Of a DNA stretch of 64,000 bases, positions 1 to 64,000 are shown one piece after another. Every line of letters starts with the position of its first letter. The first letter of the stretch is position 1. Source of the stretch: Tomocerus qinae (lineage: Eukaryota > Arthropoda > Collembola > Entomobryomorpha > Tomoceridae); contig CM034548.1 of NCBI GenBank assembly GCA_020055645.1, positions 20,336,001 to 20,400,000 of the forward strand. Direction: 5' to 3'. The position numbers were made by a program, and so were the translations under genes. Below the pieces are notes generated by a model. The model had not been told where the DNA came from. It ran no database searches and worked only from the letters and a program-made list of their open reading frames with translations.

Positions 1-3000
1 GCACTTCCAGGACGAAATGTTGTCCGTGACATATTTAGGTAATGCATCGCTTACACTATTGCACCTGAAGTGTCGTTCATTCGGCTATTCTCTAGTCTGA
101 TCGAACCTTATCTTACTATAATTATGTCTTTCATATTATTATTTTAAGGTAGGCACTAATAATACAGCGCATCAACTCTGGCTCGATGTTTTGCTATCTT
201 CACACAAATATTGGATATTGGGTACTTTCATATTATACTTCATGTTGTTGTACTGTATTTTTGGGGAGTAAAGCTGGCTTTAGTAGACGTTATACAAACA
301 TGTTTTCTTTTTGGGGTTCTAATATGTCTCGAGGAGAAGTGCCTTTGCAGAGTGGTTTGGTTTCCCAGACTGCGTCTTGGTTACAATAACTAAATATCTA
401 CGTGCACACATAACTTTTGTGTTATTATTGTGTTATTGTTTGTGTCTGTGAGAACAGTCTTTTATGCTTTACTCTAACACAGCACAACACTCTTCCCTTA
501 CAACAAATCGCATCTTTCTGTGCTGAGCGAGTGACATCCCTCACTCTCTGTTCCCCTTCAAAGCAAAACTCTGTTTACTCATTCCCATTCTCTACGCGCT
601 CTCTATTTACTGAAATAGCGGATGCATGAGGAAAAGACAACATGAGACATTAGATCTTGTGGCCTACTGTTTACTATTCACTCAGACAATGCATCCACCA
701 TCTACAGATATGAATTATTCTACATATACCTTCATTTTCTATATCCTGTACACCGTATTTATAGTAGTATGCTTAGGTGCTCTATATATTAATTCGATAC
801 AAACCGTTGCTACTATACTATGTATTCCCAAGTCAAGTTTTTTAGTACACAAATCTTAACTTTCAATTTGTCATACAAAATAATACAAAAGTGTTGAAAT
901 CTCAACCATCAGATTTTCCAGGTGAATGGAAATGAAAGCAATAAGCATTTTAAGAAGGTAGGGTTATCTAAGCAGCGATGAATGTCGTTGGAACAGAAAT
1001 GCAATGTATATATCACTGTATAGGTATAGGAGAAAATCTTCTTGAATCATATATTCCAGATATTCTGATTGATTACATGCGGAGAAATAGTACGTAATTG
1101 CACATGCAAAGGAGATTTATTTGGGGGAAGCTAGCTGGACGTCTGTATGATGTTGTATAGACGATAAACACGTCATGTTTGCTCAACCTTTATTTCTAGG
1201 CGGAAGAAAAACAGTCCGGTTAAAATTAATATGGGGAGTGAGAGAGGGACTGAGGATGAATCAGGAATGGAAAGGCAGACTAATTATGATGTCGTAAAAA
1301 TTGTCAATTTGAATATAAATGGTGTAGCGAGAGTGTTGTTGACTGTGCAAGTAAGCAAGTGGTGGAGATTGCAGGGCCGGTCTTTGTTGTTTTTGTTTTG
1401 CTTAGGAGTTGTGAAGGCAGTGTAAATGTAGAGGAGGGTGAGTTGGTTTGATTGCGAGGAGCCTAGGTCTATGATGATACGTTGTTTTACTTATCTGTAG
1501 TCCCCATAATATGAAATGATATTAGTTTGGTTTGCTTTGGTTTGCTTAAGGCAGAGCCTCGCTCCTATTCAAAATAAATTTCGTCTCATAATCTATGTCG
1601 TCTATAATAAATAGTATATCTCACGCTTAAGAGTCTGTAAATGCGACTATTTCTGACATTATTATGAGTTGGCTCTTATTTTTAGTAATCAAGTCGTACG
1701 GAGATATTAGGATTGCCTCTGCCTACTTAGTTTTAGTGTCTATTGTGTTAGTAGGAGAGGAAGGAGAGTGTGGATTTCTCCCTGTGATGTGGCTTGGTGG
1801 AACGGAGAGTTGTGTTGTTTTATTTGTATTTTATTCTGTAGCTGTATGTATAAATGTTTAGCTGACGATGAGTTGTGTTAGTGTTATGTGAGATGTGCTT
1901 TGCTTTGCTTACTCAGAAATGGGCATTTATATTTTGTGTATGTTGTCAAGGCAGCTGTTTGTTAAAGAAAGGGGGAAATGATCGATACAGCAGACTACAG
2001 GATATTGCTCTCTACAGACATTTACAATGGGAGGCGACTTCCCCGCTTGTTTAGATTACTCAGGCATCCATCTGCAGAATAAACAGAGGCGTAATTGCGC
2101 TACTCTTCTCCATGTGAATCCTAGCAGGGGAGAATCTGCCAGATAGTCAACTCTTCTTCAAGGGATGCAATCCCATGCTAGGATCACTTCAAGTCTAAAT
2201 TTTGATTTCCACGTTTCCATCATTTCACTCACTCTTTCAACTCATCATCATCACTTCCCAATCTCAAAAGTCTCAATCTCACTGGACGCCATCACCATCT
2301 CCGTCACGAGCTATCTTCTTCATAATACTAGAGATTCAGACCACAATTCACCTCACATTGTGTAGTAACAGCATGTTCTTCTATTTTACCGGGTCGTTAA
2401 TCAGTTCAAAGAGTTCAAATGTTTGTCTACAAAGGACTACTAGCTATATTTACTTATTACACATATAATTTTCAATTATTACGATGATAAACGCATGCTA
2501 CCATTTACCTACGTTTCATACAATATTCCAAAGTTGTGTGAGACTACATTTTTTGTGGAGAAAGCTAGCAAAAATAAAATTTTGTAAGTATTGTGTCTAA
2601 GGTAGTCCAATGGAGGAATTAATCAAATGCAGTTCGTTATTTCCTTAGAATTACTAGGGTTTTCTGTACTGATGCATATAGATTGTAAGTTTTTAGCAAT
2701 GGTATAGTTCAGTGAAGTTTTTTTTTGTTTTACTTTTCCGTTAATTTATGGTCGTATAGGGTGGAAAGTTATTTGTAAGCGTAATGAAGAGGCAGGGAAT
2801 TGTATGGAAGGAACACTTTAGTTATAGGAAAGTTTGGTTAGGTGAGGTGTCAACTTACTGGAATATTTAAATAGCATAGAGCTATTGAGTACTTATGGAC
2901 GGAGATAAGAAGAAAAATTAAGTTGGGAGTGAAAGAATTGAAAGGAAAGAATTGGGCACTAGAATTAAGTAGAAAGACAATGGGAGCTTGAGAGCGTATA

Positions 3001-6000
3001 GGGACAGTGTAAATTCTTGATTACAAAGTATTATTAAGAGTGGTGTGTGCGTGGGGTGACTGTGGACGGAACAACTTGTGTCGATGACAAAGTAAAAAAG
3101 TAACATTTTGGAACAGGAAAAATTTTGGAAAGGGTTTGTCTTTTGTCTGGAATCAGTACATTACATCACATTGTGCCGTAGTTAGCAATGTTAGATATGC
3201 CATGTGCACTACTTGTGTAGGCAGTTACTAATGCATTTTATCGGCAGTGAAGGGAGATATATAGCAAAGCAAACTATGGAGTCTGTAGTTCAGAATGGCT
3301 GAGTTGAGATTGTGGATTGAGGGTTATAAAACACCCGTTATATATTTACACTGCAATAATAGCGTTGGCGTTGTAATATAATGATAGTCAAACTAGCGAA
3401 TACTTTGTCCAAAAGTGCTCCTATATATAATAGGAATATTATACTGAGCATTCTGTATTATGTCGAGAGGAGATGGGTATAAGTGAGTAGCTCGTGAGTA
3501 GGCATTTAAATAATGTAGTTAGTAGCAGTAAGGCAACTTAAATACTAAATGCTTGCCACCTTCGTACACTACTAGAATAGTATTAGTGGAGCACAAAATA
3601 ATATTTATGTGTAAACTCATGTACATAAGTATATGTTATAGTAAAAGTATATATATAAAGGAGGTAGGAGTAAGTAAGGACTTAACTGAACAGTGCATAA
3701 ACAGAAGGAATCAAAAAGAGTAGTGGAGTGAGTGAGTGAGTTTAGTAAATGTAAGTGTAAACGCAACGTGTATGAGTTCTGCAAGAGTTAGTTGGTGGAG
3801 TGTAGTAGAAAGTAGAGTAGACAGACTGAGAGTGGAGTAGAGAAGGAAAAACAATAGTGGATGGGGTGCGAAAGAGATTGCATGAATTGATGAATAATTT
3901 TTTCTCGCTCCCACATCGTTTTCGATAACCGACTTGAGCTCTTAGTTGTAGTCGTTCTAATGACCTGTCGCGGGTTCGGTAGGGAAATATTGCCGTCATT
4001 AAGCAAAAGAACTTTCCAAAGAAAAATGACGAAGTCAACAAAACTCCTTCTTCATTCCGCCGCTTTTTATAGAGCATGACATAATTAGAAGTGGATCTGA
4101 TAAAAATGCATACATTGCACCTTACTTCGTTTTGGCTATCCAATAATTATAGGAAATTAATATGCAAAACGCCAACTCTTCCCTTTCCAGTATCATTCTT
4201 CTCTTTCCTAAACGTCACGTCCTTGTCATGCCTTGCATCTCCTCTCCGTCTTCAATATCAGTATATCTAGTATCCTCGCACCCCAGTAACTGTATTATGT
4301 TATGTTCCGCCCAAATACAACTGCTAAAGATTCTTGTTCCTGAATCTTATTGCGGTGTATTAGCATCTTCCTCACTATTTCCCTGTTTATTTCCTCTAAT
4401 TTTCTCATTCAAGCTTCCTGAGTCATTTTAAGGAAATAATGCTACTAATGTAGTTTAGTTCTTCAATCTCCTGTCTGTTTATATCGCAGATAAGTGATTT
4501 ACCGTTACTAATGCACTTATATATAGCGTCTTTGCCAATCATATCGGAACTTTGTAAAATACATGTAACCACTACACGGTTAAATTATAAAAATTGAATC
4601 AAATGCAGCATGACTATCATTTTATACTATTTAGAGCAAAATTATAATATGAATCATGATAATTTATTTAAAAATTTCATTAAAAAAATAGAATGATTAC
4701 ATTTGCATTAAAATGCCACAGTTAAAATTAATTTTCACATGATAAATTATGCATTTACAACAACAATTAAATGTTGCATAGTACAATATTTTTTGTGAGA
4801 CCATTTGCATAACATTATTTGAAATGGCACATTAATAAGTTGATCCAGGATGAGATATTGTAGGAGAAAGGCAATGTTGTGCAAAAGGCAGTGGTATATA
4901 GTGTTGAGCCTATGCGAGTACTCTATTTTATGTTATAACAGTAGTGGAATGGAACGGGATAGTAAAAAAGAGACAGGTTGACTAAAATGGGATGGCAGTG
5001 TTGGGAGTTCAGTGATAGTCTTGCACTGTGCTAACAATAAGAGTCAGTTGGGTCTCCCTCACTTATGTGTGTACACTGATCTGTGAGCTCAGTCAGTTCA
5101 ACTTCCATCTCAGAGTTACTTACTCCTACTCATTGAATTATATTATGTATATAGGTATGTACTTATGTAAGCAAACGGTTGTTTGAAAAGGTATATATCC
5201 CTACGTATATTTTGGCTAACAAGAATGGAAGGATGAAATGTTAGGTAGCTGGCTGGAGGACAGTGGGCTGGGTACCCCTGCCTGGTAGGTCTACGTGGTC
5301 TGTTATGTATTCTTCTGTGCTCAGTACAGATACTAGAATTGTAGATAAATATGTACATACCTAATAGGCAGTGGTTGGTTGGTGTGTATAGTTGTGTATG
5401 ATAGTGGAGAGAGTATCTTAGCCTTAAAAGTTCAATCTGAATCAGGGGAGAAGGACAGGCAAGGTAAACTCAGGACTTATGGGCATGGAAGGAAAAGCCC
5501 ATCCAAGGATGCGAAGGAGCGAGGAAAAGAATGCAAAAACTCGCAGGAATAGCATAATTTTCTAGTTGTCGAGCCTTTACTTTTGTCTGCTCTGCTCTCC
5601 ACTGAAAAGTTGTTGGAAGAAGTTTACCACAGGAATTTATTATTCCGTAAAAATTATCATGCCGTGAATTGGGTTGCCTACCCGATGCACATTCTGGTTC
5701 CTTAAAATGAAAAATTTAATTTTTCACGGACTAAAACAGTCGGGTAACATCGTTCATTCTGCCCGAGTCGTTCCCCAGCCTTTCGCCTGAGCAATCATGC
5801 AGACGCACTAGGCGAAGACTTCCCTACCTCACTCTCTTACAGATACACATTCACTGCATATCATTTCTCCAGCCACCCATCCAGCAATCCCAGACCATGC
5901 CACTCAGCTAAACGTGAGTGAGGTCCCTTGTCTTCCGCATCAAGTCATGTCTTCCTTTTACCTCCCGCACCCTCCATACATGCACCCGTGTCCCTACCTG

Positions 6001-8660
6001 CCCTTCCTATTTACCGCCTCTCGACCCAAACTCACCTAACCCACTCCTCTTCCTGTCAATCAAAGGTCATCTCCCTTTTCAATACTCTAACTACATATCT
6101 TCTACATACATTCACCGTAGTATTGTCAATTCCATTGTCTTCATCATTTGTCTGTCACTCAACAACCCTAGTTTCAAGTACAATACAATAATTTACTCAG
6201 AATGGTCTCAATCCGCATTTGTCTATACATAAGTACTGTATTAAGATACAAAGCAACCCCGAGCCTTTTTTCATGGTTGATTTCACGGAGATACCGTTAC
6301 TATATGTAGTATACAGAAAAATGTCTTCATGACTATTTAGCTGATAATTCCAAGAGTCATCGAAACAGCTTGATTTGAGATTTGGTTACTTTTTTGAAAA
6401 CTAATGTTGAAAATAATGCTATACCAATCTACTATTAGTTGCAATAGAAACAACAGTTACGCATTTGGGAAAGTAAATATTCGTTAATATTATTTGGAGA
6501 GTCAGGGTACGGGGAAGCACCTATGTAAATGATAATGTATGGGTTGAGGAAGAGAGGGGCATTGGAAAGTCTGTGTGATAATAATAGGGGTTATGTAGGT
6601 ACACGTGCATTGGAAGTGAGTGTAGTCACTCATGTAAACTGTCAACTTATTGTTAGGAGCTACGCACAGTTTTCTGTAGCCGTCGGAGCAAGGTGTTTAT
6701 TAAATAAAAAAGAAAATTGGAGGAAAGTTTTTTTGTGAGTATAGTGAATGGAGGAGTGTGAGATTTATTTATACTATAGGAGAGTGTATAAATAGTGAGT
6801 GGTGGGTATGTAGATGTTTGTTATAGTAGGAGGAGGTGGATTGATACGGAGTGGTGCGAGGAAAGCGGACAGGGCGAGTGCGGGGAAAGTCAAACGTGGA
6901 TAGGAGGTGGATGGATGGATGGAGCATTGTCTAGTAGTGTCAACTGAGTGTAAGTATTTAAGATTCAGAGCAAAGCCGGGAGTGCTCAATCAGACCTCCA
7001 ATATGCCAATCCTATCTAGACATGAATGAGATTGAGTAAAACGGAGAGAATTTTATGATGGGTTTGTGCTGGTGTCATCGTAATCCGAATGGAGGTTGAT
7101 TTTTCACATTAGCATGGGTCCCACATCCCACTCGCAGCTTTCTTTGCCAGCCTCTTCTTTCCCTTCAGCGCGCCCACGAACGCTCTCCGATTATATTTCA
7201 TTGAAATTAAGGAGTGACAAGCCTTGCTGATCGGCAGAGAAAGGAGAAAAAAGTTTTTCCGAATTCCAAATAAAACTCTCGTCTGCCGAAAAATCCGAAA
7301 ACCGTATTTACTCTAGGCAAGGCTTGATTGCTACGATGTATCCACCCAAACCTGCATATTTTTCAGAGAAGTGCAAAGAAGTGTAAAAGCAATTAAGTGG
7401 GGCATTGTTTACCCACAGTACGCCACATTCCATGCAGAATACGAAGGACACTGGTTGGTATTCATGTGCTAAATCCTCACTCGCATTCTCAATTCACTCT
7501 CCTCCCTATATACCCACTAACTAGTACTACTTCAATATACTTGATATACATATAGGGAGAGGGATACTTTATTATTTCTCTCCTTCCCTATCTTCTTCTT
7601 TGCTTTCACTCTCGGGCACTTTAGCTTTTTGCTGGGAACAGAGGCCGTGCCGTGTAGCTTTCAGTATCTCGCCTGTCTTCTGTCAAACTATCAATGGCTA
7701 TAATACTCCACAATCATCCACCACCCTATACATACAAATATAGCATTTATATATCTGACTCTGTATGTACAGCCATCACATCACCGGCCACCTTATTCCA
7801 CTTCCATGCTTTTGACTTTCTCACTCTGCACTCATTGTTTCTTTTTGGCAGACACCAGCTTTACATTCTACCCCCAACTGCCTCAACCCTTATTCTTCAC
7901 TTCACAGCTATACAAACATCGTGTCTTTCTTTTTCACTCTACTATCTACTCTCTTATCCCATCTAATGTCAAAGGAATTTATTGAGATTGTACCTGAACA
8001 CCTCTTCCTATGAACAAAACAAATTTTACAACATAAAATACCTTAATCTTTATCGATTTTTTATATTTCATCCAAAAAGACATCATAAAAAGAGTAAAGA
8101 TAATATAAAAACAAGCAAATATCTAATTTAGTACACATAAAATTATTTTATACTCCCAGTTTGGAAAAGATTAGTAGATTTTATAGTGTCGTTATGCATA
8201 TAAGTAGTTGTGTGATCCATATATCTTTAAAGGGTAATATTTTACAGGAAACTAAAGCTATAAACAGTGACACATTATTGTCTGGATTCAGGTAGATATA
8301 AGTAGTGAGAATGTTCGTCGATAAAGAAGTATAGGGAAAGTTGGTTGAAATGTTTAGGAACGGGTGAACAGTCCCGTCGATTTCTCGAGCTGACGCTTCT
8401 TCTGTTATCCACACATTCATTTCGTTGCGTCCGGTGTGTCCGAAAGTGTAGCAAGGTATAATGTAGGTTTCCATCCGGAAGATTTCTTATAGTGTATATA
8501 GAGTAGGATAAGGTAGATAAGAAAAAGTAAGTCAGGCTGGTGATAGTTGGACAAAGAGGGATGCGGCAGTTTTCTCTTCCGAGTTGTATTGTGAGTGAAG
8601 TATGCAGAAAGTACAAAGTTTTCGTTTAGAGTTTTGAGTCGCATTCGGATCGGAGTGGTG
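1..8660. other. Gene-free stretch: skewed low-complexity DNA with a few complex islands
   Basis: No open frame here looks like a protein: all are short and dominated by Ser, Thr, Tyr, His, Leu and Phe, as expected from CT-rich or AG-rich simple sequence. Blocks of a few hundred bases to about 1 kb alternate between pyrimidine-rich on the + strand (about 2110-2360, 4160-4430, 5780-6230, 7480-7970) and purine-rich (about 2880-3110, 3660-3860, 6530-6990, 8160-8660). More complex, GC-richer islands occur near 3890-4140, 5740-5840 and 7090-7300 and could be regulatory. The stretch may be intergenic or part of a large FoxP 5' intron; the sequence does not decide. Confidence 0.6.
6907..6922. repeat. 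(GGAT)n short microsatellite
   Basis: About four tandem GGAT units inside a purine-rich block. A simple repeat with no function assigned. Confidence 0.7.
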
Positions 8661-8686
8661 AACATTAGTGGAGTCTGACAGCGGAT

Positions 8687-8773
8687 GTGTTTGTAGCGAC
8701 GGTTGTTGGCGGCGGTGTTGGCCCAAGTGGTCCAGTTGGAAGTAGCCCAGCCCAGGAGTCTCCGACACAGCAA
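8687..8773 (+). CDS. Candidate upstream FoxP coding exon (speculative)
   Basis: A locally GC-rich segment stands out from its AT-rich surroundings and is open in one frame, reading Gly/Pro/Ser-rich protein such as GGGVGPSGPVGSSPAQESP followed by TQQ. Such composition would suit the poorly conserved N terminus of an arthropod FoxP. It would end in phase 0 after CAA, which fits the phase-0 acceptor at 32364. Against it: the donor would be GTCAAG, a poor match to GTRAGT; no clear polypyrimidine tract precedes it; and the reverse strand is also open here. It could equally be a GC-rich regulatory island. Treat it as a place to look for RNA support, not as a called exon. Confidence 0.2.
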
Positions 8774-9899
8774 GTCAAGTCAAAGTTGACCTTCGAGACG
8801 CTCCTCCTCGCATTCTCCGTTTGTTTTAGCCTCTCTGCTCCCGAGACTTGGATCCACTCTGTGCAATGCAACTCTCGCACAACTCTTTCTTCCTGTGGCC
8901 TAACTGTATTTGTTGTGTGTGTATGTGTGTGCACTGAGACTTTCTCCCACTGTCCTCACACTCTTACCTCACTTCACTCTCACCTACTTATACTAGGAGA
9001 CCTCCATGCATTCAGTATAGCATAGAGGGCACTATAATATAATTCTTCCCATTCTATTATCATCATGTTGGTTTAGTTATGAATGAGTGTGTCTAGATAT
9101 TATATTATTGTAAGGGGAAAGTGTGTGTACATACTCGCATCTTCAGTGGTAGTTAAGTCAAGTTAAGTCACACTATTATATAACTCTGTGCTATTGTTAG
9201 TGGTCGTTGGTTGTATTCAGAGGTAGAGTGAGAGGGAAATTAAAATAAATTCAGAGCCTAATAGTAGTATACGAGGAGTTGCACTAGTAGTGTAATGTGT
9301 TTAGTGGGTATTTATTGTGTAAATGGAAAGGGTGCTTTCCCTTTGACACGGGCCTCGTCTTCTTTCGTGCTGCTGGGAGAAAAGCAGTCTGATTGAGCTA
9401 TATTCATTTTCATTAGACCTCGACTTGATTCATTACAGCCGACTAATTATGTTAGTACATATTACCGACCTGTTTCCATTCAGTATAAACAGCCAATTAG
9501 CGGGATTGCGAATAATTTTCATTTCATTGTTTGCTGAAAAATGATACAAGGGCAATATGCCAATCTATATGGGAATATGTTCCCTCGGCTGCATTTAGTG
9601 TGCGTACATTATTGGTTCGCTTGGCAGGGAGAGAGAGAGAATTTCTATCTGGGAATGTATGTATCTTCATGTACACAATTACTTTGGCTATAGAGTCACC
9701 AAATGATTATAATATCTGTGTATATATTTGTATATTTAGCATCTGGATGAGTGAGGATAAACTGATGGACGCTATTAGCACTGTACTATTATAGTGTGAA
9801 TGTAGTTTCTGTGATAGGGAGCGTGTATGTGTAGCCATGCACCGAATGAATCAGGAGAAAATTGGGAGAGAGAGAAAGAGAAACAGAAGCTTCGTCGAC

Positions 9900-9923
9900 T
9901 AGTAGTAGTAGTAGTAGTAGTAG
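9900..9923. repeat. (AGT)n trinucleotide microsatellite
   Basis: About eight uninterrupted AGT/TAG units in a purine-rich block. The same trinucleotide recurs in shorter runs throughout the first 47 kb on either strand (as CTA/ACT in pyrimidine-rich blocks). Confidence 0.85.
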
Positions 9924-12900
9924 GAAGGATGTGTGTACAAGTCGAACTAAAACTAAACTACACAAACTGTCTAACTACTGATATGACATGATATTATAGT
10001 AAATAATAGAGAACTTTGCCTTGGTCTAGTCCTCACAACTTTGAACAAACGTATTATTAGCAATAATAATAATAGTTGGGAACAGTCAAGTCAACTCAGG
10101 GTGGTGTATGTGCCAAGCGAAGCAATTAATTAGCACGATAGCGAAAAGGAGCAATATTAGTTGGTGACGCTGCCCTGGTCTGGCCAAGCCAAGGTGCAAG
10201 CTAATGGGAAACAGCAAATGAGTCTTTCTCTCTTCTTTGGTCACATCACATCCTATGAAATCATATTAGTTATTAGTTGACACAACATACACATACACAC
10301 ACACCCCGGCCCTAACTACTTGGCAAACATTCCCACTACCTGTTTGTTGGCAATCGCTTAATTGCTTCCTTGCGCCTTCTACACTCTCAAATTTTGGATA
10401 TCAACCCAGTCTCTCTCTATTAGCTATTATCCCACCGACTAACGATAAATACACATAGTGCCTACTACTTACCACTCTTCTGCTATAATAATCAATGTAT
10501 TTATCTATCTACAACTACTACTGTTACTACTATACGTAAATGTATCGTTGCTTCTGATAATATTATTATTATTGTACTCACCATGTTGACTACTACTTAT
10601 AAGGTATATTGCAAGTATAGTCATCATGTGCATAGGTGGAGGCAAAATACTTTTCGGTCTTTAGAATGATCATTGTTCTGGATGTGGCTGGTTTGGTTTG
10701 GCTGGTGATGTGATGGCGACTCTCAGTCACGGCGTCAATTGCTATCAACTATAATAGCCTCTATTCCATTGTGTACGAACTCCGCCACCACCACTCCGTC
10801 CTAGCTTCAGCCACACACATTACATTACATTTTGGCCCCCACAATCGTTCTTTCGTCATAGTAGTACTCTTGTGTCCTTCCGTCTGCATTCTTACACAAA
10901 CTAATAATATATATAATGAATCGGCTACTACTGCTACTACGTATAGAGAAAACAACTTATACCTACATTTACATTTGGTTTGGTGTGAGGTGAGTATAAG
11001 TAAAAGAAGGAGGATGGTGAAAATGGAATGGGTATAAGTATAGACGTAATAGGGAGTATAATATAGTTATATGGAGGAAAAGTGGACTAAGAAAAGAAAG
11101 TTTGTGATCTGAATTACTTCTTTTGCACTCTTTACTTTGTAACTTATGTAACATTGGAAGGGTGCTTACTTATTGTTAGTAACATTAGTAGCATAATAGA
11201 AAATATCCCACCTTTGTGCTGAGATAGAGATACATAAAGGGCCGTGGATGTTGAGAGTCCCAAAAGTCAACTCCCCAGCCCGTATTTTTAAAATGGACAT
11301 ATGGACATGCACAAAAGGACAAGTGAGACAGAGAAAAGAATCCTAGGGATGTAGGAATGTGTAGTGTGTATGTGTCTGTATTTGGTTGGAGACCCTTTGA
11401 AAAACAACCGTTGTCTTCATTCATCAGGATTTCTCTTATCTGGTGTCAGGAGAAAGGAAAATGAGAGGACGAGTGAAAGTGCTTTTCTGGCTTAGCCGCT
11501 GGCTTGATAATTTGGTCGTTAGGATTTAGAAGGGCGTTGTTGTGTAAAAGTGTACGCGTCAATGTATTTGCAGCTTAGGATATACATTCAGTGTAACGCC
11601 CTTTGCTTGTATGATATCGCACCCATCGACATTTTTCCTTCTCTCCCGAAATGGGCTCAAGTGGTCCAGCGAGAAATGCATGTCGAGATAAGGTCCGCGT
11701 GTCGAGATTAATGAAGAATGTCTCGAAGCGATTCCCCCTTTCAAATGGCCATACAGACGTTAATAGGTATTAATCAAATGAGACTTCTTCCAACCGACCC
11801 GACCAACATCAACTGACCAGAGCACACTCACTGCCCAACCAACCAACTCGTATATTTCCTAGTGGTGGTGCATGACTACATTTAAACCAAGGGCCTTCAC
11901 ACAACATACTCACACGATTATCAACCATCAGAACTAGAGCGCAACTATTACCTGCCTACTTAGACACTTCATTTCTTGAGTGTATATACCCAACCAACCA
12001 TCATTCAATTCAATGATATTATAATGTTTAATCGTTTACCATCCACCTTGTTTTGTTCCTTCATGTGTCTGATATTATGACATGTTTGGCTCCTGCCTCT
12101 GCCAGGCCCTGAAATAACTTAAATATTGTCCAGAGATACACACCGACAATTTAATAGCATATTATTATAATATACGGTATATAAATCAATCCTGGACTTA
12201 AGTATAACATTCATTGATAGGGCACTTATTTAATACTTTTAGTTAGTACTAGTCATCGAGTCTGTATTTAGGGAGAAGTTGTGAGTACCTAATATTGCGT
12301 GTATCTGGAGGAAGCGTTTTGTTTTTTCTGTGGCAAGGTAAGGTAGGAAAAAATGAGGTAGTCATTGGTTGTTTCATTGAACTATAGTACATACATAATA
12401 AAATATCTTATCTGCTGGTTGAGACGGAGCTGGTGCAACCTGGTACGTCCTCAGTTCTCACCTCAAAAATTACTTTGCTAAGGGTTTTAATCGAGCCACT
12501 TTGCAGTAATGTGAGCTTTGACTTGTGTCGAGTCGGTTTGGGATCCACAAATGCAAGTTCGTATAGAAAGAAAGAAGCACTCACTTTTCCTTTCTTTCTC
12601 CTGGTACGATATGACTGTCAGCTTTCACTCTTTACACTCCCTGAGCTAGCTGAACTCATATCTAGACATGATTACTTGCAAGTTAGTAAGTTAGTAGTAC
12701 ATGGATGGTACGAACCGTGCACTTTGTAATAGTGAGCCATAGTGATTGTATCTATAGGCAGTTAAGCATTATTGTGAGTTATATATACTATTGAACACTT
12801 AGTGTATATGGAATTATAGGTGTAATGTGTGGCATGTGCATAGAGAGAATGATGAGGGGAAGTCTTTAGTATGTCTACTATTACATTGTGTCTTTCTCCT

Positions 12901-13047
12901 GGAGATCCGTAGGTGATGTAGAGGTAGTTTGGGCTAGAAAGAAAAGTGGAGGGAGAGAGACTACTATAGAAAGAAGGTAGAGCATTTAATGTAATGTGCT
13001 AATAGTTAGTTTAGTTAGTTAGTTGGTTCGTTGGCTGAGTGACTACT

Positions 13048-13063
13048 GCCTGCCTGCCTGCCT
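13048..13063. repeat. (TGCC)n short microsatellite
   Basis: Four tandem CTGC/TGCC units directly after a TTAG-rich run. Simple sequence only. Confidence 0.7.
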
Positions 13064-14420
13064 AATACGTAATGCTTATATTTTATACTTAGGTGGCTGA
13101 GCCAAGATAGGAGTAAGTAGATGAGCGGATGTAGATTCAGTGTTCTTGAAGTTGGAAGCCAGAGCCCTTGATGGATTCCACCGCTAATGACAGACTTGTT
13201 ATAATGATTCTTCCTGAATGACACTAGTGGGAAATGCTAGTACACTTTAGATAATTTCTTAAGAATTCCACTTTTCCTGGATCCAATAAAATAATTTACT
13301 ACTACTGCCGCTCATCTTATCTCCCTTCTTTCCAACTGCCTCAAGCCACGCATTATGTCTGTCTCAGCCTTTATGACCTGACATTTGTTCAAAAACCTGG
13401 TCAAGAAATGTTTCAAAACCATTGTTGCGAGCTCCTTTCCACTTTCACCATTCTTACAACTCTAATCTCTCTCCTCTCGATATTCCTTTCTCTACTTTTC
13501 CCTTCTTCTGCCTACACTACACTTACATCACACTCACTGCATGCCACTACCGACACTTTTAACAAAGTTACATATTACCACTACTTATTCTCCCCGACTA
13601 ATGTAATGAGACCAAACCAATTACAGTCACTTCATGGCAACCATTATATAAACACATTCATACCTACATGCCCAATTGTATTACTACTCCTACTGCTTCA
13701 TACCTATTCATTTATTATCTTACACCAGCTATGTATATACACATTTATCTGTCTCATTCTAAACTTTATCGAATTTTTAATTGTTCCTGCTTACTAATTT
13801 TGTTTAAATATTAACAGCTTATGACAATTTGTAATTAGTTTATTGTTTGCAATATTTATTAATATATTAAAGCGAATTATCAGTACCGCAGATTTATAAA
13901 ATATTAGAGATATAGGGTCAAAATTATTCTAGAAATTACAAAAGTGTAAATTTTTATTGATTCTGTATTATTACTCTGTATTATAGAGTAGGGGATTTTA
14001 TTAATAATAGTTATAACAACATTATTTTCTATAGCCACATAAGGTCTTTGTATATTATTTACTACAAGTAACGTCAATAAATGTAATTCAGATAAAATCT
14101 TCATAAATCAATAAAAATTTGGTATCTCAGTTTTTTCCTTAGGAAAATGCATGAATTCCAATTAGACGACTGTGGTTTATGAAACTGTGTTATTGTGAGC
14201 ATTGGGTGCGTGACTAAATAGGCGAGGGATGTTTGGAGATTGTCGATGGGACGAAAGATAGTGTTTGAGTGAAGGAGAGAGGAAAAAATGATGAGACAGT
14301 TCGGTTGAAGCTGCGTGCTATGTATGTGGATCTGATTTGACGGAAAGTAAGAGGACTCATAAGTAAAATTTGTAGAAAGAAATAGACAGTTGGGAATCTG
14401 ACAATTTTGGTATATATTAG

Positions 14421-14440
14421 AGTGAGTGAGTGAGTGAGGT
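14421..14440. repeat. (GAGT)n short microsatellite
   Basis: About five tandem GAGT units in purine-rich DNA. Similar GAGT/GTGA runs recur near 3725 and 44590. Confidence 0.7.
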
Positions 14441-17400
14441 TGGTTGGTGTTTTGAAGTCAGCGTTGTATGTAAGTAGTAGTGGGATGTGTAGCTATAATG
14501 CAGAGTGTAGTAATGTGTGTATGTATATTATGTATTTGCTAATAATAATATATTGGTGTAGAGTGTAATGGGATGAATGTGTTGGCTGTATTGGCAAAGG
14601 AGGAGAGAGAGAGTAGTTGAGCGATGCTGCCAGGATGTGTGGAGACCCTGAAGACGGTTGGATATGAAGGCGAATTGCTGAGTTTTACTTAAATGCTGAG
14701 TGTGCATGACTAGAGCCAAATGGCCTACAATCTAATGGTCTCTGCTCGCCAGCCACTGTCCTCCCCAGCCAGCGAGATTGTTTTGCACAAAGACTTTTTA
14801 GAGTTAGAATCGTCCGGGAAGAACATTAAAAACTGCTGGCCACTGACAACGCTTCCCTAAAAATATACATGAATGCATTTGGACATCTGTCGCACTCGAC
14901 CGTTTTTTACTCAATGACCGGGACAGCCGGCGTGAGTGAAAATTGCAACTATTCCGTCCCTCCCCATGATTTACTTGATTTTAGACTGAGCTCCATGCTA
15001 ATTCCCTTATCAACAGAAACGGAGTTGGGGCGATATTGATGCACTGCACCTCGTCTTCAGCCAATTTCACCAATGGCTCATAATTTAGCATTTCATGTCC
15101 ACTGAGTGACTGAAGCTTCTAAATAGTTCTCGACACTACTGGACATACTTTTAGTAAGTAGTAGGAGGAGGGAAAAGAGCTAGGCACAGCTCAAGTTCAT
15201 TTCTTTGGCTAAACGTTACATACATACGTATACATTACAGATGACACTCAGTCAACCAACTCTCAGTGTTCCTCTTCAGAATCCCTAATGCTCATTGTTG
15301 TAGATACATGGAGAAGGAGAAAGTCTATCATATACTTAATAGTAAGTAGGTAGTTACATTGAGATGATATATTGTAATATGCGCGTCGTGTCGTGAGTCC
15401 TAACAGTTTTCCAATAATATTACATGTAACGAGGTTGACGACCAAGTGTGCTTATAAGTGAGTGACATCAAATGAAATGGGGACTAACTAGATTCTCGGA
15501 GAGATAGTGGCTGGAGGAAGGAAGGGAAAGGTGTGTGGGCTCCGGGATGTCTTCGGGTACCACCACACATATGTTTATGAGCATCACACATCGCATCTAA
15601 GTGAGTGGAAGGAGGTCTGGGCAATGAATTGGAGGGAGCCACAGCCTCAGCCACCTACTTACAGACATCCTATCAGCAAAGTCCATTGATCAGTAAGCAA
15701 TCCATATAGGTAAATGCTAATATTGGTGAGTATTTCATGCGTCGCTGCTGTTTCGGTGACGGCTGATTTTCTTTAGAGTCAGTAGAAAAAGGGGACGGCC
15801 GTTACCCTATCGGCTTCAACTCCATAAATCTTGCGTCAATGTCCGTAAAGATAGCACCTTGGCCAAATGGGGGACACCACGTTTGGATTATGCAGGCGAA
15901 ACGGAAAAAGAAAACTAGACACTTTCTCCATTGACAAAATTCAAGCGAGGAGAGAGGAACAAGAACTCCGAGAGCAGGGCATCTGATTCAAAAAGGATGA
16001 GATACTAGATTATTACTATTGGTCCGTGTTGAAACCGAAGAGAAAAATGGAAGATAGATATCGAGGAAATTGCTTTTATTTCACCGCATCACTTTCATCC
16101 CTTAGCTCTCCCACTTCCTTCCTAGTATACAACACACGACTCTTATTTAAACCCGCTCTCTCCCTCGCCTGGACACCACACTTCCATTAAGCCGTTGCTT
16201 AACAGTCTCTAATGTATTGCATAGGTCACTCATCACTCCCGCCCCACTGTCAATGTCTTCCTACACCGAAAACAGTCCTTTGTTTCGGAAATGCTAAAGA
16301 TATATAGCATTATGTTAATATAGAAAGGGTCTTGGCTGAGGCCTCAAAAAACCAAATCTTACGCAGAAATCTGTCTTTCTAGGCCCTGCTCAAGTCCCTT
16401 GCTTGGTTTGTTCTTTAAATGAACACCTAAGTATATCTAATGTAAGTAGCAGGGTCAGATTCATCCTTTCCTGGTCCAACACTCTCTTCCGAGAGATAAT
16501 CGTGTCATCTTCTCACTATAAAATGACATCGTAGGCATATTCCTTCACCCATCCTCACTTAGATAGAAGAGTGCTCCCAGATGTACATATCATAGCACCT
16601 TGTATATCTGCTGAATATGCATATAGGATCCATGAAGAAAGAGTATCAATCCAGCCATAGCATTTTTCTGCTGCTGCCAAACAAAATTTCGCAACGCTCT
16701 CAGCACCAAATATTCGAGTTCTCGCATGAAGAGCTCTCTGCCACTTTTTCCTCACCCTTCAGCTCCTATTGCAAACATCAATTCACAACTGTCTCTTGAC
16801 TTCTTGCCATGCAAGAGATTTCTAGATGTCTGAGCTCTACTCATCCAAAATCTTATTTCAGATCCTTCATGGACTCAATCCAAATCAGTCAAAATCTGTA
16901 TGCTATAAATATTATATTATTGTGCTCAACCTACAAAATGGTTTTGTTACATTATATAAAGTGTGTCCAATCTGGTAAGTAGGCAATAATATGTTTCAAT
17001 ATCATACAATATTTGTACTATAATGTATGTATATATTGCGTCTACATATCCTTATGTATAAGTGACAAATACTCCTATTTCTATGCATACCTCACTGGTC
17101 GTAATGACAACGTGATTTGGTAATGGGAAATTCGGGAATGTTATGTTGGTGAGAAAAGCTAGTTGAGGATGTCATGGGACTTGGAAAGGTTAAGAGTGAG
17201 ACGAGGAGTTGACTGCGATTGTGACAAAAATATGTCTACATTCTATAAAGAGTTTATATAGGTACGGAGGATATACAAGAGGAGCATTTGTAAGACGGAT
17301 CAGGAAAAACCTAAGGAAAAGTAACTGGGCAGGGAGTTGCCATTGTAATTAGTTGAAGCTCCTCCAGGCAGGCAAACCAAGTCAGTCGAATCTGATACTA

Positions 17401-20400
17401 TTCATGTAGCTATATATATGTATGTATTTGTATATGAAGTCTATAGAATGGTATAAGTATACATTATATGTAAGATGTTTGTACTTAGTTATCCGTATAT
17501 ATGTACATGTAAATGTACACTGGGAGTTTTTTTGGTAGTTTAGGAAGTGGTAGGACTAGGAAGAAGTATATGCGACGAATGTAATTCTGGTCGTCGGATT
17601 GCATTAAGAATGGAGGGCGAGGAGGAACTGGAACTCTTGCCCAAGCAGACAGAGAGTGAGAGGAGGATGAAGAGAATCTATGTGAGAAAGTTGAAGGGAG
17701 CGTTTGAATTTTAAATAAAAGCAGCAGAGAAAAAGAGGTAGGAATGGCATCACATTTTCGTGATTATTGAGTCCTTTTAACATGCACAAATGAGCTTCGT
17801 GCAACTTTTATTTGAATTACACTCTCGGGATCGTTTCCCGTTGCTTTTTCGCCGCTTATCTCATCCATGAAATCTTCTTGTAGTGCCTCCGAATTAAGTT
17901 GATAAGCACTTTTCTCAATTTGCAATCCACGTCTGCATTCCAGAACTCCAGCACTGCCAGCATATGTCATATCTCCGACTGTGCCTCTAGTTCTACACTT
18001 CATTCCACAGTCAACTCAAACTTCCTCTCCAATCTCTTTTGCCCTGTCTGCCTTTGCCCTAGCCTCCTGCCTGCCTGGCCTGGCTCAATCTCCCTTCGCT
18101 AAACAGCTAACTATAACCCAATGAAGCCCACACTGTAAAATCATAACAGTTGCATTGTATTGTCACTCGTCAAGCAATAGACCTCTCTCAACAATATCTC
18201 TCGCTGACAATATCCTACATATCCATGCTGAATATCCCTTTACAAAGAATATTACCTTACAATATTACAATGTGTATTATTACCCAGGTATATATTAACA
18301 TATGCATTGTGCATATTTTAATGGTAGTAGTAATTTTAATAGTAGCTATTTTTTAATATAACATTTTTTTACGAATGAAATGGCTTCGTTAAATTTTAGA
18401 TGAGTATAAGAATATACATAAGAATATGCATTAGAATATGCATTCATGCTAAATAATAGTCTCGATAATCATGTTCTTAAGATCCTTTTTATTGTATGTA
18501 CTACTTAATATTTAGTATACTAAGAATATAAAATAATTATATAAACTTCCGTAGTAAAAGTAAAAAGTATTTAGTAGGAACTAATTCCAGTGCATAATTC
18601 TATAAGAAATGAAGCACATACGCAGTGATGAATACAAAATATCCTTAACTGCTAAAAGTGCAAAAGTCATTTCCTGTGCTCAGAGTACTAATCTCTAGCT
18701 ACGTAGTTTCATCCACATGAGACACGCTATAAAGTACCCACTTTTCTTATAGTAGCTGCTCCCTGTGTCTCGCTTGAGATATTCAAAATACTCATTCGCC
18801 CTATCTTATCTCAGTTTTGCATTATTTCTTGTCTTGAATAAGAAACAGACAGATCGCTGTATTGTTTTCTCCATTGCTTTCTCCCAGTATTCACTCTTTT
18901 GTCGAAAAAAAGTCCTTTCTATTGACATGACTCTAGAAAAATATAACATTTAATACACTTAGTTATTTAGGTAGATATTCTGTTAAAAAAAACTTGGGGA
19001 GAGAGATTGGAGTGAAGTGGAAGGAGTGTTTGTATTTACGTCGGGAGATGAGATTTATGAAAGGAGTAATACTAGTACCAAATAAAAGGGAACGTGAGTA
19101 AGTAAGAAGGGAAAGCAAACAGCGTGATACGTTATATTTCAAGATTGTTCATTGTGTATGAGAAATGATTTCGTCGTCTTTACAGGGAATGAGCAGTGAG
19201 GGTAGTAGAGAGGGACGTTAACTGATAGGAAAAGTTAGAGGAAAGAAAGAAAAAGTCTAGTAGTCTCCGTGGAGCCAATTAGATGATTTTATGTGTAGAA
19301 TTACTACAGCAGGTAAGCAGAAGACTAGGCTGGCTAAGTAATGATATTATACACTACATAAGTATATAGTATATATCCTTTCAAGTTGCTCCTATTGGTC
19401 AAATCTTGAGTGTTTTCAACTTTTGGTTGTATATCTAATTTTCTACGAGTGTCTTAACTAGTATCTATAGGAGAACTGTAAACTAAAGGGCATAAACAGA
19501 GAGGCAGAATTAAAATACATTATTATAGTGGTTGTCGTGCTATCTGGGATCTGAATATCTCTGGGTTACACTGAAGTAACCTAAGTAAGTGGGTAACCGT
19601 GAAAATATTGTGTCCCTTCCTTATACAATTAGTATATATATATTTGGTGTTTTGTGTGCTAAGGATGGAGTCATTTCGTTTGTACATAGCTAGGTATAAA
19701 TAGTTTGTTGGATGGAGAGAGATAGACGTAGAAGGGAGGTATCCCGTTGGAGATTGCCGAGTGGGAAGGAAGAGTGAAAGAGAGCGAGTGGAAGAGAGAA
19801 ATAACTGCTACATCAAGTTTATGGGGAAAAGCATCACCTTATCTGTGAGTTGGCCGAGAATCTTTGCCCCAAGCTGGTAATTATGCACGCGTGGTTGAGC
19901 TTCCTTAGAACTGGTACTTTATTTTTCACACTCGACTCTTTTTCGTTCTGCAACGCCTATTATGGTCGGCATCCAGTTGGGAAGTTCCGTGGTCCACAAA
20001 TTGTGACCTGAGAAGTCAGCGTGATTTTAGTGACTCTTTCCCCAACTCTCTCATCACTCGCTTACGAGCCAAAAACAAAACGGAGGATACTATTTATCTG
20101 CAGACAGTTAATCGAGAACATGGACAAAGAATCTGAATGCTTAGCAGATACCTATTACTTGAGATCTATTATACCTAAGCCAGTGTCATAATAATCTATT
20201 TAATAGTATCCCCCTGTATATAGAGATACAATTATGAAAGGGACTTTGTCTCCGTTGATTACTACAGAGTTCTATCTGGAGGCGTTTATTTTGTTATTGC
20301 CTGTAAGGAACAAAGGTGGTGTTGTAACTGTAGGAAGTTTTGAATTGTCGGTGGGTTGAGTGCACCACTTCCTCCTATCAACGACTTTCCACCTAATTTC

Positions 20401-23400
20401 TCCATCTCGATTATTGTTTTCTCTGATCACTTCTCAATACTTGGTTTGTGATCCGATTAGCTCGGCACGCTGTCTTACATCGATTGTCATGAATAGCAAT
20501 GGCAGGTTATCGTTGGTTGTTGTTGATGATTTGTGGGAAGCGGACGCCGATGTGGGAGGAATCCATTAGCCGCTTCACTAAATGCAGAAAAAAGCCAGGC
20601 CAGACCCGCAAGTTTCGTCCCACCGTGAATGATTTCACTTTTCGCTCACTCCTTCTTCCCTTTCACTCCATAGACTCGAGTCAATGCGAGGATTTTAGTG
20701 GCGATGCTCAGGCCAGACTCACTTTAGTTTCTCTATTTTCCAGTACAGATCTTTTATCAGTGAGCACTAACGCTAACCGAGGACTGGAAAATAAAGTGAC
20801 TGAGTTTCTCCTCTTTATATTTAATATTATGTGAGGTACAGAGTGTGGGGAAGAAGAGGAGCAATTTATCGTATACCTCTCTTCTTCATCGCCACTACTA
20901 CTCTACTATATACTAGGAATATGTAGTAGGAGTTGCAATACTTACTATTTATGTACATATAATATAATACACATAGAGAACAAGGAAAAACAAGGTACAT
21001 ACAAATAAGAACACATTTATATAGTGCTACTATGTAGTAATCTACGCTGGAAGAGACAAGGCAATAGTTTCTTCGTTTTGTGATTGTGAAAGTGCCTGTG
21101 TGTATAAGCTGTGTAATAGTTTAGTGACTGACTTTAGAATTGTAGCAATAGTAAGTAAGGTACATTTGTTGTAGTATTGAGTGAGTTGGACTACTAAGTA
21201 TAATAATATCTGTACAGTACGTGTTATACTTATGAGAGTGTACTGGTAGCTCATAACTTGCTCGGTTAGTGGATGAGAGCAAGGAAATGTCCATCGCTTC
21301 GCTTTCCGAGAGTGTAAAAGTTTTTCGGAAAAGTAAACGCCTGCCATGCCAAATAGCATAGGCAGTTGTTTGAATTATTGCAAGGAATGCTTTTGAAAGG
21401 GGGCATTTTGTCGGCGAGAAAAAATAAAAAAGAACAATCGTCTTCCTTAAGGTTCAATATACCTATTGCATAGATGGGAATCGAAGAAAAACTATCGGAT
21501 GTGGGGTCTATCACAGCATTATGGTGCAATTTTCCTATGAAAAACACTTTCCTCTAGATGTCCCTCTAGAAAAGACAGACTCCCAGCAAATTGTCCCGTC
21601 GCGTGTCTTTTTTCATCACTCATACATACTACTACATACTATACATACTTTACTACATCAGGACATACACTCACTTTGTCGGAGTAACACTAGAACGCCA
21701 TTCCCTACGCATCTCTCCGCTCTGTAGCTAAATGCTCCAGAATATTTACTATGTCAGTCTTGGTGGGCAACAAACGGCTTTCTCCTCACGGTCAACCTAT
21801 AGAGCTGATGGGCAGCGATTTCCCTTCCACTCCCGCAAACACTTTAGTACTATAGTATGGGGCACTACTACTTATTGGTCACTCACTCACTCTCTGCCTT
21901 CTTTATTACTCCGCTTATGTCACATGTATAGCCTCTATTTATAGGGATCCGTTTCAATCAGCAGTCCCATAACATTACTAGAGCTATAAGGCTAATAAAA
22001 GAATATTTCTTGTGATATATGACTAACATAGTAGGCGGTTCTGTTATTGAGACATCACATACTCAATGTTATACTTATAAATGGAACTCCTTTTCAATCC
22101 AATTGTTTTCCTTTTTATTTATCTAATAGATTTGTGTACATTAGTCTCCTCCTATACATAATATGAGTCATGACTAGTAGCCGGGGAACTAGTATGACAG
22201 GTTTTGTTTAGGAGAATTGTTTTCAACGTTTGTAATTTCTATGCAAGTGTTGAAGGGTTTTGTACACAGAGATAAAACATCTCTCTGCGTGTGTCAGTGT
22301 CGGGTCCAGAGAGACAGTGGTCAAGTTAGGACAAGTTAGCGGGACGAATTCCGCGGAGATCACGTGTGCTGTGAATTAGAAGCCGAAAGAATAAATTTCG
22401 TGGTATTTTTCGTCCCATCGGACTGGTGATGGCCACTGTAAATTTCAACTTTGGCTATTTGGTACGTGTGGGGATAGTGTTGTAATATATTTTCCATGGG
22501 GAAGAAAAGTGTGAAGTATAGTCCGTCGCAGAGGGAAACGTGGGGAGTCGTAAATCAGAACCTATGTTATTGCCATTTAGAAGGAGATGGATACTCTGAC
22601 GACTGGGAATCGCATTCAAGGATTCAATATGCCATCGTAAAAATGGACTTTCGTGTGTGAAATTCAAGAGTCATCGACATTAACGAAAATGGAGTGTAGT
22701 ACATTACGGCGGACTCTTCTTAAACCTCTTTTAGCCGAATATCAAGTGGGTCGCTATGGATGAGAGTGTCGAGGTACCTGAGCACCATTCATTGCATTCC
22801 TTAGACCTCCTCCTACTATCTCTCCGAGACCTAAGTAGTAAACGCTTCTTTCACTCAGCTTTCTCTTCGCCAACACTTTCTCCGTCCACTGTCCGAGCAC
22901 CCAAGCCACTCTCGCCCACTGCTCCGCTACACACTCTAACTAATAGAGACACTCTTCCACTTACCCCACAACCAAACACGTACTCACCCGAGACGACCAT
23001 CCATCCCAAATATATATCTTCCTTCTACTAGCACATTCAAACCAATCTATATCTAATAATAACACCGTACATCCTCCTCTACAACCCCTACCCTTCATTT
23101 CCAACTCTCTCAACACAACCATTCTTCGAAAAAACCATGGTGTGTATAGTTTACCATTTTAGTGTGTATTATATGGAATAATGACAGGACACAGATATAT
23201 ATAGGTTGAAAAACCACAAATATGAAAATATTTAGTGAAATCTCGTTTGAAAGTATGCATTAGACCAAAAATTTGATCAATTTACATAATACTGCTTTTG
23301 TTAATATTTAAATTAAAATAAATTAAGAATTTACGTTTAAAATGATTTCTACAGCATAACGTTTTGTACTAATCCAGCGAAATTACACTAAAACGTAGGT

Positions 23401-24650
23401 TAGTCCAGTCGATGCAACTAAATAGCAATAGGCCATCAGTTTTGGGGGACTCTATTGAGGTTTTACGTAGACTTTAGTTACCTAAAGGTTTTTAGGAAGG
23501 TTAGTAGTAAGAAGTGTAAATACTATGGTAGTAGGAGATATTTCCGTTATTTGCCACAGTCGGCACTTCTCAGTCCAAGGAGGCAATCTCAACTGGTAAT
23601 CTCCCATCCACAGTGTATCGTGCCCTGTCCCTCTCTCTCTCTGAAATGTGTTCCGATTGGAGTAAAGTACGTCTGTACATCTTCAGATACATGCGACACA
23701 TCTGAATCTCTGTCTGTCCAGCCGACAGTCCCTCATCATTCATTCCCTCCAAAAAGCCAACCGCTACACTCCTCACCAATGCTTACACTCATAACAGAGC
23801 AAAACAATTTCATTCCGTAAGTCTTTCACAGACATTACTCTAATGCTCTATTTTACGTAAACGTAACATACGACTGATAGCTAAGGCTGATATACAAGCT
23901 GAGAGAGAGAAACTGTCTTTACTATCTCCACTCTCACATATTCTACTTACATACCTTCTTCCACCCTGCTCCGATTCAATGCACCACGATTTCTAATGTT
24001 ATTCTACTTTTCCCTTCCGTGGTCATTCTCTATTTACAACATCCTCGCTCTCTCTGCACTAGACATTGCTATTTAGAATTGAAATTCTATTTTATGGCCA
24101 TATTACTTTAACTAACGATAACATACACACTCTACAAATCTATCGCTCCCTAATTTTCACCCACCGTTCAGAATATCGATAGGGATATTTTCGTGTTCAC
24201 TTCAAAAGTAGGGGAGACTCAATTTTAATAGACAGAATAAGTATGCAATAAGAATCCAGTTGTGAAAAATGGGAAAATATTATAAAATGTAATTGGGAAA
24301 TTGTATAGAAATGGAAAACAAAGTGGTGAGTTAAAGTAGGCCGTGTAGCTTATACTACGAAAAGAGTTCTGAGCCAAAAGAACGATATTTGGAAGTTCTG
24401 TCTTTCTGGTACATTCCGTAGAGAAGACGAGACATTTTTGAGCATAAATAATCAGGGCGACAGGATGAATTCTGAAGAGGAGATTTGAGGTTAACGTGTG
24501 CTCCACGTTAATATGATATTGTCGCACAATCTAAGATGTAGGGGTTTCTTATACAAATTTTTCGTTGACACTTTTATTGTTCTTTGCAGTGACATTTAGG
24601 CTGTAGCCTTAACTCCCTCAGCTATTATAGCTATTACAGTCAGCTTCTGG

Positions 24651-24732
24651 GGTGACGCATGAAGATTACCAATAGTCATATCATCGTGACTGATGGGCTT
24701 TGCAAAGCCCATCAGTTCTTAGCAGCGTCACC
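24651..24732. repeat. Nested inverted repeat with a perfect 26-bp palindrome
   Basis: Positions 24690-24715 are a perfect 26-bp palindrome: CTGATGGGCTTTG is followed directly by its reverse complement. It is flanked by a further inverted pair, GGTGACGC at 24651-24658 and GCGTCACC at 24725-24732. The arrangement would form a cruciform or RNA hairpin. There is no terminator context and no transposase nearby. It could be a relic of a small inverted-repeat element or a dimeric protein-binding site; the sequence does not say which. Confidence 0.8.
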
Positions 24733-26042
24733 TCTGTCTCCGTCACTCCGTCCACACAAATATCCAACACTTTCCTCCTCTTCAAATACTTGGCTTCGTT
24801 TGACATTCGGAGCTAGGAGCCCGGCTCCCCTGCGAGCGTCTCATATGTGCCACGCCACACTCTCTTCAAAGCGGACCTCGTCGCTTTCAGCGCTCTTCCC
24901 TCTCTCGTCCCAATCCCATCATCTTCTAAACGAATATGATCTGTGATTCCTCCTCATTTTCCCTCTCCAGAGAGTCTATGATCTAATGGTGAGATCTTCA
25001 GGCCAAAACGTCCCTCGTGGGCCATCAGCCCTTTCCAACTCTATCCTTTGGCTTGTTGCCGCTGACATGGGTAATAACGAAGATGATAATTTTATCAAGC
25101 ACAGACAATACGAGGTCTTAGTTCACTAACTGCAATTGCCATAACAATAACCACAATCCACCTACTTTAATAACTTAGTAACTACATTAAAATAACTTAA
25201 AATATTTTTCATTGTGTACCTATATCGGGTAATCTAAATAAATCTTGGTATTACAATAATTTCAATTGTAAGAAATTTTAATTAAACCAAATTAAAATAA
25301 ATTTGCTTTTGTCGCTCGGTATGGAAATAATTTTACCCGGTTTTTAAGACTATACAAAATTCAGGATTATTAGAATACTTCTATAGAAATTATAGTACTT
25401 TAAAAAAATGATATCTTAATATTTAAGAAATATTTGGGAACGTGAACATGGAAATTGAAAACTGGGAACTTTGTTTTATGTAGCTTGCGGACAAACAGAG
25501 TTTCAAAACATTTTCATGTATTATGTTGATAATTAGCATTTAAACTTCAGCTATTTGTAGGAATATACAACGTTAAAGCGGTAAATCTTATTTTGCATTA
25601 GAAATGTAATTAGGTTCTATATAAGTGTGACAGGAATTCAAGATTTTGTATGTCTGCTTGGATTTAATAGGTTTTTGCTGACAATATTAGATGGGGGTGC
25701 AGTTTGAATATCTAGTGGCTCCTGTTTGCATAATAATTGCATACAGAGAGCCAAAATTGCTGATCGTTTTACTGTTCTGTAATGTATAAGTACACACAAT
25801 AAAATATTGTTGGGAAGTGGAAAACTCTTGTCTTATCCAGTGATGAGCATTTGTTGTGTGTAGCAGAATCCATGAGGATACATAGAGATAGATTTGAGTG
25901 GAGTTGAGAGATCAGTATATATAAGTTTATTATAAGAGTGTAGCTATTTGTGTCTATGATGAGTTTGTTATTGAAATGATAGTTTGAGCATAGAAAAGAG
26001 ATGCATAGAGTGAGACTACTACATAATATTATAAGATAACTG

Positions 26043-26090
26043 GTAGTAGTAAGTAGTAGTAGTAAGTAGTAGTAGTAAGTAGTAGTTGCA
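26043..26090. repeat. 13-bp tandem minisatellite (AGTAGTAGTAAGT)n
   Basis: Three near-perfect tandem copies of a 13-bp unit built from AGT plus AAGT, followed by a partial copy. The reverse strand reads ACTTACTACTACT, the motif that colours many pyrimidine-rich blocks in this window. Confidence 0.85.
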
Positions 26091-29000
26091 GTGTAGTAGT
26101 AAAAAGGGGATTGTGAAGTATATGTTAATATTACAAGTGTCCTTGTCATAGAGAATGACTCTTGGAGGAGGAGAGTGGATGAGGAGTGCTTTAGTAGTGT
26201 ATGTACCCAGGCAGGATGAGACTTATTCTCTATGCATTCCATCGTATTATTCGTATTACTTATGTAGGATGCACTGCTGACTGCTTACTTATGTATTAGT
26301 AGGTTTGTATACCTCTTATTGTGACACCAGAAGAAGAGTTTGAGAGGAGATTTCCAGTCCGAAGATGTAAGTACTTATTTAGATGCTGTTCTATATAGTT
26401 CTGTCGTTGTGTGTATGTAAGTGTAAGTAGTGGTGTGTAGTAGTGTCTCCATATTTATAGGTATGCTTAGTACTGGGAATGTTGGTAGTTGGGTAAGAAG
26501 GAGATGATGATGATGCCAAAGGAGTCTGAGTGTTGGAATTATGTGTTTGTATGTGTTATGGAATGGTGTGGCATGGTCTGAGATGATGCATCATGTGAGA
26601 ATGGTTGTTTTCATGCCAAAGTTTTGAGTCGTCATTCCAGGAAGGATGATACAGTGTAGAAGTGTATTATATGGCACAGAGGTTGTTTGTCTCTTTTACG
26701 ACGGGAGGAAGACGGGGAGAGTTGGCGGGACTAGGGCTCTGTAGTGCTCGTTGTTGAATTTACAATTGTGGCTTTTATAGAGCAATAACTCTGGAAGAGT
26801 CTCGAGTGAAGTGAATTTGTGTACAAGTGAATGATGTCCAGGATGGGCGGGCTGAGTGAAAGGCCGGGTGAAAGTTGGCACACGGAATGGGAAGGTGCAC
26901 GAGATATGATTGTTTAGTGGGTGTCGGAGATGATGAGGCGCTTTTATCGAGGTCCTGAATGCAGGTCGCGTTTTTATAACAATGTCTCATAGCATTTGGT
27001 CTGTGGGCAGGCAGGACGAAATGGGCCATCGTGAGCAAATATTTACTCGGTGTGTGCTTCTTGCATGGAGTTGTGGAGATGCTGCAATGAATGATAAGAC
27101 GTTAAAATGCATTACTATGATGTCACATGAAATAAAAGCCATACACAGCGGAGCATTATGTGAAAAATATGGAAATAATATTGCTGCCGGCAAGCAAAAC
27201 ATCGCCCTGCATATGAAATATGTGATAAGGGATCTTCCTTTGAAAGGGATGAAACGGCGAAGCGAGTTTTTAAGTTGGCCCTCGCGTGCCCCGGTGAATA
27301 CCAATGGCTTAGGTAGGAGACTCTGACAACGCTCCCCGGCTCCTGGCACTCGAATTAACGACGAAAACAAAGCGACCATCCGACCACACTTGCTCTTTAC
27401 TGCCGCCAGTCCGCAACATCACCACGATCCGATCGCTTCTTTGCATACGCAACTTTCACCACTTTTCTCCGACTCTCACATTATCATCATCATCATACAT
27501 GGAGACTTTATGTGCATATGTACTACTCCTACTACTAGCTCTTCTGTCCATACACTCCTATCTATCTATAATATAAGCCACATTACTACTACTACTACTG
27601 CTATTTACTTACTTAGCTTGGTACTTACCACTAGCAGTACATACATACACTCAAGCAAGATCTTTTGACTTTTGAAACACATTACATAATATACACATAA
27701 TATGTAGTCTCCTTAAAGGGCTTTCCCTGTTGTGTGTGTACTGATATTAGCGAGGCACATTACTGCATCCTTCTCCAAATACACACAGACACTCTCTCCC
27801 ACTTAACTCCCAGAATACCCTCTCAATGACATTACAGACAACATTCATTTTCCTCATATCCATGTACAATGTACATACTTACATCCACTAAAACACTCCT
27901 CTTCACACTTACACTCTTATTTATGGCCACCCTTATATCCCTCCCATATAAAATCACACTCATTTCTTTCCTGCCTAGGCAATACACAAAAATAATTTTA
28001 TACAAATTCCCACCTTCTATTCAGATATAAGCATATTCAGGGTTTACTTTAATGGCCTTTGCCCTGCCTCCTCTGTCTTGACGTCTTTGCATTCCAAATG
28101 AGTGAGTGAGAGTCTATGTACACTCTATGTAGTCGTCAAGTCAGATATAAATAATACACAAATATTATTTCAAGGTAGAAACGAATCTTTGCTTGTCTTG
28201 TACTTTTTCTTAATGGTAGCAAACGTATGTAATAAACACCAGTCGGTTGATGCTAACAATAAGTGAGACCCACTGACGATGAATAAAACAATAATATAAG
28301 TAAAGTAACACACATTCATAGATACATGTATGCATTCATAAGTAATAATAATACTACAACATCGTCGGCTTTGCTTTGTTCCGGAAAACTCCAGGAAACC
28401 CAAAAAATATGCAGTGTACGTAGGAAGGCAGAGTGGGCACGTCTATTTAGGCAGATACTGAATCGTCATGCATATTACATGTATCATGTATATGATAGTT
28501 ACTTATCTTTGGTATAGACTCCTTGTAAACTTTCTCCTTATTCTCCCCACAGACTTGCTCCCTGTGCATTGCCGGCTAATCTGACTTAATTACATCAGCA
28601 TATTGCATGTCCAACCCTAGTCTTCCAATTGAAAAAAATTCAGAGGCGATTTATTGGATTCTGTACCTCCCAGATTCCCTCCGTCAGACAGCAACTCTCA
28701 ATATTCTTCATCTCTTGTCCTGTCCGTCCCGCTACCCACAAAATACATTTAATTCCACTCTGCACACACTCACTACATGTAAATAGTACATAGATAGCTC
28801 AAAAATTCATCTTGTACATGCAACTACATAATATTATACAACCGGGCATCATAGTTGAATTGATAGGCTCTACTGACTTTTTATGCTTCTTTTCTCTATG
28901 ATTATGCGTGTGTGTGGAAATATAAAACTCATATCTTCTCGTTCCTTCCTCCTTACACCCTGCACACAGACGATCTGGATATATACCAGACATAAACTCA

Positions 29001-32000
29001 TATTATTATATGCCTTTTCTTTACGTGCCAGCGATATGCACTACTTACATCACTTGATTTTTTGCCTGAACTACTCGTGAACTATTGCATTGCTACTTTA
29101 GTTTCCTACTCGTCTGCTTTTTGTTGTTAAACCTTTTTTCAAGAGCACACTTCCAGAGCATTATCTACTATCTCCCTATAAGAACAGGTATTTATAGCCC
29201 CTCAGTAATAAAATCAGATATTTTCATCTGATTCTTGAAATTCCTCTGAGTTGTAGTCAATAAACTTCCCTTTTGCATTCTCATGATACACTAAAGGAGT
29301 AAACACTTTACTGCGAATATCTATGGGTTGTACACACAAAATAGGCGGCTTACAACTTGTACATAAATTCTTATGGCCATGTATTGGTATTGTTTATTAA
29401 ATATGTAGCGACATTGCGATAAGCCTAGGAATTTGTAAAGGAAATGTCCATCATAGCTTATAGACGTAATAAATCCAGAAATTGTGAATTCCGAAACGAC
29501 TACATGAAAATAAACCACAGATGTACATTGAAAAAATAAAGGAGGGCTTATCATTCGAGTACAAAACACAAGGGAAAGAAAGAAACAATAAATAATAGTT
29601 GCAGGACATTCCATTTTATTGCATGTTGATCGTGTGTATTGAGAATTTAATTAATGTATTTTCGCAAGGATAATTTGGGAATTTGTAGTTTGCAAGTGAG
29701 TTTCCTTTTTTCTTAACTATAAAGAGAATGGTTGGAGAAGTGGTCAGGGATTCGTGGTAAACAGGCAAAGAAAAGAGTCGTATAGGATATGGAAAGGATT
29801 AATAATTCATAGAAGCATGTTTTCTTCTGTCGGGAAATCTGCTTAAGAAAAGCGATATTCACCTCCAACACACAACGCTGAATGATTTAGTTGGGGCTTA
29901 ATTGACAGTGAATTATTGAGTGAATCGCCATTGGCGAAATAATAGTTAAACATAAAACAGTGTTTGATTTGGAGTGATTTGGTCGGGTATTGCAGTGAGG
30001 TGCATTGTTTATGTATTGATTGACTTTTCATTAGACGGTAGCTAGGAGGACGTCACGTAACGTCACTCACACTATACACTATCTTGCAAAACAATATAAA
30101 CCTTTTGGCCAGCACAACAGAACGAGGTGCAAGACATTTGTAAGAACAACAGAGAACAGATGTATTTTCCTGTTCAGCAGTTTATTATGTACACCAGTGG
30201 CCAATAGTTAATGGATATCAATGACTAGCTGTCGATGTAACTCTTCAAATGATTCTTGCATGCAAACATAATGTGTGGTTGTTGGGAGCTCACATCATGT
30301 CCAGTCAGACTATCGCTCCTCGTATCTCTACTATTTAATGCATGTACATCCATTATGCCCCCGTTACATTTCCCCACTTTATCATTTCATTCTCGTCCAA
30401 ATTTAATCGACAATGATGAGGAACAAACAACATTTACGATATGCATGTATCTACACATACATTTTACATTCCTTCCAGACTGCATGCCTTATTTACATTA
30501 AATAATACACAGCCCAATAGCGGACCCGAGAAAGCAATCAAATTATCAAATGCAGTGGCACACAACCGCTCCGTTCAATAACTGTCTTCAACCTTTTAGC
30601 ACTGCAATGGAACTTATTGTTACTACTCACTCCCGTTGCATCACTAATCCACAAACCTTCTATTAAAACACTACTATACATTCCTCCTTATATATACAAT
30701 TTCAAACGTGCTCTAGTAATCTCCGCTGTTCACCAAATCCTAATATTCATTTATACATACAGTTCTTGCGTCTCTATAAACATTTATGTACACGCACACT
30801 CGTTCATTTCCCAATTATACATAGTCCCTAATTGTAAGTGAAATCACCAACGCATTAGGTAATGCGACAGTATTTGTCACCTCTGTATACCATACTAGAC
30901 ATTTCTACTTTAATTACCTCAACAAATTATTGGGGTGATTCCAAAATCTAATTTCAATGCATTAGGTTATTTCCCGTTATATTTATTTTCCATATCGGGG
31001 GTTAAACTGTCAATTAATAAACGTTGAAACTAAATCCAAAATCTTATTCTAAGGTCAATTTAAATTTACTGCACAATTACGGCTTGTAAATTTAAAAATG
31101 TCATTCTAGCAGAGAATAATTAATGGATAATGTAGGAATATCTTAGTGGAGACAAAGAATTAATTGAAATTGAAAGAATGTGTAAAATAGTGTTTGGATT
31201 TGGAGAGGGTTTTTATGGTGTGGAAAGTGTGTATACGGAGAAAAAGGGAAGTTGTATTGTGTGTAGTAATTCTATGACAGTAAGGTAGTAGTGGAAGAGT
31301 TGGGAAGAGGAGGAACGGAATTACTATTGCTGGTTTTAAGAGGGTGAGATGATTGCATAGCGCACGGAGAATTGAGCGGTGTGCTTCCCGAGCCGGGAGT
31401 CGGCGGTTATATTGCATCGAGCTGGTGCACATCCCGTTGAGAAGTTTAAGTAGTAGCTTTTGTTAAAGAGAGTTCTGATCTGGCGATTACAAATTTATTG
31501 TATCAAGTTAGTTGAGCTAAGAAAACTTCAGCTACCTAGATTCCAGTTGTCACATCTAAATTGACTAGCAGATCAACTTGTCTTTACACTGTAATATATC
31601 GTACTTTATAGAAGAACGAGTTTTAGAGTCTTGTGCTGTTTACTGATAAGAAGAAGAAAGTTTTGTACATTTGTTCCTCCAGTCCTGTTTCTCCAATGTA
31701 GTCCACTTAATAGGAGCGACTCTTCTCCATTTCAGTCCAACAAACAAAAAACCAGTTTTGTCTTGTCTGGAGTCTTATTGTTCACTCCGAGGGATTTTCC
31801 CCGACCAGACATCACTGTCTTCAATGTGTATTTATTGCAACCAAATCGGCATTTAATCATTTGGCTACTTCCTCCATAAAGAAACAGTGATTCTGCATTA
31901 AAAGTTGTTCTCCTTGTTCAACATTATTGTGCCTTATCTACGGTGGTTAACTGTGAAATCCTATTTACTGTATTCTCCTCTGATTTATATTTACTATAAA

Positions 32001-32363
32001 CCACTCCACAAAGCTACAACTTCGACTACACGGCCTTAACATTCACTTTACTTCTGCTAGTTCATCATTTTGTCTCAGGAAATGATCAAAGTCACTAAAC
32101 CTTAATAATATAACTTCGCATTTGGCATAAGCCATGGCAATATAGTGCCATTTGTGTAGTACCACCCCTTCAAAACATACTTATCTAGATAATACTTGAT
32201 ACAATTGTGACAAAGTGTATGGTGATAGCCAAAATCTCACCCTTTGTAATACAGAATAACAATAATAGACCAAACAAAGCACCATTTCAGTTGTTTTACC
32301 TTAATAAAAGTGTAAGACGTTGACTGTGGAAGAATGACATTTGTGTATGATTATTCGTTTCAG

Positions 32364-32702
32364 ACTCCCCCATTGGTGAAAGCTTTGAAACAGCGCCAGA
32401 AAGAATTGCAAAACGCTTCCGCGTTTGACGTCGCCAAGATGCGAGATGTGTCAAGTGGAAAAGATGGAAATATGAATACAAGCAACGGTCAAGTAGGAAC
32501 TCCTTCACCCCCAATGTTGCCCAGTGGGGCTAATCAGTGCCTACCCATGTCCCATTCTTCAGTAGCATGCCACAATTCCGGGAATTCCCTCATTCTCGGT
32601 CCCAGCATTCACCAAGTTCAACAACTCCTACAGCAACAACTGCTCACCCCCGCTCAGCTACAATCTCTCATGCAGCAGCAATCTATGCTCTTCCAACACC
32701 AA
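32364..32702 (+). CDS. FoxP: FoxP exon 1 of those recognised: Gln-rich N-terminal region
   Basis: Acceptor TTTCAG precedes 32364 and donor GTAAAA follows 32702; both boundaries are phase 0. The segment encodes 113 residues, beginning [20 protein letters not shown] and ending with [20 protein letters not shown] plus QQSMLFQHQ, which aligns with the FOXP1/2 stretch [20 protein letters not shown]. The frame is open upstream to an ATG at 32334, so use of this exon as a first coding exon (ten extra residues) cannot be excluded, but those 30 bases look like a branch/acceptor region. Confidence 0.88.
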
Positions 32703-35700
32703 GTAAAACTCTATTTTATCTCACTTTCTTCGTATTTTTGTTTTGATGACATTAGCTAGAAAGGTTTTTTTTCAATTGCACTCCGTTTTTTATTCGGGCA
32801 TTTTGAGTTTGCCATTTATTTTGTATAGACACCATCTTAAAGTCAAGAATGAATATGAATTTGCTGAACCATTTTCTATGGATTTATTAAACAGTTTTTA
32901 GTTGGTAAATTTGTAGAAGAAGACTAAATATTCTTGATTTTGGAAGGCTCAAGAACAAAGAATTAGGTTGGAGTATATTATTATTGTTGTCTAAGGAAAA
33001 TGCAGATTTGGCCATTATTTATTCGTGCTATGTAAATAACTACAAACTAATGGCGTAATTATAAATTTTATGGCGTTGACAACACGCAATTTGGCAATGC
33101 TTGTGTTCCATTGGTTTTTTATTATGCATTTGGTATAAAATGATAAACAATGCAAATCATGATACTGTTTTTATAGCATCACCACCAACTTGCTGAAATC
33201 GGTAGAAAACAGCTTGAACAGGCTCTGCAAAACCTCCAGGAGCAATTACAGGTAAAATATATTTATATCTATTATTGAATATTGGAGTGCAACAGTAAAA
33301 AGCTATCGTTATTATCATTGGTACAATTTAGGTATTGGTATCACCTAGAGAAATGCTATTAAAGCGACGTCACATCGGGTTGACTTCATTTAAACGCATT
33401 GTTTGTATTTACAATAAATGCGGAAGTAAATAAACTAACAATGCTAACTGTTTTATGTAGTTAAATGTACTTCAACAGTCACATATAATTCAAAGTGGTG
33501 ATAAGAAAAAATCATCTGGTGCTCTCCAACAACTATCAGCGCAACAACATCAGTTGATGCAACAAATAACCCTCACCCAACGACAATATTTAATACAAGG
33601 AATGAATTTACCCTCAATGGTTATGTCCGGAGGTAGCGGAGGTAAGTCTCATTTCTTGAAGTTACTATTTAAGACGCATTTCTTTAGTGGAAGTTTTCAT
33701 ATAGGACACATGATGGTTTTATAGCGATAAGTAAAATAGTGGTGTATTAGATCCGACATCATTAGATCACCTGGAGAGTGAGTAAAAACTCATAAAGTTG
33801 TTTCAAATTTTGAACAAATCATAAGCAGACTTCAATTATAAAACATTTTCCCATGAGAAAGTAGGCGAGTGAAAAAACGGTGCAACTTCCTCAGATTTCC
33901 TATGGCGTATCGCAATTAAGTTTTAAAATTAGAAACCGTATTTGTGGCCTAGAACCAAATGATTTCTAACCTCTTTCTTTCAACTCTCTCGAATACAGAA
34001 AATTGACTTTCTCCTCAACACAGTTTGAGAACAGTGTAAGTAGGGTACACATAGATATTTCTTATGTAAAGGTGCTCCCTACACGAGCAAAATCGTGTCA
34101 CACGTTTTGAGATGATTTCCATTTAAGTCAACAGGAAAGAGTCAAGATAGTTTTACACCCAACATTGAAATGCGGAAGTTTTATTTAACTGTTTTCTTGA
34201 GGTTTTCTGATTACGAAAGGGGCAATGTCGTCGACATAAATGGATATGCAATTTAGTAGAAGGTATTCGTATTTACAGCGGAGGTATTTTTTATCTATTT
34301 AAACTACATTAGGGTCCGGGTGAAGGAGTAATGTAATTATAAAGTGATTATGTAATGCATATGTAATTAATAGGTATGAATGCTCCCGAAGAACTTACCA
34401 GTGGGTGGAAAGAAGGTCAAGAATCATCAGTAAATCCCGGTCTACTCGATATACCTCATCAAAATGGGTCTAGTCCAAAAAATGGGCCCAACGGTATGTG
34501 GAGATATAAGGATGATCCTACTTATATAAAATGTTACTTATACTTATAAAACATGTAATATGGACTACTTGAGACATTTTGTGACAAAGGGAACAATTTT
34601 TTCAGGTCTTTTCTCAGGCATGACAGGCCGACGAGAAAGTGTAAATGGAATGACTGTAGACAATGACAAAGGAGAGACAGTGGAAAAATCAATTAGTCAG
34701 CAACACCCGCTTTACGGACATGGGGTGTGCAAATGGCCGGGATGCGAATCCGTCTGCGACGACTTCTCCGCTTTTCTCAAGTAATGGGCTAATTCTTACC
34801 TTTGGCTTGAAGGGGAAAGAAATTAGGGAAGGGATTGTGTGTAGCGTTTAGGTAGTGGGAGTCCGCCTTAAGTCATTGGGCCATGGATCACTCTTGATTC
34901 CTCCACTCTGATAGGTTTGCTTTGGGATTGTAGATACATAAAGCGAGTGAGTTGGGTTGGCAGAGTGTTACGGCACCAATACATGCAATGCAATAATAGT
35001 TAGTTGTGGCATAAGGGATTTCTCCCGTTCCTTATGTGTTTCATGGGTGATTAGAAAACGAATCTTTGTAGAAATATTGTATGGAACACTTCATTCTGAT
35101 TCAATGTCAGCTCTTAAGTCGGCAAGACAAAAAACTTTTCTAATTATTCTTCGATCGAATTTAATAGAATTTCCACCCGAGAAGTGATAAATATCCTCAA
35201 TGCTATTCTGATTGACAGAGCATTAAGAGAATGCCGATTTATCCTTCAGCTCACACGAACCCACCAACCCAAAGAATTCCTACGAAAAAAACCCATTTCC
35301 ACTTAAATACATATAAACACTCGCTCTCTGTACTGCAGACAGTGAATATAAAAGAGTTCTCCACTCTTCACTAACACTTGTCTCCATTTATAAACCTCAC
35401 TTTCATTGGCAAACCGTTGTTGAGTGTCTGCGATGCCGGATATTCTCCACTAAATTGCTTTTCTCCGAATTTTTCAGACATTTAAATACCGAGCATACGT
35501 TGGACGACCGATCTACAGCCCAAGCCCGAGTGCAAATGCAGGTTGTCTCTCAACTGGAACTACAATTAGCTAAGGAAAGAGATCGCCTCCAAGCTATGAT
35601 GCAGCATCTGCATATGAACAAACAACAAAATCTCTCCGCTAATAATCCCGCTGGAACTAATCTCGTTCGCCCTGACTCTCCTAAAAGTACAACGCCAATA

Positions 35701-38700
35701 ACTAATGACCATGTACGCCAACATTTTTTTCACTTTCATTTATCATCTCATATCTCATTAAAACTCTGCTACAATCTCTACATCTATCTCTCCCGCAGAA
35801 ACAAAGTTGTCACGGTGTCCCAATACCCACCAATGGTCCTAATCCCATGTGCGGCGGCCCTCCACCAAATCCCGGACCTGGGGTTGGAAACGCCCCATTG
35901 GCGAAACTAGCTCTGAACCCCAGTTTGCTCCTACCTGGGCTCTCGCCCTCTGGATTGGTGTCAGCTGCCGCGGCGGCCGTTGTCTCCGGACGAAATCCCG
36001 CCATGCTCCAGCCACCTTCCCACAGTAACATGTCTGGGCCTATTCGTCGTCGTATCAGTGATAAAGCGTCGTTGCCACTCTCAGGAGGTAAAACCACTTT
36101 TACAAAATACTATAACCTAATTGATGTAGCCCAGTTTCTATCTCCTGGGACTCTTCTGCCGTGCGCTGGCCTTGTTGGGCGCTTGCATGTTTTCATACCA
36201 AAGCTAAACCTTAGACAACGGAGTATGAATGAGTTTACTTTGCCTGTCCTGTAGTCAAGTAACTTTACCCACTCTGCGTTTGACTTTCTATTATACCTTT
36301 CATAGAGACATTATACTCATACTTACCAATACATTCTGCCTTACCTCTTTCCTCTTAAAAGAATAGTCAATGCATCTCCAATATTATCAATTTTATATAT
36401 TGGCGTCTTGTCTTATCATACATCTTCTATTATCTCTAAAAAGGTTTGTCGCTCTAAATATGGAATGTTGACTTGTGTAACGTTAAGGATCAATTATAAT
36501 ATTTCAGTCGTTATAGTACTCGACATTAAATGTAGTGAATGCAAAATAATATTATCTTTGATTTGAGTGTGTGGGCTTGGGTATTTCAAGCTTTTTGTAT
36601 TTTTTGTTTAGTTAAATTGCATTTAAAGCTACTGCTTGTACAATTTCGAGAGAAAAGCGGCATATACTTTTCTTTATGGTAAATGTGAATTTTGTATTTA
36701 AATCTACATGAGAATAATGATGTTGTACACATAGGCCCTTTCGAAGAAGTCCCCGTGAGACGACGAGTGGGTGACAGATCAGCTTTAGATATTACAGAAG
36801 GTAAAAGGCTAGTAGTATATACTATAAAAGGATTGGCTTTTTGTTTGAAACTTTTGAGAGCATGTTCCTCTTCCATTTTTCTCTCTCTGTCTCTTTCTAT
36901 GTGCTTCATGTAACTGACAATTGTTCATGTCTCTGCTTGGCTGTTTTTGTGAGTTGAGCTCATGAGTTGTAGTCAAAAGTCAAGTTTAACTTTAACCCTC
37001 TTTCGTGTAAGTGGCGAGAGAAAGAGAGAGTGAATGAGGCTTCATAGCATCTCAATCTATTAATACGCATCACTCCTCCTATCTGCACCCGCCACCTAGT
37101 ATTACTAACATCAACACTAATACAAATTTACACCCCATGGACGATGCTACTTCATAATATCCACAATAAGTGCCCAAAGAACTCTTCTTAATTCAACACT
37201 GCTCAGAATATCCAATTAAAATAATTTTCAACTATTAATTTCAAACTTTAATGATTTATTTTTCTCAAAAGTTCGGTTGCATTTGAAGGGAAAAGCTATT
37301 GAAATGCAGAGAGAAAGTTTTCTTCGTCAAATAACGGAGATAGTAAAAAAGAATTTGTGGAGAGCAGTATTTGGTTTGGTGTGAGGAGGAGACTGTTGTG
37401 GATAGAGATGTGGCGCGTCCAAGTGTTAATAATTATATGATTGATGGTTATCGAGATTATACTAGCTATACTTGTACTTTCTACTCGTACATACGAGGAC
37501 ATAATATCTGTTTTCTTTCTGCATCACGAGTTGACGTTTTTCTGTATATTATGGCTGTCTGTATTGTATGGTTAGTGTAACCTCGTAGCAAAGCAAGCGT
37601 TGCTGAATCATATTACAAGATGAGACTGTAATGCAATGTACATGTATGTATGCAAATATAATTTGATCTGTGATGTCTTGATCGTGGCTGACACTGTCCT
37701 TTTCTCTTTCTCTTTCAATGCTGCTGGCTGCGTATTAGGCCTTCCGTATTTACTGGAGAGAGCAGGACTAGATGTGCAGCAAGGTGAGGCTCTTTTCTTT
37801 AATTCCCACGCTGAGGCTCAAACCGCCCACACAACGGCAATATATCAGCATGGCACACCCAACTTGTGCTCTGTGCTCTGTGTGTGTGGTAAGGGCCACT
37901 AATTAGTTTCGATTGATAAGAACAAGATTATTCCTAACGTAGAGTAGAATTCCTCCTCTTTATATTCTCAAGATAGGAACCACGGACCTCATTTTCTTCT
38001 TCTCTCTCTCTAATCTGTCTGTATTGTAAGTGTACGGATCATAATAACCTCTACTCTAATACATAGTACTACTTACAAATTTAGATGCAGAGTACATTTT
38101 TAGACTAGTGAATACACACATTTCCATTCATACAAACTCCTTATTCGGAACATTCAAATCAAAAATAATCCAATAGTTATATAAATGTCCTATAATTATG
38201 CTAGTTTACCTATTTATGAGTAGGAAACGTAATTTCAGTTTATAAGCGTCATCGTTACAAAGCTAGAGCTTTAAAATATGAATGGATATTGTAATTTTGG
38301 TAGACAAAAAAGTTAAACTCCTAAATAGGGTAGTTACTAATCTAGACGAAAAGGATCCCGCACAGTTGATGAGACTTTTCCATAAATACATTAGGCTGTT
38401 TAGGCTGAGTTTTGGTGACAAGCTAAAGGACGTCAACAATTACGGGAGAGACAAGGGAGTTTTATTAGGATGTGGCTATAGGTATTTAGTTGGGAGCGTA
38501 GTTGTAGCATTATTATTAGTAATTATGAAAGCATTGAAACCTGGCAGACATTTATTCTCCGGTGTTTAGCAAACTATTTAAGATGGAAACTAGAAAGTGG
38601 AAGAAGTTACACAAGTTGTTGATATAGTTAGTTCTAGAATCTGACTGTTCTGAATTCTGATATTTGTGTGTGGGGCACATATAACTTGCGAGATAACACT

Positions 38701-41700
38701 GGGCCTGTTTAGTTAAGGTGGGATGGAATTTGTAGCGGAGACGTCTGTGTAGAAGAAGAAAAGAGAATTAAGACAATATTTTATATGTAGGGACGGATGC
38801 TACTGTTATACAATACATCGTTATATAGTAGGGTAGTAAGTATGTATGTATAGGCAGAGGAGAGATATTTGTAGGTAAGTTGGTGGTTAAGTAGTGAGAG
38901 GAGGAAGACGGAGAAAGTAAGAAGTGTCGGCCAACATCTGCGATGTTATCAGTTGGTTGTTAATTACAACTGATGTGTGGAAGTCCCTCAAAGTTTAATG
39001 ACTTCATCAAGATCTGAAACTCTTTGGCATCCAGGCTGTCATTAAGCTAAATGAAAGATACTCAAAAGCCACGCGCTAGAACTTTAAAGAAATTAGAACA
39101 AATTATGCAATTCAGGTATTGCCTTCCGTTGCTCCCCATGTCTTCGTCTCCTTCGCTCTAGCTCTGTACAGATAGAAGGATAAATGTGGCTGCTTTGGCT
39201 CGTAGTCACGTAAGACAACTCTCCTTCTTCCCCTAATGAAATTTCCTTTCATCAACACTCACTCTCTGCTTCCTCCTCTTTACATGTCTTTTATGAGCAT
39301 TGTTTCATGGTTTCATTATCCTAGGATCTGCATAATGATACTCATACATACCACAACCATGGCCAATGTGCCTCCTGTGTATCTCCCAGTCTCCTGATCT
39401 CTTTCTTCTCTCCAATGCAATGCAATTCAATGTCTTCCAAACTCAACCACTCTTAAACTTACATCTCACTTTCCTCGATTTCTCTCGCTTCCCACCACCA
39501 CCTACCTACCACCTCGATTTCCAGGCCTAAAAACCTCTCCAGGTGTGACGTCTATTTTCATGACCAATATTTTCCGAAATCTCCTTAAATATGTGCACGC
39601 ACTCAACTCCACTTAAAACTCTCCCTCCTTCCTTAACTATGTTGTCTACAGTCAATATCATACACTCTGGTTTCCGTTCCCGACTACTAATAAATAGTAA
39701 CTACTCTAATAATATATTTTGCAGTCCAAAATGCACATGTAAAAGTACTTACTTCTAGTATTATGTAGCAACTTTACATAAGTGCACAAGTACATAAAAT
39801 AAGTGTACTCTAACATTTTGTTCAATCTCTTCCACCCATTTCATTTCCTCAGGTACATAACTACAGATAGAAATTGGAGTATTGGGGAACTATGCATATA
39901 AGGAATCTTTTAGATGCACGCTGATGTTTAGGAATAGTTGAAATTGTAGAAGAGTCGTGATTCTCCACAGATTTTCCTTCTCGCACATAGTATAAGGATG
40001 TAACAGGATATAAGCTTAGATATGATTCGCTCTCGACTCCTCTTCTGGTCTCCAATCTCTACGCTTACTCAGTAATAACGGCGAAACCATAAAATCTAGT
40101 CAACAAAAGAGAGAAATTGGATTGAGATGGTGTAGCACTCTCTGCATTGCTATCAACTATCAGAGAAAGTTATTAATAGCCCAGGAATGAGAGTAGGAGG
40201 AGTATATATATCTGTAGCAATATTATGCAAGTCACTCTACTATACTAGATATGAATTGTGGTTTAGTAGTAAGTGTCTCTCGTGTAGTAAGTATACTAAT
40301 AGATAGAGACGTGGGTATAGAGTATTTCTTTGGTTTCCTTGGTGGGATGATGATAGGAGAATGGAGACAGGTACCGTTTTTATCCGTCTTTTTGGTCATG
40401 TGCTGAAGTTTGTACACATGAAGAAGACAACATTATTGGAGTGGGTGACAAGATTTGAGTTGGTGGGCCAAGAAGTGTGGGGTGGTTGTGGTTGCTTACT
40501 CTTTGGTTTGAGTCTGTAGTTCGGTGGTTTTAAAAATAGTTGGGTGTAATGTATGTAAATACACATGGGTTGTGGAGTAAAGTCAAGGGCTTGTTCAGCG
40601 TGTAATGGGAAACCCCCGTTGTTAGAGAAAGTTGTCTATCACGAAGAGCAGGGCTTATTTACTACCCATTTCGGAGTCTATAGTCATGGAGTAAAAATGA
40701 TAGCGCTGTCTTATGCTGGAATCTGCGAACCATGAATGTGAATTCTTTAACGAGCTTTTTCAAAGGATTCTTAACCATAATGGACTTGTAATGCTGTCAT
40801 TTCCCCCAAGAAAAATTCGTAGAAAAATGCCTAGGATTTGAAGTAATGGCTCAACCGCCGCGTTTGCAAATAATTTACCCTGGACGTTTGATGCATAAAA
40901 ATTTCTTATTATCTGCCTTTCCTACAATTACCGTAGTCTCCCTAACAAATATTTGCCAAGTCGTTTTCATCGTCATCCGCTCCAAAAACTCGTTTCTTTG
41001 TCATGTCTTTTGCAAAGAGTTGTTCCTTTTATTGTAATTGTTGCCCACAACATGACTCAATACATTCTTCTACCCATTTCTTCCCGACTACAAAGTATCT
41101 GTCTATCCAGCAATAATGCCAGCATTCTTCCCCATCCTATCTCTCCTATCTTTCTTTCTCTCTGTGTGGATGAGATTTCCTCTGGCCTCTCTTGGCCTGG
41201 CATACTTTACCTATACGTGCTACAATTAGTACACTCCATTCTGGTATTTAGTCCAAATCCTACTTACATAGCTACCTAAGCTATAGATATTTAGTACTCT
41301 TATACTCACTTTTACTACCCTCGCAGCATAACATTATCTTCTTATGTCTACTCACTCAGTTTCGTCTCCTATAAATAAGTCTTCCTTCAATTTAGTTTTG
41401 TAGAAGTAGTACTTACTAAATGTAATACGTAGAAATAACGTACATCTCTCCAATTTCTTTCTTCTGTCACTTTCTTCCACCGTATCGTATAAATATAAAG
41501 CTATTGCATACACAGCAGAAACACTTTCTCCCTCCCTCTCTGCAGACTCCGTCCAGTCGACGAAATGTGCAAAGTAGTGAAAACCTATTTTCTATCATCT
41601 ACCCCTCAGTTAGTCGTAGAAATGTAGAACCTACCTACTTATTTTGAGCTATAATATGTTTCGTTTTAAATTATATACTATCTTTCTCACCATATGCCAA

Positions 41701-44700
41701 CATTATCGATATTTTAATTCCAATTTTTCACTAAAAGTCTCAATCATCAAGATTTTAACTTGTAAATTTACACACGCACCAATGGTATTGCTGGATACTG
41801 TAACATTTATAACGAAACATACAGCTCAAACATAGCTAGTAATTTCAATATCATATTCCTCATCATTTAACCAACAATTGTTGTGCTTTTTCAGAAATCC
41901 AGCGCAATCGAGAATTTTACAAAAATGCAGACGTGCGACCGCCATTTACTTACGCTTCACTGATTAGACAGGTAATCATTTAACTGTAGTAAAAACATTC
42001 AGGGAAGATCAAGAATTACTTTTCTATTATCTATTAATTATAACCCGTACTTGTACTTGAGTCAAGTGAAGATACTATAAGTATTACATGTACAAGTGAC
42101 ATAAAATTATGCATGTAAAATTTTAATATGAACTAATTTGTCTAAATTGACTTTTCTGTTTCAGGCAATCATTGAATCTCCGGACAAGCAGTTGACATTG
42201 AATGAAATTTATAATTGGTTTCAGAACACCTTTTGCTACTTCAGACGAAATGCGGCGACATGGAAGGTAAAACTAGGCTCAAACGCATGAATTAATAAAA
42301 GTAATGTTGTATGAGAAATAAATGCTCCACAGTCTCGGCTGAACCAATAGTAGAAATATTATGAGTCTAGTTAAGAAAGTAGCATAGCGGATTAGTACAT
42401 CCGATTGTTACTTACATTGGTTTGGCTTGAGCAAGTTCGTCCGCTCTATCGCTATATGCTCTCTCCCCAAAAGTGCTCATCCATTATGCACATTTGCCTG
42501 GCATTGTACACATGTTATGTAATTAAATAGGGAAGGGAAAGCATGGATAAATTATTTATTCAATTAGTGATTGTAAATTGTTTGGAATTGTAGTAATATG
42601 AAACCCATTTTGAAACTGAGCTAAAGGAAGATTTAAAATTCTGATTTATATTTACAATGCAAATTAAATCAAGGTTGATTTTATATTTGTGTACATAAGT
42701 ACTAGTGTAGAGCGACTAAAATCTTTAGCTAGGCGTGTATATTATTACTAATAAGAGTTCCTTTTTAGTTGGTAGCTGAGGAATGAGCTCATAGCTGTCT
42801 CGATGCCCTCGAAAACTACAAATGTTTATTTTCTTTCAGAAAACAAATCTTGAAAGTTTATTTGCTCTGGAAGAGAAACTTGAAGTTTAAATAAATAAAG
42901 TGAAAGTAATATAAAGAGAAATGTATTGATACTAATAGAAACAGGAGGAGGGAGTAGTTGAAGCAGAGTAGAACTAAAGGCAAATATTAAATCAGCGAAA
43001 AAGCAATGTCGTAGTAGATGGAGATGTTTTCTTAGAGTAACATACCCAGAGAAGTACAGTACAGTAGGGAATATTAGCTACGTACACAACAAAGATACAT
43101 AGAGAATCGGAGAAAAAGAAAAGGAAGAGGATAAGATGGTTTGGCTTGGATTGGACAGCAATATTGTGGGGTGGATGTAGACCTAGTGCAAGTGTCAACA
43201 GTGGCATGACAATTTGATGGCAGTCAAGTCATTTTGCAATGCAGACAACTTTATCTCACAATAAAATGTATATAACTTGTGTAGTGTACATAAACAAATA
43301 GACTATAATGCGAGTTGAATGATGTGCGTGAGAGAAAGATGAACTTTGGTGAGAGAGCATATGTGCCAGAGGCAGACTCATCTATAGGTAAGTACACTAT
43401 GCAAATCTTGTTGGTCCGTATGATGCAGCACAATGTATCTCTATGCGCATAATATTATAGTGAAATGAAATATGTACTAGTAACTACTACTAAGAATGTA
43501 AGTTTTATCTTATATCGCAGAGTGTAACGTTTAAGAGTAGAAAAACAGAAAATGAAACGAAGCGAATTGAAAGAGAATTGTTGTTGATATTCGGGATGAA
43601 GTTGGGATGAGGATGTGAAGGAACGACTTCTTCACACACAAACTCATATATTATCTTGTAGGGAAGGGCAGGGTGGGCGTTGGTTGCATATCCGTCTATG
43701 CATGGCGTATCACTTATTCTTTTACTACGCTGCACATTATATGAGTTGTCGTAAAGTAAGAATGAATGACTACTGAGTAAGTACCGGGTGAAAGTATTTG
43801 TAATCGTGAGTACTTACTCTTTCTTTTCATCTACAACAACTCATTTTATACCTTCAAAAGTGAAAACTAGTACTAAGTTAAACTTGAGAATCTACATAAC
43901 AGACGTATTACATAACTAACAATATTACTAGACTCGTTAGTATAGATTTAGTGTCCATTTGTATCTCAATCTCTTTAACTGCCTACTAACTAAAGTAATA
44001 ACACGTATGATTTATGCAGAGCTAACAGAAAGAGATGAGTAATTAACAAAATACAGGGAAATGCAGATATTGCATTCTTTTATCATCTATGTAGATCATT
44101 GAAGGAATTTTGATTGAGATTAGGATGAGATGACTGATTGTCTATATATAGGTTAAGTCATCTTGATCTCCCTGCATGTAGTATGTATAACCTATAGATA
44201 GATGTAGTATGTATAGGTATGACTACTTTTTTAAGTAAGTAATTGTATAAAGGATATAGGGGTTAAAGAGTATCAATGCACACCTGTGCCTACTTGAATT
44301 TGTAAAGCACTAGAATTGAGGTTGAGATGGAGTTTAGTTTAGGCTTGTGTTTATTTTTATGTACATAGAAAGAATGCGTATGTGGAGTGGGTGAATATTA
44401 TAATAATATGATAGACGGGAGGGAGGGAGTACTAGGCAGGGTAGTAGTAAGTGAAGAAATGTATTATAGTGACAGGAGGAGGAAATAAGAGAGTGGTAGT
44501 TGTTGTATCTGTTAGGAATATTTAATGTAGCGTTAAGGTAATAATAAGTATGTTGGATTGCATTGGATTGGAAGGAGATGTAGTGAGTGGGTGACTGAGT
44601 GAGTGTCGAGAGATCAGATGGAGGGTAGAAGTAGGTAGTTGATATGTTAATCGAGAATATGAGGAGGTGATTATGATTGGCTGTGTAGCTGTATGATGAA

Positions 44701-47700
44701 GTGAAAAAAGGAAGGTTGTTTGCTTTGCTTAGGCTGCTTCTTAAGATTAAGGGAGAGTCTTAGACAATATTGACACTGTGAATGTGTAAACACCTGACAC
44801 TGTTTACTCAAAAATGCAACCAATATATATGCAAATGTCTATGAATAATGGAGAGCTTTGAGATCCCAACAGCAGGTTTATCTGACTGTAAAGTTTTTGT
44901 TACGTCTTGCTTGGATTCGAGCGACCAGGAGTCGTTTTTAATATTTATCGAGATCTCCTTTGTTATTCCTACTTCTCTTTCAATTCGCTTCGGTTTTCAG
45001 GAGGAGCGCGTCTCTCTGATAAAAGACGAACACGGCCCATCCACGAACGATACGTACCCGGCACGAATACGAACCTTTCGTCCTCGTCTCCTACCCCCGA
45101 ATTCAACTCTGTAGTTGGTAGTCCGTCGTGATGCCATTGCCATCTCATCATCTCTCTCATGCCTTGCCAGCTCAACTCGGCTTGGCTGCCTATGGTCTGG
45201 CTTGGCTCACTTACTCACTTATCCCGACTCACTTAGGATCACGACTCATCGTCAGTCAGTCAGTCACCATATCCACTCATACTACTACTACATAGGAACA
45301 CATAAAACTGCATATCTAAATACACACCGATCTATTTACTACCACTTTTGATGTCCTTTTCAACAGTACCGACTCCATGTATATTATATTATGTGTGTAC
45401 CTAGCACTATGCTTTCAATCTCTGTATTGATATACATATACAAACATATTTCATGCATTTTATATACTTGGTACTATATTATATTGATGTGGGTGGATGT
45501 GGATACATAACGCTACAGTACACATTCAACTGCCTGACTGACTGACTGTGTGTTTACATTCAAGTGAGGCTAATACATTTCTCGAGTAAGTTTGCAGCGA
45601 CTTGTGAAGCATCATTGCTTTCTCAAGAGCTTCAGTTGCATGTGAATAAATTGAGAGCCACGCCACAGATCTCATACACTTTCTTACAGTTTGTTTTTCG
45701 AATATCTAATCAAGTTTTGCCACAGTCTGTGTACGGAATATTCAGTGCATTAAAACATTCCATACCGAGCAACGATACACTTTTTCTTTTCTCCGTCCAA
45801 AATCTACTACTTTCACTCTATTTACATGACCTCTTCTATAACCATTTTGTCATGACGTTGTCTCTATTCGCATTTGTTTTGTTCACATAACTGTTTTTAC
45901 AAGATTTGATGTATAGATACCTGGATTTATTGCCCCTCAATCTTTTTGTTTTGCATAAAAAGAATCTCAGGTTCTTTTCCATAGATTTGGTCATTTTTTA
46001 AATAAGAATTTCTGTTGAATGAAGAATTTTTTCCTACATCTGATTCATTCTTTTAGTTACTTGTATAATGTCTGAATAATCCGTACACTAAATCAGGCGG
46101 TAATGAAATTTTGTAGCAATTATGATTTGATGACTGAATCAATTATGATTTGAGTAGGTACTAGCGATTCATTATTATTTGGCACTGGTAGTTAGAGCAT
46201 TAGTAACTTAGACTAAAGTATATGTAGACACGAGAACGGACACAAGTAGAATATTACAATAATTATATGCTTGTCGCTGGACTCTATTTGAAACGAGGCC
46301 TTGTTGGGTCGAAGAGTTTTGTGATCCAGTCGGTGAGAGGACTGGGTAAATTTTGAAGACGGTTGGTTGGTCCTTTTGTATACTTGATCGTAGAAGCTGG
46401 CTAACTGCTAGAGCATATCACAGAGCTGGACCCAATTGTAATAGTGTCCGTAAGTATTATTAGTTGATTTTGACGATGATGACGACTCTTACGGATTTTG
46501 ACGGAGCCATCCATCACTTTTTGATTTTTGAAAGGTCCATCGTTGATTTGGCTGATTGTTTTGTTTTGCATTTGCTTACTTTGGTGTGTGTCTTATTTTG
46601 TATAGAATGCAGTGCGACACAACCTGTCGCTGCACAAATGTTTCATGCGAGTGGAGAACGTCAAAGGGGCAGTTTGGACAGTGGACGAGGTGGAATTTTA
46701 CAAACGTCGGCCCCAGCGGTGTAGTACGGGGTATGTGCGACCAAGTGGCTCGCTGACACTTGTCAACACTGACCTCTATATCTGGCTCTCTGTCCGGCAA
46801 TCATGTCCGATTTCGCTCTTTCTCCTTTACTACTTACGCTTTCTCATCTCGTCTCTCTCTCTCTCTTTACTCTATTTCTCTCTCTCTCTCTTATCTCATA
46901 TTTTGGTGCTCTCACTACTACACAATCGTTTCTTGTCACTCCTTCTTTTTCGACAGCTTTCGCTATCGTGTCTCGCCCGGCTCTTCCCGTCACTCTTATT
47001 AATACTTTACTCTTTAACATACCCTAATTATGCAATAATCAAAAATCTTTACTATTAGTACTGCTTTGATTCTATAATAATCCTCTATACTATGTAATCT
47101 ATCTATCTACTTATTTATATATTTTGATTATATATCTTGTTTAGACAGAGGTATTAGTTATGTAGTAAATTCAATACACTTGGGATTTGTAAAGAGGAAA
47201 TGATATTATGAGTGTATAAGAGGAGCTGTGGTTGAGACATTAGTGCAATGAAGTGCTTGTGCAAATGGATAGCATGCAGTCCATGTCTATTAAGAGGTTC
47301 GACGAAGGTTCAGTACAGTCGGTCAGTTAGTAGACTCAGTCAGGCGAAAATAGTAGGAGTGACCGTCGACATGGTACCAGGTAAAGGAAATCAGACATGG
47401 TTTGCTGGAACGTGGATTCAATTCAAGGGCTCGTAAGAGGTCTAAACAGCTTAGATTCTACTTTCTCAGGACTTTCTCTTCTTTGTCGTACTCTTTTTCT
47501 ATTTCTTTGGTGCTGTGTGTACACAGAACGCCATCCGCACCAATCTCTCCCTGCACAAGTGTTTTGTACGGTACGAAGATGACTTCGGATCTTTCTGGAT
47601 GGTGGATGATGCTGAATTCGTCAAACGCCGACATTTGTCTCGAGGCCGACCTAGGAAATATGACCCAACCCCATCACCTTCTCCATCATCCCACCATCCG

Positions 47701-50617
47701 TCTGCACAGTAAGAACCCACTCACATTTTCGCAGCCACACACTTGGTGACCTCTCTCGACTCCCACGCCAAACTTTCTCCTGTCCCTTTCACTGCCACTT
47801 TCTCCAGAATTTCATGCAATTTTATAATATTCACTTCTTAAAATCATTTCCATCATTTTTAATAGTTTCTACCAATTTTTGTAACAGTTAAAATTTTTAT
47901 TCATATCTTAAAATCTTATTGATACAACTGTATAATAACAAAATATTGTCTGTGTCGTAAATCAAACTATTTATTTTATGATTCTATAAATTTCATCGTT
48001 TCATTGCAGTTTAAAAGACTGTCTCAATTTATATACTAATTAAATACTATGGCCATAATTCAATCATTTACTTATATCTTGTCGGCATTTTATCTACTTT
48101 TCATCCTTTTCCCAACCAACCTATTCACAAACAATTTCCGTCCATAAACCTTAATAATGTGAATGAAATCATACTTATTTGATGCAATTACTACTGTAGA
48201 AATATTCATTTACTAGGTAAAATTAATTAGATGAAATCAATTATCGTTTTAAATGGTAATCCAAATCTATAATATTTTACATCACCTTCAACCAAATGTG
48301 ATTGAATCACTATTTTTAAGAGCGAAGAAAAGATTTTACTGCTGTTTTACGAAATTTTATATTTTGGCTAGACATATTCCTAAAGTATTTATTTTAGCAG
48401 TTATATACTAAACGTTTAGGTAACCAACATTTATTATTAAAATGTTTGTTAATTCTTGCAAGGTTATATTTACTTAGTTGTTACTTCAGGTATTACTTGA
48501 GAAAGAAAAATCATTTACGAGCTGCAACATTCTCCATAATTATTTTCAAATATATAGATCATCTTTAATGAATGAAATAGGGACAATATGTTATTTGTTT
48601 TGAGATCTGGTATTTCTTGGTTGTATATATTTTTGCAAGACTTAATTGGTGAAAGGCGAAATAACTGAGGTATTTTAGGTATTTAGATGTAATCTATGAA
48701 AGGCTTGAGGTAGAGGTAACCAATGACTATAGAAAGTTGACCAACGAATACGAAAAGTTGTGCCATGTGTATTTGACAGTGCTCCCGTCCTTGTTTTTGT
48801 AGCCCCAGATTTTTCAGGATTTTCGTAGGATTTATGCTATCAACTCTTCAAGTGAACCGTCAGCGAGAGTACAGAAAGGTTGAACTTTTGCAGAAACGTT
48901 CTTTTTTATATCTTTTCTCTTTCGATCGTCTTTTTTCTAATTCACTTTTGAATATCTTCTTGTCGTTTTTTCGTCTTCATATTTTCATCCATTCGGAATC
49001 TAATGTCAGTAGCGAGTTCCAAGTGATCATCCACATTTTTTTCCGTCTTTTTCTCGTTATATATCTATCCAAGAATACGAAAGGAACATTTTCCACACAG
49101 GATCTGGAATCCAAGAGTAACAGGTAAAATGATCACTTGGATCCTGACATCAAAGATGGACTTTCCCTATAGATTTCTGTTTCGGTTGTTCATGATATGG
49201 TAAATAAATAATTTCATAAAAACTTTTAATCCTTTGGTATTTTATACTTTCATCGTAGTTTTGGGAAAGTCCTCTTTTCTTTTTCTCTCTATCTTTTTTC
49301 TTTGAATCCGCTTAGCAATTTTGTGCATTTTTGTGATATTTATTCTCAGGCCCGGTAGTTGTGTATCTCAGTCAAGGTAGTTTGTCGCAACGATTTTAGG
49401 AATGAAAAGCTGTCGTTTTTCTCTTTCCACTTCCGCTTACTCTTTGTCCTTCTTGATATTTTATTGTATTTCTTGTCTTCAATCTCAGTGTTGACTTTGC
49501 ATCCTTTTCTCATTAGCACAGTCACATTTTAAATCACTCATACCAAAAATCTTACACATTGCCTATTTTTCTATTTTTCATTTTTACTCAAAAAATAGTA
49601 TCTAATTGACTGTACTGCGAATTATAGGGGAATTCAGTCCAAGAGCCCTACTCTAACACAAAGTCCGACTCTCTATGGCGAAAGCATCAACGCAAGTCTT
49701 CAAGTAAATATGTCTTATTATGTAAAAACACATTAAAAAATGCAGAAAAAATTACATACTGAAGTATCTATAATAAAATCATTCTGAGACTTTAATATTA
49801 ATATTTTAATTTTAACAGGCCGCCTTAGCAGACAGCAATTTGCCGTTTGTTGGGTCTATGAACGCTGGGAATGTGAGCCCTGACCAGGCACCTGTATCTC
49901 CACTAGATCCAAGGTAACAATAAATCTGATCTGTATTGAATAACATAATGAAGGTCTTAACATTCTTTTAAATCTCATTTTCTTTTATTTCTTTTGCATT
50001 TAAAGAAGCCTATGTACTTACCGGACCGATGAAATACAACTGGTCCGAGTACGTACAGATGCTATTGGTATGGGTGCCTCATCCTCTTGCCGTCAATCAG
50101 CCAGCTCACCCGATTGGATTGGGTGTGCTAATTTATGTCTATTAATTAAATCTTTTTCAGTTTATTATTTTTCTTCCCATTTATATCATTTTGCATCTTA
50201 AATATCTTTTTTAGTTTCGTCCTTAATTCCTAACAATACTAAAAAGTATTTCTTCCAAGGAATTAAAATTATGCTAGATGACATTATTAATAATATTTTA
50301 TTTACAGATCCCCGAACGGAAGTCCATCAGGAATGAAAAGAGACAGTTCCAGCCCAATCCAATCGAATGGGATGCACCACTTGAGCAATTGCGGGTTAGA
50401 CAGAGGTGCCTTGAGCGCCTTGATGAAAAGAGAAGTGGATATTTCTGAAAGTGGGACTCAATACGGAGTTTCCTCTGATGGGGAATCCATGGGTCGAGAC
50501 GATCACGAAGATATTCTAGGAATGGACAAACACGAAGACTTGGCGGAAGATCTCTCTTTCTCCTCATCATCCCATGCTGCCGAGTCTCGTATGGACTCCA
50601 GCAGATTCGACCAATAG
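32364..50617 (+). CDS. FoxP: FoxP forkhead transcription factor (5' end not identified)
   Basis: A forkhead transcription factor of the FOXP class: nuclear, binds forkhead sites and dimerises through its zipper; in animals it acts in neural development and behaviour. Exons in order: 32364-32702, 33177-33251, 33461-33641, 34374-34493, 34606-34780, 35478-35712, 35799-36087, 36735-36800, 37739-37783, 41895-41971, 42165-42266, 46606-46730 or its alternative 47527-47708, 49628-49703, 49819-49913, 50308-50617. Every join keeps frame; the total is 2310 nt, 769 residues plus stop. Visible domains: Gln-rich region with [13 protein letters not shown]2H2 finger CKWPGC...HLNTEH; leucine zipper; RRRISDK linker; forkhead domain from [19 protein letters not shown] to the VWTVDEVEF wing; tail with [15 protein letters not shown], matching vertebrate FOXP1/2. 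No initiator exon is identified. ATG 32334 is in frame but lies within what looks like the acceptor tract. Long vertebrate-style polyglutamine and an obvious PLNLV CtBP motif are absent. Confidence 0.95.
33177..33251 (+). CDS. FoxP: FoxP exon 2: Gln-rich coiled segment
   Basis: A 75-nt exon (25 codons, phase 0-0) between a TTTTTATAG acceptor and a CAG|GTAAAA donor. It encodes [20 protein letters not shown] followed by QEQLQ, which matches the position of the QLQEFYKKQQEQLHLQ stretch in vertebrate FOXP. Its symmetric phase would allow in-frame skipping. Confidence 0.9.
33461..33641 (+). CDS. FoxP: FoxP exon 3: Gln-rich region
   Basis: The acceptor is TTTTATGTAG and the donor GGAG|GTAAGT, entering in phase 0 and leaving in phase 1. 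It encodes [20 protein letters not shown] and then [20 protein letters not shown] and a Gly/Ser/Met end, comparable to the vertebrate segment between the polyQ tract and the LWKEV motif. Confidence 0.9.
34374..34493 (+). CDS. FoxP: FoxP exon 4: [10 protein letters not shown] segment
   Basis: A 120-nt exon, phase 1-1, with donor ACG|GTATGT. It encodes [20 protein letters not shown] and then [29 protein letters not shown] occupies the place of the conserved AEIQQLWKEV in vertebrate FOXP. The length is a multiple of three, so skipping would keep frame. Confidence 0.9.
34606..34780 (+). CDS. FoxP: FoxP exon 5: first part of the C2H2 zinc finger
   Basis: Preceded by TTTTTTCAG and followed by GTAATG; enters phase 1, leaves phase 2. 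It encodes a variable spacer and then [20 protein letters not shown] and FSAFL, the FOXP zinc-finger hallmark with the two Cys ligands of C-x4-C. The two His ligands are on the next exon. Reading through the donor would meet a stop immediately (AAG TAA). Confidence 0.95.
35478..35712 (+). CDS. FoxP: FoxP exon 6: zinc-finger end and leucine zipper
   Basis: It starts after TTTTTCAG in phase 2 (completing Lys) and ends in phase 0 before a weak donor, CAT|GTACGC. It encodes [20 protein letters not shown] and [20 protein letters not shown] then MQHLHM. The two His ligands complete C-x4-C-x12-H-x4-H, and the following helix is the FOXP leucine zipper used for homo- and heterodimers. The tail [20 protein letters not shown] is Pro/Ser/Thr-rich. 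Confidence 0.95.
35799..36087 (+). CDS. FoxP: FoxP exon 7: Pro/Gly/Ala linker ending in RRRISDK
   Basis: Separated from the previous exon by only 86 nt; acceptor TCTCTCCCGCAG, donor GGAG|GTAAAA, phase 0 to 1. It encodes a low-complexity linker ([16 protein letters not shown], then Leu- and Ala-rich) and ends with [18 protein letters not shown], the motif that precedes the forkhead domain in FOXP proteins (vertebrate IRRRHSDKYNIPMSSE). A reverse-strand open frame over this exon is a shadow of its GC-rich codons. Confidence 0.95.
36735..36800 (+). CDS. FoxP: FoxP exon 8: second RRR-x-x-D linker exon (cassette-like)
   Basis: A 66-nt exon, phase 1-1, between acceptor TACACATAG and donor GAAG|GTAAAA. 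It encodes [20 protein letters not shown] then E. Aligned to the end of the previous exon, P-[IV]-RRR-[IV]-[SG]-D-[KR]-x-x-L-x-[LI]-x-x-G is shared, so it looks like a diverged duplicate of that linker. It can be included or skipped without frame change. Exon status rests on sites, phase, open frame and this similarity; RNA evidence is not available here. Confidence 0.8.
37739..37783 (+). CDS. FoxP: FoxP exon 9: [14 protein letters not shown] linker
   Basis: A 45-nt exon, phase 1-1, acceptor GTATTAG after a strong CT tract, donor CAAG|GTGAGG. It encodes [14 protein letters not shown], which I recall as the segment just before [10 protein letters not shown] in insect FoxP and which has no counterpart in vertebrate FOXP1/2. 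As a symmetric microexon-sized unit it could be alternatively included. Confidence 0.88.
37784..41894 (+). other. FoxP intron before the forkhead domain
   Basis: No exon was recognised in this 4.1-kb intron. It contains skewed low-complexity blocks, a CT-rich region at about 39200-39620, and a more complex island near 40580-40850. A strong acceptor-like tract ending TTTCCTCAG at 39852 is followed directly by GTACAT; no open frame follows, so it is not called as an exon. Confidence 0.5.
41895..41971 (+). CDS. FoxP: FoxP exon 10: forkhead domain, first part
   Basis: Acceptor TTTTTCAG, donor CAG|GTAATC, phase 1 to 0. It encodes [20 protein letters not shown] then ASLIRQ, the N-terminal strand and helix 1 of the forkhead domain, almost invariant across FOXP proteins. 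Confidence 0.97.
42165..42266 (+). CDS. FoxP: FoxP exon 11: forkhead domain, helices 2 and 2-3 turn
   Basis: A 102-nt exon (34 codons, phase 0-0), acceptor TTTCTGTTTCAG, donor AAG|GTAAAA. It encodes [20 protein letters not shown] and [28 protein letters not shown] includes the FOXP-specific hinge (Ala-Tyr-Phe or Cys-Tyr-Phe instead of the Pro found in other forkheads) associated with domain swapping in vertebrate FOXP2/3. Confidence 0.97.
42267..46605 (+). other. FoxP intron before the alternative forkhead exons
   Basis: A 4.3-kb intron with purine-rich low-complexity DNA (about 42860-43700 and 44290-44720) and one exon-like segment at 45001-45127, listed separately. No third copy of the NLSLHKC-type forkhead exon was seen here. 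Confidence 0.5.
45001..45127 (+). CDS. Candidate orphan FoxP exon (GARLSDK segment)
   Basis: A strong acceptor (long CT tract ending CGGTTTTCAG) precedes a locally GC-rich segment. Entered in phase 1 it reads [20 protein letters not shown], then [20 protein letters not shown] and PS, with a stop at 45129-45131. A possible donor GTC|GTGATG would exit in phase 2, matching the exon at 49628. Phase-1 donors that fit are those at 36087, 36800 and 37783, so a transcript using it would omit the whole forkhead domain; the neighbouring exon 11 ends in phase 0 and would instead give a 37-residue unrelated tail. RLSDK faintly recalls the RRRISDK linker. It could be an alternative terminal exon, a cassette or chance. 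Confidence 0.3.
46606..46730 (+). CDS. FoxP: FoxP exon 12A: canonical forkhead recognition-helix exon
   Basis: A 125-nt exon, phase 0 to 2, acceptor TTTTGTATAG, donor CGGG|GTATGT. It encodes [40 protein letters not shown] and TG. This is helix 3, the beta strands and wing of the forkhead domain. The Asn, Arg and His of NAVRH correspond to the base-contacting FOXP2 residues N550, R553 and H554. Unlike most FOXP proteins it has Met rather than Val in CFMR. It is mutually exclusive with 47527-47708. A CT microsatellite lies just downstream. Confidence 0.96.
46855..46897. repeat. (CT)n microsatellite, interrupted
   Basis: Two CT runs separated by a short TTACTCTATTT interruption, 125 nt after the donor of exon 12A. 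As a polypyrimidine tract between the two alternative exons it could bind pyrimidine-tract proteins, but this is inference. Confidence 0.85.
47527..47708 (+). CDS. FoxP: FoxP exon 12B: alternative forkhead recognition-helix exon
   Basis: A 182-nt segment after acceptor GTGTACACAG, phase 0. It encodes [40 protein letters not shown], then RPRKYDP and a Pro/Ser/His tail. It is the counterpart of the alternative forkhead exon of fly FoxP and mammalian FOXP1 (exon 18b type). The NAVRH of 12A becomes NAIRT: the His that contacts DNA in FOXP2 is Thr, whereas the neighbouring Arg is kept. It adds an AT-hook-like RGRPRKY. The 3' boundary is ambiguous: CA|GTAAGA is a near-perfect phase-2 donor that fits exon 13, but read-through gives CAG TAA, an immediate stop at 47710-47712, making it a terminal exon as in flies. 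Confidence 0.93.
47713..49627 (+). other. FoxP intron after the alternative forkhead exons
   Basis: Ordinary AT-rich DNA with T-rich stretches; no exon recognised. If exon 12B is terminal in some transcripts, its 3' UTR would lie here; AATAAA-like words occur (for example within TAAATAAATAA near 49203), but none can be assigned. Confidence 0.5.
49628..49703 (+). CDS. FoxP: FoxP exon 13: start of the C-terminal tail
   Basis: A 76-nt exon, phase 2 to 0, acceptor GCGAATTATAG, donor CAA|GTAAAT. It encodes [20 protein letters not shown] then NASLQ, corresponding to the vertebrate SPTLVKN...ALNASLQ segment directly after the forkhead domain. Both alternative exons 12A and 12B can enter it in phase 2. 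Confidence 0.95.
49819..49913 (+). CDS. FoxP: FoxP exon 14: AALADSNLP tail segment
   Basis: A 95-nt exon, phase 0 to 2, acceptor TTTAACAG, donor AAG|GTAACA. It encodes [20 protein letters not shown] and [11 protein letters not shown]; the start matches AALAESSLPLL of vertebrate FOXP2. Confidence 0.95.
50006..50122 (+). CDS. Candidate cassette exon in the FoxP C-terminal tail
   Basis: A 117-nt (39-codon) segment of clearly higher GC than the flanking intron, preceded by a good pyrimidine tract (TTTCTTTTATTTCTTTTGCATTTAAAG without a consensus C/T at -3) and followed by G|GTGTGC. It is open in the frame set by exon 14 and is phase 2-2, so it would insert [39 protein letters not shown] without a frame change. 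The peptide matches nothing I recognise. The putative donor lies inside a 13-nt complementarity to exon 15. Alternatives: an intronic regulatory element, or chance. Confidence 0.35.
50308..50617 (+). CDS. FoxP: FoxP exon 15: C-terminal tail and stop
   Basis: Acceptor TATTTACAG, phase 2, with stop TAG at 50615-50617. It encodes [20 protein letters not shown] and continues through ALMKREVD to a run of Asp/Glu/His/Ser ending SSRFDQ. The acidic, Ser-rich end corresponds in character to the vertebrate tail with its VKEEP and acidic terminus. The reverse-strand frame over this exon is a shadow. Confidence 0.95.
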
Positions 50618-53600
50618 TTTCCTCGTCAACCAATCGTCCAACATCAGTCATTCCAGTTCATAAACAGATTAAATAATAAGATACATACATATACCTACTA
50701 CTCCTAGTTTCATTCATTACCTACCATAAACCCGTTTCATTTTACATACTGTAGACCTACAGACAGGATTATTTACCACGACTACTACAGATTGATCTAC
50801 ATACATGGATATGCGTACAATCAAAGACTTATATGCGTTTAGGTCTTTGAATTACAGATTGTTACAGTTTGTTAGTAGAGACCGTATTGATTAAACCCGG
50901 ATTACTATATAGCTCCCCTCGTAACTATTTGCACGGAGAACTCTAATGTCATGATAATGAACATTCTGGTTGATTCTAAATGCTACTACAGCTAATACTT
51001 GACTTTTAATCTAGTAAACCAACCTTCTCTACTTACTTACTGTTCAATTCTACAATTTTGCCAACACTGTGCTCCGAAATACTCATTGGCTGAATGAATA
51101 CAATTTGATACTTTTAAAGAAACTCTTTCTAAAGAATGGAACCATAATATTGTGTGTATTCAACCAGCTACTTTTGTGGCAATATCAGTGACATTAGAAT
51201 ATAAATACCTCAACGATACTTATGTATAAGCCACCTTTTAGAACAACTTTTATCTGACATGGACAATGTTACAACCATTAAGATGATAAAAATCCTCGTT
51301 AAAACATGTTTACCATAGGAGATGTTTACCGCAGAATAGCAGCAGCAAGGGTACAGTAGGTGAAACGAAATTTTTACTACGGCTTGTTATCTAATTATGA
51401 AATCTGGAAATAGAGCCAAATCAAAGTTAACTTGTAATGTAACGAATAGTTGTACATACATGTGCATTGTTGCGCACATTAACGAAGTATCTATTGACGG
51501 ACATAATTTGTAATTATCTATGTAGTGTATCTATGGTACTGTTGTTCTGTCGAAAAATTTCTTCGATAAGGGTTTATCGCATAGACTTCATAATTACAAT
51601 ATTTCCAATACAAAAGTATTAACGAGTGAATGGACAGTGTACAAAGCTAATGATCGGGGTACTGTAATTTTGCTTGCCTGTATGTATCCTCACAACTAAA
51701 TATTCGATCGGCCCTATACTTCGACCCAATCGCCACAAGTACATATTATGTAATTAAGAAGTGATGATGTGTTAGATGTACTCGGTAAAGTAAAAGAACC
51801 TAACAGAACTATATACAACTCTGCAAAATGCAATATCGCCAATCAAATAGGTGAAAGACTGTCCCTTGTACACAGCATAAATTTCTTACTATGGGCTAGT
51901 GTACTAATTACATACTTACAATAAGATAGCAACTTACTTAGCGCAACTACATACATATTATTTAAATAAGAACGACTAAATAAATAACAAGAGCAAGCTT
52001 CGGAAGCTTGGATACTTGGATCTCAAGATAATCGCAAGAAGAATGTTACGTGATGTAGAATGGACAACTTTCTTTGCATCCACGAAGTAACTAAACATTC
52101 GGATCAGTTTTCTCTAATAAGATAAGAAGTGTGTTTGATCTGAAGTGTGAATCAAAAAAGTTTACCAAGTACCTATAATATTATTGCGTATTTATAACTG
52201 TAACAAATAATCAGAATACGTCAAGTAACTATACTAGCTCCTAAATGTTACCAACTTGGAATACATATTCTACAACCAATAATGCAAACAATTTCTTCAT
52301 TATATGATAAGCTCGGAATCATCACAAACGAAACTTAAGTTATGGGGACGGATGTGGTAGTTTATATGGAGTGTGAGTGTATATATACTAGAGTTACTGC
52401 TTTTATGTACCTACTAATAAGTGTGTATTATACTGTAATGTAAAGAAGGAGTGGGTGTATGTAATCAGACATCAAATCATCACGATGCTCTATTATAATT
52501 AGTGTTTGTGCAATGTATTCGTTAGGAGGATTTAGATAAGCGTCTTAACTATAGTACTACTGTTAGTAATGTAATAGTATGTAACTCCTCTAGGCTTTTG
52601 AAATCAGTGAATGATGTTTGTATGCAAACAACAAAAGTATGAAGTTGCCAGCTAGTCTGTAACCAAATCGATGTAGCTTATTACTACTGTGTTGTTACCC
52701 TGAAAAGTGCAGTTCTTTGCTACTGTACTACATCTGTATTTATAAACACAAAAGGGTTTTCATATCTTAATTTAATCTGCTATAGGGATCGTTTTGTTAG
52801 AGTATGACCCTTTGTACGAAATAGTAGTTGGCATTCTGTATTCTTGGAGCTGTATGGTTTTCATGTCCAATTAGCTATCTCACTCGCCGTATTCCTGAAA
52901 AACAGACTATTATTATTATTGAATGAGACCATGTTCAAATTGTGAGTAGACGTCCTAGAATTTTAGACTGTAATAATGTATGTTGTATCTGTAATAGGAT
53001 TACTAGTATTTTAAAGTTGAAGAGTGTCAGATGAGTCAGTGATTGAGCTGATCATCCCTAAACTATATTCAGTTCCTTTTTGTACTTTATGTGCGATATA
53101 TCTACATATACACTACAAGCCAGTGTTTTTGGGTTCCTAATTAATTTAAATAACGGCACAGTGACACATTCATAAATCCTATTGTATAAGAAATATTGTG
53201 TAAGCGGTTTTATTTATTTGCACGTTTGAAGCTATATAGCACTGCATATACTGCCCCTTTATAAAATATGAGTACTTCCATGTAATTCACAGCGGCTGGC
53301 TTGTATAAGAGTCATCTTTTCATTTGACAATTTAGCATCTCATTAGTTTACAAATGTAGGGATTGGTACTTTATAAAGCAAATAATAGCATCCAACTACC
53401 AACCAAAACGAAAAGGCTCGTGATTGTTTTACTATTCTTAGGTTGAAGGAAAGAGCTTCATCATATTTTATTTACTGTTTCATAAATACTACATTAAGGA
53501 AACTACAGACACAAATGATTCTGTATTGTATGTTACTATGTAATCTCGTATAAATAATATAAATCGTAGTGAGACAACTATACAAAAGTAATTATCTGTC

Positions 53601-54062
53601 TATATACTTCCATTAAATACATAGCAAGATTGATTATGTACAGTTGACTTTTCAACTGACCTTATTAAAATATTACCGATATCAGATCATAAACTCCAGT
53701 TTCCCTAATTCCTCCTCATTCGTGCGACTGTACGACAAACATATTAATGTTATGTAGTAAACTATGTATAGAATAGATTTGTAATAGACTTATTACTAGT
53801 CCTTTGCTGAGTTGCTTGCACAAGTGTTTCCCGTGGAAAATCCCCTCCTCAAAAAATACAAGTACATGCAATTAATATCATTAACTAAAACTCTAAATAT
53901 GTGATGGCAATTCATCTGCCACAGAAGAGGACAACTTTAGAAGAAAAATATAATATAAGAGGTTCACAAAATGAATGGGTTGCTGGGTATGACTGTAGCA
54001 TGATTGACTAATTAACCTGAATTACGCCTTTAAGGCTTGAGTGTTGATTGTGTTGTATGCAA

Positions 54063-54070
54063 TGTAAATA
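54063..54070 (+). promoter_or_regulatory. Pumilio-type element TGTAAATA
   Basis: Exact match to the TGTANATA consensus of PUF-family RNA-binding proteins, close to the inferred 3' end of the FoxP transcript. Single occurrences are expected by chance in AT-rich DNA, so the functional claim is weak. Confidence 0.3.
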
Positions 54071-54153
54071 AATTACAGACATGAGCGATTATTAATGTAG
54101 ACCCTTAGAGCAATACATTCCCTTTCATGCAGGGATTTCTTTATAGCTGCTGA

Positions 54154-54159
54154 AATAAA
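54154..54159 (+). terminator. Candidate distal FoxP polyadenylation signal
   Basis: AATAAA within CTGCTGAAATAAAGTCAC, followed within 40 nt by a T-rich stretch (ATCTTTGTCTCC). Another AATAAA overlaps the Pumilio-type site at 54067-54072. Chosen because no gene-like sequence follows until the CDC14 promoter. Confidence 0.4.
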
Positions 54160-54180
54160 GTCACTTTAAAGAATCTAGAT

Positions 54181-55588
54181 TAATCATCTTTGTCTCCTAT
54201 TCATCCATTATTTAACATTAATTCATACATAATTTATACATAATACATTATTATGACATAATATAATATTATAACTGAACTGTATATTTACTTATATATG
54301 CCACTTGCAATCACAACTGCAATTGAACATTATTAGCACAATACAATACCAGTTATACGTATGCTTTGATTAAAGTCAAGAGTCGAGACGGTGGTAGAGA
54401 CGATAAACATTTTAAGGGATACAGATACAACCACAACTGATACAAGATACAATCAAAAATCACCAACGAAAGGCCTCAATTTGCCCCACTGGTTAAAAAA
54501 TCTCATCTTTTCCTTCTTTTAATCATATGCAATCATATTTAACGGCACTGTAAATCTGTAATTCTCTCTAATTTTGTTTGTTTCGTTTTACTGATAGCTT
54601 CAGGACACTTGAAAACAGTTAAAGCATTTTATTTAATTGTAGCAGGGTACAAAGTTCGAATAAGTATAAATATTTTAACGAGCAGGGTACTAGGTACATG
54701 ATCAAAACCATGCATTGGAAAAGATATAATATACACGAAACGAAGCATAGCTTTGTCATATTTTAACATTGAATGTTGGACATTATATTAAAGATCAACT
54801 CAGATAATATGCATTGTGTTAATGTCCATTCGTAATCTTTTATATTCATTATATACTGCATTTTTCATTGTAGTTGACGCTATTTGCGAAAATTGAAATT
54901 ACATTTACAATTAAATAGGCCAGGCATTAATTTTATATTTTCTAATATATAGCGAACAGTTGATAAACGGATATCTAACTGCAGAGGGGTATATACGTAT
55001 CAATAACATTTTTGAATCTCGGCTTATAGCTACCATAAACTGAAGTTGCTTTGGCTTTTAGTTTTTGTACTCTTCCTCCAGTCAGGGAGTGACGAATTTG
55101 GTCCATTTACCAACAGTGGTCCAAATTACTACTTACCTTTAGATTTTACTCTGGAAGTTTGAACAGAGATATTATTGTAAACTCGTCTGATTAATATTTG
55201 TGCAAGATTCATTATAGTTAATATATTGCCGTTGGTTTGGCATCTACCTCTTGTTTATCCTACTATAATATAAACATATTTCGGATTTAGCTATTGAATG
55301 TAAGTATGTTTGATCTTGACCGATGTCGCTAAAATAACCATATTACATAAAAAATTGAACTCAACTATGGGTTAGCAATAGCGTCTTATGAAAGTAAACT
55401 AAATGAGTATGCCCAAATCTTTTGAAATTCAAAGGGAGTACTGATGGCCTAGTTTAACATAAACGACATGTGCCTATTGTCAGTTGTGCTGATCTGAATT
55501 CTCCAAGTGTTTAGGTTAGGGAGATAGAACATAGAGATAGATAATGCAATTACAATCAAATGAAATACAATTCAATGCAAAGCATTGT
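54181..55588. other. Intergenic DNA between FoxP and CDC14
   Basis: AT-rich DNA with no coding exon seen on either strand. The spacing from the inferred FoxP 3' end to the duplicated CDC14 upstream block is about 1.4 kb. Confidence 0.5.
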
Positions 55589-55806
55589 TGTGTAGCAGAG
55601 AGAATGTAGTTTTATGATTTCCTATATGACGCATTGTCTATACCTTCAATGTTAAAAAATTTTCATTCTTGAGAGTTGAGCGGGAAGTGGGGGTTAGAAG
55701 TTTGTTTATGGATTGGCGGAGAGTGGACCAATGCAGAAAAGGTTCCAACGGCTGTTATTCTCCTTCTCTGCTCTTATGTAGCAAAAAATTGTTTGGCAGT
55801 CTGTGA
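55589..55806 (+). repeat. Direct duplication upstream of CDC14, copy 1
   Basis: Two blocks, 55589-55623 (35 bp) and 55668-55806 (139 bp), are repeated exactly at 55883-55917 and 55947-56085. Between the two blocks the spacers differ in both sequence and length (44 versus 29 bp). The 139-bp block contains GCGGGAA (55680-55686), ATTGG (55712-55716) and CCAAT (55728-55732). Location just before the CDC14 start suggests promoter function. Confidence 0.95.
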
Positions 55807-56300
55807 CTAGCCATGTCATATGATTTTTATTGTAGTTTTCTCAATGTTTAATATAGTATTATACATAGTTTCTATATATATGTGTGTAGCAGAGAGAATG
55901 TAGTTTTATGATTTCCTTTAGAAGGTCCGTTGATTATTATGTTACGCTTGAGAGTTGAGCGGGAAGTGGGGGTTAGAAGTTTGTTTATGGATTGGCGGAG
56001 AGTGGACCAATGCAGAAAAGGTTCCAACGGCTGTTATTCTCCTTCTCTGCTCTTATGTAGCAAAAAATTGTTTGGCAGTCTGTGAAGTCTGCATTGTATA
56101 TTATTGCATCTAGCTGGTAACATCAATAACACAGATACACAACTGGCTACATTGTATCCATAAAGTGCTAGCAATTCTTTTTTGAGAATATTTCAGTCGA
56201 TTCTGTCTGAGCGAGCTCCAATTAGTGACTTTGTTGCTGTTGACATTTTGTTCTACTTAGCCTATTATGAAATGTAAATAAACCAACATTGAAATTCAAG
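55668..56300 (+). promoter_or_regulatory. Probable CDC14 promoter and 5' UTR
   Basis: The region directly upstream of the start codon holds four CCAAT-type boxes (two inverted pairs 16 bp apart, the NF-Y type), two GCGGGAAGTG motifs that fit E2F and ETS cores, and CCAACGGCT, a Myb-type core, in each copy. NF-Y, E2F and Myb sites together are typical of cell-cycle promoters. No TATA box is evident at a sensible position. The transcription start is not defined by the sequence. Confidence 0.5.
55883..56085 (+). repeat. Direct duplication upstream of CDC14, copy 2
   Basis: Second copy: 55883-55917 and 55947-56085, identical base for base to copy 1 in both blocks. It carries GCGGGAA (55959-55965), ATTGG (55991-55995) and CCAAT (56007-56011). 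It ends 215 bp before the CDC14 start codon. Confidence 0.95.
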
Positions 56301-56376
56301 ATGAACTTATCAGGAATTCAACCAACGGAAGATGGTCGCGATGGCACAGTCTTGTATGCTGCTGAGATTATCAAAG
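56301..56376 (+). CDS. Cdc14: CDC14 exon 1 with start codon
   Basis: ATG at 56301 in the context CAAGATGA; 76 nt ending phase 1 at AAAG|GTAAGT. It encodes [20 protein letters not shown] and AEIIK, the variable N terminus before the conserved DRLxFATLR. Confidence 0.9.
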
Positions 56377-59300
56377 GTAAGTATGTTGTTCGTAAACCCA
56401 TTTACGCATTTTTGACCTAATCAATTCTAACGCCGAACCTAAATCTATTAATGTCCCAAAGTAATAATCAAACCATTATGTACATCTTTTGAGCTTTATA
56501 ATTGAACAGATGTTGATTACTTGATTGTCCACTACCCACTTGTCAAACCACAATTCGATGTAAATATTGAAATATATGTAAAGTAGTAATAAATCATAGT
56601 ACCATTAGCTAATCGTCCATATCAAATTTTCTGAGGCAGATGCCAATAAATAATTGGCAATTGTCATCTCGTTCAAAAATTAAATATTGCTTAGTTTTTA
56701 CTATTTCTTTTAAATTGCTTTTCCATCATTATTAATTGTGCTAATGATAATTAAAAGAACAGGACAAATCCGTAAATTTTCATTATCAAACCAAATCAGC
56801 ATCCAAATGCAATCAAAATTTATGTTTAGATAACTAAATGTTTATGTGTAGCATTATTCATAATATTGTAGCAGCTGCTGAGAAATCTCATTGTTTGTAC
56901 AGGGCGTCAGATTCAGATTTCTTCAATATGTAACAATGCTTTACGTAATAAGTAGACTAGACTGACCACATTATTTCGTGTTTTTTACAGATCGCTTGTT
57001 TTTCGCTACTCTGAGAGCCACTTACCGATTAAAGTCTACATCCAATACACATTACTTCACCATTGATGAAGAACTTGTTTACGAAAACTTTAATTCGGAT
57101 TTTGGCCCATTGAATTTGGCAATGCTTTACCGGTATTGCCAAAAATTGAATGGCAAACTAAAGGTAAGTAGCAACGTTAATCTAATAGTTTTCTGCAAGG
57201 TAGAAACTGTCACATTCATTTAGTTTTTAAATGCACCTGCTATTGTAGAGTGTAAAAAACTGTTTAGAAACGTCTGTTGAAATCGAAAAAATCGACAAAG
57301 CTAAAAATAGTCTAATTAAGTATTTAACTTCTGCAGTGGTAAATTACATGATGTTAAGCATATATTGCATATTGGCATGACTATTACTTACGTTAGTTGG
57401 TTTAGATTAATTAGGTACTCATTCATAAACTATTGGCGACGTAGATTAAGGATCAATCTAAAATATAAAGTTAGCTCTACTGGATGTAGAAAAGCATTCT
57501 TACTTGAAAATATCTACAAAAATAATTGTCTAAGTGGGGTTTAATCAAAATTTTTGAGTTTTGTAGATTTTAGTGGCTATCACGTTTGCATTTATTTATG
57601 AAGGAAACTTTAACTACAAACGTTTGCAGTCAAAAGTCAAACCCACATAAATATAACCATATTACTCTCAACTTGTTACAAATAGGAAGGTGAATTTACT
57701 GATTCATTGAGCGAACTATATTAGTCAGAGATGTAGAATGTTATGCATCATTACATCGGCAAAAGGAAATTTTCGTAGGCGTTAGTAACATTAAAGAACA
57801 TCTTCGTGCGTTTTATTCATGCTTATAAGGGTAAGAACTATCAGCATCGCTGTAGAAGGGGGCTATTTATTTTATAACTGTTTTAGAAAATTAACCGTCC
57901 TCAAAAATAAATATTGAATACTCGTCACATACATGTATAGAAACTATTTAGTAATGACATGTGTAGCTAATATTGGACAATTGGCACATTAATTATTCTC
58001 GGTAGTACTCATAACAACATGATGTTAACAAGTGTAATTTAGTGTATTAAAAATACATTATTAAAGCCTTTCATTCTTGAGTTGTGATGCATCTGTTACT
58101 AAGTTTAAAAGGACCTACTAATAATATTTTGACACTTTAAAAGTTTAAACCACTTTAGTTTTTACTGTAGTCGAATCATCTATTTCTTTCACAAGCTCTT
58201 ATCTGTCAAGGTTAACGACGAGAGTACAAACTGATATACATTGCCAAACTGACAATACAGTTGCCAATCTGCCAGGTTTTTTCTAAACTGTCATATGAAT
58301 TGTATATGGCTTTCCATTGTATTCTAGATTCTATCATGAGATTATGGTATGTATGGATCTGTAGGTTATCCCTGTGTCTTGTCAATAGTTTGATTTGACT
58401 TAATTCACAATATTACTTGAATTGGTTTAAATAAATCACCCACAATCAAAGTAGCATCTAAAAAATATAAATCGCAAATTCGGACATGTTTTGAAAAGGG
58501 AATTTTAATTACCATAACTTGGGAAATTACGACATATGGCATACCTTGAAATGCGATTTCTGAGATAATAACAATATAATAAACTTTCATTTTATACTTT
58601 TTAAATAATGCATTTTATTGTGATGCTAATTGTGTTTTGCAAAATAAATCAATTCCATCACTACTGTTTTGTTAAGTAATACAAGGGAAAATAATTTGCA
58701 TTCTTATCTCGGATTCATAGAAAATTGTCGGTTTTAAGGTTTTCCCTTTTGTACTATTGCAATAGACGTCATATTTTTTCTTATTGAACCTAGTAAGTTG
58801 AAAAGGAGTCTTAACTTCGCTTGAATTAGTTAAGGTATTTTATAGCTTTAGTTTTAGTCCAATTATACTAAACCAATTTTTACCAACTACCGACATTGCG
58901 TCATTTTGTGATACATCCGATAAGAACAGGAAGGAAGGTTTTTACATTTTACATATTTGCATACATGTAGATAATATTGAGTAAAAACGTGAGACATGGA
59001 CATGACTTATTTTGTACTGTGAATTATGGATGTATTTAAGCAAAGCCAAATATCAGTATGCCCCAATACGTACAAATGTTTCAAGCTTATGAGTCTGTAG
59101 TAATCAGTAAATTTGCGATTTACTAGCCCACAAGTATATTTTAAGCTCACGTCTATTATTGTGCATGTGTAGGTATCTATTTTCCATATTTTTGGAAAAT
59201 TATAAATTATTTGGATATAACCTGTTGTTTTCTTGTAGGAGTAAATGCTGGGAGGATGATACTTTGATAGATATTACTGTTTAAGAATGAGCATGTAGCT

Positions 59301-62300
59301 CAGCGTAAGCAAGCAAAGTCAGGCTCTTGAAAATGATCCCACGTTTACATACTAATTAGCAGACGTAGAAAGTAGATATTAAAATGCACGTTTGACTATC
59401 CTTCATTGTTTTATGGTTGTTGCATGTACATGATTTGGTAAGTTGTCGATTCGGAAAACATCGCTAACCTACACATAATAAATAAAGCATGAAACGTGTA
59501 GTGCGTCTACCTCATCGTTGTCAACCAAAGGATGAGTTATTGAAACGCAGCACACATGTGTAGGCGAATGAATGCACAAATTGTTCTACGGTTTCCATTT
59601 CATCATGGACTATTGTATAGCCTATTGGCAAAACGTATAAAAGTCAATTTTAGCGTGATTTCATTGCTAATCGACATTTTAATTACCATAAAGGTTACTT
59701 CGTAATAATTGACATAAACGCATGAATGTTTCAATTCAAAATAAAATATAACGAAATGGGACAATATGAAAATGGTCTAATTTATTTATTGTTAGTATGG
59801 ATTTAATGCATAGGTTTATGTACCTGGCCTGAGACTGAGTTATTATAGCCTCTCCCTTATTGCTGTAGGATTTAAATTTTAAGTGGGTTCTTTTTTCATG
59901 CGTGATAATGCTTAGATTTATTTTATTTCAAGCACATCACATCATGTAACTTTTGCTGCCGCAATGACCTTCATATGTGTATATTAAATACATTGTATAC
60001 GAAAATCTCATGTGGCAATGGCAATACCTAATCCGCAATTCCTTGCTAACTCCCTTTTATCCTTGTGATGCCCACACATTGGCCTAAAGTTATCTGTAGT
60101 TCACATTTCATTACGACTTGTAATAATGCATAATATATTAAGCATCACTCAATGAGAGTATGAAATATTCGAGTCCAAGATGAACATGGGCTTCAGACTC
60201 TCCTTTTGGCAGTCTAGTCTGCGTCTTACACAGCTATTGATACTACTATGTGAAAAAACACAGGAATTGTAATCGTAAACCATTGGCCAAACTATTTAAG
60301 TCTTAATATATTTGCTATGATAATGGCTTGTCACTTGTCACTTTTGCAATTATGAGACACTCCTTTTATTTGCTTGACTAACATAAAATCCATTTTATGA
60401 TTTTGCTAAAAATGCTGTATTTTTTAACATACAAAGTACTCTGTTGTTAAATACACCAGCCAGACTTTACACACAGTAAGTAATGGTAACCGTCAAAACC
60501 AAAGCAAAAAATAAGTTCCATCACATAACATTTAACACAATCGAGATAGTCGAGGATGTTGGAAGTTGGTATGCATAATATTATGAAATTCGCTTTCTTA
60601 TTACTTTGTCCATAGAGTACTTAATGAATAGTAAATAGCTCATATTTTTTAATATGTTGTACTCTAAATTTCTAAGTGGGGCAATTGCCTTTAATTGAGG
60701 GGACCCTTCTCATTTTATTATAACTCGCTATTTCTATGGCTTCAAATTTTGGTAAAGAATATCCACCGTCCACTATAATATTCCAAAATATTTTCCAAAA
60801 TTTCCAAATTTAAAATTTAAATTCTCCAATTTACGTTGTTACGTAGCGTAAAAAAGATTTATTTTTATATGATTTAATTTCTCTTTTTACATGTTTGAGT
60901 TGTATCTTGTTTTCTTCTCGGATTTTTAATTTGTTTCCATCCCTAATTTCAATTATACTTGAATGATGTGGATTTCCAGTATTTCCATTCAAACTCAAAA
61001 CCTTATCACAGAAAAGGTATTCATCCCACAATTTCTTCATTTCCGCTTGATATAAAGGAAAAATTGTATTTCAGGAATGTAATTATATATAATTATATTC
61101 CTGAAATATAATTTTGGTTTGTAACTCTAGGGTTAATGCATTGAGTTGCCGTTGCCGTAGGTTGATAAAGTAATTTTGACCAATGATTTAGGAGGTGCAT
61201 AACTAAAGATGATTTGGACAAACTAACTCACGGAGTAAAACGTGTACGTGATAGATAGTAAATAGGAAAAATATTAGGCAGTAGTTTACAATGCATGATT
61301 TTTATAGTATTTAGGTAAAAATAATGACCAAGAATGACATTTTGTAGCTATAGTACCTGCCGTAAAAGGTTTAGCCAAAACAATTAGTTCCTTTCTACAG
61401 CTTTAGTAATTAATTGTCTCTTTTTTTCAGATGTCAACATTGTCCCGCAAAAGAATAATTCATTATACCAGTTCTGATCCTCAAAAGCGGGTTAATGCAG
61501 CATTTTTGGTTGGAGCATATTCGGTACGGCCACTGAATTATTATTTCTTATTTATAGAAATAAGCAAACAATTAATATTACAATTACACTATTAATAATC
61601 TGATAACCATATTTTTTGGTTTAGATAATCTACCTCAAAAAAAGCCCCGAAGAAGCATATCGCTGCCTGCTTGGACCGAATGCTCCACCATTTGTTGCAT
61701 TTAGGTAAATCTTTCATTAATGACAATTATTTTTCTTAATAGTTTTTCGAAATTTAGTTCAGCTTGACTAACTGCTTAAGAATTCAGGGTTAATATTTCT
61801 AGCAGTGAATCACAGTTATATATCACATTTTTTTAATCAACAAAAATATAGGTACCTAAATAAATAACAGTACTGCAGTAGTTATTTAATTCATAAAAAA
61901 GGCGTCCAAACTGGCACAAAGGAACCAAGGGGCAGTGAAAAGTAACACTAGCTTTACTAAAAAATGCTAAATAAGCTTGTCGATGTAGCAGGACCAATTT
62001 GGATTAGAAGTTTTTAATGCTAATTAATACACTCACTAAGATCATTTCATCATTTCCATACCAATAATTATGTTAATTTTCTATATTGTTTTGATGTTAT
62101 AATAATACGAAACAACTCATTTCGATGATTTAAAGGAAGTGGGCATGCGCATTTTGCTTTAACGGAACGTGCATATATTACGTGTGAAGTTGATGGGAGG
62201 AGGAGGTGCCCAAAGTGCTACAATCAGCGTTACACATGGGGGAGGGGATTTTGCGTTACTCAATATGTGCACGTTCCCTAGGTTCTTCTACCAGACATAC

Positions 62301-64000
62301 AGACATAGATAGATAGATATATAGATAGGTTGGTAATTTTATTGCTTTATCAAAGTCTGTGGTTATAATATAGAGATAGTGTAAAATGTTAATGTTATGG
62401 TTTTAAGTTTTTATATTTAAGTAGATATTTTCCTTCGCTGTCAATCCAATGTACTTATACATGTGTATTTTCTTTGCAGAGACGCATCTTTTGGGACTGC
62501 ATCTTTCTATATAACCCTATTAGACGTTTTTAATGGACTCCAAAAAGCGTTACAGTGCAAATATTTTGATTTCGACGACTTCGATGTTGACGAGTACGAG
62601 TTCTATGAGGTAAAATGCCAATGCCAGTTTATCTATATAAAAAAATAAAATGTGAGCTGTAGTAATTGGCATGTTGTGATACAGAAAGTGGAGAACGCTG
62701 ATTTAAACTGGATAGTACCAGAAAAGTTTATTGCATTTTGTGGACCTCACCCTCGTTCAAAAATACAGAACGGCTATCCTCTTCATGCTCCTGAAGCTTA
62801 TTTCAATTATTACAAACAAAACCATGTAACTACTATAGTTAGGCTAAATAGAAAATTGTACGATGCAGCTCGTTTCTCTAATGCTGGGTTCCACCACAAA
62901 GACCTGTTTTTTACCGATGGCAGTACTCCCAGTGATGCAATCATGAAGCAGTTTTTAGACATTTCCGAAAAGACCAATGGGGCGGTGGCAGTACATTGCA
63001 AAGGTTTTTTGCATTTTTAATTTAAATATATATTAATTATCTATTAATTCGAAATGGGTCGGTGCATTGTGGAAAAATTAGTATGGCTAGACTCTGGTTC
63101 TTTAATGTAAATGATTATTTCTCTGTACTTTTAGCTGGTCTTGGTCGTACCGGCTCTTTAATTGGATGCTATATTATGAAACACTATCGATTCACTGCCA
63201 GGGAAGCTATTGCTTGGGTGCGATTGTGTAGACCAGGGTCTATTATTGGACTTCAACAAGAATGGCTTGAAGAGTAAACTTAATTTTTAAATTTCATACC
63301 AAAGATCTCATTTATACTATTGGACAATTCTGTTTGACAAAATTTTAGATTCACATACCAGGCCATTGCAATAAATTCTAATTTGAAATTTTCAGGAAAC
63401 AAGATTATTTATGGCAACTTGGAGATCAATTAAAGTTGGATAAATCTGAATATCAAACACAAAAATATCGGTACCCTTTGTACAGTGTGAAGAGAAAACA
63501 TGGTCAATTAATTATGGATGAAAATGCAAATGCTAATACCAACATCAACAATGCTCCTATAGTCAGCGGTGGTGACAACGTTCGTTGCATATTAGCGCAA
63601 GTGGGTTCTATGAAGCTGGAGGATGGAGAAGAACGATCTGAAGAGGTTTTAATTTAAAATTCTAAAGAGTTGTCGATATGGTAGTAATTTTTGTATGAAA
63701 GCGTATTTATAAAAAACTTTATTTAAACTTAGGCTTCGGCAGAAGACGAAGACGGTGGGAATTCTTGCGGGGACAATGATGTTACTCAAGGGGATATGCT
63801 AAACAGAATCAAAGCTATACGACAGTAAGTTTAAAGTTTAAAGGCAACATTTATAGAAATATTATTAGTGTAAGCATGTAATTAGAATAGTAGATGAAAA
63901 AGAGAGTAATTAAAACGTGGATTATTTATAGCTTGGGAGGAAATCGGGCGTTTGGCAACTCTTCCAGGCCTCACATGGGAATGAAAGTCACTAGTCGCAA
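56301..64000 (+). CDS. Cdc14: CDC14 dual-specificity phosphatase (3' end beyond window)
   Basis: A dual-specificity phosphatase that removes phosphate from Ser-Pro sites made by proline-directed kinases such as CDKs; in animals tied to centrosome, cilium and cell-cycle roles. Exons: 56301-56376, 56991-57163, 61431-61523, 61625-61704, 62480-62609, 62685-63003, 63135-63273, 63396-63645, 63733-63824, 63932-64000 (cut). All joins keep frame, giving about 473 residues. The N-terminal CDC14 domain has [14 protein letters not shown] and [13 protein letters not shown]; the catalytic domain has general acid D262 in [10 protein letters not shown] and the P-loop [11 protein letters not shown] with nucleophile C289 and R295, the same 27-residue spacing as in human CDC14A. 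RPGSIIG and the WLEEKQ motif follow; the tail is variable. The start [12 protein letters not shown] has A at -3 and lies at the usual distance before DRLFFATLR. Confidence 0.97.
56991..57163 (+). CDS. Cdc14: CDC14 exon 2: N-terminal CDC14 domain
   Basis: Acceptor TTTTTTACAG, donor AAG|GTAAGT, phase 1 to 0. It encodes [40 protein letters not shown] and [18 protein letters not shown], near-identical in motif content to vertebrate CDC14. Confidence 0.97.
57164..61430 (+). other. CDC14 intron 2
   Basis: A 4.3-kb AT-rich intron with no recognised exon on either strand. It contains a 56-nt near-perfect hairpin near its 3' end (61060-61115) and otherwise no marked repeats. An AT-rich stretch at about 60770-60830 has repeated TTTCCAAA words. 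Confidence 0.6.
61060..61115. repeat. 28-bp inverted repeat with no loop
   Basis: The left arm (AAAAATTGTATTTCAGGAAT and on) pairs with the directly adjoining right arm; in RNA all 28 pairs form, two of them G-U. The arms meet at TATATA near 61087/61088. It sits 316 nt before the acceptor of CDC14 exon 3 and includes an acceptor-like TTTCAG. It may be a minimal foldback element or a structured intronic RNA. Confidence 0.85.
61431..61523 (+). CDS. Cdc14: CDC14 exon 3
   Basis: Acceptor CTTTTTTTCAG, donor TCG|GTACGG, 31 codons, phase 0-0. It encodes [20 protein letters not shown] and [11 protein letters not shown], matching the KIVHYTxxDxxKRxNAAFLIGAY stretch of the family. Its ATG is an internal Met, not a start. 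Confidence 0.96.
61625..61704 (+). CDS. Cdc14: CDC14 exon 4
   Basis: Acceptor TTTTGGTTTAG, donor TTTAG|GTAAAT, phase 0 to 2. It encodes [20 protein letters not shown] and PPFVAF, with the family motif YLKKTPEEAYR. Confidence 0.96.
61705..62479 (+). other. CDC14 intron 4
   Basis: A 775-nt AT-rich intron. It includes a GC-richer stretch at about 62145-62280 and a short GATA microsatellite at 62306-62330; no exon is seen. Confidence 0.6.
62306..62330. repeat. (GATA)n short microsatellite
   Basis: Interrupted GATA units inside CDC14 intron 4. Confidence 0.75.
62480..62609 (+). CDS. Cdc14: CDC14 exon 5
   Basis: Acceptor TTTTCTTTGCAG, donor GAG|GTAAAA, phase 2 to 0. It encodes [40 protein letters not shown] and FYE; the FRDASFG and FDVDEYE motifs are diagnostic for CDC14. 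Confidence 0.97.
62685..63003 (+). CDS. Cdc14: CDC14 exon 6: catalytic domain up to the P-loop cysteine
   Basis: Acceptor TGATACAG, phase 0, 319 nt ending phase 1. It encodes the [16 protein letters not shown] motif, [20 protein letters not shown], the general-acid loop [10 protein letters not shown] (D262) and ends with AVAVHCK, so the nucleophilic cysteine (C289) is the penultimate complete codon. The donor, AAAG|GTTTTT, is weak. Confidence 0.97.
63135..63273 (+). CDS. Cdc14: CDC14 exon 7: P-loop arginine and substrate-recognition helix
   Basis: Acceptor TACTTTTAG, phase 1 to 2. It encodes [40 protein letters not shown] and QQEWLE. It supplies R295 of the C-x5-R loop. The donor GAA GA|GTAAAC overlaps an in-frame TAA on read-through. 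Confidence 0.97.
63396..63645 (+). CDS. Cdc14: CDC14 exon 8: end of core and start of variable tail
   Basis: Acceptor AAATTTTCAG, phase 2 to 0. It encodes [20 protein letters not shown], completing the LEEKQ...LWxxGD core end, then a basic stretch [16 protein letters not shown], an Asn/Ala run and an acidic end. The donor GAG|GTTTTA is weak; read-through would add only VLI before a stop. Confidence 0.93.
63733..63824 (+). CDS. Cdc14: CDC14 exon 9
   Basis: Acceptor AAACTTAG, donor CA|GTAAGT, phase 0 to 2. It encodes [20 protein letters not shown] and [10 protein letters not shown], matching the acidic stretch followed by TQGDKLRALK in vertebrate CDC14A. Confidence 0.92.
63932..64000 (+). CDS. 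Cdc14: CDC14 exon 10, truncated by window end
   Basis: Acceptor ATTTATAG, entered in phase 2; open to the window edge. It encodes [20 protein letters not shown] and SR. Vertebrate CDC14 tails are Ser-rich and poorly conserved, so identity rests on phase and position. Confidence 0.8.

Follow-up and report, generated by a model that had tools for sequence, protein, structure and literature searches.

The window, by which we mean the whole stretch of DNA that was analyzed (64 kb within a genome of 334 Mb, at 20336001-20400000 of the large contig C3), carries on its plus strand a FoxP gene with a split forkhead domain. The order of its domains is the usual one for FoxP proteins: a Q-rich region, a zinc finger, a leucine zipper and the split forkhead. 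The Q-rich stretch lies upstream of the forkhead at around position 32622; it is on the plus strand, as are the exons described below. It is followed by an exon for a C2H2 zinc finger, which carries the motif CKWPGC (minimum extent 34698-34780, donor AA/GTAATG, with the slash marking the junction), and by an exon for the leucine zipper or coiled coil (minimum extent 35478-35628), which matches the Pfam profile FOXP-CC (PF16159, E 3e-22, profile positions 19-69 of 69). Weak Pfam hits below the cut-offs were taken as noise. The forkhead domain begins in an exon at 41895-41971 (donor CAG/GTAATC) and continues in a constant exon of 102 nt at 42165-42266, which is preceded by AG, followed by GT, and both entered and left in phase 0.

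Two putative alternative exons come next, both entered in phase 0 and left in phase 2. Exon A, at 46606-46730, is 125 nt long (41 codons and 2 nt; donor GGG/GTATGT), and exon B, at 47527-47708, is 182 nt long (60 codons and 2 nt; donor ACA/GTAAGA). Further downstream there are three coding exons, located at 49628-49703 (76 nt, entered in phase 2 and left in phase 0), at 49819-49913 (31 codons and 2 nt) and at 50308-50617, where the last coding part ends in ...MDSSRFDQ and a stop codon. All exon junctions were read off the genomic sequence, and on this basis exons A and B look internal, with the three downstream coding exons common to both. Beyond the FoxP gene, on the same strand, an open stretch at 62649-63017 matches the DSP-PTPase family in Pfam (PF22785, E 9e-7); this stretch, which ends in ...AVHCK, presumably encodes something akin to a CDC14-type dual-specificity phosphatase.

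Two versions of the second half of the forkhead domain

The sequence-only reading of this DNA held that the two tandem exons encode rival versions of the second half of the forkhead domain, the half that contains the recognition helix. Our analysis bears this out: the coordinates of both exons proved right to the base, and the two protein versions that had been quoted are correct. The homology of the pair is evident from their alignment, with 63% identity over 35 residues (E 3e-12) and 22 of 41 residues identical when aligned without gaps, while the best of eight other forkhead loci compared against exon A reached E 3e-7. In a search of PDB, the domain completed with exon A matched FOXP2 with E 4e-39 and the domain completed with exon B matched it with E 4e-30. 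For both domains the order of matches was FOXP1, FOXP2 and FOXP4, then FOXP3, far above other forkheads; the next family was FOXG1, with E 3e-14 for the domain with exon A and 4e-15 for the domain with exon B. FOXP chains are the best matches by many orders of magnitude, and the forkhead profile PF00250 is also matched.

Version B was further said to replace a DNA-contacting His by Thr and to keep the adjacent Arg, and the PDB alignments display exactly this. Based on work on FOXP2, we take the replaced His to be a DNA contact. The Thr is present, but it is not particular to this genome: it forms part of a signature (KNAIRTN, HKCFVRYE and WMVDD) that exon B has in common with Drosophila FoxP isoform B as published in the accessible portions of two reports (PMC7776582, PMC4070984), KNAIRTN being encoded by fly exon-8 primers. 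Where the fly exon-8 primer translates as WMVDDN, exon B differs only in the final residue (A in place of N), and the other primer stretch is identical. Similarly, a guide sequence against human FOXP1 exon 18b encodes DEFGSF, and exon B encodes DDFGSF over that guide stretch (PMC8189919). The published oligonucleotides were translated in the frame chosen to fit, and the comparison is limited to the stretches that they cover. Because these translations match, we conclude that the Thr of exon B is shared with fly isoform B and that the proposed link to the known FoxP exon pair of fly and mammals holds.

We also compared the recognition helix across the genome, where there are at least 21 further forkhead loci (8 + 13), covering 23 listed matches outside the window. 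The helix is included in 19 of them; loci L017 and L021 comprise the first half of the domain only and stand outside this count. His occupies the position in question in 17 of the 19 loci, another residue is found in two, and Thr in none. Exon B itself was absent from the matches of the genome search, and further exons whose helix is altered may likewise be missing from the list of loci. Within the 64-kb window, neither a pattern scan nor tblastn revealed a third copy of the exon; a stray weak tblastn match at 6201-6290 (E 0.13, 33%) was taken as chance.

The same survey yielded some observations on other forkhead loci and on the assembly. Three loci (L010, L011 and L012) have an odd recognition helix, IRHTLCG as against IRHNLSL, and the first two look almost identical and lie on different large contigs, which suggests that a divergent Fox gene was duplicated recently. 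Three other matches (L001, L002 and L004) are located within about 63 kb of one large contig (C2, 19.03-19.09 Mb) and perhaps represent a conserved Fox cluster. About 96% of the assembly, which totals 334 Mb, is contained in five large contigs (C1-C5) with lengths of 140, 72, 52, 34 and 24 Mb; if these are chromosomes, their sizes are very uneven. Repeats of TTAGG were found at one of 11 small-contig starts (12 triple-unit counts in the first 400 bases and 66 in the first 10,000) but at none of the ends of the five large contigs (10 ends, 3 kb examined at each). Taken with the fly-like residues of exon B, the repeats of the small contig suggest that the animal may be an arthropod, although their absence from the large-contig ends speaks against it.

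Reading frame and the expected fate of spliced products

The phases of the exons agree with those claimed in the sequence-only reading: the constant exon is left in phase 0, both alternatives are entered in phase 0 and left in phase 2, and the exon at 49628 is entered in phase 2. Spliced models that join the constant exon to either A or B and then to the downstream exons keep the frame open to a common stop at 50617. Models with both exons or with neither are frameshifted and stop prematurely, also as predicted. When both are included, the stop falls at nt 436 of the model, within the exon at 49628 and 144 nt before the last junction; when both are skipped, it falls at nt 241, within the exon at 49819 and 32 nt before the last junction. 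Transcripts are usually subject to decay when a stop codon lies more than 50-55 nt ahead of the last junction. Double inclusion would therefore give a classic decay target, whereas the product of skipping both exons is not an obvious one, as 32 nt falls short of this distance. The argument that the arithmetic itself enforces a choice thus stands as far as the frame is concerned, but it acts on the product and not on the splicing step. Additionally, retention of the intron behind the constant exon would lead to a stop after seven codons (42267-42290) and to a truncated forkhead, similar to the intron-retention isoform that is described in fly (PMC7776582, PMC6372147, in the portions available).

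We are highly confident that this is a FoxP gene with an ancient, tandemly duplicated forkhead exon pair, arranged as two internal, phase-matched cassettes with the canonical version in exon A and the Thr form in exon B. The sequence, the phases, the splice sites, the open frames and the homology are established; in vivo splicing of both exons, their exclusive inclusion and a change in DNA binding between the two forms are inferred.

The internal position of exon B has to be weighed against an arrangement like that in Drosophila, where published accounts have FoxP exons 7 and 8 serving as alternative last exons (PMC6372147, PMC7776582, as far as the available text goes). Here, exon B would remain unspliced at its 3' end and terminate at its own TAA as fly exon 8 does, only exon A would be joined to the exon at 49628, and the choice would be one of alternative polyadenylation together with splicing. 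An in-frame TAA (47710-47712) does start one base after exon B, and ATTAAA is found downstream of the exon at 48039 and 48436, with AATAAA at 49203. The TAA overlaps the donor (CA/GTAAGA), so it is read only upon intron retention, and if the donor were unused the protein would end in ...HHPSAQ. However, an exit in phase 2 combined with a GTAAG donor produces TAA automatically, no AATAAA occurs between exon B and 49203 (about 1.5 kb), the donor of exon B is a good one in the same phase as that of exon A, and the whole shared C-terminus stays open when exon B is joined to 49628. We therefore consider a terminal exon B unlikely. That exon B is instead a decayed and unused duplicate of exon A can almost be dismissed, even though the analysis covered a single genome: it has 60 open codons, splice sites and a matching phase, and it shares residues with exon 8 of the fly and exon 18b of human FOXP1 where published oligonucleotides cover them.

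Candidate determinants of exon choice

For two internal cassettes, the choice would most likely fall to splicing factors that are tissue-specific and act on the introns to either side, and wrong products would be spoiled afterwards through the frameshift. We counted motifs of known splicing factors in regions around the exons, which gave 48 motif-by-region counts, and compared them with 478 gene windows. In human cells, MBNL1 represses FOXP1 exon 18b (PMC8189919, in the portion available). Near exon B, in contrast, YGCY sites of the MBNL type are ordinary in number, with two in each 250-nt flank, a count reached by 48% of the 478 windows. The clusters flanking exon B that MBNL control would entail were not found, and this count lends no support to such control. 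There are six YGCY sites after exon A and six after the constant exon, a count reached by 4% of the windows.

The intron between exons A and B contains a CU-rich tract at 46801-46950 that is 81% pyrimidine; it is the densest 150 nt on the plus strand of the window, and no other cluster equals it. Part of it (46842-46903) is a simple TC repeat, that is, a microsatellite. The count of CU hexamers after exon A is reached by 1% of windows, and this is one count in 48. The tract, which was chosen after the fact among those counts, may be regarded as a candidate site for a PTB-like factor. Counts of UG repeats before exon A and before exon B are reached by 7% and 10% of windows, respectively. The 250 nt after exon B (47709-47958) hold 12 YCAY sites of the NOVA type, as many as are reached by 1% of the 478 gene windows; this is again one of 48 counts and perhaps due to chance. 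Because 48 counts were made, no single one of them is convincing.

Steric exclusion, or exclusion through incompatible U12 sites, was rejected because the intron between A and B is 796 nt long and the splice sites are GT-AG. Alternatively, an RNA structure of the docking-selector type could loop out one exon and so enforce the choice. A duplex between the 300 nt after 42266 and the 300 nt before 47527 gave the most promising result, as its pairing was reached by none of 40 and then by six of 400 shuffles, and none of 68 other intron segments paired as well with the side at 42266. Nevertheless, 10 pairs had been tested, of which this duplex came out best, and on the exon-B side four of the same 68 segments paired as well or better. 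The duplex is not supported, and we regard enforcement by RNA looping as very improbable.

DNA binding and relation to known FoxP genes

Transcripts with exon A would encode FoxP in its canonical form, whose recognition helix contains Arg-His and for which binding sites of the GTAAAC type are expected. Those with exon B would encode the Thr form, corresponding to fly isoform B and to the FOXP1-ES type, in which Asn and Arg are kept, His is lost and a basic tail, RGRPRK, is gained (47641-47658, with the position counted from the translation). Since the His is lost and the basic tail gained, this form should bind different or looser sites. The tail looks to us like an AT-hook. The AT_hook profile of Pfam does not report it at E values up to 10, and the motif is very short; a limited literature search found no paper that ties an AT-hook to FoxP isoforms, or GRPRK to FoxP. 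It is conceivable, although we would rather bet against it, that the splice choice swaps one mode of holding DNA for another, with the Arg-His helix used by version A and an AT-hook-like minor-groove clamp behind the wing used by version B in place of the His contact, and that the TAA could yield a third form without the shared C-terminus. The two versions of FOXP1 are reported to prefer different sites, GTAAACAA for the canonical and CGATACAA for the ES form (PMC11701043, in the portion available). By analogy, a split of binding sites like that between canonical FOXP1 and FOXP1-ES would be the best guess for the gene described here.

The comparison with Drosophila reveals both likeness and difference, according to the portions of the fly papers available. 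The forkhead domain is split in the same way and the canonical version comes first in both. In contrast to the fly pair of alternative last exons, however, the sequence here appears to provide three further coding exons common to both versions; additionally, the reverse primer for fly isoform B encodes the ending ANEHNR, which exon B does not have. Mammalian FOXP1 exons 18 and 18b are mutually exclusive, keep the frame and alter residues of the forkhead domain (PMC11701043, in the portion available), and the pair described here likewise consists of two exons that keep the frame and change forkhead residues. In its phase-matched, apparently internal form it therefore resembles FOXP1 and not the fly gene. 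Two isoforms that affect the forkhead domain are also reported for honeybee FoxP, AmFoxP, in the part of the account available (PMC6219247), which is a further likeness.

The FoxP exon pair is thus of a kind already known, and what is of modest further interest is its internal arrangement and the tail resembling an AT-hook. Judging by its title and by the papers that cite it, the work of Santos et al. in 2011 is said to describe this very exon pair of FoxP. The significance of the present locus lies in the form that the pair takes, that of phase-matched cassettes which look internal and have their C-terminus in common, in what may be an arthropod; this form is FOXP1-like and not fly-like. If RNA data agree, this would be consistent with a derived state of the fly form, and the Thr version could be studied here without an altered C-terminus.
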